Source: Rheinheimera sp. A13L (GTDB taxonomy: Bacteria > Pseudomonadota > Gammaproteobacteria > Enterobacterales > Alteromonadaceae). Taken from it: a stretch of 64,000 nucleotides of DNA. Below are positions 1 to 64,000 of the stretch, one piece after another. Position numbers and translations under genes: made by a program. The notes beneath the pieces are model-generated. The model did not search any database, was not told the DNA's origin, and worked only from the letters and a program-made list of their open reading frames with translations. The DNA lies in contig NZ_AFHI01000034.1 of assembly GCF_000217935.1 (NCBI RefSeq), forward strand, positions 124,001 through 188,000, in the 5' to 3' direction. Position 1 is the stretch's first letter. Each line of letters starts with the position of its first letter.

Positions 1-220
1 CCTGCTGTAAACCCACCTGATACACCTGCATGACTGTCGAAGTGGAGTTGCTGCCTAACTGCAACGGCAGGACAAAACACAGCAGCAATAAAGGCACCAG
101 ACACCACAAGGCGTATGAGGTGCGGGCTCCAAGCCGCCTTAACAAATAAGGCCGAAGCACCAGCAATGTTAGTAGCATCAACGACAGCGGTAACAGTAAT
201 TCCAGCAGCAGGCTAATCAT
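1..220 (-). CDS. M56-family (BlaR1/MecR1-like) membrane sensor peptidase, N-terminal part
   Basis: The reading frame starts at ATG 220-218 and runs off the window after 73 codons. The visible part begins MISLLLELLLPLSLMLL and contains two strongly hydrophobic stretches (about residues 2-24 and 38-56), as in the membrane-embedded N-terminus of M56 peptidases. Its start overlaps the end of the BlaI-type repressor gene by 8 bp, the classic repressor-sensor pairing in which the M56 protein senses an envelope signal and triggers loss of repression. The HExxH catalytic motif lies outside the window, so the assignment rests on the N-terminus and the neighbour. Confidence 0.75.
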   Translation of the reverse strand, partial: MISLLLELLLPLSLMLLTLLVLRPYLLRRLGARTSYALWCLVPLLLLCFVLPLQLGSNSTSTVMQVYQVGLQQ

Positions 221-593
221 TTTTATTCTCCTGCTCCCAACGGGCAATCAACTGTTTCAGCTCAGCTATATCCTGTTCTGCCAGTTTGTCATGCTGTGCA
301 AAACCTGCGACCAAAGGCGCAATACGGCCTGAAAAAACCCGCTGAATAAAGCTTTGGCTTTCTTTTAACTGATAATCGCTTTGTTGCAATACAGGGCTGT
401 ATAAATAAGCTCTGCCGTCTTTTTCAAAAGACACAGCGCCTTTAGTCACCAGGCGGTTCAGCAGAGTTTTGACTGTTTTTTCATGCCACTGGCTGGCATC
501 GGCCAAAGCTTCCACCACCTGATTAGCTGTGGCAGGCGATTGTTGCCACAACACTTTTAAAACTTCCAGCTCGGCCTGACTGATATCTTTCAT
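213..593 (-). CDS. BlaI/MecI/CopY-family transcriptional repressor
   Basis: This 126-residue protein is the usual length for BlaI/MecI repressors. It begins MKDISQAELEVLKVLWQ, and the winged helix (about residues 5-75) includes the typical segment TVKTLLNRLVTKGAVSFEKDGRAYLY. The C-terminal 50 residues would form the dimerisation part that is cleaved or released on signalling. It is co-transcribed with the M56 sensor, and two perfect palindromes lie just upstream of its start, so autoregulation is likely. The signal (a beta-lactam, copper or another envelope stress) cannot be told from this window. Confidence 0.9.
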   Translation of the reverse strand: MKDISQAELEVLKVLWQQSPATANQVVEALADASQWHEKTVKTLLNRLVTKGAVSFEKDGRAYLYSPVLQQSDYQLKESQSFIQRVFSGRIAPLVAGFAQHDKLAEQDIAELKQLIARWEQENKND

Positions 594-609
594 TGCAGAT
601 CACCCATTG

Positions 610-646
610 ATTACAAGTGTAATACATAAACTATTACACCTGTAAT
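610..646 (-). promoter_or_regulatory. Paired BlaI-type operators
   Basis: Two perfect 14-bp palindromes, ATTACAAGTGTAAT (610-623) and ATTACACCTGTAAT (633-646), lie 17 bp upstream of the BlaI-type start codon with centres 23 bp apart. Known BlaI/MecI operators are dyads built on TACA/TGTA half-sites, and both sites fit that pattern. Binding is inferred. Confidence 0.8.
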
Positions 647-735
647 CGATAAGCGCAAGTACAAAGTTAAAATAATGTGCGGGAAAATGAAGGAGAAGGA
701 GAGCCAGGCTCCCCCTCACTCTGTACAAGAGAGAC

Positions 736-855
736 TTAAGGCTGTTGGTCCGACTTTTTATCCTCTGTTGGATAATGATGTAACTCTTCCGGCAGTATAT
801 AGCCGTTAAAACTCAAGAGTTGTACAAAGGTTTGCCAAAACTCACGGCTTAACAT
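736..855 (-). CDS. 39-residue small protein of unknown function
   Basis: A short frame starts at ATG 855-853, with a strong GGAGG Shine-Dalgarno sequence five to six bases upstream. It encodes a 39-residue protein beginning MLSREFWQTFVQLLSFNGYI and ending with a charged tail rich in D, E, K and Q. It lies 43 bp downstream of the flavoprotein gene on the same strand, so it may be the last gene of the MarR-acetyltransferase-flavoprotein operon. It has no signal peptide and no cysteine. I do not recognise the family; the good ribosome-binding site and position are the case for it being real. Confidence 0.55.
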   Translation of the reverse strand: MLSREFWQTFVQLLSFNGYILPEELHHYPTEDKKSDQQP

Positions 856-898
856 AAATACCTCCACTGTGTTGCTATGGCCCTTTAAGTATAGACGC

Positions 899-2266
899 TT
901 AGCCGCAGCAGGCCGCTTTCACCTTGGGTTTTGTGCCACAACTGCTGTCAGCGCAAGTTGCCGAAGCTGTTTCCGCTGTTGTCGCACAACAGGAAGAAGT
1001 AACAGCTGGCACCACAAAGCCAGTGCTGCATACTCCTGTTTCCGGCAACTTCAGCTCAACCCTTTGTGCCGCCTCCATATCACCAGCCAGAGCCGCCACT
1101 ATAGAACGCACTTGCTCATAACCCGTTAGCAATAAGAAGGTTGGAGCTCTGCCATAACTTTTGATGCCTGCACTGTAAAAGTTCGTTTCAGGATGGCTCA
1201 GTTCCAGATAGCCATGGGGCCGCACAGTGCCACAACTATGCTCGTTTGGATCAATCATAGGAGCCAGCGCTACCGGGCTTTGAGTGGCAGGATCCAGCCC
1301 TAAGCGTAGCTCAGACAAGATAGACAAATCCGGCCTGAACCCTGTATTCACGACTAACTGATCAATAGCTGGTAACGTCTGCTGAGCCGACGATAACAAC
1401 AAGCCTTCGGCAGAATCAGCAATACGGCGCAAACGGAATTCAGGGTGCAAGCTAATCAAACCCTGCTTTAACCATTGGCCCACTAATAGTCCCAATGCGC
1501 CTCGCTCTTTTAGCTGGTCGTTGGCACCACCCCCTAAGATTTTATCCACATTAGCGCCGCGGATAGCCCAGTGAATTTGTGTATCCGGATACTGACGTTT
1601 TAAAGCCACCAATTCCTGCAAACTGTTAAAGGCTGAATGACCAGCACCTAAGACTAATACCCGTTGATTGGCATAACGAGTCTGGTCTTTTTGCTGGTTT
1701 ACAATGCCATAAAAAATCTGCGCCTGATGTTTAAGCTCGCCCATAGCAGCTAAACCATGACTGCCTGCCGGGTTAGGGCTCTGGTAAGTGCCAGTGCAGT
1801 CAATGACAGCAGACGCCAGTAACTCCTGCTGGCCATCCGGTGTATCCACTAAAACCACAAAGGGCTGAGCTGTTCTGTCTCTATTTTTCATCAGATCGGT
1901 ATCTAACCGGCTTATACTCAACACTTTATGCGACAAACGTAAAGAAGGCGCAATTTGAGGCAAAGCGGCCAGAGGATCAAGGTACTTTTCTACCAGTTCA
2001 GCACCTGTTGGAAAACCATCCTGATCTGGTTTTTGCCAGCCTTGTTGTATCAGGTAGCCAACACTGGCAGGCTCGGTATTAAAACGCCAGGGCGAAAACA
2101 TTTTGACATGATCCCATTGCCTGATATTGGCAGCCACTTGATCAGCAGCCTCCAGCACTAAAAAGGATAAGCCACGTTGTGCCAGCTGAGCGGCGGCAGC
2201 TAAGCCGACAGGACCTGCGCCTAAGACCACTGCAGGATAAAGCGAAATTAAGTCTTGAGTTTTCAT
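899..2266 (-). CDS. FAD/NAD(P)-dependent oxidoreductase (ArsO-like flavoprotein) with Cys-rich tail
   Basis: This 455-residue flavoprotein resembles flavin-dependent monooxygenases. It has an N-terminal FAD-binding GAGPVG at residues 16-21 and a second dinucleotide-binding GAGHSA near residue 205. The last 43 residues form an unusual tail with seven cysteines (413, 426, 427, 438, 443, 453, 454), including two vicinal CC pairs that suit binding of soft metals or trivalent arsenic. Its ATG overlaps the stop codon of the acetyltransferase gene by 4 bp, indicating translational coupling. Flavoproteins of this type (ArsO) occur in arsenic resistance clusters. The substrate is inferred from context only. 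Confidence 0.75.
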   Translation of the reverse strand: MKTQDLISLYPAVVLGAGPVGLAAAAQLAQRGLSFLVLEAADQVAANIRQWDHVKMFSPWRFNTEPASVGYLIQQGWQKPDQDGFPTGAELVEKYLDPLAALPQIAPSLRLSHKVLSISRLDTDLMKNRDRTAQPFVVLVDTPDGQQELLASAVIDCTGTYQSPNPAGSHGLAAMGELKHQAQIFYGIVNQQKDQTRYANQRVLVLGAGHSAFNSLQELVALKRQYPDTQIHWAIRGANVDKILGGGANDQLKERGALGLLVGQWLKQGLISLHPEFRLRRIADSAEGLLLSSAQQTLPAIDQLVVNTGFRPDLSILSELRLGLDPATQSPVALAPMIDPNEHSCGTVRPHGYLELSHPETNFYSAGIKSYGRAPTFLLLTGYEQVRSIVAALAGDMEAAQRVELKLPETGVCSTGFVVPAVTSSCCATTAETASATCADSSCGTKPKVKAACCG

Positions 2267-2772
2267 TGCTGTTCTCCGTTTTGATTGGTTGGGATCAGGT
2301 ATTCAACAATGGCCACATCCAGCCACTGACCTTTGAGCTGTGCATGTTTTTCATAAATACCCACCTCGCGAAAACCGGCTTTTTTACATAAAGCCCGGCT
2401 GGCCGAATTAAAGGTGAAAATACGGGATAACACTTTCCAGAAACCTTGTTGCTGTGCTTGATGCAGTAAGGCCTGTAGCAGTGGCAAGCCATAGCCTTTG
2501 CCCTGCACTGTGGGGTCAAGGTAGATAGAAAATTCGGCAATACCCCGGTAACAGTCGCGACTGCGGTAGGAGCTCAGAGCTGCAAAGCCAGTGATTCTCC
2601 CTTGCTGTTCCAGCACCAGTACAGGGTACTGATCAAGCTGTTCCAGCCAGCTTTGCAGCTCAGCTTCGGTACGCAGTCGGGTTTCAAAGGTTGCATTGCC
2701 TGAGCCAATGCCCTGATTGTAAATCTGGCAAATCGCCGGAAGATCTGCCTCTTGTAGTAAACGGATCAGCAT
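2263..2772 (-). CDS. GNAT N-acetyltransferase, ArsN1/phosphinothricin acetyltransferase-like
   Basis: The 169-residue product matches the phosphinothricin/arsinothricin acetyltransferase type. It has an acetyl-CoA loop around the segment VQGKGYGLPLLQAL, and the conserved blocks SYRSRDCYRGIAEFSIYLDP, KVLSRIFTFN and GFREVGIYEKH. The family transfers acetyl from acetyl-CoA to the amino group of phosphinothricin or its arsenical analogue. I chose ATG 2772 because AAGGAG lies six bases upstream; an in-frame ATG 18 bases earlier lacks such a site. It sits between a cysteine-rich MarR regulator and a cysteine-tailed flavoprotein, which favours an arsenical substrate over a herbicide. Confidence 0.8.
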   Translation of the reverse strand: MLIRLLQEADLPAICQIYNQGIGSGNATFETRLRTEAELQSWLEQLDQYPVLVLEQQGRITGFAALSSYRSRDCYRGIAEFSIYLDPTVQGKGYGLPLLQALLHQAQQQGFWKVLSRIFTFNSASRALCKKAGFREVGIYEKHAQLKGQWLDVAIVEYLIPTNQNGEQQ

Positions 2773-2840
2773 ACTCAACTCCTTTAGCATCTACTTGCTG
2801 AAACCAACTATTGTCAGTAACAACTAATTAGTTAAAATTT

Positions 2841-3326
2841 TTAGTCTGAACAGGGCCTGACAGCGCAGCTATTCGTGTTTCTTTGCTTCACTTGCGCACT
2901 TAAAGCGCGGATCACTTCAATACTGGCTTGTCGCATTTCCGGACTTAAATGTGCAATCAGTTGCTGCTCCTGCGCTATCAGTTCAGCACGGATTTGCTGA
3001 TACAAAGCCACACCTGTATCAGTCGCAGTTAAGGCCACAGCACGTCTGTCGTCGGTATCGGCAATACGGGTGACATAACCTTTTTTCACCAGGCTATCCA
3101 CTACCCTACTGCTGGTACTTTTATCCAGCAGCATCAGTTCGGCCAATTGCTGCAAGCGTAAAGAGCCATGCTCAGCCAAAAACTCCAGCGCATAACACTG
3201 AGTGACGGACACATCATGACAACAAATCAGATCCCGGTCGCGAAACTGGTATAAACGCACCAATTGATTCACAGCTTCGTATAAAGCCGTTGCATCTTGT
3301 TGCAGTTGCAGATCCTGTTGTGACAT
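2841..3326 (-). CDS. MarR-family regulator with vicinal cysteines
   Basis: This 161-residue winged-helix regulator has the MarR DNA-binding region at about residues 60-100 (LLDKSTSSRVVDSLVKKGYV, then the wing DTDDRRAVAL). It carries Cys35-Cys36 and Cys44 in the helix before the HTH (ICCHDVSVTQC) and two more cysteines near the C-terminus (154 and 159). Such a set is suited to sensing a thiol-reactive ligand such as trivalent arsenic. I used ATG 3326 rather than the TTG one codon earlier. It is the first gene of a leftward operon, and palindromes at its promoter suggest autorepression. Confidence 0.85.
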   Translation of the reverse strand: MSQQDLQLQQDATALYEAVNQLVRLYQFRDRDLICCHDVSVTQCYALEFLAEHGSLRLQQLAELMLLDKSTSSRVVDSLVKKGYVTRIADTDDRRAVALTATDTGVALYQQIRAELIAQEQQLIAHLSPEMRQASIEVIRALSAQVKQRNTNSCAVRPCSD

Positions 3327-3347
3327 CAATCAAAAACTCATTTGTTG

Positions 3348-3414
3348 TTAGTTGCAACTAATATAAAAGCCAATTGGCGAAAGATCAAGCTAAATTTGTT
3401 GTCAGTTGCAACAA
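3348..3414 (-). promoter_or_regulatory. Candidate MarR operators upstream of the cysteine-rich cluster
   Basis: A perfect 14-bp palindrome TTAGTTGCAACTAA occupies 3348-3361. A second site with arms TTGTTG and CAACAA around a 7-bp spacer lies at 3396-3414 and shares the GTTGCAAC core. A related palindrome AACTAATTAGTT lies at 2821-2832, between the regulator and acetyltransferase genes. The placement suits autoregulation by the MarR protein; binding is inferred. Confidence 0.6.
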
Positions 3415-3521
3415 TGTCAGTTGATCTGTAGTTTTATGGTGTTCATCAGGGTTTTATTTATAACGCCACTGGCCTATGCTAGCGTCAACTTATTGCTTTG
3501 ATTGACCAAACGCGAGTGTGT

Positions 3522-5555
3522 ATGAAATTTAGTTTTTCAGCCCTGATTATGATGGTGGCGGCAGGTGTCGCTCAGGCCTCGACTGAATCTTTAACAGCCC
3601 AGCATTTATGGCAGGTCGCCAGACCCGGCGCTTTAACTTTATCTCCCAATGGCCAACAACTGGCGCTGACAGTCACACGTTACGACTTAGCGACAGATAA
3701 AGGTGATGCCGATATTCATATTCTGGATCTCCGTACCCAGCAACTGACCGCCTTGACTCAACACCCGGATTCAGACAGTGCGCCAGCCTGGAGCCCGGAC
3801 GGTCGTCAGCTGGTGTTTTTATCCAAACGTGGCAATGAACATAATCAACTGTTTTTATTACCTTTAACTGGCGGTGAAGCCAAAGCTTTAACCAAATTAC
3901 CTGTCGCAGTGCAGCAGCCAAAATGGTTTCCGGACGGCCAGCGTATTTTGTTTCTGGCCAATGTGCCTAAAGGTTTTAATGGCGATTTTGCGGCTTTAGC
4001 TGAACAACTAAAACAACGGAAAGACAATAAAGTAACAGCCAAAGTGACGGAAAACAGAGTCTACCGGCACTGGGATCGCTGGTTAACCGACGACAGTTAT
4101 CCGCATTTATTCAGTATCAATATTCACACAGGCGAAATTGCCGATTTAACCCCTGGCTGGGATCGCTGGTTTAGCTTAAATGGCGACGCAGAGTTTGATA
4201 TTTCGATGGATGGCCGTCAGATTGCCGTCAGCGCAGTCACCAGTGCGCCGCCTTATGATCAGATTAATCACGATATTTTGATTGTTAAAACCGACGGCTC
4301 AGGTGAGTTTGTTAATATCACAGCAGATAACCCGGCCAGTGATAACAACCCTAAATTCAGCCCGGACGGTAAAAGCCTGGTGTATGGCGCCCGGCGCAGC
4401 ACCTTTTTTACCGCAGACAATAACCAGCTAATCCGTTTTGATTTCAAACCTCAACAAAAAACCAATTTAACCAAAGACTGGGATATTTCGGCGGATGATT
4501 GGGAGTTTGGTCCAAACGGTACTTTGTATTTCCGCGCTGCGGACAAAGCAAAATCTGCGCTGTATAGCATGCCGCTGGCTGGTGGTCAGGTGCAACAACT
4601 GTTGCGTCAGGCTGATATCAGTCAGCTGCAAGTGGGTCAACAGCAGCAGCTGTACATGGTGCAACACAGCATGAACCAGATGCCGGAAGTCTATAGTCTG
4701 GACAATAAAGGCCGTACTTTAAAACAGCTCAGCCGGCTAAATCAGGAACTGCAACAGAAGATCAGCTGGGGTAAAACCGAAGATATCAGCTTTGCCGGAG
4801 CCGATGGCAAAATGGTGCAGGCTTACATTACCTATCCGCCTAACTTTGACCCCACTAAAAAATGGCCATTGCTGAATGTATTACATGGCGGCCCACACAG
4901 TTACTCAGGCGACAGCTTTAGTTACCGCTGGAACTCACAGGTATTTGCCGCTGCTGGTTATGTAGTGATCCAGCCCAACTTCCACGGTTCAACCAGTTTT
5001 GGTCAGGCGTTTGCCGAATCTATTCATGGCGAACACCCAACTAAACCTTTTATGGACAGTGAAGCCGCTGTGGATTATATGATTTCGCGTGGTTTTATCG
5101 ACGCCACCCGTTTAGCTGCAGCAGGCGGCAGTTATGGTGGTTATCTGGTTAGCTGGATTGCAGGTCATACCGAACGTTATAAGGCGCTGATTAACCATGC
5201 TGGTGTGTATAACCTGATGGGCCAGTTTGCTTCAGATGGTACATCACACCGGGTGCACGCTTATGGTGGCGCGCCCTGGAGTGGACTGGACACTATGTTG
5301 CAGTGGAGCCCGGCTATGTTTGCCGATAAGTTTGTCACCCCTATGCTGATTATGCACGGTGAGCAAGACTACCGTGTCCCTGTGACTCAGGGGCTGGAGA
5401 TTTATGGCGTCTACAAAGGCAAAGGTCTGGATGCACGTTTGGTGTACTTCCCGAATGAAAACCACTGGATTTTAAAACCGAATAACTCCATTTTCTGGTT
5501 TAACGAATTCACCAACTGGTTGCAACGTTATGTACCGGCGGGTCCAACAGATTGA
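3522..5555 (+). CDS. S9-family prolyl oligopeptidase-type peptidase, exported
   Basis: The enzyme is of the dipeptidyl/acylaminoacyl peptidase type, 677 residues from ATG 3522, with a signal peptide (MKFSFSALIMMVAAGVAQA). The middle carries WD40-like beta-propeller repeats with PDGRQ-type turns (about residues 40-390). The C-terminal alpha/beta-hydrolase domain has the nucleophile motif GGSYGGY with Ser537, and probable Asp616 (HGEQDYRV) and His648 (NENHW), completing the triad. An upstream in-frame TTG at 3498 is unlikely because it would spoil the signal peptide. It should cleave short peptides in the periplasm. Its stop codon overlaps the next gene's start. Confidence 0.9.
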   Translation: MKFSFSALIMMVAAGVAQASTESLTAQHLWQVARPGALTLSPNGQQLALTVTRYDLATDKGDADIHILDLRTQQLTALTQHPDSDSAPAWSPDGRQLVFLSKRGNEHNQLFLLPLTGGEAKALTKLPVAVQQPKWFPDGQRILFLANVPKGFNGDFAALAEQLKQRKDNKVTAKVTENRVYRHWDRWLTDDSYPHLFSINIHTGEIADLTPGWDRWFSLNGDAEFDISMDGRQIAVSAVTSAPPYDQINHDILIVKTDGSGEFVNITADNPASDNNPKFSPDGKSLVYGARRSTFFTADNNQLIRFDFKPQQKTNLTKDWDISADDWEFGPNGTLYFRAADKAKSALYSMPLAGGQVQQLLRQADISQLQVGQQQQLYMVQHSMNQMPEVYSLDNKGRTLKQLSRLNQELQQKISWGKTEDISFAGADGKMVQAYITYPPNFDPTKKWPLLNVLHGGPHSYSGDSFSYRWNSQVFAAAGYVVIQPNFHGSTSFGQAFAESIHGEHPTKPFMDSEAAVDYMISRGFIDATRLAAAGGSYGGYLVSWIAGHTERYKALINHAGVYNLMGQFASDGTSHRVHAYGGAPWSGLDTMLQWSPAMFADKFVTPMLIMHGEQDYRVPVTQGLEIYGVYKGKGLDARLVYFPNENHWILKPNNSIFWFNEFTNWLQRYVPAGPTD

Positions 5556-6679
5556 GTTCTGCTGCTTTAACCTCGCTTTATCAGCAGCAGGTCCAACAGG
5601 GCCTGTTGTTATATGACGAGCCACAATATCAGGCGGTATTGGCGCTACAGCAGATTGCAGATCAACTGTGTTCCAGCATCCCAACTTTGGGCTTGTATCT
5701 GCACGGCCCTGTCGGACGTGGCAAAACCATGCTGATGGATTTGTTTTATCAGCAGTTGCCTTTGGATGGCAAAATCCGGCTGCATTTTCATCATTTTATG
5801 GCGAGGGTGCATCAGGAATTAAAACAGCATCAGGGCGAAGCCGATCCTTTATTGCAAATAGCCCGGGACTGGGCACTCAAGTACAAAGTGCTGTGTTTTG
5901 ACGAGTTTTTTGTCAATGACATAGGGGATGCCATGTTACTGGGCACCTTATGGCGTTATTTGTTTCAATGTGGCGTGGTGCTGGTCACCACATCAAATGC
6001 CGCCCCTGAAGAGCTGTATAAAAACGGCCTGCAACGGCAGCGCTTTTTGCCCACTATTGATTTGCTGCGTCAGCATTGCTGGGTTTTGGCATTGGATAAC
6101 GGCATAGATTACCGCCGCTTAAAACAAAGCCCGATGCGGTATTATCAGCAAGCTGGTACTGAAGCAGAGCTAAAACAGCAGGCAGAGCAGCTGTTTGGTA
6201 AAGTACAGCCCCTGCCCGATTTTGAACTCTTGGGTCGGAGTTTTCCGGCCTTGTGGAGTAACGGACAAATCATAGCTTTTGATTTTATGGCGCTCTGCTC
6301 CGGGCCACGCAGTCAGCTGGATTATATGCAGCTGGCAAGCCGCTATAAAGCTATAGCAGTGCTTGATGTACCGCAATTCAGCGCTGTGTCGGACACTGCC
6401 ATTTTGCATGGTGTGGAAGACAGCTATCAGCGTGAGCATCAGGATATTTATATCAGTAAGCTGGATAACGAAGCCCGGCGTTTTATTGCGTTAGTGGATG
6501 AATGTTATGACAGAGGCTGTTTATTGCTACTGACCTCTGCTGTGGCTATTTCAGACTTGTATCAGGCGAAACAGCTGGAGTTTGCTTTTGCCCGTTGTGA
6601 GTCACGTTTATATGAAATGCAACAGTGGCAAGCTGCTGCGGCTGGTCAAAGCCAAACCGCAGAAGCTGCGTTGTCCTGA
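5552..6679 (+). CDS. Second ZapE-like (AFG1 family) ATPase
   Basis: This 375-residue P-loop ATPase belongs to the AFG1/ZapE family, with Walker A GPVGRGKT (residues 52-59) and Walker B CFDEFF (115-120), followed by the conserved TSNAAPEELYKNGLQRQRFLP. A closer match to canonical ZapE is encoded at 26.6-27.7 kb, so this is a divergent paralogue. ZapE acts on FtsZ rings in the cytoplasm during division; whether this copy does so is unknown. The start is TTG 5552, overlapping the peptidase stop (TTGA) and suggesting coupling. No strong ribosome-binding site is visible, and a later start cannot be excluded. Confidence 0.85.
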   Translation: MSSAALTSLYQQQVQQGLLLYDEPQYQAVLALQQIADQLCSSIPTLGLYLHGPVGRGKTMLMDLFYQQLPLDGKIRLHFHHFMARVHQELKQHQGEADPLLQIARDWALKYKVLCFDEFFVNDIGDAMLLGTLWRYLFQCGVVLVTTSNAAPEELYKNGLQRQRFLPTIDLLRQHCWVLALDNGIDYRRLKQSPMRYYQQAGTEAELKQQAEQLFGKVQPLPDFELLGRSFPALWSNGQIIAFDFMALCSGPRSQLDYMQLASRYKAIAVLDVPQFSAVSDTAILHGVEDSYQREHQDIYISKLDNEARRFIALVDECYDRGCLLLLTSAVAISDLYQAKQLEFAFARCESRLYEMQQWQAAAAGQSQTAEAALS

Positions 6680-6695
6680 TTTATAAATAATCTAC

Positions 6696-7847
6696 TTACA
6701 GATAACGTATCCAGGCCTGTTGGCTGCGTTTTTTATACAAAGAGAACTGCTTGGTTGGGTAATACAAAGCTGCGGCTAACAAAACGCTAGTCAGCCAGAT
6801 CCAGCCCATATGCTCCATCCCAAACCTGTCTCCCTGATTCGCGCCAAACAGCGTTAATAAACCCCAGTGCAGCGCCAGCAATACATACAAATGCAGTATG
6901 TAGAAAAACATAGGAGCAGAACCAAAGTTCACCAGAATTTGGCTCCACCGACCTTGTCGTTTCTCCAGCGCACAGAGCAGTAAAAACATCAGACCTAAAG
7001 TCACCAGCAGGAAATTTAACGAAGGTGGATACTTAGTCAGATTTAATAGCGACATCAGGGTTGTGACCAAATCCGGATAGAGCTGCCAATCCAAAGTTTC
7101 ACCATAGATGTTAAAACCACGCAGCAGCATAAAAAGCACTAAACAGCTGGCTCCTATCTGCAGCAATAAAGTGCCACGACGTTCTGCAGACATTGTTTTA
7201 CTGTATAAAGGCCCCGCCAGATAACCCAGAAGAATCACACCAATCCAGGGTAATACCGGATAACTTGCCCTAATTTTAATAGCGCCTTCACTCACCAGAT
7301 AATTACGATCATGCAAAATAGTCCAGAGCGTATAGCCCCATTCATCCGGCTGGAAGTTGATAGGCGTCAGCAGGTTGTGCCCAAAAACGATGCCAAAACC
7401 CAGCAGAGCCAGTACAGCTTTTGGCCACTGACTGACCAGCGCCAGCACCACCATACTCAGGCCAATGACCCAAATCACCTGCAACCAAATAGTGTCATAG
7501 TTTCCCATCCAGGCAAGGGGCAACACTATCCATTCCAGTGCTATCAGGAAGAGCCCCCTTTTTAGCAAAAAACTGCGAGGGGAACGCGCAGGGCCATGAG
7601 CTGGATTGGCATACAACCAGGCTGACAAACCAGTTAAAAACACAAAAACCGGCGCACATAAATGTGCAGCAAAACGGCTGAAAAATAAGCCAGCAGAGGT
7701 AATGTCGAGATCCATAGGATCCGACACCTGCAGGTGATAAAAAAACCGCTCCCGCACATGGTCCAGCAACATAATCAGCATCACCAGACCCCGCATCATA
7801 TCGATGCTTTGAATACGACTACGGACAAAGGCTTGATCAGAAGGCAT
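6696..7847 (-). CDS. DUF1624/heparan-alpha-glucosaminide acetyltransferase-like membrane protein
   Basis: This 383-residue protein has about ten hydrophobic membrane segments and begins with the family hallmark RIQSIDMMRGLVMLIMLLDHVRERF, in which an Arg-Gly follows a charged N-terminus and an Asp-His sits in the first membrane helix. Relatives include DUF1624 proteins and membrane acyltransferases that acetylate sugars across the membrane. Its start overlaps the end of the TonB receptor gene by 11 bp, so the two are probably co-transcribed. The acceptor substrate is unknown. Confidence 0.8.
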   Translation of the reverse strand: MPSDQAFVRSRIQSIDMMRGLVMLIMLLDHVRERFFYHLQVSDPMDLDITSAGLFFSRFAAHLCAPVFVFLTGLSAWLYANPAHGPARSPRSFLLKRGLFLIALEWIVLPLAWMGNYDTIWLQVIWVIGLSMVVLALVSQWPKAVLALLGFGIVFGHNLLTPINFQPDEWGYTLWTILHDRNYLVSEGAIKIRASYPVLPWIGVILLGYLAGPLYSKTMSAERRGTLLLQIGASCLVLFMLLRGFNIYGETLDWQLYPDLVTTLMSLLNLTKYPPSLNFLLVTLGLMFLLLCALEKRQGRWSQILVNFGSAPMFFYILHLYVLLALHWGLLTLFGANQGDRFGMEHMGWIWLTSVLLAAALYYPTKQFSLYKKRSQQAWIRYL

Positions 7848-9936
7848 AGGTCAGGCTCACTCTGTAGCTACGTGGTTCACCAGGCACTGTCCACAGTGCT
7901 GAATAAGAGTTATGGATATAGAACTTATCAAACAGGTTGTCGACATTTAGCTGAGCTTTCCAGTTCTGGTCCAGATCAGCGGCCCATGACAGGCCAAATA
8001 AAGTATGAGACGGCAGCATATAGCTATTGTCGACTGAATCACCTAATCGTTTCGCCACATGATTGACCCTAAGCCCTAAGCGGCTTTCAACAGAGCCCAA
8101 AGCCAGAACCTGAGTCAGCATCAGGCTGGCATTGTGTTTAGGAATATTGACCAGACGGCTGCCCGCAGGCACATTCACACCCCATTCCAGGTTAATCATA
8201 TCCTTGGCGGTTTGGGTATCTAAAAAGGCATAAGACAATTGGGCAGATAACTGATCTGTCAGCTGGCCTTGTAAGTCCAGTTCAATACCACGGCTGCTGG
8301 CTTCACCTAAAGTGGCAGAGAAACCGACATTCACCGGATCTGAAGTCAGAATATTAGATTTTTTTGCATCAAATAAAGCGACTGTGCCCGTGATACCTGC
8401 AGCTACAAATTTGGCTCCCACTTCAAAGGAGTCGCTTTGTTCTGGGTCAAAGGAATTGCCCGCATAGTCGGTGCCACTTAACGGCAGGAAACCTTCAGAG
8501 TAGCTGCTGTAAAAACTTAATTGCGGGTTTACTTCATAAACTAAACCAATACGAGGGCTAAGCTGAGAGCCTTTTTTATCTGATCGGGTGGCTTTTAACA
8601 GCTCCTGAATGTCCTGCTGATAACTGTCAAAGCGTATGCCCAGCAGCAACTTCCAGCTCTGACTTAAATCCATCTGATCTTGCAGATACAGACCCCAGGC
8701 TTGTTGCGATTCCTGGTTTTCATACAAAGGCGCAGGTTCTGTGGCTGTGCCGCCGTAAACAGGGTTAAAAATATCTATAGCATGAGTGCCTTTGGGCCCA
8801 CGAAAACGTGATAACAAGGTATATAAATCATAATCGTAGGCATCAGCGCCCAGCAGTAGATGATGCACAATACCAGCTGTAGTCAGGTGGCCACTCAACT
8901 CAAAACGTACAGACCTATCTTCAGCCTGATAATCACGGTAACGACGCTGGCGGGTTAGTGTTTTACCATCATCAAATAAGGACTGACGCGCTGCGGCTAA
9001 CTCCGCATCAGAAGAAAAGCCATTGAGCGATGAGTCGCGATAGCCTAAACCTGCTAAAAAGGACCAGTCATCGCTCAGGCTGGTTTCATAAGACAACTGA
9101 TGGCCTGTCGCTTCGATTTTTGTAGGACCATCGTCGGGTTCCCCTAAGTAACGGGAGCGTGGCACAGTATGAAAATCGCTGTTCAGTACTACTAAACCCC
9201 GATCAAATAATTGCTCCTGTTTCAGGAGTTCAAACTCATACAACAAAGCGGATTGGTCGTCCAGATCAATACGCACTGAAGGGGTAAAGACTTGTTTTTT
9301 ACTGGTTACATGATCGCGGAAACTACCGTAGTCCTGCATTGCGCCGTTAATCCGCACTGCCACATTGTCGCTGACACCATTGGTGTAATCAGCTTCTACT
9401 CTGTGCTGATCAAAACGGCCAGTAGAGAGTTGCAGATAACCCTCCTGCTCCTTTTGCGGTTTACGGGTGACCACATTGATGGTGCCACCAGGTTCTGAGC
9501 GACCATAAAGTGCTGAACCTGGCCCTTTTAAAATTTCAACATATTCCACATTGGATAAGTCGCGGTGGCCACTAAAACCGCGACCGCCGTTAAAGCCATT
9601 AATTAAATAACCGGACGGCATATTTTCATTGCCCGGAAAACCTCGCAGTGAAAAGCTGTCCCATAAACCTCCCCCATTGTTCTGGCGGGAAATACTGGCT
9701 GAAAAATCCAGAGCATCCTGAAAACGCGTTAAGGCGTTGTCTTTTAACAAGGCTTTATCGATCATCGTGATGGACTGGGGTAAAGACTGAGCCGGGATAT
9801 CGCCACGGTAAGCCTGGCGATACAGCACTTCGATACGTTCGATATCCTCTGTCGATTCCGCTGCAACTACAGGGACAGAGGCAATAAAGCCAAGAGATAA
9901 CATAAGAACACAAGGTTTAAAGTTTGGCATTGGCAT
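7837..9936 (-). CDS. TonB-dependent siderophore-type outer-membrane receptor
   Basis: From ATG 9936 the product is 699 residues with a signal peptide (NFKPCVLMLSLGFIASVPVVAA). A plug domain follows (about residues 60-170) with SITMIDKALLKDNALTRFQD and EILKGPGSALYGRSEPGG, then a 22-strand barrel ending in the aromatic C-terminus VSLTYAF expected for outer-membrane insertion. It is of the FhuA/FecA siderophore-receptor class. The open frame extends 69 codons further upstream, but that stretch is not protein-like and ATG 9936 or 9930 gives a clean signal peptide. A Zur-like palindrome lies 57 bp upstream. No siderophore synthesis genes are nearby. Confidence 0.9.
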   Translation of the reverse strand: MPMPNFKPCVLMLSLGFIASVPVVAAESTEDIERIEVLYRQAYRGDIPAQSLPQSITMIDKALLKDNALTRFQDALDFSASISRQNNGGGLWDSFSLRGFPGNENMPSGYLINGFNGGRGFSGHRDLSNVEYVEILKGPGSALYGRSEPGGTINVVTRKPQKEQEGYLQLSTGRFDQHRVEADYTNGVSDNVAVRINGAMQDYGSFRDHVTSKKQVFTPSVRIDLDDQSALLYEFELLKQEQLFDRGLVVLNSDFHTVPRSRYLGEPDDGPTKIEATGHQLSYETSLSDDWSFLAGLGYRDSSLNGFSSDAELAAARQSLFDDGKTLTRQRRYRDYQAEDRSVRFELSGHLTTAGIVHHLLLGADAYDYDLYTLLSRFRGPKGTHAIDIFNPVYGGTATEPAPLYENQESQQAWGLYLQDQMDLSQSWKLLLGIRFDSYQQDIQELLKATRSDKKGSQLSPRIGLVYEVNPQLSFYSSYSEGFLPLSGTDYAGNSFDPEQSDSFEVGAKFVAAGITGTVALFDAKKSNILTSDPVNVGFSATLGEASSRGIELDLQGQLTDQLSAQLSYAFLDTQTAKDMINLEWGVNVPAGSRLVNIPKHNASLMLTQVLALGSVESRLGLRVNHVAKRLGDSVDNSYMLPSHTLFGLSWAADLDQNWKAQLNVDNLFDKFYIHNSYSALWTVPGEPRSYRVSLTYAF

Positions 9937-9992
9937 GATGTTTTGAGTCCGGTAGCAACAATGAAGCGAGCTGAATCGATAAAGAAAGCGCC

Positions 9993-10015
9993 AAAATGAT
10001 ACAATATAACATCTC
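9993..10015 (-). promoter_or_regulatory. Candidate Zur box upstream of the TonB receptor
   Basis: A 23-bp AT-rich imperfect palindrome with half-sites AAAATGATACA and TATAACATCTC around a central A matches 18 of the 22 defined positions of the gammaproteobacterial Zur operator as I recall it. It lies between the receptor and dedA, and is 57 bp from the receptor start. Zinc control of the receptor is an inference; AT-rich sequence makes chance matches possible. Confidence 0.45.
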
Positions 10016-10122
10016 CATTCACCAACAGATTTATCTGATCTCTTTGTTGTTCTGGCGATAAAGCCGCTTGAATAAGGCCGTCTCAGCCCTGATACTGCCT
10101 TAATAAAGGCTTTTCTCAATAG

Positions 10123-10875
10123 ATGTGGTACCAGATGGAACAATGGTTACAGCAGTTGCTGACTGACTATCAGGCTTATGCCCTGCTGATTTTATTTCTG
10201 CTGACTTTTGCTGAGTCTGTGGCTGTATTGGGTTTGTTAGTGCCTGGTACAGCGCTGATGTTTAGCTTTGGTGTACTGATTGGCGCTGAGCAAATGGAGT
10301 TCTGGACCGCCTGCCTTATTGCAGCAGTAGCGGGTTTAGTTGGAGATTCATTATCTTATCTGGCAGGACGCCAATTCAGACCTCAGCTGGAGGGCTGGAA
10401 CTGGTTATCCCGCCAGCAAAAAGAGCTGAATAAAATAAGCGGCGCTTTAGAAAACAATGTGTGGCTGGCGATAGTTGCAGGGCGTTTTATTGGTCCAAGC
10501 CGGCCTTTATTGCCTTTATTAGCAGGCATGTTAAAACTGCCGCCTTCGCGTTATTTCCCGGCTGCCACTCTGGCTTGTATCTTATGGCCTGTGGTTTATT
10601 TCCTGCCCGGTATTCTGGCTGGTGTGGCCTGGCAGCTCAAAGGCACCAACCTGACCTTGTTTTACAGCCTGTTAGCAGCTTCAGTACTATTGGCTGTAGT
10701 GAGCAGTTATTTACTGAAAAAGTACTTACAACACAAAGAACAGGACCAACCCAAACGCCACTGGTTCTGGGGCTCTTTAGTCAGTATTTTTCTGACCGCT
10801 TTTTTGTTTTTTGAATTAAGCCAGCACCCGGCTACTCCGTTGTATTTAAAAGAGTTATCTGGGCTGATGTTTTGA
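10123..10875 (+). CDS. DedA-family membrane protein
   Basis: This 250-residue inner-membrane protein carries the DedA (SNARE-associated) domain: an early acidic segment FAESVAVLGLLVPGTALM, GLVGDSLSYLAGR around residue 80, and the FIGPSRPLLPLLAGM motif around residue 125 with its conserved Arg. Five or so hydrophobic segments are visible. DedA proteins work in membrane homeostasis, and several have been linked to undecaprenyl-phosphate or phospholipid flipping. It is divergent from the TonB receptor. The start could be ATG 10123 or ATG 10135, since neither has a clear ribosome-binding site. Confidence 0.9.
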   Translation: MWYQMEQWLQQLLTDYQAYALLILFLLTFAESVAVLGLLVPGTALMFSFGVLIGAEQMEFWTACLIAAVAGLVGDSLSYLAGRQFRPQLEGWNWLSRQQKELNKISGALENNVWLAIVAGRFIGPSRPLLPLLAGMLKLPPSRYFPAATLACILWPVVYFLPGILAGVAWQLKGTNLTLFYSLLAASVLLAVVSSYLLKKYLQHKEQDQPKRHWFWGSLVSIFLTAFLFFELSQHPATPLYLKELSGLMF

Positions 10876-10887
10876 TTCTATGTGAAT

Positions 10888-10917
10888 GATGCAATGCCAC
10901 TACGTGGCGATTGCATC
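10888..10917. repeat. Hairpin-forming palindrome after dedA
   Basis: GATGCAAT and ATTGCATC flank GCCAC-TAC-GTGGC, giving a stem of 13 pairs with one bulged base. There is no T-run on either strand, so it is not a standard intrinsic terminator. It lies between the convergent dedA and acetyltransferase genes and may act as an mRNA-end stabiliser. Confidence 0.55.
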
Positions 10918-10931
10918 CTACATTTGACGCC

Positions 10932-11519
10932 TTAGTCCCTGCCTAATTTCGACAACAAATGCCGTCTTACTGTCGGCCATTCTGCTGCTATGATGGAATA
11001 GACCACAGTGTCACGCACTGAGCCGTCTTTTAAAATCATATGCTGGCGTAAGATACCATCCATTTTTGCGCCTAAACGTTCTATAGCTTTGCGTGAGGTC
11101 TGATTAAAAAAGTGGGTGCGAAACTCAACAGCTATAGCGCCATGCCGTTCAAATAAGTTTTGTAATAACAGCAATTTAGCTTCGGTATTAATAGGAGTGC
11201 GCCGCACAGACTCTGCATACCAGGTGTAACCAATCAGAGCTCTTTTATTGGCCGCGTCGACCATATAATAACGACTGGTACCAACAATCTGACCGGTAGT
11301 TTTACAACGCACCACATAAGGTGCATCACCTTTCACTTTACCTGCCAAAGCGGCTTGCACATAAGCCGGCATTTCTTCGACTGTCGGCACCATGGCATAC
11401 CAGAGCTTCCAGCTTTCGCCATCAGCAACGGCCTGCTGCAAATCTGTTACATGCCGTTCGGCCAGAGGTTCCAGTTTTACAAACTCACCTTCTAGTACTT
11501 CGTTATGCAACCATGTCAT
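10932..11519 (-). CDS. GNAT acetyltransferase, RimJ/RimL type
   Basis: This 195-residue acetyltransferase begins MTWLHNEVLEGEFVKLEPLAERH. It has the RimJ/RimL-like order: GTSRYYMVDAANKRALIGYTWY, then NTEAKLLLLQNLFERHGAIAVEFRT and the terminal FFNQTSRKAIERLGAKMDG block. Relatives acetylate N-terminal amines or small molecules; the substrate here is unknown. I chose ATG 11519, which fits the homologous start and clears the stop codon of the upstream lysR gene, over the longer frame. It lies 50 bp downstream of that lysR gene on the same strand. Confidence 0.85.
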   Translation of the reverse strand: MTWLHNEVLEGEFVKLEPLAERHVTDLQQAVADGESWKLWYAMVPTVEEMPAYVQAALAGKVKGDAPYVVRCKTTGQIVGTSRYYMVDAANKRALIGYTWYAESVRRTPINTEAKLLLLQNLFERHGAIAVEFRTHFFNQTSRKAIERLGAKMDGILRQHMILKDGSVRDTVVYSIIAAEWPTVRRHLLSKLGRD

Positions 11520-11569
11520 GCTGTTAATCCTGTCATTTTTAGTTTTCTCCCTTTTAAATGGTCCTGTCT

Positions 11570-12475
11570 TCAGCCTTGCCAATACAACCGCAACTTTTGC
11601 ACTAAAAACTCTGACAAGGCTTTGAGTACGGGGGATGAAGATAAACGCTGTACTGCCAGCAAGTACAGAGGCGCCTGTTCGGTTTGATAATCAGGCAATA
11701 ATTTCACCAAAGCGCCTGAGCGTAAGTCGGACAGAATATCTAAACGGGATTTATAAGCAATACCTAAGCCCGCCGCAGCCCAGCGCCGCACTACATCACC
11801 ATCGTCTGCCACCAAAGCGCCACGTACCTGAACCTGCTGCAATTGTCCATCCAGCCAGAATTGCCATTTGCTATGCACGGCATCACCCAGCACCAGCTGT
11901 AACACCTGATGAGAACCTAAGTCTTCTGGTCGCTCTGGGGCACCAACACGGCGAATATACTCAGGGGAAGCACAAAGTACCCTGTGATTGTCCGGTACCA
12001 GAGGCATAGCAACCAACTGCGAATCTTTAGGTTCACCGTAACGTAAAACCAGATCCACAGGCTGACGACCTAAATCTGCCAGCCTGTCACTGACACGAAT
12101 TTTCAACTGAAGTTTAGGATGTTGCTGTTGAAATTCAGCCAGCCATAACACCAGATTATTACGACCAAAATCCGATGGCACAGACAAGGTCAATTCACCG
12201 GATAATTGCTCTTTGCCCAGTTGCAATAACTGCTGCCCCTGCCCCAACAACTGGATCGCCTGACGTGCATACTCCAGATAAACCACTCCCGCTGAAGTTA
12301 ACCTTAAACTGCGGGTGGAACGTAAAATAAGCACAGTATTAAGCTGCTGCTCCAGCCGTTTTAACGCCACACTGGCCAGTGCAGGGGAAAGGCCCAGTTC
12401 ACGCGCAGCAGCGGAGATAGAACCTAAGTCAGCTGTCAGCACAAAAAGTTGTAAATCGTCGGTTCTGAGCATCAT
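11570..12475 (-). CDS. LysR-family transcriptional regulator
   Basis: This 301-residue protein has an N-terminal LysR winged helix (DLQLFVLTADLGSISAAARELGLSPALASVALKRLEQQL) and a periplasmic-binding-protein-like effector domain ending near residue 295. It is divergent from the zinc-type alcohol dehydrogenase-like gene, with about 96 bp between the two starts, the arrangement in which a LysR regulator controls its neighbour. The effector is unknown. ATG 12475 and ATG 12472 are adjacent alternative starts. Confidence 0.92.
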   Translation of the reverse strand: MMLRTDDLQLFVLTADLGSISAAARELGLSPALASVALKRLEQQLNTVLILRSTRSLRLTSAGVVYLEYARQAIQLLGQGQQLLQLGKEQLSGELTLSVPSDFGRNNLVLWLAEFQQQHPKLQLKIRVSDRLADLGRQPVDLVLRYGEPKDSQLVAMPLVPDNHRVLCASPEYIRRVGAPERPEDLGSHQVLQLVLGDAVHSKWQFWLDGQLQQVQVRGALVADDGDVVRRWAAAGLGIAYKSRLDILSDLRSGALVKLLPDYQTEQAPLYLLAVQRLSSSPVLKALSEFLVQKLRLYWQG

Positions 12476-12571
12476 TATTAAATATTTTTTGAAACTTAAT
12501 CCAAATTTAGCATGTTTTTCCAGATAGTTAGTCCTTTTAAACTGGAGGCATTAATCCAATGGAGCCTCCAG

Positions 12572-13585
12572 ATGAAAGCCATAGTTTATAACCAGAATTT
12601 ACCAGCGACAGACCCTTTGTCTTTATACGACACAGAGCTGCCTACCCCAACACCGGGTGAAAACGATTTGCTGATCGCAGTAAAGGCGGTTTCTGTAAAT
12701 CCGGTTGATACCAAAATCCGCCGTAATGTCGATACAGAGGGCCAGCCAAGAGTCCTGGGCTGGGATGCTGCCGGAGTTGTGGTCTCAGTGGGCAGCGCAG
12801 TAACAGGCTTTCAGGCAGGTGATAAAGTCTGGTACGCAGGTGCTATTGATAAACCAGGCTCAAACAGCGAGTTTCAGTTGGTTGACCAACGTATCGTCAG
12901 CCACAAACCAAAGAGTTTAAGTTTTAGCGAAGCCGCAGCTTTGCCTTTAACGGCCATTACTGCATGGGAGCTGTTATTCGACCGGCTGGAACTGCATGAC
13001 CAGAACACCAAAAACAAATCACTGTTGGTGATTGGTGCTGCAGGGGGTGTTGGGTCAGTGCTGTTGCAACTGGCACGGCAAAAAACTCAGTTAAAGGTTA
13101 TTGGCACAGCTTCCAGAGCGCAAAGCGCAGACTGGGTGAAATCATTAGGTGCGGATCTAGTGCTGGATCACCGTAAGCCGATGGCAGCGCAGCTCAAAGA
13201 GCTGGGCCTTGAAGTGGATTATGTCATCAGTCTGACTCACACCGATCGTCACTTTAACGACATTCTGGAGCTAATCAAACCTCAGGGTAAACTGGCTTTG
13301 ATTGACGATCCGGAACCTATAGATGTGCGGCAACTGAAACGAAAAAGTGTATCTCTGCACTGGGAACTGATGTTTACCCGCTCTTTGTATCAAACCGAAG
13401 ATATGAATGCACAACAGCAGTTATTGCAGCAGGTTGCAGATATGGTCGATGCAGGCCAGTTAAAAACCACCTTAAGCGCAGATTTTGGCAACATTAATGC
13501 CGAAAACCTGCGCAGGGCCCATCAATTGATCGAAAGCCAAAAAACTATAGGCAAACTGGTATTAAGCGGTTTTTCAACGACTTAA
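12572..13585 (+). CDS. Zinc-type alcohol dehydrogenase-like / quinone oxidoreductase family protein
   Basis: This 337-residue medium-chain reductase starts at ATG 12572, with GGAG about eight bases upstream; the frame continues 20 codons further up without a likely site. It has the GroES-like N-terminal half with VKAVSVNPVDTKIRR and WDAAGVV, and the NADPH-binding stretch IGAAGGVGSVLLQLARQ. The zinc ligands of true alcohol dehydrogenases are not evident, which fits the quinone-reductase branch. It is divergent from lysR and is its likely target. Confidence 0.88.
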   Translation: MKAIVYNQNLPATDPLSLYDTELPTPTPGENDLLIAVKAVSVNPVDTKIRRNVDTEGQPRVLGWDAAGVVVSVGSAVTGFQAGDKVWYAGAIDKPGSNSEFQLVDQRIVSHKPKSLSFSEAAALPLTAITAWELLFDRLELHDQNTKNKSLLVIGAAGGVGSVLLQLARQKTQLKVIGTASRAQSADWVKSLGADLVLDHRKPMAAQLKELGLEVDYVISLTHTDRHFNDILELIKPQGKLALIDDPEPIDVRQLKRKSVSLHWELMFTRSLYQTEDMNAQQQLLQQVADMVDAGQLKTTLSADFGNINAENLRRAHQLIESQKTIGKLVLSGFSTT

Positions 13586-13591
13586 CAGAGC

Positions 13592-14623
13592 TTAAGGCTG
13601 CGCATGTTGTGTAGCCTTTTCAATCCGCTCTTTGGTATCAGGATGCGAACTTAAATACTCCAGCCAGGGCGACAGCTGTTCTTTTGGCTGGCCTTTGGTC
13701 AGAGCCAGCATAGCTTCAACAAAAGCATGAGGCGACTTGTTGAGCTTTATTAAAGCTTTAGTGGAGAAGTAATCGGCCTGACGTTCCATGTCTCTTGAAA
13801 AAGCAGACTGAACCAGTGAAGTACCAGTACCCAACACAGCTTCGGTCACCCCTTCCAGATCACTGAATAACACTGACATCACTATAGTACTGGCGGTCGC
13901 CTGAGCGGCCAGCGTCATACCATGTCGATGCTCAACATGCCCCACTTCATGCAGCAAGACAGCCAGGATAGCGTCTGGTTTTGTTTCCAGCCGCCTGACC
14001 AGTTCATCGGTAATAGTCAGGTAACCACCAGGTAAAGCAAAAGCATTGGCTCCCAAGGTTTTACTGGATCGAAAATGCAATTGATACTGATAGCCGCTGC
14101 TTAACTGCAGTTGCTCCACAGCCTGTTGCCACTGGCTGCGGATTGACTGCTGCAATTGCGGGCTGAGTTCAGAGTCAGATAACAAAGTACGGTCAAACAC
14201 CTGCATACTTTGTTTACCAATACTTTCTTCAACAGCAACAGGGATAAATGGCACCATTGCCGTGGCAGCTTTGGGCAAACCTACTGCAGTTAACCACCAG
14301 ATCAATATAGGAACTGCTATCACTGACAACACAATAAGTGACTTATTGGTTTCCAGCTTGAGGGTCACATTCTGACGCCCCCCTTTAGGCCAACGCCAGC
14401 TGGAGTCATCCGGTGAGAATACGGCACCAGTGTTAAACAGCAACTCGGCAGGCAAGCCTGGCAGAACTTCAGCCATTTGATACTGGTCTTCTGCGACTTC
14501 CATCAAAAGTGAGTTGTCTTGCTCAGCATACAACTGAACCAGTCCCTGTTCGGTTAAATGCAACAGGGCCGCGCAGTGTTCAGTACTGGCGGCTTGTTGA
14601 AGCTTTCCTTTGACAATGATCAT
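13592..14623 (-). CDS. M48-family zinc metallopeptidase
   Basis: This 343-residue protein has a membrane segment at about residues 97-115 and a C-terminal peptidase domain. It carries the zinc motif HEVGH (225-229, with HRHG just after) and the third-ligand segment DMERQADYFS near residue 280. The N-terminal 90 residues form a domain of the kind seen in M48 proteins linked to YjgN. It lies six bases downstream of the YjgN-like gene, so the pair is co-transcribed. It is likely an envelope quality-control protease facing the periplasm; its substrate is unknown. Confidence 0.9.
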   Translation of the reverse strand: MIIVKGKLQQAASTEHCAALLHLTEQGLVQLYAEQDNSLLMEVAEDQYQMAEVLPGLPAELLFNTGAVFSPDDSSWRWPKGGRQNVTLKLETNKSLIVLSVIAVPILIWWLTAVGLPKAATAMVPFIPVAVEESIGKQSMQVFDRTLLSDSELSPQLQQSIRSQWQQAVEQLQLSSGYQYQLHFRSSKTLGANAFALPGGYLTITDELVRRLETKPDAILAVLLHEVGHVEHRHGMTLAAQATASTIVMSVLFSDLEGVTEAVLGTGTSLVQSAFSRDMERQADYFSTKALIKLNKSPHAFVEAMLALTKGQPKEQLSPWLEYLSSHPDTKERIEKATQHAQP

Positions 14624-14629
14624 CTGCTG

Positions 14630-15688
14630 TTAAGTCAGGGATAAATCAACGTCAAACAGATCGGCAGCCTGTTCAGCAAAAACAGACGAATTCTGTTGCA
14701 ACGGATCCGTCAGAGTATCCATAGCCGGATAAACTGTGACTTCTGTGGCAGCCGCAAGTAAAGCGGTCATACGTACTTTTGTCCATGGATAAGCCAAACC
14801 TAAAGTAAACAACACCAACAACATATTGGTTGTAGTCACCCAGACTAAATCAACGGCCTCCAAATTCGAATGCAGTTCCGCTGTTTGTGGTAAAAGGGTT
14901 GAGTTCAGCAAATGATTACGGATCATCGCGGTGTACACCGCACCTGCCAGCATAAAGATGCCAAAAAAAGCCACGTACAACAGGAACAGAGCCATACTGA
15001 AACCCGCTTCAGGCTCTGGCATAGCAAAACCAGCCACTGCAGCAGCAATACCACAAACAACACCTAAACCAACAGCTACAGCAAAAGAGGTTAATGCGGC
15101 TTTGTAGTAAGCAGAAGTGCGGGTGCTTACCTCTAATTGCTTGCCGCCAAAACTGATATGACTGAAGATAAACTGATCCAACTTCTTCAATGCCCAAGGC
15201 ATAGCAAGATACAAAGTGAAAACGCTTAAAATTGGCAATAACAGGTAATAAATACAGGCAGAACCATAAGTGCCGTGAAAACCAAAACGTACGTTGCGGT
15301 AGCTGGTCATACGCAAACTAAATTTCATGCCTTGCACCAGGATCCAGGGCAAAGCAATTAAAAAAGCCAAAGCAGCCATCAAACCGAAGAAAGGACTGAA
15401 AGTACTTAAGACAGAAATCAATGCAAAAACAATAACAGCAATAATGCGACCTTTCAGAATTTGAATAGGGGTCGCTAAATAACGGAAACTATGACCATCA
15501 ACTTTGGTATGGCCATAAAAATATTGGGTAGTTCGTACTTTCGCCCAGGCACTGTAGATCCCAAGCGTGACTATAGTCAGCAGGATATTCACTATCCAGA
15601 TGCCAAAAAACTCAGCTCCCCGACCAGAAAATTGTACCGTTGAACGACGTGCAGGAGCCGCTGCGGATGCAGCATCTTGGATATCCAT
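14630..15688 (-). CDS. YjgN-family (DUF898) polytopic membrane protein
   Basis: This 352-residue protein has about eight membrane segments and two copies of the DUF898-type repeat. Each repeat starts with a phrase like FFGIWIVNILLTIVTLGIY and ends SAWAKVRTTQYFYG or YPWTKVRM, near residues 28-60 and 280-315. The function of the family is not established. Pairing with an M48 peptidase gene is common and suggests a membrane substrate or partner. A Shine-Dalgarno AAGGA lies upstream of ATG 15688. Confidence 0.88.
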   Translation of the reverse strand: MDIQDAASAAAPARRSTVQFSGRGAEFFGIWIVNILLTIVTLGIYSAWAKVRTTQYFYGHTKVDGHSFRYLATPIQILKGRIIAVIVFALISVLSTFSPFFGLMAALAFLIALPWILVQGMKFSLRMTSYRNVRFGFHGTYGSACIYYLLLPILSVFTLYLAMPWALKKLDQFIFSHISFGGKQLEVSTRTSAYYKAALTSFAVAVGLGVVCGIAAAVAGFAMPEPEAGFSMALFLLYVAFFGIFMLAGAVYTAMIRNHLLNSTLLPQTAELHSNLEAVDLVWVTTTNMLLVLFTLGLAYPWTKVRMTALLAAATEVTVYPAMDTLTDPLQQNSSVFAEQAADLFDVDLSLT

Positions 15689-15779
15689 ATGAAATTGTCC
15701 TTTAAATAAAAATTGCCGCTAGTTAAACCAAAATAGTAATTATTGTCAATATACTGTAACTGCGAAGAACTCATTTTGA

Positions 15780-16205
15780 TTAAGCCAACCTATTGTTGTG
15801 CTGAGAGAAGTCCGGCACAGTGCGCTGGTAATTTTTCCCTGTCAGGCTGGAGGTCACAATAAAATCCGCTGTTGCTTTATTACAGGCCACTGGAATATTC
15901 CAGACCACGGCTAAACGGATCAGCGCCTTAACATCAGGATCATGAGGCTGAGACGACAGCGGATCCCAAAAGAACACCAGCCAGTCGATTTTCTGTTCAG
16001 CAATTAGCGCACCAATTTGCTGGTCGCCACCCAAAGGACCACTGGCGAGGCACATGACGTCTTTGTTTAAGGCTTCATTCAATAAACGACCTGTAGTGCC
16101 TGTTGCCACCAGTTGTTTATCCTGAAAAAAATCAGCATGTGCTTTGACCCACTCCAGCAATTCAGCCTTTTTTCCATCATGCGCAACCAAGGCAATAGTC
16201 TTCAT
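15780..16205 (-). CDS. mgsA: Methylglyoxal synthase
   Basis: This enzyme converts dihydroxyacetone phosphate to methylglyoxal and phosphate, bypassing lower glycolysis when sugar phosphates build up. The 141-residue product has the conserved start IALVAHDGKK, the phosphate-binding GTTGR (36-40), the catalytic region GPLGGDQQIG with Asp61, and FFWDPLSSQPHDPDVKAL. It stands alone as a single-gene unit with GGGGGAACGG before its ATG. It is slightly shorter than the Escherichia coli enzyme but complete. Confidence 0.95.
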   Translation of the reverse strand: MKTIALVAHDGKKAELLEWVKAHADFFQDKQLVATGTTGRLLNEALNKDVMCLASGPLGGDQQIGALIAEQKIDWLVFFWDPLSSQPHDPDVKALIRLAVVWNIPVACNKATADFIVTSSLTGKNYQRTVPDFSQHNNRLA

Positions 16206-16581
16206 CCGTTCCCCCTTTTAGTTTACAGAATTCTTCATGGCAGGCCTGCACCAATCAGGTTTCTGGTCTGCCTAGAGGATATATGAAGACTCTGACTCTG
16301 GCTACGCATCGCAACAGATGAATCAGGCCGCTCGCCAGACCTTAAGAAAAAAATTATCTGATTTCGGTATTAATTTGATCGAAACACTTGCGGTATATGC
16401 AAGCTGGATTAGACTCTTAGGGAATTTACAAAAACAGGTACAAACACACTTATTCAGACGCTCGCATTGTTAAACTTCTGATTGATATATAAAAGTCTGA
16501 GTACCCCCCACTTCTGGTGGTTGTGCTCGGTTTCTGTCAGAACAGGACGTCTGATGATGATTAACTCACATGGAGAGTACG
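16206..16581. other. Intergenic region between mgsA and tyrosinase
   Basis: This divergent gap of about 375 bp should hold the promoters of both flanking genes. It is AT-rich from 16340 to 16500. A short imperfect hairpin (CCCCAC / GGTGG) occurs near 16505-16525. I see no open frame with a good start, no RNA gene and no clear operator. Confidence 0.5.
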
Positions 16582-18090
16582 ATGGTCACACGCAGAACAA
16601 TTCTTAAAGCAAGTCTGGCCCTGGGAGCCGCAGCGGTATTTTCAGGTGCAATAGGAGGTTTAAGCGCCTTCGCACAAAACACTCTGCGTGTAAGACGCAG
16701 CCTGCATAATATGGCACTGAACGATCCGGATCTGTCGGCCTATCGCGATTTTGTAGGCATAATGCAGGCCAAAAATCAAAAAGACCCGGTAAGCTGGTTG
16801 CAGTATTCACTGATGCATGGAGCTTACAACGGTAATTACCGTTACTGTCCACACGGTGACTGGTATTTTTTACCCTGGCATCGCGAGTTTGTCATGATGT
16901 ATGAGAATGCGGTTATAGCCCTTACAGGCAAAAAAGACTTTGCTATGCCCTATTGGGACTGGAGTATCGATCGGGTGATGCCAAAGGCTTTTACAGACCA
17001 AAGTTATGGGGGCAAACCCAACCCGCTTTATGTATCAGGACGCACGCTCAATACACCAAACTGGCCTTTGCCTGATGCCTGGGTAGCCCCTGATGTTCTG
17101 GCGAGAAAAGTCTACGCTGAAACAAATTTTCAATTGTTTGGTACCAGCAAAAACCCCAATCAACACAATTTGGACATGAGCTGGGTGGTCAAAGGCGGTG
17201 GCACCCAGGGTTTTCTGGAAGGTACCCCTCATAATCTGATCCACAATTCGATAGGTGCTTTTATGCCAACGGCGGGTTCGCCACGGGATCCAATATTTAT
17301 GATGCACCACAGCAATATCGATAGGATCTGGGCGGTGTGGAATGCATTGGGTCGTAGCAATACTGCAGATATGACGCCATCGGATCGCAATTTGTGGCTG
17401 AATATGAACTTCAAGAATAATTACCTATCCCCGACAGGCCAGCTATATAGCGCTTATCCACGGGATCTGCAGGACACCAAAGCTCTTGGCTACACTTATC
17501 CCGGCCTGCCTACGCCGGACAATCTGCTGTCCGACCCGGTGCGTGATGCCCGCCTGTTATCCTTACTGGCAGCGGGCAGCACCAGCGACACCCTGGAAGT
17601 GTTGCGTGTTTTACCTGCAGCCAACAAAGATGCCGCGACATTAAAAGCTCCACTGGTGAAGAGCGTCCGGTTCTCTGCTTCCTTGAAAAATCAGGTGATG
17701 GCACAAGCAACTGAGTCAGCAACCCAGTCGGATGCAGCGGAAGTGTTCGCCATCATTCGTGATATGGCAGTAGGGCCAGATGTTTCTTCAGTGCGGGTTT
17801 TTGTTAATGCTCCGGCATTGTCAGCCACCACCCCACTGGACAGCGCACATTTTGCGGGAGAAATAGGTTTCCTGGCACATCCAGAGGCTGAGGGCGAGCA
17901 TGCAGGTCATCAGAAAACGCCACCATCTGCCCTGATTGAACTGACAGACACTGTACGTGACTTAGCGAAGCGTGGCTTGTTAACCACAGACAACATCTCT
18001 GTACAGTTAGTGCCAGTGTTACGCGAAGGAGCAAAAGATGGCGCCGGAGCGACGATAATCCCGGCCTCCATAGAGATTGTAGTGGTCTGA
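16582..18090 (+). CDS. Tat-exported tyrosinase (type-3 copper polyphenol oxidase)
   Basis: The 502-residue product oxidises phenols with oxygen at a dicopper site. It begins with a Tat signal (TRRTILK followed by a hydrophobic stretch to AFAQ), so it is exported folded. CuA ligands are His79, His91 and His100 (LMHGAYN, CPHGDWYFLPWHR). CuB ligands are His217 and His221 (PHNLIHNS) and one of His242/His243 in FMMHHSNIDRIW. The C-terminal 120 residues resemble the plant-type PPO beta-domain. ATG 16582 has GGAGAG just upstream; ATG 16570 is an alternative. A possible partner lipoprotein gene follows. Confidence 0.9.
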   Translation: MVTRRTILKASLALGAAAVFSGAIGGLSAFAQNTLRVRRSLHNMALNDPDLSAYRDFVGIMQAKNQKDPVSWLQYSLMHGAYNGNYRYCPHGDWYFLPWHREFVMMYENAVIALTGKKDFAMPYWDWSIDRVMPKAFTDQSYGGKPNPLYVSGRTLNTPNWPLPDAWVAPDVLARKVYAETNFQLFGTSKNPNQHNLDMSWVVKGGGTQGFLEGTPHNLIHNSIGAFMPTAGSPRDPIFMMHHSNIDRIWAVWNALGRSNTADMTPSDRNLWLNMNFKNNYLSPTGQLYSAYPRDLQDTKALGYTYPGLPTPDNLLSDPVRDARLLSLLAAGSTSDTLEVLRVLPAANKDAATLKAPLVKSVRFSASLKNQVMAQATESATQSDAAEVFAIIRDMAVGPDVSSVRVFVNAPALSATTPLDSAHFAGEIGFLAHPEAEGEHAGHQKTPPSALIELTDTVRDLAKRGLLTTDNISVQLVPVLREGAKDGAGATIIPASIEIVVV

Positions 18091-18119
18091 GCACACTTCA
18101 GACGAGCTGAAAATAGCGC

Positions 18120-18153
18120 GCCCTTGAGCCATGCAATTGCAGGGCTTAAGGGC
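18120..18153 (+). terminator. Hairpin after tyrosinase gene
   Basis: GCCCTTGAGCC (18120-18130) can pair along its full length with GGCTTAAGGGC (18143-18153), with one G-U pair and a 12-base loop. The following sequence has only a weak T-run (TTATCTTT), so termination may be partial and could allow read-through to the next gene. Confidence 0.45.
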
Positions 18154-18233
18154 GTAGTTATCTTTAACCACAAGGCCACTGCAGGTATATACTTACCCCA
18201 GACTATCCGTTGTTTGTCCTTTGGAGTAAATCC

Positions 18234-18713
18234 ATGATGACCCGCCTTTTGTTCAGCGCTCTGGTTGCTGTAGCAGGTTGTAACTCTTGTTCCGCCTCAG
18301 ATCAGAAGGTCGCAGCACTGCAAAATATCCGCTTGCCGGTCACTTTATGCCTCGGGCTTGACCCTGCCACAGAGGCCGGAGTTTCAAAGGGCAATATCCG
18401 GCTGCAGATCCAAATACGTAATCAGCAGGCTTCAAACCGCTACAGTTCTGCGTTTCAGCTTTTCTTAGTGCGGGAAGGTGGCGACCGTCTGTTGCTGCAC
18501 AGCTTTGGTCTGCAGCCAGACAGACAGGAACAGGGTTCTGTATTGCCTCAACAGGTCCAGTTGACACTGCAGGGCCAGCAGCTGATTCCGGATAGCCAGG
18601 GTCAGGTCTGTTTTGAACTCACTCAGGGATCAGTGTCGGAATCAGCAGAGCATCTTGTGCCAAAGGATGTTGCAATTCGCTGGAACCCAATTCAGATAAG
18701 TTCAGGGAGTTAA
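18234..18713 (+). CDS. Small predicted lipoprotein downstream of tyrosinase
   Basis: The 159-residue product starts at ATG 18234 with GGAG upstream (TTTGGAGTAAATCC). It has a signal peptide ending in the lipobox-like VAGC, so it is probably lipid-anchored, although two further cysteines follow soon after. The rest looks like an all-beta domain, with RLPVTLCLGLDP and alternating polar and hydrophobic segments. I do not recognise the family. Its place 143 bp behind the tyrosinase suggests a companion, such as a copper-delivery or stability factor, but no copper motif is evident. Confidence 0.7.
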   Translation: MMTRLLFSALVAVAGCNSCSASDQKVAALQNIRLPVTLCLGLDPATEAGVSKGNIRLQIQIRNQQASNRYSSAFQLFLVREGGDRLLLHSFGLQPDRQEQGSVLPQQVQLTLQGQQLIPDSQGQVCFELTQGSVSESAEHLVPKDVAIRWNPIQISSGS

Positions 18714-18736
18714 CGAGCTAGCTGTTAAATATCAGA

Positions 18737-18761
18737 TAAAAAAAGCCCGGCAAAGCCGGGC
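18737..18761 (-). terminator. Intrinsic terminator of ilvC
   Basis: Read leftwards, GCCCGGC-TTT-GCCGGGC is followed by TTTTTTT, a strong stem with a T-run, located 47 bp beyond the ilvC stop codon. Confidence 0.9.
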
Positions 18762-18807
18762 AAACAACCAAGGTCCACGTAAAAACTCGGTACTTTGGGT
18801 TAATCTA

Positions 18808-20283
18808 TCAACCGACGATTTTTTTCATCGCGGTCATATAGCCCCTTAACTTTTTGCCAACCAGCTCTACAGGGTGCTGGCGTATTGCTTCGTTCACAGC
18901 AATCAGGCGAATATTGTCGACACCATTGGCAGCAGAGCTTAAGCCCTTGCCTACATAGTCAGTGCTTAAGGTGTTAACGAAGTCACGTAACAGCGGCACT
19001 GCGGCGTTACTGAACAGGTAGTTACCGTATTCAGCAGTGTCTGAAATTACCACGTTCATTTCGTACAAACGTTTACGCGCTATGGTGTTGGCGATCAACG
19101 GTGTTTCGTGCAATGACTCGTAGTAAGCCGATTCTTCGACAATACCTGCAGCAACCATGGTTTCAAAAGCCAGCTCTACACCGGCTTTGACCATAGCGAC
19201 AAACAAAATGCCGCGGTCGAAGTAATCCTGTTCAGGAATTTGTTCGCTGGATACAGGTGCATTTTCAAAACCAGATTGACGGGTTTCTTCGCGCCAGCCA
19301 AACAGCTGCTTATCATCATTGGCCCAGTCGGCCATCATGGTGCGGGAAAATTCGCCGCTGATGATATCGTCCATATGTTTTTCAAACAGTGGACGTAAAG
19401 TTACTTTTAATTCTTCAGCTAAATCATAAGCTTTGATTTTGGCCGGGTTCGACAGACGGTCCATCATATGAGTGATGCCACCGTGCTTTAAAGCTTCAGT
19501 CACAGTCTCCCAGCCAAACTGTATTAACTTGGCTGCGTAACCTGGTTCCACACCTTCGGCGACTAACTTGTCGTACGCCAGAATAGAACCGGTTTGTAAC
19601 ATGCCACATAAAATGGTTTGTTCGCCCATTAAGTCCGACTTCACTTCAGCCACAAAAGACGATTCCAGTACACCAGCACGGTCGCCACCTGTTGCAGAAG
19701 CATAAGCCTTGGCAATTTCTAAACCTAAACCTTTAGGGTCGTTTTCAGGGTGCACAGCAATCAGTGTTGGCACACCAAAACCCCTTTTGTACTCTTCACG
19801 AACTTCAGTACCAGGACACTTAGGCGCCACCATCACTACTGTGATGTCTTTACGAATTTGTGTGCCCTCTTCAACAATGTTGAAACCGTGCGAATAAGCT
19901 AAAGTTGAGCCTTGTTTCATCAGTGGCATAACAGCTTTAACCACTGACGTATGCTGCTTATCCGGCGTCAGATTTAATACTAAATCTGCAGTTGGAATTA
20001 ACTCTTCGTAAGTACCTACTTTAAAACCATTGTCAGAAGCGTTCTGGAACGACTTACGTTTGGCGGCAATAGCTTCGGCACGTAAGGCATAAGAGATATC
20101 AATGCCCGAGTCACGCATATTCAGGCCCTGGTTTAAGCCCTGAGCACCACAACCTACGATCACCACTTTCCAGCCTTTTAATAAATCAGAGCCTTTAGCA
20201 AACTCTTCTTTGGCCATAAAACGGCATTTACCTAACTGTTTTAACTGTTGACGCAAATTTAATGTATTGAAGTAGTTACTCAT
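18808..20283 (-). CDS. ilvC: Ketol-acid reductoisomerase, class II
   Basis: The enzyme isomerises and reduces acetolactate or acetohydroxybutyrate with NADPH, the second step of valine and isoleucine synthesis. At 491 residues it is the long class II form found in enteric-type gammaproteobacteria. The N-terminal Rossmann part has [20 protein letters not shown] (about residues 35-54), and two helical domains follow, the first with [18 protein letters not shown]. It is a single gene divergent from ilvY, with AGGA before its ATG, and is followed by a strong terminator. Confidence 0.97.
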
Positions 20284-20464
20284 AACAAATCCTGACGAAT
20301 TCTTTTAGCAGGCCATCTGTTGGGCTCAGCGTAACAGGGCAGAGAGGTCATGCACTGTTTTGATGCTACCGAGAATAAAACAGTGCAATGATTGCGTGAA
20401 GTGATATATTCACAATACAGTATTTCACTTTATGCAACACCAACCCTTTACTACAGAGACTGAC
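20284..20464. promoter_or_regulatory. ilvC-ilvY divergent control region
   Basis: An 11-bp perfect inverted repeat TGCACTGTTTT / AAAACAGTGCA (20351-20361 and 20377-20387) and a second dyad GTGA-TATAT-TCAC (20401-20413) lie between the two genes. In related bacteria IlvY binds two operators here and activates ilvC when acetolactate-type inducers are present. Assigning these two dyads as the operators is an inference from position and symmetry. Confidence 0.6.
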
Positions 20465-21349
20465 ATGGATATTCGCAACGCCCAGCTTTTTTTGCATCTG
20501 GCCAGCAGCCTGAATTTTGCCCGTACCAGCGAGCAAATGTATGTCAGCCCTTCCACCTTAAGCCGGGTGATCCAGCGCATGGAAGAAGAACTAAGCGTGG
20601 AACTATTCCAGCGGGATAACCGCTCTGTACGACTGACGCTGGCAGGGCAAAAAGTGCAGACTTTTGTGAAAAATTATTTAGAGCAATGGCATCAGCTACA
20701 AATTGCTCTGAGTGAAACCAGTGCGTCGCTAAGCGGCGAAATCCGGCTCTTTTGCACTGTCACCGCCAGCTTCAGTCACTTGCCCGCTATATTGGATAAA
20801 TTCCGTCTGGTGTGCCCTTTGGCAGAAATTAAGCTTATTACAGGAGATGCTTCTGCAGCTTTGGAGAAAGTAAAACAAGATGAAGCCGATATAGCTTTGG
20901 CTGTCTATCCGGAGCATTTTCCGCTCAATATGGCGTTTCGCAGTATTGCCAAAGTACCACTGCAATTGATAGCACCGGTGATCCCCTGCAAAACCAATGA
21001 TCTGCTCAATCAAAGTCCAATACCCTGGGAGCAGGTGCCTTTTATTTTGCCTGAGCATGGTCCTGTGCGTAGTCGTTTTGAGTTGTGGCGTAAACCCCGT
21101 ATTACCGAACCCAAAGTGGTGGCCAAAGTAGAAGGTCATGAGGCTATGGTCAGTATGGTGGCTTTAGGCACTGGCGTGGCTTTGGTACCCGCTATAGTGG
21201 CGCAGCAAAGCCCGGCACGGGACAGAGTGCGTTATTTAACGCAAGGCGATGAGTTCGCCCCTTTTGATTTAGGTTTGTGTATTCTATCGAAGCGACTGCA
21301 TGAGCCGCTATTGAGGGCGTTCTGGCAGGTTGCATCAGAGCTTATTTAG
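20465..21349 (+). CDS. ilvY: LysR-family activator of ilvC
   Basis: This 294-residue LysR regulator starts at ATG 20465 (MDIRNAQLFLHLASSLNFARTSEQMYVSPSTLSRVIQRMEEEL), the usual IlvY start. The frame extends 11 codons further upstream without a better site. The effector-binding domain covers about residues 90-290. Its divergent position next to ilvC is the standard arrangement, and it should activate ilvC on binding acetolactate or acetohydroxybutyrate. Confidence 0.93.
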   Translation: MDIRNAQLFLHLASSLNFARTSEQMYVSPSTLSRVIQRMEEELSVELFQRDNRSVRLTLAGQKVQTFVKNYLEQWHQLQIALSETSASLSGEIRLFCTVTASFSHLPAILDKFRLVCPLAEIKLITGDASAALEKVKQDEADIALAVYPEHFPLNMAFRSIAKVPLQLIAPVIPCKTNDLLNQSPIPWEQVPFILPEHGPVRSRFELWRKPRITEPKVVAKVEGHEAMVSMVALGTGVALVPAIVAQQSPARDRVRYLTQGDEFAPFDLGLCILSKRLHEPLLRAFWQVASELI

Positions 21350-21358
21350 CGCTGATGC

Positions 21359-21814
21359 TTATTTGATCACTCGAAGATGAGACACTTTTTTTCCTTTGTT
21401 TGGATCGGTTGGTTCGTCATCTGACGCATTCTGTCCGGCACTGTCCATGGCGTCGTCATCTGCTACAGAGTCCAGTTGATGCATATCTTCATCGCCATCT
21501 TCTTCCGCATCAAACATAGTGCCTGCGCCGTTTTCACGGGCATAAATAGCTAAAACAGCCTTGATGGGTACAGTCAGTGCAAAAGGTTTACCGCCAAAAC
21601 GGGCGTTAAAGGTAATCACATCATTACCCATCAACATATTGCCTACTGCCGAAGGCAATATGTTCAGCACAATCTGACCGTTCTGAATATGCTGGGTCGG
21701 CACTTTACAGCCCTGAATACTGGCATTCACCACCAGGTAAGGCGTTAAATTGTTATCCACTATCCATTCGTAAAAAGCCCGGATTAAATAAGGCTTATTC
21801 GGGGTCATATCCAT
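21359..21814 (-). CDS. sspB: ClpXP protease specificity-enhancing factor SspB
   Basis: This adaptor delivers ssrA-tagged polypeptides from stalled ribosomes to ClpXP. The 151-residue protein has the folded substrate-binding part at residues 1-110 (PYLIRAFYEWIVDNNLTPYLVVNA, then VITFNARFGGKPFALTVPIKAVLAIYARENG). A flexible acidic linker follows, then the C-terminal ClpX-binding tail HLRVIK. It overlaps the sspA stop codon by one base (TGATG), so the two are translationally coupled. Confidence 0.97.
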   Translation of the reverse strand: MDMTPNKPYLIRAFYEWIVDNNLTPYLVVNASIQGCKVPTQHIQNGQIVLNILPSAVGNMLMGNDVITFNARFGGKPFALTVPIKAVLAIYARENGAGTMFDAEEDGDEDMHQLDSVADDDAMDSAGQNASDDEPTDPNKGKKVSHLRVIK

Positions 21815-22452
21815 CAGTAACCACGCCCCCGACGGATCTCACGTTCGGCTTCAGTTAAAGATTGCTGAAAGCCATCGCGTTCAAAAATACGGGTCATATA
21901 AGTTTGCAATAACTTGCTGCCGGTTCCGGTCAGTTCAATATCCAGCAATGGCAAACGCCACAGCAAAGCCGCCAGATAACAATCAATCAGGCTGTATTCT
22001 TCACTCATAAAGTACGGATGTTCCTGGAACAAAGGTGCCATCGCCAGCAAACCTTCGCGCAGATCACGGCGCGCTATAGCAGCATCCGGAGCATTTTTCA
22101 GAATTTTGTCCGCTAAACCATACCAGTCTTTTTCGATGCGATGCATCATTAAACGGGCATTAGCACGGGCCACAGGATAGACAGGCATTAAGGGTGGATG
22201 TGGGAAACGCTCGTCCAGGTATTCGTTAATAATATCGGCTTTAAATAAAGCTAAATCTCTGTCCATCAAAGTGGGCAAAGAACCATAAGGATTAACCTCG
22301 TAGACATCTTCAGGCAGGCTATCTGTACTGACCTGAATAATATCAACTGTGACGCCTTTCTCCGCCAGCACCATTCTGACCTGATGACAGTACATGTCAT
22401 TGGCTGTTGAAAACAAGGTCATTACAGCACGTCTGTTGGCAGAAATCGCCAT
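21814..22452 (-). CDS. sspA: Stringent starvation protein A
   Basis: SspA is an RNA polymerase-associated protein with a glutathione-transferase fold that supports stationary-phase and acid-stress expression. The 212-residue product has the thioredoxin-like N-terminal half (TLFSTANDMYCHQVRMVLAEKG; PYGSLPTLMDRDLALFKADIINEYLDERFPHPPL) and an all-helical C-terminal half. A strong GGAGG lies before the ATG. It is the first gene of an sspA-sspB operon, separated from petC by a terminator. Confidence 0.97.
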   Translation of the reverse strand: MAISANRRAVMTLFSTANDMYCHQVRMVLAEKGVTVDIIQVSTDSLPEDVYEVNPYGSLPTLMDRDLALFKADIINEYLDERFPHPPLMPVYPVARANARLMMHRIEKDWYGLADKILKNAPDAAIARRDLREGLLAMAPLFQEHPYFMSEEYSLIDCYLAALLWRLPLLDIELTGTGSKLLQTYMTRIFERDGFQQSLTEAEREIRRGRGY

Positions 22453-22480
22453 AGGATCCTCCGGTTATAAGCAAAAATAC

Positions 22481-22503
22481 AAAGGGGCCTCGCGGCCCCT
22501 TTA
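22481..22503 (-). terminator. Intrinsic terminator of the petABC operon
   Basis: AAAGGGGCC and GGCCCCTTT form a nine-pair stem around a four-base loop, followed leftwards by a T-rich stretch (GTATTTTTG). It lies between petC and sspA. Confidence 0.85.
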
Positions 22504-22522
22504 AAGGCTAACACTTGTGTCC

Positions 22523-23260
22523 TTAGTGGACGTCTCTCCAGTATTCTTTCTTCAGCAGGAAAGCGAAGATAAAGAAAATACCTAAGAAGATCAGAACTTT
22601 AATACCTAAGCTGCGCGATTCCAGTTTGGAAGGCTCACCTACGTATTCCAGATAGTTCACCAGATCAGCCATGGCACTGTCGTACTCTTCAGTGCTTAAC
22701 TCACCAGAACCATCTGTCTTAATACCTACATAAACTTCTGTTGATACACCGTCAACTAAACGTGTTTCAGTGGCTTTGTAAGGAATACCCTGCAACTCCT
22801 GCAACACATGAGGCATACCGACCATAGGGAAGACTTCGTTGTTCACACCAAATGGACGCGTTGGATCAGCGTAAAAAGAACGCATATAAGTGTACAACCA
22901 GTCTGGTCCACGCACACGGGCAACGTTGGTTAAATCTGGTGGTGCAGCACCAAACCAGTTTGCCAGATCCGCTTTAGGTGCAGCATTTTTAATATGGTCA
23001 CCGACTTTATTGGCCGTGAAACCTAAAGTTTCCATACCAATATCTTCCGGAATACCTAAATCACGAAAGGTACGTGAATAACGCTGGTATTCCATTTGGT
23101 GACAACCCAGACAATAGTTCTGGAAGATGCGGGCACCACGTTGCAGCGACTCTTTATCTGTCAAATCTATAGGTGCTTTATCCAGAGGCACTGTTGGACC
23201 TGCCGCCATAGCGGCGCTGGATGCAACCAGCGCTAATACAGTAAATAACTTTTTAATCAT
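22523..23260 (-). CDS. petC: Cytochrome c1 of the bc1 complex
   Basis: This is the heme-c subunit of ubiquinol-cytochrome c reductase, passing electrons from the Rieske protein to periplasmic cytochrome c. The 245-residue product has a signal peptide (to about residue 20) and a CxxCH heme site at Cys50-His54 (YCLGCH). A Met ligand is probably in the GMPHVL region, and there is a C-terminal membrane anchor (VLIFLGIFFIFAFLLKK). The start overlaps the petB stop by one base. Confidence 0.97.
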   Translation of the reverse strand: MIKKLFTVLALVASSAAMAAGPTVPLDKAPIDLTDKESLQRGARIFQNYCLGCHQMEYQRYSRTFRDLGIPEDIGMETLGFTANKVGDHIKNAAPKADLANWFGAAPPDLTNVARVRGPDWLYTYMRSFYADPTRPFGVNNEVFPMVGMPHVLQELQGIPYKATETRLVDGVSTEVYVGIKTDGSGELSTEEYDSAMADLVNYLEYVGEPSKLESRSLGIKVLIFLGIFFIFAFLLKKEYWRDVH

Positions 23261-24534
23261 CAGGATAACCTCACTGGCAACGGCTTGGTTTTCTCATTTT
23301 TGCTGTAGAACCATAACAGGCCAAAGTAAGCAAAATAAGTGAAAGAGAAAATCTGCGCTAACAAGGTATAGAACGGCGTCGCCGGTAATACGCCTAATAC
23401 ACCTAAGGCGACAAAGCTGATACAGAAATTCACCAGGTTCGCTTTGTGCAAAGTGCTGCGGTAACGGACAGAACGTACCGGGCAACGATCCAACCAAGGC
23501 AACAGAGCCAGGAACAGAATAGCCAGAAACATAAAGATCGCACCAAACAGCTGATCAGGCACAGCACGTAAAATGGCGTAGAAAGGCGTGAAGTACCAGA
23601 CTGGCGCTATATGGTCAGGCGTTTTCATTGGGTTTGCCGGTTCAAAGTTTGGCGGCTCTAAGAAGTAACCACCACCTTCAGGTGCAAAGAAGATCACAAA
23701 ACAGAAAATAAACAGGAAACCCACCACACCCACTATGTCTTTCACCGTGTAGTACGGGTGGAAAGGAATAGCATCAACGATAATTTTTTTACCGCCTTTG
23801 GTGAAGTACTGATGGAAAGTAAATTTGTCTGAGACGTTGTTTTCGATTTTTTCGCCGTTATTTTCACGTTTTACATCAATACCATCAGGGTTGTTTGAAC
23901 CCACTTCATGCAGGGCTATGATGTGCAGGAATACCAGAACAACCAGCACCAATGGTAAAGCAATCACGTGTAAGGCAAAGAAACGGTTTAAAGTTGCACC
24001 GGAAATAACGTAGTCACCACGGATCCACAGGGTTAAATCATCACCAATCACCGGAATAACACCGAAGATCGAGATAATAACCTGAGCCCCCCAGAACGAC
24101 ATCTGACCCCAGGGTAATAAATAACCCATAAAGGCTTCAGCCATTAAGACTAAGAAAATCAGCATACCGAAGATCCACAGCAGTTCCCGTGGTTTCTGGT
24201 ATGAGCCGTACATCATGCCACGCAGCATGTGCAGGTAAACAACAACAAAGAAGGCAGAAGCACCGGTAGAGTGCATATAACGCAGCAGCCAGCCGTACTC
24301 AACATCACGCATGATGTATTCAACAGAAGCGAAAGCGCCTTCGGCACTTGGCACGAAGTTCATCGTTAACCAGATACCGGTCAGGATTTGGTTCACCAGT
24401 ACTAACATGGCTAAAGAACCAAAGAAGTACCAGAAGTTAAAGTTTTTTGGCGCCGGGTACTGCATCACATGGAGATTCATTTTCTCCATAAATGGCATAC
24501 GGTACTCAATCCAGCTCATCAGGTTTTTAAACAT
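23260..24534 (-). CDS. petB: Cytochrome b of the bc1 complex
   Basis: This is the membrane core of the bc1 complex, binding two b-type hemes and both quinone sites. The 424-residue protein has eight or so membrane helices, conserved heme-ligand segments (LRYMHSTGASAFFVVVYLHMLRG and RFFALHVIALPLVLVVLVFLHIIALHEVGSNNP), and PEWY-type residues in the region APVWYFTPFYAILRAVP. It is fused to no other domain. TAATG overlap with petA and TGATG overlap with petC mark tight coupling. Confidence 0.97.
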   Translation of the reverse strand: MFKNLMSWIEYRMPFMEKMNLHVMQYPAPKNFNFWYFFGSLAMLVLVNQILTGIWLTMNFVPSAEGAFASVEYIMRDVEYGWLLRYMHSTGASAFFVVVYLHMLRGMMYGSYQKPRELLWIFGMLIFLVLMAEAFMGYLLPWGQMSFWGAQVIISIFGVIPVIGDDLTLWIRGDYVISGATLNRFFALHVIALPLVLVVLVFLHIIALHEVGSNNPDGIDVKRENNGEKIENNVSDKFTFHQYFTKGGKKIIVDAIPFHPYYTVKDIVGVVGFLFIFCFVIFFAPEGGGYFLEPPNFEPANPMKTPDHIAPVWYFTPFYAILRAVPDQLFGAIFMFLAILFLALLPWLDRCPVRSVRYRSTLHKANLVNFCISFVALGVLGVLPATPFYTLLAQIFSFTYFAYFGLLWFYSKNEKTKPLPVRLS

Positions 24535-25124
24535 TAAGCTGTCCCCTCATCTTCACCAATGATAATGGTGGTGTCATCGACAAACATATAAGGTGGGATC
24601 ATCAGGTTTGTTGGTGCCGGAACACCGGAGAATACCCGTCCAGCCATATCATAAGTAGAACCGTGACATGGACAGAAGAAACCTGAAGGCATACCTTCAA
24701 CCTGAGCTTCAAAGTCTTTCATAATGTAAGTTGGAGAACAGCCCAGGTGGGTACAGATCCCCACAGCCACAAAAATCTCTGGCTTTTTCGAACGGTGAGT
24801 ATTTTTTGCGTAATCAGGCTGTTGTGGTTCTTCAGATGCAGGATCACGAAGCTTATCATCAAATTTGGTCAAAGTTTCCAGCATGGCTGGAGTCCGTTTG
24901 ACTATCCATACCGGCTTGCCCCGCCACTCAACCCGAATTAACTGCCCGTCTTCGAGTTTGCTAATGTCAGCGGTGACTGCAGCACCAGCTTGTTTAGCTT
25001 TTTCACTCGGATTCCAGGAAGCAATAAAGGGAACAGCAGCTCCAATCGCACCAACCCCACCAACTACAGAAGTTGCTATGGTCAGAAAGCGACGGCGACC
25101 ATGATCTACAGGCGCATTGCTCAT
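24534..25124 (-). CDS. petA: Rieske iron-sulfur subunit of the bc1 complex
   Basis: The 196-residue protein carries a 2Fe-2S cluster bound by CTHLGC and CPCHGS motifs (near residues 124 and 149), which take electrons from ubiquinol. The N-terminus has a twin-arginine signal anchor (GRRRFLTIATSVVGGVG), meaning Tat-dependent export of the folded domain. It is the first gene of petABC. Confidence 0.97.
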   Translation of the reverse strand: MSNAPVDHGRRRFLTIATSVVGGVGAIGAAVPFIASWNPSEKAKQAGAAVTADISKLEDGQLIRVEWRGKPVWIVKRTPAMLETLTKFDDKLRDPASEEPQQPDYAKNTHRSKKPEIFVAVGICTHLGCSPTYIMKDFEAQVEGMPSGFFCPCHGSTYDMAGRVFSGVPAPTNLMIPPYMFVDDTTIIIGEDEGTA

Positions 25125-25589
25125 CCACTCATCTCCACGTTAAACGCTTAAATACTGATATTTTAAGCGGCTGAATTACAGCGATTATTATAAGTTGAAA
25201 AATACGGCGGATCATAATGAAAAGCCCTGCTTTACACAAGGATTTAGCCGAATTCTCTTTGTTATGGCATAAGTTTTTCGATAAAACACCGAACCAGAAT
25301 AGTCAGTAAAACTTTGCATCACCATGTTTTAACCGGAAAAAGACCTTTGTGTTGTGATCAGACGCAAAAGTAGCGGCTTTAAAATGGACTGAATTTCAAA
25401 TTAACGGACAAAAAATGAAAAGAGAAAAATCGAAGTAAGACCACTATAGTCCGATGAATGTTTTGTGCAAAACATAAATCGTCGCAACAATCATCCGGCC
25501 TTTATCACGCAGACTGTTGCGGCATACCGTCCATCCATGGACATAAAAAAACCCGGTACAAGACCGGGTTCTTTGCAACAAAAAACGAA
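25125..25589. other. Intergenic region petA-rpsI
   Basis: This gap of about 465 bp holds the petABC promoter region and, at its rpsI end, a terminator. It is AT-rich between 25190 and 25450. No open frame with a supported start, RNA gene or clear operator was seen. Confidence 0.5.
25545..25571 (-). terminator. Intrinsic terminator of rplM-rpsI
   Basis: Read leftwards, AACCCGGT-CTTG-TACCGGGTT is followed by a run of T residues, 18 bp after the rpsI stop. Confidence 0.9.
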
Positions 25590-25982
25590 TTAACGTTTTG
25601 AGTACTGTGGACGCTTACGAGCTTTATGCAGACCCACTTTCTTACGTTCAACTTTACGGGCGTCACGAGTGACGAAACCAGCTTTACGTAATGCAGGGCG
25701 CAGAGACTCGTCGAACTCCATCAGAGCGCGGGTGATACCGTGGCGGATTGCGCCAGCCTGACCAGAAATACCACCACCTTTTACAGTGACGTATAAGTCA
25801 AACTTGCCTACCATTTCCACTAACTCTAATGGTTGCATTACAACCATACGAGCAGTTTCACGACCGAAGTATTCAGTGATAGAGCGTTGGTTGATAACGA
25901 TGTTACCTGAACCTGCTTTGATGAATACACGAGCTGTAGAGGTCTTACGACGACCAGTACCGTAATATTGATTAGTTGCCAT
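25590..25982 (-). CDS. rpsI: 30S ribosomal protein S9
   Basis: This 130-residue protein has the full S9 signature: [17 protein letters not shown] at the start, [19 protein letters not shown] in the middle, and the C-terminal tail [11 protein letters not shown] that reaches the P-site tRNA. It lies 12 bp downstream of rplM. Confidence 0.99.
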
Positions 25983-25994
25983 GTTCTGCTCCGA

Positions 25995-26423
25995 TTAGAT
26001 ATCTAAAACTTGCGGTTGCTGAGCAGCATGTTGATGCTCGGCGCCTGCATATACTTTTAACTTACGGAACATAGCGCGGCCCAGAGGACCTTTAGGCAAC
26101 ATACCTTTTACGGCTGCTTCCAATACCATCTCCGGCTTCTTCACAAGCAGTTTTTCAAAGTTAATTTCTTTGATACCACCTGGGAAACCACTGTGAGAGT
26201 AGTACATTTTGTTTTTTGCTTTGTTACCAGTGACAGTCACTTTATCAGCATTTACAACGATGATGTAATCACCGGTATCAACGTGTGGAGTGAACTCTGG
26301 TTTGTGCTTTCCGCGTAAACGAAGAGCGATCTCAGTTGCGATACGACCAAGTGTCTTACCTGTTGCATCAACAACGAACCAGTCACGTTGAACGCTTTCT
26401 GGCTTAGCAGTAAAAGTTTTCAT
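25995..26423 (-). CDS. rplM: 50S ribosomal protein L13
   Basis: This 142-residue protein has the typical blocks [45 protein letters not shown] and [21 protein letters not shown]13 is an early 23S rRNA assembly protein. The 170 bp upstream contains the operon promoter, and a leader control element of the L13 type could be there, but I did not resolve one. Confidence 0.99.
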
Positions 26424-26599
26424 CTAAAAACTACCCAAAAAAAATAACACTGTTACACCTAACACAATCTTCATTGTGTCGCTTATCGCACCCCTTCGAG
26501 TACATAAACTGCCAGGCTACGGCAATTTCAGGCTGTAACGTGGGCCGGGCGCGGATTATATAGTAACCAATGACAAAAAACAGCCATTTCTGCAAAAAT

Positions 26600-27694
26600 T
26601 TAAGGTAAATGTTCGCTGGCCAGATAATCGTGCGACTGCATTTCCTGTAAACGGCTTAAACAACGTTTAAATTCAAAGGACAAAATGCCCTCTGTATAGA
26701 GTTGTTCCATAGGCACAGCAGCCGAAATAATCAGTTTAACGTGACGTTCGTAGAACTCGTCGACCAGCGCAATAAAGCGTCTGGCGACATCATCACGGGT
26801 TTGCCCCATCTGAGTGACGTTCGACAGCAATACGGTGTGATAACACTTACTCAGCTCCATATAGTCATACTGACTACGGGCTGTCTCGCATAACTCGGTA
26901 AAATCAAACCAGATAATGCCATCCGCTTCTTTGCGACTGGTGAGTATCCGGCCTGCTATTTCTATTTGTGCTTTATCCTGACGCGGATCCACCGACAAGG
27001 CCAGAAAGTATTCAGCCAGATTGCAGTCAGCTTTTTCATCCAGCGGCGAATGATAAATCTCAGCCTGAGTTAAAGTACGAAGACGGTAGTCTATACCACT
27101 GTCTACATTCACTATTTCCGTATGTTGTTTAATCAAAGCTATAGCAGGTAAAAAACGCGCGCGTTGCAAACCATTGCGGTACAAACCGTCAGGCTCAATA
27201 TTGGACGTCGCCACCAGCGTAATGCCACGGGCAAAGAGCTCCTGCATCAGGGTGCCTAAAATCATAGCGTCAGTGATGTCGGAGACAAAAAACTCGTCAA
27301 AACACAAAATATCGGTTTCGGCTTTAAACCTGTCGGCCACTATTTTTAGCGGATCAGACACGCCAGGCAGGGATTTCAGCTCCTGATGCACCTTGTGCAT
27401 AAAACGGTGAAAGTGGATACGCAACTTACGTGTAGTGGGCAGGCATTCATAAAAAGTGTCCACCAGATAAGTTTTACCCCGGCCTACCCCGCCCCAGAAA
27501 TACAGGCCTTGCAGGGGTTCAGCTTCTGGTTTTTTGCCCAGCAGCTTATCCAGAAAACCTTGTTTCAAAGGCTTCTTTTGCACAAATTGCTGATACAGAC
27601 GTTCCAGGTGCTGCACTGCATTTTGCTGAGCGGCATCAAACAGAAAATCATCACGTTGGAGGTCTTGTTGATATTTTTGCAGTGGTGTAGTCAT
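26600..27694 (-). CDS. zapE: Cell division protein ZapE
   Basis: This 364-residue AFG1-type ATPase starts at ATG 27694 (MTTPLQKYQQDLQRDDFLFD), which matches ZapE starts; the frame runs eight codons further up from a TTG. Walker A is GGVGRGKT (68-75), followed by FHRFMHKVHQEL, Walker B CFDEFFVSDITDAM and the conserved TSNIEPDGLYRNGLQR. It modulates FtsZ rings during constriction. It is divergent from zapG, another division/envelope gene. Confidence 0.95.
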   Translation of the reverse strand: MTTPLQKYQQDLQRDDFLFDAAQQNAVQHLERLYQQFVQKKPLKQGFLDKLLGKKPEAEPLQGLYFWGGVGRGKTYLVDTFYECLPTTRKLRIHFHRFMHKVHQELKSLPGVSDPLKIVADRFKAETDILCFDEFFVSDITDAMILGTLMQELFARGITLVATSNIEPDGLYRNGLQRARFLPAIALIKQHTEIVNVDSGIDYRLRTLTQAEIYHSPLDEKADCNLAEYFLALSVDPRQDKAQIEIAGRILTSRKEADGIIWFDFTELCETARSQYDYMELSKCYHTVLLSNVTQMGQTRDDVARRFIALVDEFYERHVKLIISAAVPMEQLYTEGILSFEFKRCLSRLQEMQSHDYLASEHLP

Positions 27695-27818
27695 GCCAGA
27701 TATTGAAAAATAAGCCAATTAACCTTAAATAATGGTCGTAATAGTAACATGCCTTACCACTCTGGATAAGAAGATAGGTTAAACTATTGTTGAACTAACT
27801 AATTTTTCAGGAGTTGTT

Positions 27819-28271
27819 ATGACTGTTACTTTTGCCTTGGCCTGGTTAGTAGCTGGCTTAGTGGTTGGCATAGTGGCAACCCGCTTGTACTGTTTGCGTC
27901 AATTTAATCAAAGCAAACTGCAGGTGGAGCTAAACGAAACCAAGCAGCAGCTGCAGCAATACCGTAGCGATGTCACCGAACACGTGGAAACCACTCATCA
28001 ATTGATGAGTCAGCTTCACGAAAACTATGAAAAAATTGCCCGCCATATGGCTCAGACCAAGATGCAGTTGATCGAAAGACCAACTTTTGACAACCGTAGC
28101 GAGCTGAATTATTTCGCAGCAGACACTACGGCACAAATACGCCAGTCGATCCATAAACTGGATGAGCGTCGCAAAGTGAAGGATGAACCATCCTATCAGC
28201 CATTGGATTATTCCAATACAGCCAGTGGCTTAATGAAAAATAAAACTGAGCGAAACTCATCGGACAACTGA
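27819..28271 (+). CDS. zapG: YhcB/ZapG-family inner-membrane protein
   Basis: The 150-residue DUF1043 protein has one N-terminal membrane segment (FALAWLVAGLVVGIVATRL) and then a cytoplasmic coiled coil (about residues 28-90). A conserved block, MAQTKMQLIERPTF, follows, with a disordered polar tail. Relatives link cell division with envelope synthesis. AGGAG lies upstream of the ATG. It precedes degQ, as in most gammaproteobacteria. Confidence 0.93.
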   Translation: MTVTFALAWLVAGLVVGIVATRLYCLRQFNQSKLQVELNETKQQLQQYRSDVTEHVETTHQLMSQLHENYEKIARHMAQTKMQLIERPTFDNRSELNYFAADTTAQIRQSIHKLDERRKVKDEPSYQPLDYSNTASGLMKNKTERNSSDN

Positions 28272-28347
28272 ACTTTTCGACTGGTAAAGCATTCTTAGAG
28301 ACGTCATTTGTACAGTGGCGTCGTCCGTGTAAAGGAGCATTACCTAT

Positions 28348-29709
28348 ATGAAGTCGCAGTTATCTTTAGTTACTGTCAGTATTTTAACCGCCTTTCTGCT
28401 GGCGCAACCCGCGCCAGCTCAGGCCAAGCTGCCGTTTTTTGGCGCTGGCGATCAGGAAATGCCAAGTCTGGCCCCTATGCTGGAGAATGTGACTCCTGCT
28501 GTAGTCAATATCTCAGTGGCCGGCAGCCGTGAAGTTCGTCAACGTTTACCTGGTGGTTTAGAGCAATTCCTTGGTCGTCGTGGCGAGTTACGTCAGGAAC
28601 AACCTTTCCGTGGTTTGGGTTCAGGTGTCATCATCGACGCAAAAAAAGGTTATGTGGTAACCAACCATCACGTGATTAATGAAGCCTCTGAAATTCAGGT
28701 CACCTTAAAAGATGGTCGCAGCTACAAAGCGAAAAAAATTGGCGAAGATCCGGAAAGTGATATAGCCCTGCTGCAAATTGAAGCTGAAGATCTGACTCAG
28801 GTTGAACTGGCAGATTCAGATATTTTAAGAGTGGGGGATTTTACCATAGCTATAGGCAACCCCTTTGGCTTAGGTCAAACCGTCACTTCAGGTATTGTCA
28901 GTGCTTTGGGTCGTGGTGGTTTAGGCATTGAAGGCTATGAAGACTTTATTCAAACCGATGCAGCCATCAACAGCGGCAACTCAGGCGGCGCTTTAGTCAA
29001 CCTCAAAGGCCAACTGATCGGCATCAACACAGCCATCATAGGCCCTAATGGCGGCAATATAGGCATAGGTTTTGCTATTCCTGCGAATATGATGAAAAAC
29101 CTGGTCGCCCAGTTTGTCGAATACGGTGAAGTGCGTCGTGGTGCTTTGGGTGTACGTGGCGGTGATTTAAACGCTGAAATTGCCAAGGCTATGAAAACCA
29201 AAACCAGTAAAGGTGGTTGGGTACAAGAAGTGATACCAGGCTCAGCGGCCGACAAAGCCGGCCTGAAAAGTGGTGATATCATTACCCATCTGAACGGCAA
29301 AAAAGTTGAGTCTTTTACTGAAGTTCGCGCCAAAATTGCCACGCTGGGTGTAGGCAAAGAAATAGCTTTGGGTATTTTACGGGATGATAAAGCGTTGACG
29401 GTGAAAGTGACGCTGGAAGCTGCAGAAGCCGCCACAGCTGAAGCGAAAGTGCTGCATCCTATGCTTGAAGGCGCCAGTTTAACAGATGGCAAAACACCGG
29501 ATGGTGAAAATGGCATCGTCATTGATGAAGTGGCTGCACGCTCTCCGGCTGCTGCATTGGGCCTGGAAAAAGGCGACGTGATTATTGGCGTGAGTCGCAG
29601 CAGAGTGAACAACACCAAAGAGCTGCGTGAATTGTTAGGCAAAAGCTCCGGCATCATTGCACTGCAGGTTCAACGCGGTAATCGTATCCTGTATGTATTA
29701 ATACGTTAA
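28348..29709 (+). CDS. degQ: Periplasmic serine protease DegQ (Do family)
   Basis: The 453-residue protein has a signal peptide (to AQA, residue 26) and a trypsin-like domain with triad His108 (TNHHVIN), Asp138 (SDIALL) and Ser212 (GNSGGAL). Two PDZ domains follow at about 255-345 and 360-450. It degrades or refolds damaged envelope proteins. AAGGAG precedes the ATG. The region after the gene holds a 15-bp perfect hairpin before degS. Confidence 0.95.
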   Translation: MKSQLSLVTVSILTAFLLAQPAPAQAKLPFFGAGDQEMPSLAPMLENVTPAVVNISVAGSREVRQRLPGGLEQFLGRRGELRQEQPFRGLGSGVIIDAKKGYVVTNHHVINEASEIQVTLKDGRSYKAKKIGEDPESDIALLQIEAEDLTQVELADSDILRVGDFTIAIGNPFGLGQTVTSGIVSALGRGGLGIEGYEDFIQTDAAINSGNSGGALVNLKGQLIGINTAIIGPNGGNIGIGFAIPANMMKNLVAQFVEYGEVRRGALGVRGGDLNAEIAKAMKTKTSKGGWVQEVIPGSAADKAGLKSGDIITHLNGKKVESFTEVRAKIATLGVGKEIALGILRDDKALTVKVTLEAAEAATAEAKVLHPMLEGASLTDGKTPDGENGIVIDEVAARSPAAALGLEKGDVIIGVSRSRVNNTKELRELLGKSSGIIALQVQRGNRILYVLIR

Positions 29710-29713
29710 CTTT

Positions 29714-29746
29714 TTGCAGTAGCAAGCCTGTGGCTTGCTACTGCAA
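29714..29746. repeat. 15-bp perfect hairpin between degQ and degS
   Basis: TTGCAGTAGCAAGCC and GGCTTGCTACTGCAA flank a three-base loop. No T-run follows on the plus strand, so it is not a textbook terminator. It may slow 3' decay of degQ mRNA or reduce read-through to degS. Confidence 0.75.
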
Positions 29747-29798
29747 CTCCCTATTTAGTGTTATGCTTGCAAAATCTTTTGTTTCATAACTTCTCCCA

Positions 29799-30878
29799 GT
29801 GCCCAAACTTCTGATTAGTCTATTAAAAAGCGTTGCTTATGGTCTTGCACTTGCCATGCTGTGGTTGGTTTTTTTCAACCAGAATCAAGGATTAAACCTG
29901 AATTTCTGGCAGAAAAATGAATCAGTGCCAGCGCCTGTGTCCTATTCCAGAGCTGTGCGCGCCGCGGCACCGGCTGTTGTCAATGTCTACACCAAAAGCA
30001 CAACTCAGGACCCGCGTTCTTACCAAAGCAGAACTATAGAGCGTCAGGAATTGGGTTCTGGTGTCATTATGAATGCTCAGGGCTATGTGCTGACTAATTA
30101 TCATGTGGTATACGGAGCAGACCAGATTTCAGTGGCTTTGCAGGATGGCCGGGTCTTTGATGCAATACTGATTGGTCAGGATCAACTGACTGACTTAGCT
30201 GTGTTGTATGTCGAAGCCGACAACTTACCTGTGATCCCACAGGATGATAGCTTAGAGCCTCAGGTTGGAGATGTGGTACTGGCTATAGGTAACCCTTTTA
30301 ATCTGGGTCAGGCCATCACTCAGGGTGTAATAAGCGCCACAGGGCGCGGTGGTTTGAGCCCGGCAAACGGTTATGCCGACTTTATGCAGATGGATGCTGC
30401 CATCAATGCGGGTAACTCAGGTGGTGCTTTGATTAACAGCAACGGCGTATTGGTGGGTATCAATACTGCGGCTTTTCAGCGCCAGCGTAATCAGGACATT
30501 CAGGGTATATTTTTTGCGGTGCCCTATCACCTGGCCAGTAATGTACTGCAGAAACTGATCCAGCATGGTCGGGTGATCCGTGGTTATTTAGGCGTCAGTG
30601 GTGACCCAGTGGTGAATCCTGCCGGCGATCCGATGATATCCACAGCCCAAACCTTATTTGGTGTAAAAATCACAGCCATAGAACCTTTAAGTCCGGCTGC
30701 TATAGCGGGTTTACAGGTCGGAGATATATTGCAGAAAATCAACGGTGAAACCCTGACCAGTGTGCATCATGCTTTGGATTTGATTGCAGAGACAGCACCT
30801 GATACCTCGTTACAAATGTCGATTGAACGTAATGGCAAGGCTTTGACTGTGCCTGTGGTAATCAGAGAACTTAATTAA
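29799..30878 (+). CDS. degS: Membrane-anchored stress-sensor protease DegS
   Basis: The 359-residue protease starts at GTG 29799 and has an uncleaved N-terminal membrane anchor (residues 9-26). The protease domain has His102, Asp132 and Ser207 (GNSGGAL), followed by one PDZ domain. In the sigma-E pathway, DegS cuts the anti-sigma factor RseA when misfolded porins bind its PDZ domain. One PDZ and the anchor distinguish it from DegQ. Its stop codon TAA lies inside the TTAA border of an inserted repeat element. Confidence 0.94.
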   Translation: MPKLLISLLKSVAYGLALAMLWLVFFNQNQGLNLNFWQKNESVPAPVSYSRAVRAAAPAVVNVYTKSTTQDPRSYQSRTIERQELGSGVIMNAQGYVLTNYHVVYGADQISVALQDGRVFDAILIGQDQLTDLAVLYVEADNLPVIPQDDSLEPQVGDVVLAIGNPFNLGQAITQGVISATGRGGLSPANGYADFMQMDAAINAGNSGGALINSNGVLVGINTAAFQRQRNQDIQGIFFAVPYHLASNVLQKLIQHGRVIRGYLGVSGDPVVNPAGDPMISTAQTLFGVKITAIEPLSPAAIAGLQVGDILQKINGETLTSVHHALDLIAETAPDTSLQMSIERNGKALTVPVVIRELN

Positions 30879-31109
30879 CCTGAACTTGGCATAAGCAGCG
30901 CCACTGAATAGGCATCTTTTCGGGCCTCTCTGCGTTGCGCTGTCTAACCATAGCTCGCTATGGCGTACGACAGAGCGCCTTGATATGCACAAAAATCTGC
31001 ACATTCCGTCAGTCAATAGATTCTTTTTTTCAGACGAATTGTCTTATCTTATTGATTTAATTTATTACATCTAGACAGATCGACACTCATTATCCCGAGT
31101 TCAGGTTAA
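30875..31109 (+). mobile_element. MITE-like element, copy 1 (235 bp)
   Basis: The element begins TTAACCTGAAC and ends in its inverted repeat GTTCAGGTTAA. Terminal inverted repeats are about 20 bp, bordered by TTAA at both ends, and an internal stem is built on CCATAG and CTATGG with flanking GCGCTGTC / GACAGAGCGC. A second copy lies at 63722-63955 in the same orientation. No transposase is encoded, so it would be a non-autonomous element. The left TTAA contains the degS stop codon. Confidence 0.8.
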
Positions 31110-31129
31110 CTAACCATTCAAGCTGACAT

Positions 31130-31163
31130 AAAAAAGCCAGTGACAAAGCACTGGCTTTTTTGT
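31130..31163. terminator. Bidirectional terminator between degS and murA
   Basis: AAAAAAGCCAGTG-ACAAAG-CACTGGCTTTTTT forms a 13-pair stem with an A-run on one side and a T-run on the other, so it can stop transcription from both the degS side and murA. Confidence 0.9.
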
Positions 31164-31176
31164 TTAAAGCGGCAGA

Positions 31177-32445
<1,269 letters not shown>

Positions 32446-32448
32446 CTA

Positions 32449-32706
32449 CTATACAGGTGGGTTAAGTAATTTTTCACGACGCCATTGAGTCGGCGTGAAA
32501 GTTTTAATCGAGACTGCGTGGATACTACCATCAGCAATAGCTGCCATCAAAGGGGCATAAATCATTTGCTGTTGTTTCACCCGGCTGATGCCATCAAAAC
32601 AATCCCCTATTGCAGTCACAGCATAATGATTGCCTTCAGCTTTCACGTAAACTTCAGCCAGTTTCAGCTCTTCTGTTAACAGAAGCTCAATCTCATTACA
32701 CTGCAT
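32449..32706 (-). CDS. ibaG: BolA-family protein IbaG
   Basis: This 85-residue BolA-like protein (formerly YrbA) has the conserved GNHYAVTAIGDCFDGISRVKQQQMIYAPL, with Cys and His residues expected to help bind a shared 2Fe-2S cluster with monothiol glutaredoxin. It overlaps mlaB by 11 bp and lies 9 bp before murA, as in many gammaproteobacteria. Confidence 0.95.
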   Translation of the reverse strand: MQCNEIELLLTEELKLAEVYVKAEGNHYAVTAIGDCFDGISRVKQQQMIYAPLMAAIADGSIHAVSIKTFTPTQWRREKLLNPPV

Positions 32707-33007
32707 TGCCTTTATCCTCTTCTACTAATGGCAACAAAGCCAAAACATCTGACAACTTAGCCAGAGAGATTAACTGCTCTGGCACATGACGCATTTGGAT
32801 AGTTAATCCCAGTTTAGCAGCTTGTGCTACCTGATGGAGTAACCAGGCAAGCCCGGCCGTGTCAACCAATGCAAGCTCGCTAAAATCAAAAACTACGGTG
32901 CCACTTAATTTTTTTAATAGCTTAAATGGCCACTGCGTAGGTACTGTATCCCGGTCCAAAGCTCCGGAAAATAGCAGTGTCTGTTGTTGTTGACTAATTT
33001 TTAGCAT
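32696..33007 (-). CDS. mlaB: MlaB, STAS-domain subunit of the phospholipid transporter
   Basis: This 103-residue STAS protein has the characteristic segment TVVFDFSELALVDTAGLAWLLHQ around residues 35-58, with the Asp-Thr/Ser loop. MlaB binds the ATPase MlaF in the cytoplasm and stabilises the MlaFEDB complex, which carries phospholipids between the membranes. It overlaps mlaC by 14 bp. Confidence 0.93.
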   Translation of the reverse strand: MLKISQQQQTLLFSGALDRDTVPTQWPFKLLKKLSGTVVFDFSELALVDTAGLAWLLHQVAQAAKLGLTIQMRHVPEQLISLAKLSDVLALLPLVEEDKGNAV

Positions 33008-33659
33008 TGTTACCCTGCATAGGAGCTGTGATAGGAGCTTTTGATTTCTCCACTAACAATGCGGTCACGCTGGCTAAGCCCTGTTGACGGATCATGTTGC
33101 CCAGCTCTGCTCTTTTGCTGTCTAACAAAGAGATGCCTTCAGCCACCATATCAAATACCTGCCAGTTTTCAGAATCTTTAGCCCGACGCAGTTTAAACTC
33201 GATATTGATGTCTGGTTTGCCAGGATCTATCACACGGGTTTTGATAGTGATGATATTTTGGTTACCCACAGCACGAGCCGGCTCAAAAATCACTTTCTGA
33301 TTTTTATACTGAGTTAAAGCTCCTGCGTAAGTGGCTACCATGTAATCTTTAAAGGCCACCACAAAAGCATCACGATCTTCTTCTTTGGTTTGTTTGATGT
33401 AGTTCCCAATAACACGGAAAGCCGCATAACGACTGTCGATGTAAGGCACTAATTCTTCGTTGACTATCACCCGTAAATGCTCAACATCTTTTTCGATCAC
33501 AGGCTGATCCTTGGCAATACGGCGAAAAGCCTGATCGGCCACAGCTTCGATCATCTTGTACGGGTCAGTATAAGTTTTGACTTCCACGGCTGATGCTTGG
33601 GCAATGAGGCCCAATGAAATCAATGCAGTAGCTGCAATTTTTACCAGCAAGTTTTTCAT
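32994..33659 (-). CDS. mlaC: MlaC periplasmic phospholipid-binding protein
   Basis: This 221-residue protein has a cleavable signal peptide (MKNLLVKIAATALISLGLIAQASA) and the MlaC/Ttg2D domain, with the YIDSRYAAFRVIGNY block and YNQ-type segments. It ferries phospholipid across the periplasm to the inner-membrane MlaFEDB complex. It lies two bases after mlaD. Confidence 0.95.
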   Translation of the reverse strand: MKNLLVKIAATALISLGLIAQASAVEVKTYTDPYKMIEAVADQAFRRIAKDQPVIEKDVEHLRVIVNEELVPYIDSRYAAFRVIGNYIKQTKEEDRDAFVVAFKDYMVATYAGALTQYKNQKVIFEPARAVGNQNIITIKTRVIDPGKPDINIEFKLRRAKDSENWQVFDMVAEGISLLDSKRAELGNMIRQQGLASVTALLVEKSKAPITAPMQGNNAKN

Positions 33660-33661
33660 GC

Positions 33662-34129
33662 TTAGTTACTTCCTCTGTTAAATAAGAACTGGCCGATTAA
33701 CTCTTCCAGCACAATAGCGGACTTGGTGTCTTCAACATAATCGCCACTTTTCAGGATGGAGACAGTTTCATCAACAAAACCAGGTTGTAATCCAAGATAC
33801 TGCTCACCCAATAAACCAGAGGTCAAAATAGCGACCGAACTGGTTTCAGGAAAATTGTTGTATTGACTGTCAATTTCCATAGCCACTACAGGAGAATACT
33901 CTTCGGTATCAAGATTGATGGAACGCACACGGCCAACCACCACTCCACCCACTTTAATGGGGGACCGAACTTTTAAACCGCCAATGTTCTCAAACTTGGC
34001 ATACAACATATAGGTCTGGCCAGTGCCTGCCATACCGCTATTCGCTACTTTCAGAGATAACAACATAAAAGCTGCTATAGCCAGCGCAACAAACAAACCC
34101 ACCAACACTTCGATTTTGCGAGATGTCAT
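33662..34129 (-). CDS. mlaD: MlaD, MCE-domain membrane subunit
   Basis: The 155-residue protein has one N-terminal membrane helix (VGLFVALAIAAFMLLSLKVA) and one MCE domain (residues 40-120), with the conserved GGLKVRSPIKVGGVVVGRV and LLGEQYLGLQPG. It forms a hexameric ring in the periplasm through which lipid passes. Confidence 0.96.
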   Translation of the reverse strand: MTSRKIEVLVGLFVALAIAAFMLLSLKVANSGMAGTGQTYMLYAKFENIGGLKVRSPIKVGGVVVGRVRSINLDTEEYSPVVAMEIDSQYNNFPETSSVAILTSGLLGEQYLGLQPGFVDETVSILKSGDYVEDTKSAIVLEELIGQFLFNRGSN

Positions 34130-34132
34130 TTT

Positions 34133-34915
34133 TTATCCACCAAACATTACTGCTGTTAATATAAAGTCAAAACCTAAGACCGCCAGAGAAGATGTCACCA
34201 CAGTTTGTGTGGTGGCCTGACTAATGCCTTCAGAGGTTGGCACCGCATCAAAGCCTTTATGTAAGGCTATCCAGGTCACAATCAAAGCAAACACAGCACT
34301 TTTAATCACGCCGTTCATAATATCCTGCTGGAAATCAACGTTAGCTTGCATAGCCGACCAATAACCGCCGCTATCCACACCTAACCAGTCTACCCCCACC
34401 AAATGGCCACCTAAGATGCCAACAGCAGTAAATATCATTGCCAGCAGTGGCATGCTGATCACACCAGCCCAAAACCGGGGCGCGATAATACGGCGCAAGG
34501 GATCAACAGCCATCATTTCCATACCGGATAACTGCTCAGTCGCTTTCATCAGGCCTATTTCAGCTGTTAAAGCACTACCTGCCCGACCAGCAAACAATAA
34601 GGCTGTCACTACAGGACCCAGTTCACGCAACAAACTTAACGCAACCAAAGGGCCTAGCATTTGTTCAGCGCCAAACTTCGACAGCACTGTGTAACCCTGA
34701 AGTGCCAGCACCATACCGATAAACAAACCGGATACCAGAATGATCAGCAAAGACAACACACCAACCACATACAACTGCTTCAACAATAAAGGAAAGCTTT
34801 TACGTGGTGTTGGCCAGGCGATTAAAGCACCAAACAACATGATCGTTGCCCGGCCCATGCCTTGAATTTTAGCAATGCTCTTTTGTCCGAGTTGCTGTAA
34901 CTTATCCACTATCAC
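34133..34915 (-). CDS. mlaE: MlaE permease
   Basis: The 260-residue permease has five or six membrane segments and the conserved cytoplasmic motif [26 protein letters not shown] followed by [13 protein letters not shown]. It is the membrane core of the lipid transporter. It starts at GTG 34915, overlapping the mlaF stop (GTGA), so translation is coupled. Confidence 0.96.
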
Positions 34916-35715
34916 TTAGCTAACTCCATTAATTCCGTACTGTAACTGGCCGCTTTAAAGTGGAAAGGCACAGGACCATCAGACTCTCCCTGTAAAAATT
35001 GCTGAACTAACGCAGAGGGGTGAGCTCGCAGCTCCTCCGGTGTGCCTTGCCCTATGACTTTTTGCTCAGCAACCACATAGACATAGTCAGCAATACTCAT
35101 CACTTCATTGACGTCATGGGAGACCACAACCGAAGTTAAACCCAGCGCATTGTTCAAAGAGCGGATCAGACGCACTATCACACCCATAGAAATAGGGTCC
35201 TGACCAGCAAAAGGCTCATCGTACAGAATAAGTTGCGGATCTAAAGCTATAGCACGGGCTAACGCAGCACGACGCGCCATACCGCCAGAGAGTTCTGCCG
35301 GCATTAAATCCCGCGCACCACGTAAACCAACAGCTTCCAGTTTCATCAACACCATCAAACGGATAATTTCTTCCGGCAGACGGGTATGCTCACGAATTGG
35401 AAAAGCGACGTTGTCGTAGACCGACATATCACTGAACATAGCGCCGCTTTGAAACAGCATGCTCATTTTCTGCCGGGCCTTGTACAAATCTTTACGATTA
35501 AGCTGAGGTATATCCTGACCATTGACCAGAATTTTTCCCTGTTCAGGCTTTAACTGACCACCGATCAGGCGCAGCAGAGTGGTTTTACCAATACCACTGG
35601 GCCCCATAATGGCGGTCACTTTGCCACGCTGAAACTGCATGCTCATGTCATCATAGATCACACGGTCACCACGTTTGAACGTCAGGTGCTGAATGTCTAC
35701 CAGAATATCTGACAC
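34912..35715 (-). CDS. mlaF: MlaF ATPase
   Basis: This ABC ATPase has Walker A GPSGIGKT, the signature LSGGMARR and Walker [14 protein letters not shown]. It powers phospholipid movement with MlaE, D and B. I prefer GTG 35715 (267 residues) because GAGG lies six bases before it. The in-frame ATG 35727 has no ribosome-binding site and adds only four residues. It is the first gene of the mlaFEDCB-ibaG-murA run. Confidence 0.94.
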
Positions 35716-36100
35716 GTTGATCCTCATTTAAAGACAATAGCGTTTATCGCTAAAATTAAAGGCGCGCAATATACCTATGCACAACAGCGACTTCAAGCCA
35801 AGCGGACTAGTAAAGGCCTGCTATTGTATAGGTTTTTCGCAACGACAACCTTATAAAAAATAGTAACAACTGATTGCAAAAACAGAATAATCAATTTGTT
35901 TTACGTAATCTTTTGCATTTGAGCCCAATAAACACGAAAATATCAGCCTTTACATGGCCGCAAAGTGTGCCGCGCTGAAAATGAATCGCAGCTTAATATG
36001 TGAGCTATCTCTATGATCTGACTGATTCTCTTACTGGATCCTTTCCAAAGAACTACAGATCCAAAAAAGCGGGCAACAACTAATTGAAGGGGATTTTTGC
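35716..36100. promoter_or_regulatory. Divergent region between mla and kds-lpt operons
   Basis: This gap of about 385 bp separates outward-facing operons and must hold promoters for both. It is AT-rich (35840-35940). GAAGGGGATTTTTGC forms the kdsD ribosome-binding region. No specific operator could be defined. Confidence 0.6.
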
Positions 36101-37069
36101 ATGACTCTGGACTTTCGCCCTCAGGCCCTGCAGGTGTTGCAGATTGAAGCTGCCGCTGTAACCCAGCTGGCCACCTATATAGACGAAAGTTTTAATCTGG
36201 CCTGTCAGATGATGTTTGACTGCAAAGGCCGGGTCATAGTGATTGGTATGGGTAAATCCGGCCATATCGCCAATAAAATTGCTGCCACTTTAGCCTCTAC
36301 CGGCACCCCCTCTTTTTTTGTTCATCCGGCCGAAGCCAGTCATGGCGATTTAGGCATGATCACCACAGAGGATGTAGTGCTGGCCATTTCCAACTCGGGT
36401 GAAACTGCTGAAGTGCTGGCGATAGTGCCGGTATTAAAACGCCGTGGCATTAAAATGGTGGCTATGACAGGCCGTCCTGAATCTACTTTAGCTGCTTTAT
36501 CCGACGTGCATTTATGTGTTCGGGTTGAACAGGAAGCCTGCCCCTTAGGCCTGGCCCCAACAGCCAGCACTACAGCGACCTTGGCGATGGGTGATGCCAT
36601 AGCCGTTGCCCTTTTGGATGTACGGGGTTTTTCTGCGGATGATTTTGCTTTATCCCATCCGGGTGGCAGCCTGGGTCGTCGCTTATTATTACGCTTAGAA
36701 GATGTGATGCATTTTGGTGATGCCTTGCCACTAGTGCATCAACAGGTCAGCTTAAAAGAGGCGCTGCTGGAAATCTCCCGTAAAGGTTTAGGCATGACGT
36801 CTGTGGTGGATGATTCAGGTAAGCTGGCAGGCTTATTTACCGATGGCGATTTACGCCGGGTGCTGGATCAGCAAGTGGATTTACACAAAGCCAGCATTGC
36901 CAGCCTGATGACCAAAAACTGTATCACGGCCAAACCTGCTATGCTGGCAGCAGAAGCCCTGAAAATCATGGAACAACGCAAAATTAATGGTCTTATTGTA
37001 GTGAACGAACAACATGAACCTGTAGGTGCGTTAAATATGCACGACTTGCTGAAAGCCGGAGTGCTCTGA
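36101..37069 (+). CDS. kdsD: Arabinose-5-phosphate isomerase
   Basis: It converts ribulose 5-phosphate to arabinose 5-phosphate, the first step toward Kdo in lipopolysaccharide. The 322-residue protein has an N-terminal SIS sugar-isomerase domain (GMGKSGHIANKIAATLASTGTPSFFVHPAEASHGD) and two CBS domains (about 205-260 and 270-320). The stop codon overlaps the kdsC start. Confidence 0.97.
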   Translation: MTLDFRPQALQVLQIEAAAVTQLATYIDESFNLACQMMFDCKGRVIVIGMGKSGHIANKIAATLASTGTPSFFVHPAEASHGDLGMITTEDVVLAISNSGETAEVLAIVPVLKRRGIKMVAMTGRPESTLAALSDVHLCVRVEQEACPLGLAPTASTTATLAMGDAIAVALLDVRGFSADDFALSHPGGSLGRRLLLRLEDVMHFGDALPLVHQQVSLKEALLEISRKGLGMTSVVDDSGKLAGLFTDGDLRRVLDQQVDLHKASIASLMTKNCITAKPAMLAAEALKIMEQRKINGLIVVNEQHEPVGALNMHDLLKAGVL

Positions 37070-37626
37070 TGTCTGTTTTATTTGCCCAAATGTATCAGGC
37101 CATCAGCCCGGAACTGGAACAAAAGGCTCAGCAAATCCGTCTGCTGATTTGTGATGTGGATGGCGTGTTTTCTGATGGCCGTATTTATTTAGGCAATCAG
37201 GGCGAAGAACTGAAAGCCTTCCATACCCGGGATGGTTACGGCATTAAAGCCTTACGCCACGCCGGTATTGAAGTGGCAGTGATCACGGGCCGTCGCTCAG
37301 AGATAGTGCAGCAGCGTATGACGTCACTCACTGTGCCTTACATTTATCAGGGTCAGGAAAATAAACTCGCTGCTTTTGCTGAACTCCAGCAAAAACTGGC
37401 ACTCGAAGCCTCACAAATTGCCTTTATCGGAGATGATTTGGCCGACTGGGCCGTGATGCAACATTGTGGTTTAAGTGTTGCTGTGCAAGACGCTCACCCT
37501 TATCTTGCTTTGCATGCTGATTACCGCTGTCAATTACCTGGTGGTTTTGGTGCAGTGCGTGAACTCTGTGATTTGCTGTTGACCAGTCAGGGCAAATTTG
37601 CTGAATTTTCAGGAAGCAGTACATGA
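37069..37626 (+). CDS. kdsC: Kdo-8-phosphate phosphatase
   Basis: It removes the phosphate from Kdo 8-phosphate to give Kdo. The 185-residue HAD hydrolase has the nucleophile motif DVDGVFSDG (residues 26-34), VITGRRS in motif II, and FIGDDLADWAVM in motif IV. The start overlaps kdsD (GATG), and the end overlaps lptC by 4 bp. Confidence 0.97.
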   Translation: MSVLFAQMYQAISPELEQKAQQIRLLICDVDGVFSDGRIYLGNQGEELKAFHTRDGYGIKALRHAGIEVAVITGRRSEIVQQRMTSLTVPYIYQGQENKLAAFAELQQKLALEASQIAFIGDDLADWAVMQHCGLSVAVQDAHPYLALHADYRCQLPGGFGAVRELCDLLLTSQGKFAEFSGSST

Positions 37627-38177
37627 TCCGTCAATTTCTGTGGTTAGTGCTTATTGTGGCCGCTGCCGCTGGTTTTTACAGCTGGCAATTACTGGACCAG
37701 GAGCAAAGTAGCACTCCGGGCAATCAGGACCATCAGCCAGACTATGTGGCTGTCGACCTGACCCGGATGATTTATGATAAAGAAGGCCACTTGTCTGATT
37801 TGATCCGGGCTCAGCGTATGGAGCACTTCGAACGTTTTGGCTTTTTACAGTTTGATTTCCCTATCTACACTATTTACCAGGAAAAAGTGCCATTATGGCA
37901 AGTGACAAGCGAGCAGGCTGTGCTTTATCCTGATGACAAACTCATTCTTGAACACAGAGTGGAGTTGCGCAATATGTCCGCAGACCCACTTTTTACCCGA
38001 ATAGAAACCAATGCAGTTGAGCTTCTGTTTAACACCAACAGCCTGCAATCGAATGAGCAGGTACGAATTTTTGGACTGGGCTTTCAAATCACAGGTAAAG
38101 GTATGCTGGCCGATTTGAACGAACAGAATATTGAGCTGAAACAGCACACAAAAACGGTTTATTACAATGAAAAGTAA
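37623..38177 (+). CDS. lptC: LPS export protein LptC
   Basis: The 184-residue bitopic protein has one N-terminal membrane helix (FLWLVLIVAAAAGFYSW) and a periplasmic beta-jellyroll, with PDYVAVDLTRMIYDKEGHLSDLIRAQRMEHF typical of LptC. It links the inner-membrane LptBFG extractor to LptA. It overlaps lptA by 11 bp. Confidence 0.95.
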   Translation: MIRQFLWLVLIVAAAAGFYSWQLLDQEQSSTPGNQDHQPDYVAVDLTRMIYDKEGHLSDLIRAQRMEHFERFGFLQFDFPIYTIYQEKVPLWQVTSEQAVLYPDDKLILEHRVELRNMSADPLFTRIETNAVELLFNTNSLQSNEQVRIFGLGFQITGKGMLADLNEQNIELKQHTKTVYYNEK

Positions 38178-38661
38178 CATTATTTTACTCAGCCTATGTT
38201 TCGCCTTCAGTGGCTTTTGCCTGGCAGGTCCTGATGACTTCAAAAAAGAGATTCAGGTAGGTTCCGACCGTCAGTTTGGTTCTATTAAAGACAAAGTCAT
38301 GACCTTTGTTGATAACGTCAAAGTAGAACAAGGCAGCCTGCTGATTGAAGCAGACAAACTCGAAGTGCTGGCCACTGCAGGTAAAGGCAAAGAGGTGTTT
38401 ATTGCCTCAGGCCAGCCTGCGACTTACTCGCAGTTACTGGATGGTGAAAAGCCGATTAAAGCCAGTGCCAATGAAATTCGCTACGATGTGGCCAACGGCA
38501 CGCTGGTGCTGACAGGCAATGCTGAACTGAGTCAGAATGGCAGCATGGTGCAAGGCGCGATCATTAAATACAACCTTGAAAAACAAGAACTGGAAGCTGA
38601 ATCTGACGGTAAAAAAACCGAAAGAGTGACCACTGTGTTCAGCCCGGAAGGAAAAGAATAA
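38167..38661 (+). CDS. lptA: LPS transport periplasmic protein LptA
   Basis: The 164-residue protein has a signal peptide (to CLAG) and an OstA-type beta-jellyroll. Recognisable segments are [55 protein letters not shown] and IKYNL. It bridges the periplasm to deliver LPS to the outer membrane. The stop overlaps lptB. Confidence 0.96.
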
Positions 38662-39383
38662 TGAAGTTAGTCGCGTCCCATCTGGCCAAAAGCTATAAAG
38701 GTCGTCAGGTGGTCAAAGACGTCAGTCTGGAAGTGAATGCGGGTCAAATTGTTGGCTTGTTAGGTCCAAATGGTGCAGGCAAAACCACCACTTTTTATAT
38801 GATTGTTGGTCTGGTCCCATCAGACAAAGGCAAAATCACGCTGGATGACAAAGAAATCACCTTTGATCCTATCCATGCCCGTGCCCGTGCTGGTATTGGC
38901 TACCTGCCGCAGGAAAGCTCAATTTTCCGTAAACTGACAGTGTACGACAATCTTTTAGCCATTTTGCAGCACCGCAAAGACTTAACCGAAGAGCAGCGCG
39001 AAGAAAAAGCCGACGCCCTGCTGGACGAGTTCCATATAGGCCATATCCGTAACAGCCTGGGCATGAGTTTGTCCGGTGGTGAACGTCGCAGAGTGGAAAT
39101 AGCCAGAGCATTGGCTGCGGATCCGGCATTTATCCTGTTAGATGAACCTTTTGCTGGCGTTGATCCCATTTCAGTGTTAGATATTAAAAAAATTATTCAG
39201 CATCTGTGCCAACGGGGCATTGGCGTGTTGATCACAGACCACAATGTACGTGAAACGCTTGATGTCTGTGAAATTGCCTATATTGTAAGTCATGGAGAAC
39301 TGATTGCTGCAGGTACACCGGCTGAGGTTTTAGCAAACCAACAAGTCCGCGATGTCTACCTTGGTGAGCAATTCAGGTTATAG
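38661..39383 (+). CDS. lptB: LPS export ATPase LptB
   Basis: This 240-residue ABC ATPase has Walker [10 protein letters not shown] (37-45), the signature LSGGERRR, and Walker [16 protein letters not shown]. It powers LPS extraction with LptFG. The A of its ATG is shared with the lptA stop codon, and rpoN follows. Confidence 0.98.
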
Positions 39384-39430
39384 TTTAAAACAACATCCGA
39401 ATAGGGTTGTTTGGAGAAAATAAGAAGTAC

Positions 39431-40924
39431 ATGAAACCGTCTCTGCAACTTCGTCTTGGTCAGCAGCTCACAATGACTCCTCAATTGCAGCAAGCAATCA
39501 AATTGCTGCAACTGTCCACCATTGAACTGCAACAGGAAATTCAGGAAGCTCTGGATGCCAATCCATTGCTGGAAGCTGAAGATGACTATGCTGTATTTCA
39601 GGAACCTTCTTCCAAAGATTTAAATCACGGCGCTGAGTTTGACGCTCCAGACTACGACAGCAGCCATGATGAACATTATGAGCCTGAGGTAAAGGACAGC
39701 AGCGAAGCGATGTCCGAGCAAAACATCAAAGAAGATCTGCCGCTGGACAGCCATTGGGATGATTTAGTCAGCGCAGCCCCTGTGGCAGGTGCCAATAATT
39801 ACAACGGTGATGAAGACACTGTATTTCAGGGTGAAACCAGCGAAACCCTGCAGGACTATTTACGCTGGCAAATGCAACTGACGCCTTTTTCAGACACAGA
39901 CCGTACCATTGCTGAGATCATCATCGAAGCCATAGATGAAAACGGCTTATTGACCATAGACACAGACGAAATTCTTGAGTCTTTGGGCATGCCCGATGTG
40001 GAAGCCGACGAAGTTGAAGCTGTGATTAAACGTATCCAGTTATTTGACCCTATAGGTGTTGGTGCCCGCACTATTCAGGAATGTTTATTGGTACAACTGC
40101 GCCAGTTTGACCCAAAAACACCTTATCTGGCAGAAACACGTCATATTATTAAAGAATATACTGACTTTTTAGCGAACAGAGATTTCCGTTCTCTGATGCG
40201 TGTGACTAAACTCAAAGAAGACGACTTAAAAGAAGTGATGCGCCTGATCCACAGTCTGAACCCACGACCTGGGGCAGATGTGATTCGACAAGAACAGTCG
40301 TATGTGATCCCTGATGTCTCGGTAGCGAAAATTAAAGGACGCTGGATGGTTGAGTTAAATCCTGATGCGATGCCAAAGATCAGAATTAACGAGCAATATG
40401 CTGCCATGTCACGTAACGCCCGTAACGCCTCCGATGGTCAGTTTATCCGTTCCCATTTGCAGGAAGCCAAATGGTTTTTAAAAAGTCTGGAAAGCCGCAA
40501 CGAAACTTTACTTAAAGTTGCCAACTGCATAGTGCAGCAGCAGCAGGCGTTTTTTGAGCACGGCGAAGAAGCCATGAAACCCATGGTATTAAACGATGTA
40601 GCTGAAATGGTGGGAATGCATGAATCAACAATTTCCCGTGTTACCACACAAAAATATATGCACACTCCCAGAGGAATATTTGAACTTAAGTTCTTTTTCT
40701 CCAGTCATGTAAGTACAGAGAGTGGCGGTGAATGTTCATCCACCGCAATCCGCGCCTTTATAAAAAAATTGGTGGCGGCGGAAAATCCTGCCAAACCTTT
40801 AAGTGATAGCAGGATGGCAGAAATACTGTCAGAACAAGGAATTAATGTCGCACGGCGAACCATTGCCAAGTACCGTGAAGCCTTGTTTATTCCGCCGTCT
40901 AATCAGCGCAAGAGCTTGCTTTAA
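39431..40924 (+). CDS. rpoN: RNA polymerase sigma-54 factor
   Basis: The 497-residue factor starts at ATG 39431 ([28 protein letters not shown]), the family start, rather than the TTG eight codons earlier. It has the Gln/Leu-rich activator-interacting region I, an acidic region II, the core-binding domain, and the C-terminal RpoN box [10 protein letters not shown]. It directs transcription of nitrogen and other activator-dependent genes. Confidence 0.98.
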
Positions 40925-40949
40925 CAGCTCTACAAAGAAGGAAGAGTCT

Positions 40950-41237
40950 ATGCAAATCAACTTAACTGGTCGTCATGTAGAAATCACTGAAGCACTGAAA
41001 GAGTACGTCGATAGCAAATTTTCCAAACTTGAACGTCATTTTGATCATATTAATAATGTACATGTAGTGCTGAACGTGGAAAAATTAAAACAGATTGCAG
41101 AGGCTAAGATGCACCTCAACGGAGGTGAAGTATTCGCTGTATCGGAAGACGAAAATATGTACGCTGCGATAGACCAGCTTATCGATAAACTGGATCGCCA
41201 AGTTATTAAACATAAAGAGAAAATTTCTCGTCATTGA
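40950..41237 (+). CDS. hpf: Ribosome hibernation promoting factor, short form
   Basis: This 95-residue protein (MQINLTGRHVEITEALKEYVDSKFSKLERHF) is the short HPF that stabilises 100S ribosome dimers in stationary phase. It starts at ATG 40950 with AAGGAAGAG upstream; the frame extends upstream into rpoN without meaning. It sits 25 bp behind rpoN, as usual. Confidence 0.97.
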   Translation: MQINLTGRHVEITEALKEYVDSKFSKLERHFDHINNVHVVLNVEKLKQIAEAKMHLNGGEVFAVSEDENMYAAIDQLIDKLDRQVIKHKEKISRH

Positions 41238-41247
41238 TTCTGAAACT

Positions 41248-41718
41248 ATGAACCTGAGCTCAATGTTATCGGAGGACTGCACCAAGAGTGCGGTCCTTTT
41301 TAATAGTAAAAAACGCATTCTGGAATACATAGCTGAACTGGCACATCAGCGGTTACCGGAAATTCCTGAGTACAACATACTCGAAGCCCTGATGAGCCGT
41401 GAAAAGCTTGGCTCTACAGGTATTGGTGGTGGTATTGCTATTCCTCATGGCAAATTAAAAAGTGTCACCACACCTATGCTGGTGTTTGTTGTCAGCAAAG
41501 ATCCGATACAGTTTGATGCTATTGATAACCAGGCCGTGGATATTTTTTGTGCCATCCTGATCCCTGAAAACCAGTGTCAAACCCATTTATCCACCTTATC
41601 AGGTATAGCCCGGATGCTTAGCCAAAAAGATTTCACCAAAAAAATCCGTCATAGTGCAAACAGCCACGACTTGTATCAGTTGCTGATGACGGGCTCTGAA
41701 CAGGTGATAGCAAAATGA
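41248..41718 (+). CDS. ptsN: Nitrogen-PTS EIIA component
   Basis: The 156-residue EIIA-Ntr has the phosphorylatable His67 in GGGIAIPHGKL. It takes phosphate from Npr and works as a regulatory output rather than in sugar uptake. It is part of the rpoN-hpf-ptsN-rapZ-npr run and overlaps rapZ by 4 bp. Confidence 0.96.
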   Translation: MNLSSMLSEDCTKSAVLFNSKKRILEYIAELAHQRLPEIPEYNILEALMSREKLGSTGIGGGIAIPHGKLKSVTTPMLVFVVSKDPIQFDAIDNQAVDIFCAILIPENQCQTHLSTLSGIARMLSQKDFTKKIRHSANSHDLYQLLMTGSEQVIAK

Positions 41719-42572
41719 AGTTACTGGTCGTCAGCGGTCGATCGGGTTCGGGCAAATCTGTTGCCCTGCGCGTGATGGAAGACCTGGGTTATTATTGTGT
41801 GGATAACATCCCGGTTAATTTATTGCCCACTTTGGCTAATGCCGTTATGGGACAATATGAGCGAGTCGCGGTCAGTATAGATGTGCGGAATTTACCGCAG
41901 GACCCCGAAGAGCTCACAGATATCCTGTCTTATCTGCCGCACAAAGTTGACCTGACCATTCTTTACCTCGACGCCGACCATACCAGTTTAATTAAACGCT
42001 TCAGCGAAACCCGCCGCTTGCATCCTTTGTCACATCAGGCCATGTCACTGGATGAAGCGATACAACGCGAACAGCAGCTGCTGGACCCCATCTCAAGCCG
42101 TGCTGATTTATATCTGGATACCACAGAGCTGAACGTACATCAGCTGGCAGAACAGCTTAGGGAGCGGATCCTGGGGCAAAAAACTGGCCGGCTGGTTATT
42201 TTGTTTGAATCTTTTGGTTTTAAATACGGTATTCCTAAAGACGCCGATTATGTATTTGATGCGCGCTTTTTACCGAACCCACATTGGGAACCTGAACTGA
42301 AAATTCTGACGGGGCTGGATCAACCTGTACAGGACTACCTGTCTTCACAAGCTGTGGTAGCTCAGTATATCTGGCAAATTAATCAGTTTATTGGCACCTG
42401 GCTGCCGCATTTAGAACGTAACAACCGCAGCTACCTGACCATAGCTATTGGCTGCACCGGTGGCCAACACCGTTCAGTTTATATCGCTGAATCTTTGGCT
42501 GAAAGTTACCGCTTACAACGCGAGGATGTGCAAATTCGTCATCGCGAACTGGTAAGACATCATGGCCGATAA
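41715..42572 (+). CDS. rapZ: RNase adapter RapZ
   Basis: The 285-residue protein has an N-terminal P-loop SGRSGSGKSVALRVMEDLGYYCVDNIP and a C-terminal domain with FGFKYGIPKDADYVFDARFLPNPHW and the GCTGGQHRSVY motif. In enterics RapZ controls glucosamine-6-phosphate supply through decay of the sRNA GlmZ. It overlaps npr by 11 bp. Confidence 0.97.
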   Translation: MKLLVVSGRSGSGKSVALRVMEDLGYYCVDNIPVNLLPTLANAVMGQYERVAVSIDVRNLPQDPEELTDILSYLPHKVDLTILYLDADHTSLIKRFSETRRLHPLSHQAMSLDEAIQREQQLLDPISSRADLYLDTTELNVHQLAEQLRERILGQKTGRLVILFESFGFKYGIPKDADYVFDARFLPNPHWEPELKILTGLDQPVQDYLSSQAVVAQYIWQINQFIGTWLPHLERNNRSYLTIAIGCTGGQHRSVYIAESLAESYRLQREDVQIRHRELVRHHGR

Positions 42573-42840
42573 ATTTCAAAAAACAGTCACTATCGTGAAT
42601 CAGCTGGGTTTACATGCCAGGGCTGCCACTAAGCTGGTGCAATTATGCCGTCAGTTTGATGCCAAAATAGAGTTACAACAGGAAGGCCAGACCGCAGATG
42701 CCAGCAGTGTGCTTGCACTGTTAATGCTGGCGAGCAGTAAAGGTAAAACTCTGGAAGTCTGCACCCAAGGTGCAGAGGCTCAGCAAGCTTTAACCGCTGT
42801 AGTGGCTTTAATCGAAAACGGCTTCGACGAAGAAAACTAA
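42562..42840 (+). CDS. ptsO: Nitrogen-PTS phosphocarrier Npr
   Basis: This 92-residue HPr-like protein has the phosphorylation site His18 in NQLGLHARAATKLVQL. It relays phosphate from EI-Ntr (PtsP, not in this window) to PtsN. It is the last gene of the rpoN run. Confidence 0.96.
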   Translation: MADKFQKTVTIVNQLGLHARAATKLVQLCRQFDAKIELQQEGQTADASSVLALLMLASSKGKTLEVCTQGAEAQQALTAVVALIENGFDEEN

Positions 42841-42860
42841 CACCAGAGTAAATACAGTAC

Positions 42861-43193
42861 TCAGAGATCGGCGTTTTGTTTTCCTGAGGTGTGTGCAGAG
42901 GTCTTCAGTTTTAAATGCAGCGCCGCCTTCACCAACATATGAGCGGTAATAGGTGCTGTAATAAATAAGAACAAGGCAATCAGTAACTGCTGTAAATTTA
43001 ACTCCCCTTTGACGAAGTTAAAATAGACGATAGAAGCCAGCACTAAAGCCCCCAAGCCCAGCGTTGTAGCTTTGGTTGGGCCATGCAAACGGGTATAAAA
43101 ATCCGGTAATTTCACCAGAGCAACAGAGCCTAACAACACAAATAAAGATCCTGCCACAGCCAGCAGGGCCACCAGCCATTCAAGCCAACTCAT
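42861..43193 (-). CDS. mrpG: Mrp-type cation/proton antiporter subunit G
   Basis: The 110-residue subunit has three membrane helices and the hallmark VALVKLPDFYTRLHGPTKATTLG. It is the last gene of the Mrp operon and convergent with the npr gene, only 20 bp away. Confidence 0.94.
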   Translation of the reverse strand: MSWLEWLVALLAVAGSLFVLLGSVALVKLPDFYTRLHGPTKATTLGLGALVLASIVYFNFVKGELNLQQLLIALFLFITAPITAHMLVKAALHLKLKTSAHTSGKQNADL

Positions 43194-43229
43194 ATTTCGC
43201 TCCTTAGTCTTAGTGTTTTATTCAGCACT

Positions 43230-43499
43230 TTACTCAATGATATCGCCACGCAGTAAAAACTTACATACAGCCACAGTACTGACAAAACCCAGCATCGCAA
43301 TCAGCAAAGCCACTTCAAAATTTAAGCTGGTCCGCAGATAAATGCCGTACAGCAACAACAAAGCTATGCTGTTGATATACATAGTATCGAGAGCCAATAA
43401 GCGGTCTATTACCGAAGGCCCACGAATAGCCGCATACAAATTCATTAATAAGGCGAGTCCCACCACACAAAAACAGCCTTGCAAAATCAGATCAAGCAT
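43230..43499 (-). CDS. mrpF: Mrp-type antiporter subunit F
   Basis: This 89-residue protein has three membrane segments and the conserved GPSVIDRLLALDTMYINSIALLLLYGI. The start abuts the mrpE stop. The subunit is needed for assembly of the complex. Confidence 0.94.
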   Translation of the reverse strand: MLDLILQGCFCVVGLALLMNLYAAIRGPSVIDRLLALDTMYINSIALLLLYGIYLRTSLNFEVALLIAMLGFVSTVAVCKFLLRGDIIE

Positions 43500-44008
43500 T
43501 AAAATATCTCCTTTAATGGAGCTTCGTAGCGCTCTTTGATCTGCTGAATTAACTCAGCTTCATCGGCTAAATCCAGCACATGCACCAGCAAATAACGTGG
43601 CTCATCAATACCTGCATTCAAAGGTAAAACCTCGGCGCTCACAGTACCAGGCGTTAAAGAGACAGTACTGGCCAAAAAAGTAATAGACAGATTGTCTGTT
43701 AAATCCAGCGGTACCTTAATAAAGGCTGGCCGCAAGCGTTTATTCGGCCCCACCACAAGCCGCACAACCTGCATATTAGCCACTACAATATCCCATAACA
43801 CCATCAGGCCATAACGTATGGCGGTGCCAGGACTTTTCATGCCAGGCTGAACCAGACGGAACTTATGAATAAGCTGTGGAATTAACCAGGCCAATACCAC
43901 ACCAAAAAACAAATGGAAAAACTCCACGCTGTTATTCAGTAAAAGCCAGACCAAAAATAAAAACAGACTACGAATGGGGGTTGGCCACCACTTCTTTAGC
44001 GATTTCAT
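43499..44008 (-). CDS. mrpE: Mrp-type antiporter subunit E
   Basis: The 169-residue protein has two N-terminal membrane helices and a cytoplasmic domain with TFLASTVSLTPGTVSAEV, the MrpE signature. ATG 44008 is preceded by GGGAG. The longer frame upstream only reads through mrpD. The start shares a TGATG junction with the mrpD stop region. Confidence 0.93.
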   Translation of the reverse strand: MKSLKKWWPTPIRSLFLFLVWLLLNNSVEFFHLFFGVVLAWLIPQLIHKFRLVQPGMKSPGTAIRYGLMVLWDIVVANMQVVRLVVGPNKRLRPAFIKVPLDLTDNLSITFLASTVSLTPGTVSAEVLPLNAGIDEPRYLLVHVLDLADEAELIQQIKERYEAPLKEIF

Positions 44009-45498
44009 CAGAAGGCTCCCGGAGTGAGATGAGCAATAGCCTGCAACTGAGCCGCTGCAGCCTGACACCATTCGGTTAAAGGCCCTGCAAACAGACTTAA
44101 CAAAGGACTGGCCAACACCAACAGTACCAGTGCAGTACCGCGACGCCCACCCGCCATGCGGGCTTCTGTATCAGTTCCGGCGACTTGCCAGAATAAAATG
44201 CTGCCCGCTCTGCTTAATGCAATCAGCAACAACAAACTGCTGCCTAATAAGGCCGACCAGTACCACAACATAGCATTGCCTTGTGGCACTGCTTGCAACA
44301 GCAATAACTTACCAATGAAGCCAGAAAATGGCGGCATGCCTACTATGCTCAGTGCAACCACAATAAAGGCTGAACCAAGCAACACTGGTTGGGCGACTTT
44401 CCGGCCATTCACTAAACGGTCTCCGGCTTTTCCACGCTGATGAGCAATCAAATCGGCCAGTAAAAATAAGGCTGCTGTAGCCAGAGTTGAATGCACCAGA
44501 TAATACAGCAGGGCTTGCACGGACTCAGGTGTACCTAATGACAGAATAGCGACCAAAGAGCCAACAGACACCACCACCAGATAACTGGCCATTTTACGTA
44601 AATCTTCACTGGCTAAAACGCCCAGTACACCCATCACAATAGTCAGAAGACCAGCCCACCAGAGCACAGGGAAGACCCAACTTGCGACAAAACCAGCGTC
44701 CTGCAGCACCATAGCAAAGACCCGCAGCAGGCTGTAAATACCAACCTTGGTCATAATGGCAAACAATGCAGCCACAGCTGGCGTGACCGAAGAATAAGCG
44801 CTACCTAACCAGAAATGCAGAGGCATCACTGCGGCTTTTAAGCCAAACACCACCAACAGCAGCGCCACAGCAGCCTGCAATAACTGCAGTTGAGTGTCTG
44901 ACAAAGTTGCGACTTTAGCGCCCAAATCCAGCATATTCAGTGTGCCTGAAGCACCATAAATCAATGCCAGTGCAAACAAAAATAAGGCCGACCCCACCAG
45001 ATTCAGAACAACATAATGCACTGCAGCTTTGGTTTTTGCTTTGCCACCACCATGGATCAATAAGGAGTAGGACGCAATCAGCAGCACTTCAAAAAATACA
45101 AAGAGGTTAAATAAATCTGCAGTTAAAAAGGCGCCGTTAATACCCATCAGTTGGAAATGCAGCAAAGAATGAAAGAAAAATCCCCCCTCATCTTCACCAC
45201 TGCTGGCATATAAACTGGATGCAACTGCCAGTACAGCTGTCAGACACAACATCAGGCTACTGACCTGATCCAATAATAAACTGATACCAAAAGGTGCAGC
45301 CCAGTTCCCCAGTTGATAGAGTTGGGCCGGGTTATTGGTGCTTTGTATCAGCAGCACAATACTGCATAACAACAACACAATAGAGCCGCCGACACTCAAA
45401 TAACGGCGCAATAACAAGCTGCGGTCAAAAGGGGGCAACAAGGTCAGCAAAGCCACCAGCAAAGGCCAAATGATCGGCAAAATAATCAGATGGTTCAT
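44008..45498 (-). CDS. mrpD: Mrp-type antiporter subunit D (NuoM/N-like)
   Basis: This 496-residue membrane protein has about 14 helices and is related to the proton-pumping subunits of complex I. The conserved PxxFxGFIGKLLLL region and the LKAAVMPLHFWLGSAYSSVTPAVAALFAIMTKVGIYSLLR block with ion-channel residues are visible. It is expected to be one of the two ion-translocating subunits, with MrpA. Confidence 0.96.
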   Translation of the reverse strand: MNHLIILPIIWPLLVALLTLLPPFDRSLLLRRYLSVGGSIVLLLCSIVLLIQSTNNPAQLYQLGNWAAPFGISLLLDQVSSLMLCLTAVLAVASSLYASSGEDEGGFFFHSLLHFQLMGINGAFLTADLFNLFVFFEVLLIASYSLLIHGGGKAKTKAAVHYVVLNLVGSALFLFALALIYGASGTLNMLDLGAKVATLSDTQLQLLQAAVALLLVVFGLKAAVMPLHFWLGSAYSSVTPAVAALFAIMTKVGIYSLLRVFAMVLQDAGFVASWVFPVLWWAGLLTIVMGVLGVLASEDLRKMASYLVVVSVGSLVAILSLGTPESVQALLYYLVHSTLATAALFLLADLIAHQRGKAGDRLVNGRKVAQPVLLGSAFIVVALSIVGMPPFSGFIGKLLLLQAVPQGNAMLWYWSALLGSSLLLLIALSRAGSILFWQVAGTDTEARMAGGRRGTALVLLVLASPLLSLFAGPLTEWCQAAAAQLQAIAHLTPGAF

Positions 45499-45851
45499 GA
45501 CGAAGCTCCCTGCCGGGTGTTTTTCGCTACGGGTAATTTACCATCCACATGATCATTACCTAAATCAGCACGAGCGCGGATGGACAACACCACCAGAAAA
45601 GCTGTCATCGCAAAACCAATCACAATAGCAGTCAGCACCAGAGCCTGAGGCAGCGGATCGGCATATTCTTCAGTGGCATTGAGCACAGCACCAGCCCCTA
45701 TTTTTAATCCGCCACTGGAAAAAATGAATAAATTCACTGCATAAGACAACATGGTCAACCCCAGCATCACAGCAAAGGTTCTGGCCCGTAAAATCAGAAA
45801 CACAGCGCAGCAGGTAAGCACACCTATAATAATAGCGACCAATAATTCCAT
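45495..45851 (-). CDS. mrpC: Mrp-type antiporter subunit C (NuoK-like)
   Basis: The 118-residue protein has three membrane helices and the NuoK-type segment LGLTMLSYAVNLFIFSSGGL followed by DPLPQALVLTAIVIGFAMTAFLVVL. It overlaps mrpD by 4 bp and mrpA by one base. Confidence 0.95.
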   Translation of the reverse strand: MELLVAIIIGVLTCCAVFLILRARTFAVMLGLTMLSYAVNLFIFSSGGLKIGAGAVLNATEEYADPLPQALVLTAIVIGFAMTAFLVVLSIRARADLGNDHVDGKLPVAKNTRQGASS

Positions 45852-48649
45852 TAGCTTTGTCCCCTGTTTACAGGCCTGTGTTCAGTGGTCATTTTACCTA
45901 AGTTGGCTAAAATCATCAGAGTCGCCCCTACTACTGTCAGATAAACCCCTAAATCAAAGGCAATTGCACTTGCCAGTTCTATTTCGCCAAAAAGTGGCAG
46001 TTGGAAATAATCAAACCAGGAGGTTAAAAAGGGCCGTCCAAAAGCCCAACTGGCGACACCAGTCAAAGTGGATATCAGCACGCCAGCCGCAACCAGACGA
46101 TGATAGTCCAGCGTTAAACGTTCACGTACCCAATCCACCCCTTGTGCCACGTACTGCAAAATAATGGCGATAGCCGTGATTAAGCCCGCCACAAATCCGC
46201 CACCTGGTAAGTTGTGACCACGGAAGAAAATATAAACCGACACTAACAAGGCTAAAGGCAACAAAGCTTGCGATACGACTGCCAACAACATAGGGTGTTT
46301 ATCCAAAGCCCATTGCCGCCCTTCCGCATCTGAGCTCGACCTGAATAAAGGTAAACGGGTCAAGAGTTTAAATATACCCAAAGCGGCAATACCCAAAACT
46401 GTAATTTCGCCTAAGGTATCAAAACCACGGAAGTCGACCAGAATCACGTTGACGACGTTGTAGCCGCCACCGCCAATTTTAGAATTGGCGAGGAAAAAGT
46501 CCGAAATACGTTGTTGCGGTTCCAGCATCAAGGCATAACTTAAACTGCCAATCACCACACCACAGATGGACGCTATTGCTCCATCGCGGATCAACCGGCC
46601 AGCATTGGATGCCCTGCTGATTTTGTGAGGCAGGAAAAATAACGCCAACATCAACAGCACTATAGTCACTACTTCCACCGCCAACTGAGTTAAAGCCAGA
46701 TCCGGTGCTGAAAACCGCACAAAAATGAGCGTTACCACTAAACCTACAATAGAAATCATCACTAAAGATAACAAGCGCTGACGCTGACACAATACAGTAG
46801 CTATGGCCGCTATAGCGGCAACAAAACTGGCAGCAAACATCAGCGTATCAGGCTTTTGCATAGCATTGTGTTGCGTAAATTGTCCCATTTGCTGCAAAGG
46901 CCAAATCAACAGCATCGCCACTATCACAAACATCCAGACTAAATAACGTTGCAGCGTCGCCGACTCAAACCGATGATGCCATTTTTTCGCAAAGCCTAAT
47001 AAAGCATTAATTTTTACTTCAAAAAACTGCAGCGGGTTCAGCTCTGGCAACTCAGCCTGAAAACGAAACAGATGTTTGCGGTTGAAATACAACAAAATAC
47101 CCAGGGTCAAAGCCAATACACTCATCATTAAGGGTAAATTAATGCCATGCCAAATCGACAGACTGTAGACAGGCAAAGGGCCAGCTAACACTGCTGTAGA
47201 GGCAATAGCTAATAGATCCCCTACGACATAGGCAGGCGCCAGTCCCACCAGAATACAAAGAGCAACCAGCACTTCAACCGGTACTCTCATATAACGGGGC
47301 GGTTCGTGAGGGGTACGGGGCAACCCCTTGGGTTGACCGTTAAAAAACACATCGTGAATAAAACGGGCTGAATAAGCCACAGACAAAGTTGCAGCTACAG
47401 TAGCAAGCACAGGGATCAGCCAGGACAAAGCTCCTAGTACTTCCTGATGCAGAGTTTCGGCAAAAAACATTTCTTTGGACAAAAAGCCGTTCAGTAAAGG
47501 CACACCGGCCATAGATGCAGAAGCCACCATGGCAAGCGTCGCTGTCACAGGCATAAATTGCCAGAGGCCATTGAGTTTTCGCATATCACGCGAACCTGAC
47601 TCATGGTCAATAATACCAGCGGCCATAAACAAAGAGGCTTTAAAAATAGCGTGATTGATAATATGGAAAATAGCTGCGACCGCAGCCAGATCAGTGCCTA
47701 AGCCAAACAACAACGTGATTAAACCTAAGTGACTGATGGTGGAATACGCCAGCAAGCCTTTTAAGTCATGCTGAAACAACGCCAGATAAGCACCCACCAA
47801 CAATGTGGTCATGCCGGTGATAGTGACCATCAAAAACCATAAGTCACTGCCAGCCAATAAAGGATACATCCGGGCCAATAAAAAAATGCCCGCTTTCACC
47901 ATAGTGGCCGAGTGCAGGTAAGCGCTGACAGGGGTTGGTGCCGACATCGCGTTTGGCAGCCAGAAATGAAACGGAAACTGTGCTGATTTGGTGAAAGCAC
48001 CCAGCAAGACCAGAATTAAAATCACAGGATACAACGAATGCTGCTGCAACACTGCGGCCTGAGACAGCACCACATCCAGCTCAAAACTACCCAATACATT
48101 GCCAATTAATAAGATACCGGCAAGCAAGGCTAAACCACCAAAACCTGTGATCATCAGCGCCATACGGGCCCCCAGGCGTGCGTCCGCTCTGTGCCACCAG
48201 AAACTGATTAACAAAAAGGAACTGATACTGGTCAGCTCCCAGAACACCCATAACTGCAGCAGGTTATTCGACAACACTATGCCCAGCATGGCTGTCATAA
48301 ACAGCATTAAGAAGCCATAAAACCGCGCCATCGAATCTTTTTCAGACAAGTAATAACGGGCGTATAAAATGATCAGTAAACCAATGCCAAGGATCAAAAA
48401 CAGAAATAAAAGTGACAGGCCATCCAGCCGGAAGCTTACAGACAAGCCCAAAGCTTCGACCCAGGACAACTTATAGAATAAGGTTTCACCAGCAAACACA
48501 GCTGGCGCCAGCTGTAATACTAAAGTTAAAGCAGCCAGGGGTAATAAAGCGGTAGCAAGAGCACTGTAACTACGTGACCATCGCGCCGTCACTACTGGCA
48601 CTAAAGAGCCGATCAAAGGAAATAAGACTATCAACAGAAGCTCAATCAT
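45851..48649 (-). CDS. mrpA: Fused Mrp antiporter subunits A and B
   Basis: The 932-residue protein has the NuoL-like ion-translocating part (residues 1-500, with [16 protein letters not shown] and [35 protein letters not shown]). C-terminal MrpA/MbhE-like and MrpB-like domains extend to the end ([26 protein letters not shown]). Fusion of A and B explains why there is no separate B gene. The complex exchanges cytoplasmic Na+ for protons and suits salt or alkaline tolerance. GAGGAT precedes the ATG. Confidence 0.95.
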
Positions 48650-49438
48650 GTACTTACATCCTCTTAGCGGGCTGAGTTGTGTTCACTTGTAGTAGCAAAG
48701 AAAACACCCTGAGCAATTTGGCAAGCAACAAAGATTCCTTGCGCCTGACAGAGGGTTAAATGCCCTGAAAATTTTACATGCCGTACTTTATACCTGTCCG
48801 CATACAAGCTGTCCAGACGTTCTGGTCTCTGACAAGCTGAAGTGGATAAAAACAAAGATCAGAGGCATTATATCGCTGATCCATAACAATTTAATGCTTG
48901 CTCTGCACTAATAAAAATGTGATCTGATCAGGAAGTGTTGCCACACTGGTTAAGTTTATTCCAGAGGGGCGCCTGACCAGAAAATTAATGTATCAAACCA
49001 AAGCTATGGCAGAAGCTTTCATACTAACGACTCAGGAGCAGAGTGTTGTTCATCGGATCTGGGTTTTGTTATTTACCATAGTTCAAATCTATGTAAAAGT
49101 GATGACAAGCACACAAAAATTATCAGTTAGTTCAGTTTGTTATACCAAGAGCCTGTTGTTTCTCTCAAGAGAGGCGAGTGACACAATAAGATGAAAACAA
49201 TAAGTCACAAGCCAGCATAGGCCTGATCATTAAATCTGACTATAAACTGACAGTTGTAAACGAAATACAATCTGGTGGGTGTAAAATATAAAAAATTCGA
49301 AAAAAAAACAAAATTAACGGCGACATCAGTTGTCACGCTGGAAAAAACTAAGTAAAACATCAGTGCTTGTGAAACTTTATTCACTAAAATAAAAATATCA
49401 GCTTAAATTAATTAAAATAATTACTGCAGGAACTCATT
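48650..49438. other. Non-coding region between mrp operon and small HTH gene
   Basis: This is about 790 bp. Two weak open frames (48664-48855 minus, 48988-49194 plus) lack good starts, protein-like composition or context. From 49240 to 49435 the sequence is very AT-rich (poly-A runs, AATTAATTAAAATAATT) and contains a GACA-TCAGT-TGTC dyad at 49322-49334. It should hold the promoters of mrpA and the HTH gene. I see no tRNA, small-RNA terminator or repeat array. Confidence 0.5.
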
Positions 49439-49621
49439 ATGGCAATACTTAACGTTGCAGAAGTCGCCGCCTTTTTAGGTATCCAGGAGATCCGTGTTGA
49501 ACGTCTGGCACGCGAAAATCTGTTAGTCGCCAACGGCAAGGATGATGAAGGTAAACCTCTGTTTGATGAAGAAGATGTAAAACGTTACAAAATTCTGGCC
49601 GAGCGTTTAGGCGGACTGTAA
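49439..49621 (+). CDS. Small excisionase/MerR-like helix-turn-helix protein
   Basis: The 60-residue protein MAILNVAEVAAFLGIQEIRVERL is one winged-helix domain of the excisionase/MerR-N type: a helix-turn-helix at residues 5-25, a charged loop NGKDDEGKPLF, then a DEEDVKRYK helix. AGGAA precedes the ATG. It lies alone beyond an AT-rich promoter and convergent to the thiamine operon. It probably binds DNA as a small regulator, but no phage or integrase gene is nearby and the target is unknown. Confidence 0.75.
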   Translation: MAILNVAEVAAFLGIQEIRVERLARENLLVANGKDDEGKPLFDEEDVKRYKILAERLGGL

Positions 49622-49624
49622 AAC

Positions 49625-50518
49625 CTAGCCCTGAACAAGCCGCAGTAAATGCTGGTAACAGTCTGCTGCGGCTTGTTTGTGTCTGGGGTCCTGGTTGTCC
49701 AGCTCTTCTTGCCAGTACCACAACCAACAAAAGCCTGAATACACTATTTTCGCCAGTGCCACTTTTTCCAATAACTGCACACTGCAAGCCGAACCTCTGA
49801 CCGCTCTGTAACTGTCCAGTAATAGCTGTTGTTCTGCCTCAGATAAGTCGAACTGCACTGTCAAAGCCACTAAATCAAAGACTACATCCGCCAACTGGCA
49901 GTATTCAAAATCAATCAGCCATAGTTTCTGTTGCCAGAGCAACAAATTTTGCCCATGCAAGTCCATATGGCATAAACCTATGTCTGCCTGAAAATACTGT
50001 AAATCGCGGGCCGCGGTGATCAATGGCAACCAGATATTTTGCGCTTCGGCCGTCCAATAGGGTTCCAGCTGAGTTTTTAATTGCTGTAAATACAGCCAGG
50101 GATCCAGCACCGCAGTTTGTACTGGTAACTGATGTAAAGTAGCCAGTTTTTGGGCTAAAGCCGAAATATTCTGCCGGATATAAGCCACTGAAGGGCTTTG
50201 AGCTTCAGGCAAAAACTCGGTGATCAACATACGCTGATGGTTATTCAGGCACAAAGGTGCCGGCGCTAAACCAGCGGCAGCGGCAGCATGCTGACAACGT
50301 AACTCCTGCTGCCGGCAAACGCCCAATACCGAAGGACCATAATGTCGCAGCACATAATGGCCTCTGTTGGTTTGCACCTGATAAGAGCTGGTTCTTTTGC
50401 CTTGCGTCAGCTGCTTTAGCAACAGCGGCTCGTGATCAGCAAAAAACTCCAGTTGCTGGCATAAATGCCAGATCAGGCGGGGTTCATCTGCTGTTGTTGC
50501 TGGTAGCTGTTGCGCCAT
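49625..50518 (-). CDS. Thiamine kinase-like phosphotransferase
   Basis: This 297-residue aminoglycoside/choline-kinase-fold protein has the catalytic HMDLHGQNLL (near residue 185) and metal-binding LIDFEYCQLAD. ThiK of enterics is of this fold and phosphorylates thiamine. Being last in an operon with a TPP riboswitch, a receptor and a thiamine permease argues strongly for thiamine as substrate, which would trap it after uptake. The frame overlaps the permease gene by 46 bp; a later start is possible. Confidence 0.82.
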   Translation of the reverse strand: MAQQLPATTADEPRLIWHLCQQLEFFADHEPLLLKQLTQGKRTSSYQVQTNRGHYVLRHYGPSVLGVCRQQELRCQHAAAAAGLAPAPLCLNNHQRMLITEFLPEAQSPSVAYIRQNISALAQKLATLHQLPVQTAVLDPWLYLQQLKTQLEPYWTAEAQNIWLPLITAARDLQYFQADIGLCHMDLHGQNLLLWQQKLWLIDFEYCQLADVVFDLVALTVQFDLSEAEQQLLLDSYRAVRGSACSVQLLEKVALAKIVYSGFCWLWYWQEELDNQDPRHKQAAADCYQHLLRLVQG

Positions 50519-51099
50519 ACAAAAAATCCGATCAAAGCGATAATGGTATAGAGTACAAAAAGTGCAGTCGTAAAATACAGATGTTTTTGTATATACACAT
50601 AAATACAGATGGCATCGATCACCACCCAGTACAACCAGTTAGACACCACTTTACGCGCCACCAGATAGGTCGTCATGACGCTAAAGGCCGTAGTTTGTGC
50701 ATCTATGTACGCAAAATCTGCATCAGTGTACTGGTCCATCAAATAACCCAACAGCAAACCACAGAGCGCTGTACCGCCAATTAAATTCAGATGGGTGCCT
50801 GCTGACCATTCAGTCATACCCGACTGTCCGGCGGGCAGCTGTACCTGTTGTTGCCGCCAGCTGTACCAGCCGTAAAGCGCCATACCAGCGTAATACACCT
50901 GCAGTAAGGCATCAGATAACAAGGCCGAATGCCACATAATATGGGTGTACAACAAAGTGCTGAGCAAAGCGGCTGGCCAACACCATAAGCTCTGTTTCAT
51001 CGCCAGCAGCACATAAGCCAGCGCCAGCAAGGTAGCAGCAAGCTCGAGCTGAGTCAGCGTTTTCCAGCCGCTAAAAACCTGCAGCCATGCGTCTAACAT
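50473..51099 (-). CDS. pnuT: PnuC-family permease, probable thiamine transporter PnuT
   Basis: The 208-residue membrane protein has six to seven helices and the PnuC-family segments WPAALLSTLLYTHIMWHSALLSDALLQVYYAGMALYGWYSW and WLYWVVIDAICIYVYIQKHLY. PnuC itself takes nicotinamide riboside; the PnuT branch carries thiamine and is usually under TPP riboswitches. The riboswitch upstream of the operon decides for thiamine. It overlaps the YkoF-like gene by 7 bp. Confidence 0.9.
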   Translation of the reverse strand: MLDAWLQVFSGWKTLTQLELAATLLALAYVLLAMKQSLWCWPAALLSTLLYTHIMWHSALLSDALLQVYYAGMALYGWYSWRQQQVQLPAGQSGMTEWSAGTHLNLIGGTALCGLLLGYLMDQYTDADFAYIDAQTTAFSVMTTYLVARKVVSNWLYWVVIDAICIYVYIQKHLYFTTALFVLYTIIALIGFFVWRNSYQQQQQMNPA

Positions 51100-51344
51100 G
51101 GCCGTAAATCACCGTGCAAAAATTTCACCACAAACACCACTTTGCCATAGGTCTCAAAAGACCAACGAATACCTTGTTGTAACAACGCCATCACTTCGTC
51201 GTAATCGCCAAACACCTGAGTGCTTAATGTATTGGTGATCACCAGTACATTTGGATTGCTGTTCAGTAATTCGATAAAACCTTTAATAGGTTCTATATAG
51301 TCACTGGTTAGTGGGTACTTACTGATTTCAATAGATAATTTCAT
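51093..51344 (-). CDS. YkoF-like thiamine/HMP-binding protein
   Basis: The 83-residue protein (MKLSIEISKYPLTSDYIEPI, then TNTLSTQVFGDYDEVMALL) matches the YKOF/MTH1187-type fold, known to bind thiamine or hydroxymethylpyrimidine in the Bacillus protein. There is no signal peptide, so it acts in the cytoplasm, perhaps as a ligand buffer next to the permease. GGGTGA precedes its ATG; it lies 10 bp after the receptor gene. Confidence 0.78.
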   Translation of the reverse strand: MKLSIEISKYPLTSDYIEPIKGFIELLNSNPNVLVITNTLSTQVFGDYDEVMALLQQGIRWSFETYGKVVFVVKFLHGDLRPC

Positions 51345-51354
51345 GATTCACCCT

Positions 51355-53454
51355 TTAAAACTGATAGCTGGCGGTGACACCTATACGGCGTGGTTCACCC
51401 AATTGTTCATAGACCTTTTCTGTGCCATTACCCCAACCGTCCCGTGGATCGTTGTCAAAGTAAAAACCCCGCACTCCGTATTCTTCATCCAAGGCATTGC
51501 GGCTCCATACAGCCAGCTGCACCTGATCCCACTGGTACTGCAAACGTAGATTCACTAAATGCATTTGCTCTGAACGCGCGTCATGACTGTCGGAATAATA
51601 AAAAGCAGCTTTGCTTTGCAAACCCAGATTTAAACTCAAATCAGTCGTCAGTAACCACTCACTGTTGACACTATATTGGTAGTTCGGAGCATGGGCCTGA
51701 TCGCGACCAGTTTTATCTACACCCTCTTCAGTGATAAAACCACGGATTTCACTTTCAAGCCAGGCGGCATTGGCGAATAAAGTCCAGCTTTCTGTCAGTT
51801 GAACACGGCTTTCCAGCTCAAGTCCATGATTGCGGCCTGAAGCTGCATTATCAATAAAACCGACAAAAGACTGATCTCGTGTTACCCAACTGTTCACCTG
51901 CATATCATCACGCCACATGGCAAATACCGCCACTCGACTGACAATAGTCTGATCAGCAGAGCTGCCCTTGACGCCAAATTCAGCATTCCATAAGGTTTCA
52001 GGCGAAAAATTAGCTTTGCTGTTTAAGTAATCTGACATTTCTTCAGAGCCACTGCCCAAAGCTTTGCCTAATGCTTCACCATTCACACCACCTGCTTTGT
52101 AACCCCGTGAGCCCAACAGATACAAACTGGTTGAATCCGTCAGCGCTAAGCTTAAACTTAGTTTTCCGCCCCACATCAGTTCATCGTTTTGCTGGGTGAT
52201 GCCATTGCTGTCACTGTACTCATCATCATAACGTTCAGCACGGGCACCTGAAGTTAAACTCCAACCATCGCCTAAATCTGTAGACCACTGCCCAAATGCC
52301 GCCATATTCTGGCGTTCAAAATCACTGAAAAACTGCGCTGCCTGCCATAAATCCCAGTTCCAGAATTGACGCTCCAGCTCAGTTTTCTGACCACTGGCAT
52401 ACCAGCCGAGTACCCAATCTCTTTGATCTTTGCCTAAAAAGCGTTGCTCCAGACTCCACTGGTCGCGCTCCCGCAAATAACGGTCTTCAGTGGCATAGCC
52501 ATCAGGATGAATACCTTCATAACTCCAGTCTTCATCAAAACCATAGTCAGTGTCCGCTGTCAGGCCACTTAATTGGGTATAGACATTAGCCCAACTTAAG
52601 CCCTGATAATCGGCTTTGATGGCTAAAGCCCGGCTTTGTTGTAAGTCCTGGCCAGGCTTATCCGATAAAGTGGTGCGGTTAAGGTCTAATGAAAAAGCAT
52701 CATAGCCATTGTGGATATCGCGGTAGTGAGCAATAAAATCCAGCGTCAGATCTTTGGTGGCCAGATAACGCAGCGCAGCGCGGGCCGAGGTTTCGTCAAT
52801 ATGGTTGGTATCGTCACGGTTTAAAAAGATGTTTTCGATAAAACCATCTGAGCTTTGATGATCCACAGCCAGCCGATAAGCCCACTGCTGGTTTATCGCA
52901 GTGCTGTAGGCGCCAGCTAATTGATAACTATCGTAATTTGCCAGGGTAGCGCTTAACTGACCTTCGCTATTGAAGCTGGGGGCATTGGAGGTTAAATTCA
53001 GCATACCGGCCATCGCATTGGCACCAAAACGGGTTGCTTCCGGGCCACGGAAAATTTCAACTTGCTGCACATCAGCTAAAGAACTGACACCTAAAGCTGA
53101 ATAATCAATGCCGTCAATCAATACACCTACTGAAGGGTTGATGCTGTCGACAAACTCACTGCGCTCGCCTATACCCCGAATTTGTAAAAAACGGCCACGG
53201 GAAGCACCAGCTGAAAAGTTCACATTGGCGGCTTGCTGCAACAAATCATCTAAATGCTGGGCATTCTGACGGCTGATATCCTGCTGACTCAATACCAGAA
53301 TACTGCCTGGCAGCTTTTGCAGTTGCTCCTGACGGAAATCGCCCTGCACCAGAATACGTTCGACAGCCTGTTCATTTTGAGGATTTTCTTCGGCGATCAC
53401 AGCTGCGGATAAGCAGGCCATAACAGCCAGGGATAAAGGGGAAATTCTACGCAT
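51355..53454 (-). CDS. TonB-dependent outer-membrane receptor, probably for thiamine
   Basis: This 699-residue protein has a signal peptide (MRRISPLSLAVMACLSAAVIA) and a plug domain with ILVLSQQDISRQNAQHLDDLLQQAANVNFS and VEIFRGPEATRFGANAMAG. The barrel ends IGVTASYQF, with the terminal Phe needed for outer-membrane assembly. The TPP riboswitch in its leader and the downstream permease and kinase genes indicate that it imports thiamine or thiamine phosphates. It is the first gene of the operon. Confidence 0.92.
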   Translation of the reverse strand: MRRISPLSLAVMACLSAAVIAEENPQNEQAVERILVQGDFRQEQLQKLPGSILVLSQQDISRQNAQHLDDLLQQAANVNFSAGASRGRFLQIRGIGERSEFVDSINPSVGVLIDGIDYSALGVSSLADVQQVEIFRGPEATRFGANAMAGMLNLTSNAPSFNSEGQLSATLANYDSYQLAGAYSTAINQQWAYRLAVDHQSSDGFIENIFLNRDDTNHIDETSARAALRYLATKDLTLDFIAHYRDIHNGYDAFSLDLNRTTLSDKPGQDLQQSRALAIKADYQGLSWANVYTQLSGLTADTDYGFDEDWSYEGIHPDGYATEDRYLRERDQWSLEQRFLGKDQRDWVLGWYASGQKTELERQFWNWDLWQAAQFFSDFERQNMAAFGQWSTDLGDGWSLTSGARAERYDDEYSDSNGITQQNDELMWGGKLSLSLALTDSTSLYLLGSRGYKAGGVNGEALGKALGSGSEEMSDYLNSKANFSPETLWNAEFGVKGSSADQTIVSRVAVFAMWRDDMQVNSWVTRDQSFVGFIDNAASGRNHGLELESRVQLTESWTLFANAAWLESEIRGFITEEGVDKTGRDQAHAPNYQYSVNSEWLLTTDLSLNLGLQSKAAFYYSDSHDARSEQMHLVNLRLQYQWDQVQLAVWSRNALDEEYGVRGFYFDNDPRDGWGNGTEKVYEQLGEPRRIGVTASYQF

Positions 53455-53511
53455 ATGTGATACTACTCCGTTTAATCAATAGACGTAGGATCACGAAAGC
53501 AAAAGGAATAC

Positions 53512-53600
53512 AGAAGTACCATCCCTCCGCCGGTATGATCCGGATCAGGTTCGAAGGGTTCGCGTTTGACGGCGTCTCAGCTAAAAGCACCCCTTGGTTC
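53512..53600 (-). promoter_or_regulatory. TPP riboswitch (THI element)
   Basis: Read leftwards, the leader has the conserved blocks AGGGGTGCT, CTGAGA, ACCCTTCGAACCTGATC and ACCGGCGGAGGGATGGTACTTC in the right order and pairing, which make up the pyrimidine- and pyrophosphate-sensing arms. It ends about 57 bp before the receptor ATG, so repression at the translation start or by early termination is likely when TPP is plentiful. Confidence 0.96.
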
Positions 53601-53607
53601 GCGGCGG

Positions 53608-53636
53608 AGTGTAACGGCTTTTTTTCAGACAGGCAA
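53608..53636 (-). promoter_or_regulatory. Promoter of the thiamine operon
   Basis: On the minus strand a -35 box TTGCCT (53631-53636) and a -10 box TACACT (53608-53613) are separated by 17 bp. The expected start of transcription (near 53601) coincides with the start of the riboswitch. Confidence 0.75.
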
Positions 53637-53638
53637 TT

Positions 53639-53668
53639 GCCAGATCTGTAACTTTATACAGATCTGGC
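53639..53668 (-). terminator. Hairpin after mgtE, next to thiamine promoter
   Basis: GCCAGATCTGTA and TACAGATCTGGC form a perfect 12-bp stem around a six-base loop. It lies 7 bp beyond the mgtE stop. There is no immediate T-run on the minus strand (a run of seven T occurs 18-24 bases further on the other strand), so terminator strength is uncertain. It borders the -35 box of the thiamine promoter. Confidence 0.6.
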
Positions 53669-53675
53669 TTACGAA

Positions 53676-55025
53676 TTAAACCAAAGCAGGTAAATACCAG
53701 CTGGCAATGGAGAAATAAATCACCACACCGGCCACATCAGCAATAGAAGTGATCAAAGGTCCACTGGCAGTTGCAGGGTCCATACCAAAACGGCTGAGTA
53801 AAAAAGGTAAAGACAAGCCAACTAAACTGCCCACCAGCACCACAATCAGCATAGTGGCAGCCACCACCAGCGCTATGTCCAGCCCGCCACGCCAGTAGCC
53901 CAGCGCGTAGACAGCAATAGCCATAGTAATACCTAATAAACCAGCCACCAGTACTTCTTTACCCAGCATCTTGCCCCAGTGCCTTAATTTAATATCACCA
54001 GTGGCTAAAGCCCGCACCATCAAAGTACCGGCCTGAGCACCTGCATTACCACTGCTGGCTATTAATAACGGCAGGAAAAACAGCAAAGCGATGTGTTCAG
54101 AAATAATCTGCTCAAAAGCAGCTAAACCAGCACCGGAGAAAATATTGCCAAACACCAGCACCACCAGCCAGACCACACGTTTACGGTATAACAAACTGAT
54201 TTTGGCGTCTTTTACACTGCCTTCCAGCTTACCTATAGTGGCAGTTTTGTGAAAATCCTCAGTGGCTTCGGCTGCTGCTACGTCCATTGCGTCATCGTGA
54301 GTGACAATACCTACCAACTGGCCTTGCGCATTCACCACCGGAATAGCTATTAAGTCATACTTAGCAACGAGCGTGGCTACTTCTTCCTGCGCCGTATCCA
54401 CTTTGACATGAATAGGATCATGTTTCATCACGTCATCAACCAGAGCATAAGTAGGCGCCAGAATTAATTCACGTAACGACAAAGCCCCTATTAAAGTGCG
54501 GTCCTGATCCACCACATAAGACAGGTAAATGGTTTCTTTATCCGGCGCTTCATTGCGAAGCACTTCAATGGCTTGAGCCGCAGTTAAGTCTGGTGACAAC
54601 ATGGCGTAATCTGAGCTCATAATGGCACCAGCCGTGCCTTCAGAATACGCCGATAAACTTAATACATCATCACGCTCAGCCTGAGCTAAGGCGGGTAACA
54701 AGGCTTGTTTTTGCGCATCAGACAGCTGGTTAAATAAGTCGGCTCTTTCATCCGACGACATCTGCCGGATCACGGGCATAAAATCCTGTCGGCTGACATT
54801 ATGGGCCAGCTCAACTTGCTGATCTTCAGGTAAATAGCTGAATACATCGGCTTGTGTGCTTAACGGAAAACAGCTTAACAGTTGCCACAAATGCTCTGTG
54901 GAAAACTCAGCCAAAGCACCGGCTAAATCAGCGGCATGAGTATCAGCCAAACGAATGTGCAATACAGATAAATCGCCACTTTCAAGAGCGGCACGTAATG
55001 TATGGATCAGAACTAAAGGTTCCAT
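53676..55025 (-). CDS. mgtE: Magnesium transporter MgtE
   Basis: The 449-residue channel has an N-terminal MgtE superhelical domain (residues 10-125) and two CBS domains (about 130-250) that sense magnesium. Five membrane helices carry the conserved SSGNAGAQAGTLMVRALATGDI and P-x-D-PATASGPLITSIAD motifs of the pore. GAGGTGAAAAC precedes ATG 55025; the frame extends 11 codons upstream without support. Confidence 0.96.
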   Translation of the reverse strand: MEPLVLIHTLRAALESGDLSVLHIRLADTHAADLAGALAEFSTEHLWQLLSCFPLSTQADVFSYLPEDQQVELAHNVSRQDFMPVIRQMSSDERADLFNQLSDAQKQALLPALAQAERDDVLSLSAYSEGTAGAIMSSDYAMLSPDLTAAQAIEVLRNEAPDKETIYLSYVVDQDRTLIGALSLRELILAPTYALVDDVMKHDPIHVKVDTAQEEVATLVAKYDLIAIPVVNAQGQLVGIVTHDDAMDVAAAEATEDFHKTATIGKLEGSVKDAKISLLYRKRVVWLVVLVFGNIFSGAGLAAFEQIISEHIALLFFLPLLIASSGNAGAQAGTLMVRALATGDIKLRHWGKMLGKEVLVAGLLGITMAIAVYALGYWRGGLDIALVVAATMLIVVLVGSLVGLSLPFLLSRFGMDPATASGPLITSIADVAGVVIYFSIASWYLPALV

Positions 55026-55317
55026 GTTTTCACCTCGAACTACGGGCCGTAGTCGCAAGGTCAGGACAAACCAGCGGTCTACAGCAAAACTACAGTGTTA
55101 AGTTATGTGTCAGGCCAGGCCTGTGACTGGGAAGGTCCATAAAAACGGAACTCTCCTTTATACTTAGTTACGCGGGAAGGAATATCAGCTTAACTCATTG
55201 CTGATACAGTAAAAAACGAGCATCATTTTACTCCTGTAACCACTTAACCTCAACTTATTAGCGATCATAAGTGCGCGATTAAATTCTGCCCACAGCTGAT
55301 CACCTAAAGGACTGTGC
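55026..55317. other. Intergenic region between mgtE and DUF432-like gene
   Basis: This divergent gap of about 290 bp should contain the promoters of both genes. It is moderately AT-rich near 55145-55270. No supported open frame, operator or RNA was seen. Confidence 0.45.
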
Positions 55318-56133
55318 ATGTTTGCTGAAAATCAGGCGCTCTGGTGGCAACCCCAAACCTTGCTGAATGAACAAAGCTGTAAAATTTTACTTGGGCCTTT
55401 ACAGATATTTTTGCAGCGCAAGGCCGGAGAATGGCGTCTTGCGACAGAGCTGCTGACACAAGCAGAACATCAGCATGTGGAATCACAACTACTTGCTCAG
55501 TGGCCTCAACATCGCCAGGCAAGCCGCTTTGTATTTGAAAATGAGCCACTGCAATTTTGTTTGAAACCCCTGCTGGCAGACCGGCCTGTGGTGGTAAAAA
55601 CTCACCAGCCTGTTTATGTTCCGCCTGGTGAACAAGTCACTTTTTATATCAGCAGTCCTGTCAGTATTCGTATTGAATTGCAACAACCCACTTTGTTATT
55701 GAAGGAAGTACAAACACTACGTTTGTCAGATACCTGGTTTGGTCCTAATACTCAGGTTGGTGAGTTATGTTATGCCGACAAAACTCAGGCCAGACAAAGT
55801 AAAGAAGAGCTGCCAAAACGAGTGCACAGAGCCGTAACCCCAGTCACAGTCAAAAATAATTCAAGCCAGATGATGAGTATTGAAAAACTCAGCTTACCTG
55901 TACCTTATTTATCCTTATACGGCCTTGTGGATGGCAGCTTGTGGACAGATCAGGTGATATTGGACCATCAGGACGATGCGGAGATGAGTCGACTACACAT
56001 CAGTAAACAAATGCCAGCAGGTGCAGATGGTGCTGAACGTTTAGCCAAACCTCGTTTGTATATGGAAAAACATGGCCTGTTCCGGGCTTTCAGTGACTTA
56101 TTTAGCCATTCGGCGAGCAGGAGCGGCTCATGA
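55318..56133 (+). CDS. DUF432-like protein, partner of MscS
   Basis: The 271-residue soluble protein has no signal peptide or membrane segment. Its middle includes PVYVPPGEQVTFYISSPVSIRIEL and VKNNSSQMMSIEKLSLPVPYLSLYG. It resembles DUF432 proteins, which are encoded beside mechanosensitive channels in several bacteria and archaea; this is recall, not a search. It overlaps mscS by 4 bp, so the two are made together. A regulatory or assembly role at the channel is possible. Function unknown. Confidence 0.7.
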   Translation: MFAENQALWWQPQTLLNEQSCKILLGPLQIFLQRKAGEWRLATELLTQAEHQHVESQLLAQWPQHRQASRFVFENEPLQFCLKPLLADRPVVVKTHQPVYVPPGEQVTFYISSPVSIRIELQQPTLLLKEVQTLRLSDTWFGPNTQVGELCYADKTQARQSKEELPKRVHRAVTPVTVKNNSSQMMSIEKLSLPVPYLSLYGLVDGSLWTDQVILDHQDDAEMSRLHISKQMPAGADGAERLAKPRLYMEKHGLFRAFSDLFSHSASRSGS

Positions 56134-56966
56134 TAGAACAATTGATGAATTATCTGGGGTCTGAAAAGTTTTTTTCTCTGATCCAGGCCGCAGTGCTGAT
56201 TATTGTTGGCTTTTTTGTCGCAGGAATAGCAGCCAGAGCTACTTATAAACTTTGCCTGAAGCGATTCAGTCAACACCATGCCACTTTAAACCGTCGTTTG
56301 GTGTATTGGTTGGTATTAGCTTTGTTTATTGCCAGCGCTTTAAAGCAGTTGGGGTTTAACTTAGGGGTATTGTTGGGTGCCGCTGGTGTTTTATCTGTTG
56401 CTATAGGTTTTGCGTCCCAAACTTCAGTGTCAAACCTGATCAGTGGTTTATTTTTAATTGGTGAGCGACCTTTTCAGATTGGCGATACCATTCAGGTGGG
56501 CAACACCACAGGCGAAATTTTATCGATCGACCTGCTTTCTATTAAATTGCGTACTTTCGATAACCTTTTTGTCCGTATTCCAAACGAAAGCCTGATTAAA
56601 ACTGAAGTAACGAACTTAACCCGCTTCCCTATTCGTCGGATCGACTTAAAAATTGGCGTGGCGTACAAAGAAGACATCAGTCAGGTACGGCAAGTGCTGT
56701 TTCAGGTCGCAGAGCAAAACCCATTAAGCCTGGATGAGCCAGTTCCTGTATTTCAGTTTTTAAGTTTTGCCGAATCCTCACTGGATTTACAGTTTTCTGT
56801 CTGGACCAGAAAAGAAAATTACCGGGAGCTTCGTACTTCTTTACTGGGAGAAATCAAAATAGCTTTTGAGCAGCAAGGAATAGAACTTCCCTTTCCACAA
56901 CGGGATCTTAACCTGAGTAAAGACACTGTAGAGCTGTTGCAGCAAAACAGATATGACAAAACCTAA
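56130..56966 (+). CDS. Small-conductance mechanosensitive channel (MscS family)
   Basis: The 278-residue protein has three membrane helices. The third holds the glycine/alanine-rich pore helix GVLLGAAGVLSVAIGFASQTSVSNLISGLFL (about residues 85-115), followed by the cytoplasmic beta domain (RPFQIGDTIQVGNTTGEILSIDLLSIKLRTFDN). It releases solutes on osmotic downshock. The ATG overlaps the upstream stop (ATGA). Confidence 0.94.
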   Translation: MIEQLMNYLGSEKFFSLIQAAVLIIVGFFVAGIAARATYKLCLKRFSQHHATLNRRLVYWLVLALFIASALKQLGFNLGVLLGAAGVLSVAIGFASQTSVSNLISGLFLIGERPFQIGDTIQVGNTTGEILSIDLLSIKLRTFDNLFVRIPNESLIKTEVTNLTRFPIRRIDLKIGVAYKEDISQVRQVLFQVAEQNPLSLDEPVPVFQFLSFAESSLDLQFSVWTRKENYRELRTSLLGEIKIAFEQQGIELPFPQRDLNLSKDTVELLQQNRYDKT

Positions 56967-57053
56967 GGATAAACTGGCAAAGCGCTGAAACTATCCTAGA
57001 GTTAATCTGGCTTACCCACTAATTTGGTAAGTGTAGTTAAATCAAGGACTCAT

Positions 57054-57371
57054 ATGAAAAATATAAATAAAATTTGTGTTGCATTATTTTGCTTGGGAAC
57101 AGCTTCTGCCACGGTAGCTGCAGAAGAAGTCGTCTATTCAACAGAAGGCTATTGTGTACTGGCCAATGAAGGTGTTGATAGCAGAATGTTAGACGCTTAC
57201 GCCAAAAAGCTTGGAGATGCTCCCTCTAAAAAAGTCTGCAATGCATTTAAAGAAGTAGTAGCTGAAACACGACCAAAAGCCTGGGATTATCCTATGGGAA
57301 AACCTTATCCAGGTAGTGCCATCCGTTTGTCTGAAAAACAGATTGAAGCTATTAAAGCTGCTTCAAAATAA
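57054..57371 (+). CDS. Small secreted protein of unknown function
   Basis: The 105-residue protein starts at ATG 57054 with AAGGA upstream. It has a signal peptide (MKNINKICVALFCLGTASATVAAEE), so its mature part is about 81 residues. That part holds exactly two cysteines (in GYCVLANEG and KKVCNAF), able to form one disulfide in the periplasm. The C-terminal part is basic and has PKAWDYPMGKPYPGSAIRLS. I do not recognise the family. It precedes a BamA-like gene with a short gap but with separate expression likely. Confidence 0.8.
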   Translation: MKNINKICVALFCLGTASATVAAEEVVYSTEGYCVLANEGVDSRMLDAYAKKLGDAPSKKVCNAFKEVVAETRPKAWDYPMGKPYPGSAIRLSEKQIEAIKAASK

Positions 57372-57496
57372 GCCTGTTTTCCTTGTTCAGACTGAGAACA
57401 ACACTGTTCTCAGTCTTTTCTGCTCGCTCTTGCTGTAAATTGTGTCATGATAAAACTCAATCAACAGAAATGGATGTTGTAGTGTTGTCGATGCTG

Positions 57497-59146
57497 ATGA
57501 TGTATAGCCGTAATTTACTCCCGCCAAAAACAGCAACTTTTGCTCTTTTTTCGCTGCTGTTCAGCAGTCATGCTCTGGCATCTGACTTGTGTACCGAAGT
57601 CACTCCAACCACAGATTTTAGTGCCTATAAAGGGCAAACCATTGGGCAAGTGCTTTTTGTCCGTAACGACGTCTTTGATTTGGAACAACCAAACACCTAC
57701 TGGTTTCACCGCTTCGCCAATCGCACTCATATAATCACGACCGAAACGACCCTGCAGGAAGATGTATTGTTTAAAGCCGGCGATCAGCTCGATGCCGAAA
57801 GTCTTGCCGAAACCGAGCGCTTATTAAGAACCAGGGGTTATTTACGTAAAGTCGAAGTTCGGGTAAGCCATCAGTGTCCGGATCAACAAGTAATAGTGAC
57901 AGTCCATACCTGGGACAACTGGTCGCTTTTGCCAAAAATATCCCTGAGCCGCGAAGGTGGAGAAAGTCGTTCTACCTTTGGTTTAGCCGAAGACAACCTG
58001 TTTGGTACTGGTAATCAGGTCAATCTGGATTACGAGCACGACAGTGAACGCACCAGTTACCTGCTCAATTTCCGCTCACCAAATATGTTTGGCAGCCACT
58101 GGGGCTTAAATACCCGTTACGCCGAAAAGTCAGATGGTGAATCTTATTTAATCGCCATCGAAAAGCCCTTTTATCGCTTGCATGCGCCCTGGTCTTTTGC
58201 TTTAACTCTGGATCAGGACAGTCAGGATATTAACGAATATCTGTTGGGTGAAGAAGCCAACGAGTATCAAAAACAGAAAAACTACTTTGAAATTCAGGGT
58301 GGCCTGAAACTGCTGTCCGATGAGAACTGGGTACAGCGTTTTTTTGTCGGTGCCACCCATAACGAAGTGCAATTTAAAGAAACAGCGGACACCTTGTTTG
58401 GTACACCAGAAAAACGCGATTTATCGCAGTTTTGGCTGGCGTGGCAGTATCTGCAAGCCAACTACCGCCAGATGTTTAACATTTACCAGTTTAACAGAGT
58501 AGAGGACATTAACCTGGGCTGGCAGGCTGATGTAAAACTGGCTTATCTGGCGCCTATGCTCGGTGCAGATGACCATGGCTGGCAAGTGACAGCATCAGCC
58601 TACAAAGCCACTGAATTGACAGTAGATAACTATCTGCTGACTTCAGCATCTGCCAGTCAGCTGGAACAGGCAGAACTCAGCCAAACCTTACTGAAGAGTC
58701 ATTTAATGTGGGTTCACAAGCTGGATCCACAACATAGTCTGGTAGGTCAGCTCACCTATCAATACGGCAATGACTTATTCCGCGATGAGCGTTTAAGTTT
58801 GGGTGGTGACACAGGACTGCGGGCTTTCCCCCTGTATTATCAAACAGGTGAACGCTTAGCCCTTGCGACTATGGAATACCGTTATTACAGCAGTTTATCC
58901 ATTGCACAGATTTTTGACGTAGGCTACGCCACTTTTGCTGATGTGGGCCGCACCTGGGGTGATAATCCGGATTTACCAGGCAGCTCAGGCGATCAAACCT
59001 TATATGGTATAGGTGCAGGTATACGACTACTGTCCAGTCACAGCAGCCGTGGCACCATGATCCATATAGACCTCACCAAAGCTTATGGCGGTGATGACGA
59101 TTTATCCGGAGTCGAATGGCGGATATTGGCTAAACGCAGTTTCTAG
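57497..59146 (+). CDS. BamA/TamA-like outer-membrane beta-barrel protein
   Basis: The product (550 residues from ATG 57497) has a signal peptide ending SHALA. One POTRA-like domain follows (about 30-125, with [32 protein letters not shown]), then a 16-strand barrel with [31 protein letters not shown], in which the RGF-type loop appears as LRAFP. The end is a terminal Phe (RSF). It is shorter than BamA and TamA, with a single POTRA, so its client is not known. In-frame starts at 57470, 57491 and 57500 are alternatives. It is convergent with mutM, overlapping by 4 bp. Confidence 0.85.
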
Positions 59147-59958
59147 TGCTCATTTTGGCATTGTGGGCAATAGACTGTGCTGCGCTGACCTAAACGTATT
59201 TCTTTCAGTTCAGTCTGGCAACTGAAACACTCTTCACCACCCCGGCCATACACCAACAATTGCTGGGCAAAATAGCCCGGCTTACCATCGGTCTGGCTAA
59301 AGTCTTTCAGCGTTGTGCCACCTTGAGTAATAGCCTTCGCCAGTATCTGTTTCACCACTTGCACCAGCAGTTCTGCTTTTTCTTCCGTTAGTTGATTTGC
59401 AGGCATTTTTGGGTGAATACCAGCCTGAAATAAAGCTTCATTAGCATAAATATTCCCCACCCCCACTACCACATGATTGTCCATCAGCACCAGCTTAATC
59501 GCACTGCTGCGCTTTTGGCAGGCAGACAGCAACATAGCACCGTGGAAATCACCCAGCAGAGGCTCAGGGCCTAAGTTCGCCATCAGCGTATGCATTGTGT
59601 CTTTCGCTTGCCACAGCACAGCACCGAAGCGTCTGGTGTCGTTTAATCTCAGCACTAAGCCATTACTTAAATAAATATCGACATGGTCATGTTTCCCAGC
59701 CGGAGTATGTTGCGGTACTACTTTCAGATGACCTGACATGCCAAGGTGAATAATCAATTCACCTTCAGGCAAATGGATTAACAGGTATTTAGCTCTTCTT
59801 GTCACATCAAGCACTGGTTGTTGGTGAATTTCCAGCACTTCATCCGGTATTAACCAGCGCAGCTGGCGCTGTCGCACTACAACCTTCTCAATACGCTGCT
59901 GCTGCAAATGGGGGCTAATGCCTAAACGGGAAACTTCTACTTCTGGTAATTCTGGCAT
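59143..59958 (-). CDS. mutM: Formamidopyrimidine-DNA glycosylase
   Basis: It excises 8-oxoguanine and formamidopyrimidines and nicks the DNA. The 271-residue enzyme starts at ATG 59958 with the catalytic MPELPEVEV (Pro2, Glu3). It has the Lys-containing [10 protein letters not shown], the H2TH region [20 protein letters not shown], and a C-terminal zinc finger [24 protein letters not shown]. The frame upstream of the ATG is not part of the family. Confidence 0.97.
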
Positions 59959-59965
59959 AACACCC

Positions 59966-60436
59966 TCAACGTAAAACGGCTGGAAATAATAAGTCGGCCT
60001 GGCCTGGTGGCAAGCGATACCACAGATCCATATCAACAGCTTTCAGCCAATGATTATCACCTGCCTGATACAACTGCCAGTGCTGCTGCGCCGGTTTACC
60101 GGTCAGCCAGACAGATACTTCGGTGATCAGCACAGGGTTGACTGGGTTTAGCGGCGATTTCTCCGGCAACACCGCTTGTTGCCACTGCTGCAATAAAGCC
60201 GTTAATTCTTCGTCTGTCAGCACCGCAGGTTGCACACGCCAGTTTGGCCCTGCCCGCTCAATTTGATGAGCTGGAAAATGCAAAGCCAACAGCGTCTGGT
60301 TTGCAGAAACAAGTTGCGGCTGTGGTTCGTTGCTTCCTTGCTTAAAGTACTCAGGCAGACCAATAAACAGTGCGATTAAAATCACCACTGTATAAATCAT
60401 GACGTTATTCCAGCCTTTTTGACTTAAACGGATCAT
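59966..60436 (-). CDS. Hypothetical membrane-anchored protein upstream of mutM
   Basis: The 156-residue product has one N-terminal hydrophobic segment ([20 protein letters not shown]) and then a soluble part with [16 protein letters not shown] and a beta-rich end ([37 protein letters not shown]). It lies 7 bp upstream of mutM on the same strand, so they are probably co-transcribed. The family is unknown to me. ATG 60436 is a working choice, since no strong ribosome-binding site decides it. Confidence 0.75.
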
Positions 60437-60574
60437 AAAGATAAAAACCAATACAGAAGAAAAACAGCAGTGTAAACCAGAGTCAGGAGGAACAACCAGA
60501 AGAAAGCGAAGAAGATATAAAAATGCAGAATACGATTACGGAAAGACAAAAAGGTCTGGAACGATTTTCACTCA

Positions 60575-60662
60575 CATCGTCCATGATGTTCGCCTTCGGC
60601 AGCTTGCGCTGTGCAAAATAGCTGTCCTGCTATTTTGTGAACATTGGAGCGAAGCGACGATG
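60575..60662. repeat. Nested stem-loop (88 bp)
   Basis: Three pairs of arms nest inside one another: CATCGTC/GACGATG (outer), ATGTTC/GAACAT, and CAAAATAGC/GCTATTTTG around a six-base loop (TGTCCT). A small separate dyad CGCCAT-GG-ATGGCG follows. It lies in the gap between the mutM-side gene and rpmG; a dispersed repeat of the genome is likely, but only one copy is in this window. Confidence 0.6.
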
Positions 60663-60697
60663 GCCCGACAGGGTGAGCGCCATGGATGGCGGCGAAT

Positions 60698-60724
60698 AAA
60701 AACCCGACTTGCGTCGGGTTTTTT
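60698..60724 (-). terminator. Intrinsic terminator of rpmB-rpmG
   Basis: AAAAACCCGAC-TTGC-GTCGGGTTTTTT, a stem of at least eleven pairs with A and T runs, 8 bp beyond the rpmG stop. It can work in both directions. Confidence 0.92.
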
Positions 60725-60732
60725 AAGTTCAA

Positions 60733-60888
60733 TTACTTGATTTTCGCTTCTTTGAAAATCACGTGCTTACGCACTTTAGGATCGAACTTTTTGATTTCCA
60801 TTTTTTCTGGCATGGTGCGTTTGTTCTTCGTAGTTGTATAGAAGAAGCCAGTACCAGCAGAAGAAACTAAACGAATTTTATCGCGCAT
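60733..60888 (-). CDS. rpmG: 50S ribosomal protein L33
   Basis: The 51-residue protein [14 protein letters not shown]...KAKIK-type is the zinc-free form (no CxxC pairs), with [29 protein letters not shown]. The stop is TAA at 60735-60733. It lies 11 bp downstream of rpmB. Confidence 0.97.
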
Positions 60889-60899
60889 AATTTACTTCC

Positions 60900-61136
60900 T
60901 TAAACCTTCTGACCTTTAGCACGCAGATCGGCTAAAACAGTATCGATGCCATTTTTGTCGATAATACGCATACCACGAGTGGAGATACGTAAAGTCACAA
61001 AACGGTTTTCGCTTTCAACCCAGAAACGGTGAGTTTGCAGGTTAGGCAGGAAACGGCGCTTAGTTGCGTTGTTGGCGTGTGAACGACGGTTACCTACCAT
61101 CGGACCCTTACCAGTGATTTGGCACACTCTAGACAT
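60900..61136 (-). CDS. rpmB: 50S ribosomal protein L28
   Basis: The 78-residue protein has the standard [39 protein letters not shown] start and the [19 protein letters not shown] end. Co-transcribed with rpmG. Confidence 0.98.
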
Positions 61137-61302
61137 GTCAATGTTTCTCCAAAATTACTTCAGCTCGAGCTTCGTTCATCCTTCTGGCCAAGAAGAATGC
61201 CCCGGATTTCTGAAAGGGCGCAATTTATACACGAAAGCCTGATCAAATTCAAGCAAATCTGTACGGTTCAGGCGATCGTTTGCACATCCAAACTTCAGAC
61301 CT

Positions 61303-61977
61303 TTATAGCCAGCCGCGTTCCGCAAAGGAAATAACCTCTGCATCACCCACTACAAAATGATCCAGCAACTTAATGTCGACCAGAGACATGGCTTGAGTCA
61401 GGCGTTCCGTTATAACCCGATCGGCACGGCTCGGCTCTGCAACTCCGGATGGATGATTGTGAGCCAAAATAACGGCGGCGGCATTATGCGCTAAAGCACT
61501 CTGAACTACAATACGCGGATACACAGGAGACGCATCAATAGTGCCGAAAAATAACGGTTCGGCGCAAATAAGCCGATGTTGGCTATCCAAATACAACAAC
61601 ATAAAAACTTCACGTTTTTGCGAGGCTAGACTTTGTTGCAGATAACGCTTCACCATAGCGGGTTCGGTAAAGACAGTATCACGCTGCATACTTTGCACAA
61701 GATAACGCTTACTTAGCTCCATAACCGCTTGTAATTGCACATATTTTGCCTGTCCTAAACCATGACCTTTGCAAAAATCCGCCTGACTGGCTGCTAATAA
61801 AGGTCGAAGCCCGCCAAACTGATGCAATAAAGTGCGGGACAATTCCACAGCATCCATACCGGCCACACCAGTACGTAAAAAAATAGCCAGCAATTCGCCG
61901 TCAGATAAATGCTCTGCGCCATGCGCCAGTAGTTTTTCTCTTGGCCTTTCGCCTTCAGGCCAGCTTTTTATACTCAT
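61303..61977 (-). CDS. radC: RadC family JAMM-domain protein
   Basis: The 224-residue protein has an HhH-like N-terminal part ([26 protein letters not shown]) and a JAB/MPN metalloprotease-fold domain with [14 protein letters not shown] (about residues 174-187). It was once linked to repair; its true role is uncertain. It is divergent from coaBC with AAGGAGG before its ATG. Confidence 0.95.
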
Positions 61978-62059
61978 CTTCGCCTCCTTGAGTTTTTGTT
62001 TTCCTTCATCTTTCCGTGTTATCTTAACGCCAACTTAACCACTTTTTGCTGCGACAGAC

Positions 62060-63283
62060 ATGGCACTATTACTGGCAGGAAAACGCATTTTATTAGGCAT
62101 TAGCGGCGGTATTGCCGCTTACAAAAGTGCCGACTTAATTCGCCGTCTGAAAGAACGTGGCGCTGAAGTACGGGTGATTCAAACCGACGCAGCGCGCGAA
62201 TTTATTACGCCTTTAACGTTGCAGGCGTTGTCTGGCCATCCGGTGGCCAACAGCTTGCTCGACCCTGCTGCTGAAGCCGCTATGGGCCATATTGAGCTCG
62301 CCAAATGGGCTGATTTATTACTTATAGCCCCAGCTTCGGCTGATTTAATTGCCCGCTTAGCCCATGGTCTGGCCAACGACTTGTTGAGCACTTGTGTGCT
62401 GGCAACTGACGCTCCTGTGGCAGTTGCTCCTGCAATGAATCAGCAGATGTATAAAAATATAGCCACCAAACACAATATAGACATATTAAAGACACGTAAT
62501 TTTTACATTTGGGGCCCTGCCGCAGGCGAACAAGCCTGCGGTGATGTAGGTATGGGCCGGATGTTAGAACCTTTGCAGTTAGTGGATTTAGTGCTTGAGC
62601 ATTTTGCGCCACAAGTTCAGCCTTTAGCTGGCTTGTCGCTGGTGATTACAGCTGGCCCTACCCGCGAGCCTATAGACCCAGTGCGTTATATCTCTAATCA
62701 CAGCTCGGGCAAAATGGGTTTTGCCTTGGCTGACGCCGCAGCGCGCTTAGGCGCGCAAGTCACATTAATTGCAGGACCAGTGCAGCTAAAGACTCCTGAT
62801 CAGGTAAAGCGTATTGATGTGGTCACGGCCGAAGAGATGTATCAGGCCGCATTAGAGCAGGCGATCAGCGCAAGCATCTTTATTGGCTGCGCTGCGGTAG
62901 CAGATTATAAAGTGGCGCAGGTCGCGACACAGAAACTGAAAAAAACCAGCGACGATAGCACCAGCCTGACCTTAGTGAAAAATCCGGATATTATTGCCGC
63001 AGTGGCAGCTTTAAAGTCACAGCGCCCTTTTACTGTGGGTTTTGCTGCTGAAACTCAGGATCTGGCCAATTATGCCCGCCAGAAACTGGCGAAGAAAAAA
63101 CTGGATCTGATTTGCGCCAACGACGTATCCCTTTCAGGCCAGGGTTTTAACAGCGAACACAATGCTCTCACTGTATTTTGGGCCGACGGCGAACAGCAGC
63201 TTGGCTTACAAGCCAAAACAGAGCTGGCACACCAACTTCTTTTATTGATTAACGAGCGTTATCTGCATGAAAAAAGCCATTGA
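62060..63283 (+). CDS. coaBC: Bifunctional phosphopantothenoylcysteine decarboxylase/synthase
   Basis: The 407-residue fusion makes phosphopantetheine for coenzyme A. The N-terminal CoaC flavoprotein half has [22 protein letters not shown], the PAMNQQM motif, and the catalytic Cys in [12 protein letters not shown]. The C-terminal CoaB half has [25 protein letters not shown] and an AVADYKV segment. It overlaps dut by 17 bp, the usual arrangement. Confidence 0.97.
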
Positions 63284-63725
63284 TTTAAAAATTCTCGACC
63301 CACGTATCGGCACAGAGTTCCCTTTACCGGCTTATGCCACGCCGGGCAGCGCTGGTTTAGATTTACGGGCTTGTCTGGATGTAGAACTACAACTGGCTCC
63401 GGGCCAAACCAAGCTGATCCCTACCGGCTTAGCAATTCATATTGGTGATGCGAATTTATGCGCCACTATACTGCCACGCTCTGGTTTAGGTCATAAACAC
63501 GGCATAGTGCTGGGTAACTTAGTGGGTTTAATCGACTCGGATTATCAGGGCCAGCTGATGGTGTCTATGTGGAACCGTTCACAGGAACACTTCACTATTA
63601 ACCCGGGCGATCGTATCGCGCAGTTGGTCTTTATGCCGGTGGTACAGGCAGAATTTAACATAGTTTCAGATTTTGACGCTTCAGATCGGGGCGAAGGTGG
63701 ATTTGGTCACTCTGGCCGAGCTTAA
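63267..63725 (+). CDS. dut: Deoxyuridine 5'-triphosphate nucleotidohydrolase
   Basis: It hydrolyses dUTP to dUMP to keep uracil out of DNA. The 152-residue trimeric dUTPase shows the five conserved motifs, including [42 protein letters not shown] and the C-terminal [10 protein letters not shown]. Its stop codon TAA lies in the TTAA edge of the MITE-like element. Confidence 0.98.
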
Positions 63726-63955
63726 CCTGAACCAGGGATAAGCTGCGCCTCTGAACGAGCATCTTTTCGCGCCTCTCTGCGTTGCTTTGTCTAGCCATAG
63801 GTTACTATGGCGTACGACAAAGCGCCTTGAGATCCACAAAAATCTGCGCATTCAGTAAGGAAAGAGTTTTTGTCTTAAATGCATTTCCCTATCTAATTGA
63901 TTTAGGAAGTAAAAATAAATAAATTTCGACACTCATTATCCCAAGTTCAGGTTAA
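63722..63955 (+). mobile_element. MITE-like element, copy 2 (234 bp)
   Basis: The element is the same as the one at 30875-31109, bounded by TTAA, with ends TTAACCTGAAC and GTTCAGGTTAA and an internal stem CCATAG/CTATGG flanked by TTTGTC/GACAAA. It matches copy 1 closely over about the first 140 bp and last 30 bp, while the AT-rich middle differs. It is in the same orientation and again begins at a stop codon (dut). Confidence 0.8.
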
Positions 63956-63973
63956 TTAGTGACAAGGATATCC

Positions 63974-64000
63974 ATGGCAACCACTAAACGCCCCAACCGC
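63974..64000 (+). CDS. slmA: Start of probable nucleoid-occlusion factor SlmA (partial)
   Basis: The frame starts at ATG 63974 with AAGGATATCC upstream and gives MATTKRPNR before the window ends. SlmA usually follows coaBC-dut in gammaproteobacteria and starts with a short basic tail like this. Only nine codons are visible, so the name rests on position. Confidence 0.5.

Follow-up and report, generated by a model that had tools for sequence, protein, structure and literature searches.

ArsV, known from Ensifer adhaerens ST2 and Paracoccus sp. SY, is described as an organoarsenical oxidase that uses a flavin and whose gene lies in ars clusters, close to that of an exporter, ArsW or ArsK. ArsW is an MFS protein. 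The title of the paper on ArsV and ArsW calls methylarsenite an antibiotic, and antimonite is named as a substrate in the title of the ArsV paper. Arsinothricin is described as an antibiotic in PMC6465285, which also describes arsN1 genes within ars operons. Paracoccus ArsH, an ars-operon flavoenzyme, is reported as an organoarsenic reductase in PMC9137774.

The window, by which we mean the whole stretch of 64,000 nucleotides analysed, contains a three-gene cassette. Judged from its sequence, the cassette is probably an inducible unit that detoxifies organic arsenic compounds (probability about 70%), and its most likely function would be the MarR-controlled oxidation of trivalent organoarsenicals together with the acetylation of arsinothricin. 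The features of the locus were as follows:

736 to 855, minus strand: gene for a 39-residue small protein, a neighbour outside the cassette, conserved without the cassette in genus-mates
895 to 3442, no strand assigned: whole cassette (promoter/operators, marR, arsN1a and the flavoprotein gene), missing as a single block in five genus-mates
899 to 2266, minus strand: FAD/NAD(P)H flavoprotein, ArsV-like, 455 residues, from homology and profile scores
902 to 1048, minus strand: cysteine-rich tail of the flavoprotein (residues 407–455) with an LPETGVC anchor, seven cysteines and two CC pairs, from the family alignment
2263 to 2772, minus strand: ArsN1 family A N-acetyltransferase, 169 residues, from the NF040503 profile score; reading frame open from 2790
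2808 to 2826, minus strand: weaker repeat resembling the operators, in the gap separating marR from arsN1a, TAGTTGTTACTGACAATAG, three mismatches, from a gap scan
2841 to 3329, minus strand: marR, MarR-family repressor with an ICC-x7-C motif; opens at TTG, the ATG start at 3326 being more likely
3342 to 3360, minus strand: candidate operator copy 1, TAGTTGCAACTAACAACAA, overlapping the palindrome TTAGTTGCAACTAA, from conservation across loci
3396 to 3414, minus strand: candidate operator copy 2, TTGTTGCAACTGACAACAA, from conservation across loci

All four reading frames listed in an earlier, sequence-only reading of this DNA were present on the minus strand. The overlap that it had described between genes amounted to 4 bases, shared by the flavoprotein and acetyltransferase genes. 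The most likely start of the latter was the ATG at 2772, with AAAGGAG in front of it. The flavoprotein gene was present as a single copy in the genome. Orthologues of the flavoprotein, with 98% and 75% identity, were found in two genus-mates with an identical order of the three genes, so the reading frames of the cassette look like real genes.

The borders of the cassette were read from local alignments and are accurate to a few bases. At five cassette-free loci (L111, L112, L113, L115 and L116), homology stopped at window position 3443 or 3442, and restarted at 894 in four of them and at 866 in one. The 39-residue gene, which had been counted as part of the unit, was located at the same site in these five genus-mates. 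This excluded it from the cassette and placed the borders near 895–3442. The small gene was matched in 10 of 22 genus genomes; eight of the matches were strong, and five of these eight genomes lacked the flavoprotein. In the first 28 codons, synonymous differences outnumbered non-synonymous ones in six of seven orthologues, the seventh having one of each; as the differences were mostly synonymous, this reading frame also looks like a real gene. GC content gave no foreign mark (0.483 in the cassette, 0.466 in the window).

The genomic company of the flavoprotein family was compared with that of controls, which were regions round unrelated flavoproteins. Ars genes, in a count that leaves out arsO, arsR and arsN1a, were present in the fetched stretch at 37 of 53 family loci, near-copies included, versus 1 of 17 control regions. 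Removal of the own copy and of three near-copies or broken ones left 34 of 49. ArsO was dropped from the count because its reference also picked up the control flavoproteins; with ArsO counted, the figures were 39 of 53 and 9 of 17. In the phylum sample, ars genes were found at 16 of 17 non-own loci, the exception being G141/L064. Three of the 53 loci (L003, L039 and L064) were without ArsR, ArsN1a or a core ars gene. An MFS gene of the partner kind was found in the fetched stretch at 32 of the 53. For example, the MFS gene of P. nitroreducens is transcribed divergently from marR-arsN1a-FAD-arsD-arsA, after which come arsC-arsR-arsC-acr3-arsH. Rhizobium rhizogenes has arsH-arsR-FAD-arsK, with the partner annotated as ArsK in its record.

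Many of the clusters that hold the family also carried genes for inorganic arsenic, such as ArsC, ACR3 or arsenite oxidase. Together with the antimonite in the title of the ArsV paper, this would suit a flavoprotein that mainly oxidises or binds inorganic As(III) or Sb(III), with ArsN1a as a mere passenger. We consider this unlikely, as ArsN1a was present at 18 of the 19 loci having the MarR, and arsN1a overlaps the flavoprotein gene by those 4 bases here. In the flavoprotein tree, the MarR-linked members fell to one side of a branch supported at 97/96.

The flavoprotein scored 46.8 bits with the ArsO model NF040505 (346 positions, cut-off 425), which was matched over residues 12–221 only, and 45.8 bits with the YpdA model TIGR04018 (cut-off 339.9). 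The two models thus matched it about equally. ArsO was ruled out as its identity on the score and because both proteins are encoded in one Streptomyces sp. FR-008 cluster. A Foldseek search with the predicted model, which was of modest confidence, was topped by the disulfide reductase YpdA, mixed with ferredoxin-NADP reductases, thioredoxin reductases and monooxygenases; it did not separate an oxidase from a reductase.

Seven cysteines were found at residues 413 to 455, as the sequence-only reading had claimed for the last 43 residues. Cysteine made up 7 of the 49 residues from the LPETGVC anchor onward versus 2 of the 406 before it (Fisher p 3.4e-6). The tail finishes in CCG, and its model had a pLDDT below 50 from residue 409 on. 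The tail had been regarded as a peculiarity of this one flavoprotein. This did not hold, since an LPETGVC-like anchor was found in 49 of 50 family members and a CC pair in 44. The set of 50, used for the tail and the tree, leaves out L035, which shares a contig with L060; L044 and L056, which nearly duplicate L043 and L036; L055, where the gene is split in two; and plasmid hits that were unfetched or fetched later (L165–L168). The tail recurred across phyla, as a trait that members of a widespread enzyme family have in common. Free mini-proteins with CC pairs were encoded in the same clusters: three Bacteroidota had some of 63–93 residues, carrying four CC pairs, and one of 47 residues, ending in ESCCAAPCCA, lay inside the cassette of one genus-mate. 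Genes for such mini-proteins are located at 8104–8301 of L047 and 8052–8195 of L061.

C-terminal cysteines serve as the substrate or electron outlet in mercuric reductase and high-Mr thioredoxin reductase. The CC pairs ending in CCG, the sequence and fold matches to YpdA, the fold matches to thioredoxin reductases and the report on Paracoccus ArsH would all be compatible with a reductase that depends on NAD(P)H and uses the dithiols of its own tail as substrate or as a way out for electrons; such an enzyme would reduce or recycle arsenic-thiol adducts instead of oxidising arsenic. On the other hand, the flavoprotein has just two cysteines ahead of the tail and lacks a CXXC, the clusters holding the family often already have ArsC reductases, and the MFS partner suits an oxidised or organic product that is to leave the cell. 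We consider a reductase improbable.

The acetyltransferase, which had been called ArsN1-like, scored 219.4 bits with NF040503 (ArsN1 family A) over model positions 1–159 of 159, above the NCBI equivalog cut-off of 170. The structure 5jtf and its companions, which we take to be characterised ArsN1, were distant matches at 41 bits. A unit unrelated to arsenic, in which the acetyltransferase acts on phosphinothricin-like amino acids and the flavoprotein on another xenobiotic under a general MarR, is very improbable: proteins named phosphinothricin N-acetyltransferase were among the nearest solved structures and the immediate neighbours tested were not ars genes, but the ArsN1a cut-off was exceeded, the score with the phosphinothricin acetyltransferase model was far below its cut-off (72.7 versus 300 bits), and the flavoprotein family has ars neighbours across phyla.

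The regulator showed a MarR domain above the Pfam cut-offs (PF12802, 57.7 bits versus 27; PF01047, 56.8 bits versus 24.6). The five cysteines with a vicinal pair noted earlier were found at 36, 37, 45, 155 and 160 (numbered from the TTG), the pair being 36/37; Cys 36, 37 and 45 were invariant in all 15 alignment rows.

At least one candidate operator, the inverted repeat TTGTTG-N7-CAACAA, was found ahead of marR in 16 of 17 related loci, and two separate ones in 15. The 17 upstream regions contained 44 candidate sites, with overlapping frames counted, versus 0.19 on average when the letters were shuffled. Loose matching in the window alone was not significant (7 found versus 6.4 expected at two mismatches), so the case for the operators rests on conservation across loci. 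The weaker repeat had a counterpart with two to three mismatches in eight of eight scanned gaps, a raw count without a shuffle baseline. In three genus genomes, exact matches occurred only at the cassette locus, and one-mismatch matches came at roughly the frequency seen with the reversed pattern. A wider MarR regulon was rejected on the basis of these three genomes. One such site, TTTGTTGAAAATAACAACAAC, recurred in all three genomes, where it overlaps a 76-residue antisense reading frame between frames of 220 and 469 residues; inspection by eye found no ars-like gene nearby. The stretch with the arsR-acr3 unit (L090) contained none of three short motifs tried.

This arsR-acr3-gap-arsJ unit is outside the window, at a distance of about 19 kb from the cassette. 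The statement that ArsR, ArsB and ArsC are lacking held for the immediate neighbours (BlaI, an S9 peptidase and an AFG1-like ATPase), but not at the distance of this arsR and acr3. A search with a 15-row alignment found no partner-type MFS exporter at the locus or elsewhere in the genome, nor in any of the three cassette carriers; both control genomes were matched, but each had contributed a row to the alignment. The idea of a diverged exporter encoded at another place in the genome was rejected, as neither this search nor a single-protein search, run without a control, found one. Two partner MFS proteins of relatives scored 208.1 and 154.3 bits, below the ArsK NF033733 cut-off of 400. In the three carriers, ArsH had no close match and no ArsM exceeded the family cut-off, so these genomes yielded no other organoarsenical oxidase.

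The proposal of an organoarsenical or metalloid unit was supported by the ArsN1a score, the place of the flavoprotein family among ars genes and the three invariant MarR cysteines. In the organoarsenical unit that we favour, the MarR repressor would hold the promoter via two, perhaps three, TTGTTG-N7-CAACAA sites, and would be released when a trivalent arsenical binds Cys 36, 37 and 45. ArsN1a would acetylate the amino group of arsinothricin, as its family membership suggests. The flavoprotein would act as an ArsV-like FAD/NAD(P)H monooxygenase, converting methylarsenite and similar trivalent arsenicals to a less toxic pentavalent form; this role is suggested by ars clusters in which the family is encoded next to ArsK-related exporters. 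We infer that the tail may be an arm passing the arsenical to the active site, with invariant Cys 413 and the CC pairs catching the trivalent form as a thiolate and freeing pentavalent arsenic. The unit would work here without the usual exporter, apart from the conventional arsR-acr3-gap-arsJ unit.

If this is true, the cassette would be a minimal unit against two arsenic compounds called antibiotics, methylarsenite and arsinothricin. As no ArsM above the family cut-off was found in the genome, neighbours would be the source of the arsenical threat. From the recurrent tail comes a testable prediction of how a flavin enzyme may capture arsenic in the trivalent state and let it go once it is pentavalent. 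The MarR, whose candidate operators are mapped, could serve as a biosensor. More tentatively, and on the doubtful side, CC-pair peptides might be a general arsenical-handling module, in which the flavoprotein tail traps trivalent organoarsenicals for the flavin and the free mini-proteins are chaperones, and the ICC-x7-C MarR might represent a new class of organoarsenical sensor, distinct from ArsR.

Among known systems, the acetyltransferase belongs with ArsN1 family A by its score, like other arsN1 genes in an arsenic context, but its gene adjoins marR, at some distance from the genome's own arsR-acr3 unit. The flavoprotein shares a common fold with two dinucleotide-binding parts with the bacillithiol disulfide reductase YpdA/Bdr, whereas its score is far below that cut-off. 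ArsO is also a flavin enzyme of ars clusters, with weak similarity, yet it scored far below its cut-off and occurs side by side with the family in Streptomyces. The flavoprotein family resembles the published arrangement of ArsV with an exporter, to which it was likened by description, via a review and citing papers. The Rhizobium rhizogenes member, whose gene adjoins one annotated ArsK, follows this arrangement; the present genome differs in having no such exporter found and a MarR in place of ArsR.

Five cassette-free loci of the genus (L111, L112, L113, L115 and L116) aligned with the window down to 3443 or 3442 and resumed at 894 (four loci) or 866 (one), with 75–105 bp of their own sequence in the cassette's place. 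Because all five broke off and resumed at its edges, the cassette (the promoter plus marR, arsN1a and the gene for the flavoprotein) is either there or missing as a whole. Judged from these alignments, the cassette is a single block of approximately 2548 bp. The replacement stretch of L111 seemed by eye to contain a short hairpin with a T run after it, resembling a terminator.

Genes at this site in the window
736-855, conserved small protein of 39 aa, core FWQTFVQLLSFNGYILP; matched strongly by 8 of 22 genus genomes
899-2266, minus strand, flavoprotein (455 aa)
likely start ATG 2772, minus strand, acetyltransferase (arsN1a)
likely start ATG 3326, minus strand, MarR regulator; the TTG given as its start lies one codon upstream

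All four ORFs, cysteine counts included, agreed with the sequence-only reading, which had placed all four in one arsenic-type cluster. The 39-aa gene, with no match at E 1 in Pfam or NCBIfam, proved to be a resident neighbour instead. Two weak matches brought its total to 10 of the 22 genus genomes, and five of the eight strong ones (G002, G005, G014, G017 and G019) were in genomes without a flavoprotein match. In these five it adjoins an S9-peptidase gene (Pfam PF00326), the same one from which the cassette separates it in the three carriers. Genes for a BlaI/MecI-type repressor (window 213-593) and a BlaR1-like M56 peptidase (L066:8007-9248) also adjoin the cassette. The repressor gene is present at the site in G017 and absent there in several other genus-mates.

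The acetyltransferase passed the NCBIfam cut-off for ArsN1 family A (219.4 bits; cut-off 170). Its likely start follows AAAGGAG immediately, the aligned homologues begin there too, and its stop shares four bases with the flavoprotein start. It failed as ArsN1b (99.6 bits; cut-off 210), phosphinothricin acetyltransferase (72.7; 300) and ArsN2 (18.6; 125). The MarR protein passed the Pfam MarR cut-offs. The flavoprotein passed those of general Pfam models, e.g. Pyr_redox_3, and no NCBI family cut-off among the best 25 matches listed; it scored 46.8 bits as ArsO (cut-off 425) and 45.8 bits as YpdA (cut-off 339.9). In a fold search with its model, YpdA, thioredoxin reductases, ferredoxin-NADP reductases and flavin monooxygenases ranked near each other.

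Three of 22 genus genomes gave full-length flavoprotein matches: that of the window itself, G013 (98%) and G001 (78%). Two more gave weak partial matches only, and G013 had a weak second match. With just the best few candidates scored per genome, the order sample gave a long match in 5/295 genomes (any match at E 0.001 in 22/295), and the phylum sample a match at E 1e-40 in 18/398. Named genomes, when scanned, contributed 25 loci: 14 from Pseudomonas, four from Streptomyces, three from other Actinomycetota, three from Bacteroidota and one from a metagenome bin (98% identity). Of 72,556 plasmid records, 146 matched.

The neighbourhoods of the flavoprotein gene were rich in arsenic genes. A core ars gene was present in 37 of 53 loci, as against 1 of 17 like-sized control regions round unrelated flavoproteins from the same order; genes for arsenate reductase, ACR3, ArsB, ArsA, ArsD, ArsH, ArsJ and arsenite oxidase counted as core. 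The partner-kind MFS, an exporter type, occurred in 32 of the 53 and in none of the controls. Counting ArsR as well as the core genes raised the number to 45/53, and adding ArsN1a to 50/53. Once the window's own locus, a pair of near-copies and the broken L055 are set aside, 34 of 49 loci have a core gene. Of the 17 non-own loci in the phylum sample, 16 had one; the exception, L064, showed just MarR and the flavoprotein among the counted genes. L003 showed just MFS, and the three genus carriers only MarR and ArsN1a within the counted stretches. L039 showed nothing in the ORF-based count, yet an acetyltransferase-like stretch lies directly upstream of its flavoprotein gene.

Gene orders round the flavoprotein gene in other bacteria (two more flavoprotein-bearing plasmid stretches had no annotation)
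Pseudomonas nitroreducens plasmid: MFS (divergent), MarR, ArsN1a, flavoprotein, ArsD, ArsA, TauE/SafE (opposite strand), ArsC, ArsR, ArsC, ACR3, ArsH
Nitrobacter, Priestia, Hydrogenophaga and Rhodococcus plasmids: ArsR, flavoprotein and MFS near one another
Roseomonas plasmid: PadR, flavoprotein, MFS
Rhizobium rhizogenes: ArsR, ArsC, ACR3, ArsC, ArsH, ArsR, flavoprotein, ArsK

Together with the ArsN1 family A assignment, the excess of core genes over the controls largely upheld the arsenic reading. On comparative grounds, a role of the cassette in arsenical detoxification is well supported.

Transposition-type genes were also seen, in stretches L165 and L168. TniQ adjoins the flavoprotein-bearing arsenic cluster of Streptomyces sp. 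FR-008, and TniB and TniQ flank that of Rhizobium rhizogenes on both sides.

A search of the genus for co-occurrence with arsM, arsP or arsR had been suggested as a check. G000, the window's own genome, has a second arsenic unit, with an arsR, approximately 19 kb from the cassette, beyond the window, and G001 a similar one approximately 20 kb from its own. None of the three carriers had an ArsM over the cut-off (best 77.6 of 263 bits).

Second arsenic unit of G000
approximately G000:C38:101442-105782 (L090:7443-11783): arsR, acr3, phosphatase-like gene, gap, arsJ

ACR3, ArsJ and ArsR of this unit passed their NCBIfam cut-offs, and the phosphatase-like gene that of Pfam CDKN3; gap took its name from a gene with the annotation ArsJ-associated, to which it is 82% identical. 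None of the three carriers gave a partner-kind exporter; the two control genomes did match, as they were bound to, each having contributed a row to the query alignment. A close ArsH was likewise found in none of the three, G001 giving only a weak match (1.3e-5), and here two control genomes matched.

In a tree of 50 flavoproteins, drawn with a midpoint root for display only, the 16 labelled MarR rows all fell on one side of a branch with support 97/96, and the three genus proteins formed a 100/100 group within that side. Since the MarR-linked rows share one supported side, the arrangement may have had a single origin.

Cys 36, 37 and 45 of MarR were invariant in 15/15 rows, and Cys 155 nearly so. 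The MarR model (mean pLDDT 82) places Cys 36 and 37 within a short helix (33-38) and Cys 45 close to where the following one begins. Upstream of marR are two 19-bp repeats, TTGTTG-N7-CAACAA, 54 bp apart. With up to two mismatches, at least one such candidate operator was found in 16 of 17 upstream regions and two separate sites in 15; only L093, whose start codon is uncertain, had none. Matches totalled 44, overlapping frames included, whereas 200 letter shuffles averaged 0.19 and never gave more than 2. Because these regions are related to one another, and several are near-copies, the counts measure conservation rather than 17 independent cases.

A pattern scan of the three genus genomes found exact matches at the cassette locus only. 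One operator-like site with a single mismatch, away from the cassette, recurred in all three (L125-L127; G001:C12:418448, G000:C70:102207 and G013:C23:75925), and no ars-like ORF was seen beside it by eye. In Pseudomonas loci with an MFS gene divergent from marR (e.g. L036), both candidate operators lie between the two genes. Because of this placement, one repressor could govern both the cassette and the exporter there.

The cysteine tail had been singled out as the most unusual feature. It turned out to be a family trait: an LPETGVC-like anchor was present in 49 of 50 members, and from it onward 45 had at least three cysteines and 44 one or more CC pairs. Cysteines averaged 2.1 per member ahead of the anchor and 5.3 from it on. 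In L064, the sole row lacking a recognised anchor, the end has diverged yet still contains CC. CC pairs are not universal: the tails of the four Streptomyces rows are longer, with just two cysteines and no CC, and the Priestia tail lacks a pair too. In a 27-row alignment, Cys 413 was invariant and Cys 345 almost invariant. AlphaFold2 gave a model (mean pLDDT 71) that fell below 50 at residues 316-350 and 409-455; the latter fits a flexible arm, without proving one.

Free CC-rich small proteins were also encoded near the flavoprotein gene, downstream of it in three Bacteroidota loci.

Small CC ORFs
L046 7257-7538, four CC pairs; overlaps the flavoprotein gene, start uncertain
L047 8104-8301, four CC pairs
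L048 9106-9297, four CC pairs
L061 8052-8195, genus-mate G001, between marR and arsN1a; 47 aa, C-terminal end ESCCAAPCCA

These four were chosen by place (the Bacteroidota three also by mutual likeness) from a scan whose many other short ORFs are mostly plain chance. The L047 and L048 proteins had no Pfam or NCBIfam match at E 0.01, and the 47-aa protein no family match in either. Its first 22 residues matched the window's 39-aa protein weakly (50% identity, E 0.03). Perhaps it is a small protein given an arsenic-binding end.

The passages surveyed in the open-access literature described neither the cysteine tail nor a MarR sensor of this kind nor the CC mini-proteins; further background came from PMC11719878, PMC9144182, PMC6465285, PMC6514093, PMC4585019 and PMC9505733. 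ArsV and ArsW served as comparison systems at second hand, through PMC10080717 and paper titles. A Paracoccus ArsH was reported to act as a reductase in PMC9137774, which counts against a simple rule that ars flavoenzymes oxidise. ArsO and the flavoprotein are distinct genes within one cluster in Streptomyces sp. FR-008. The flavoprotein likely carries out an ArsV-like oxidation, and the cassette is a variant of an arsenical-detoxification type already known.
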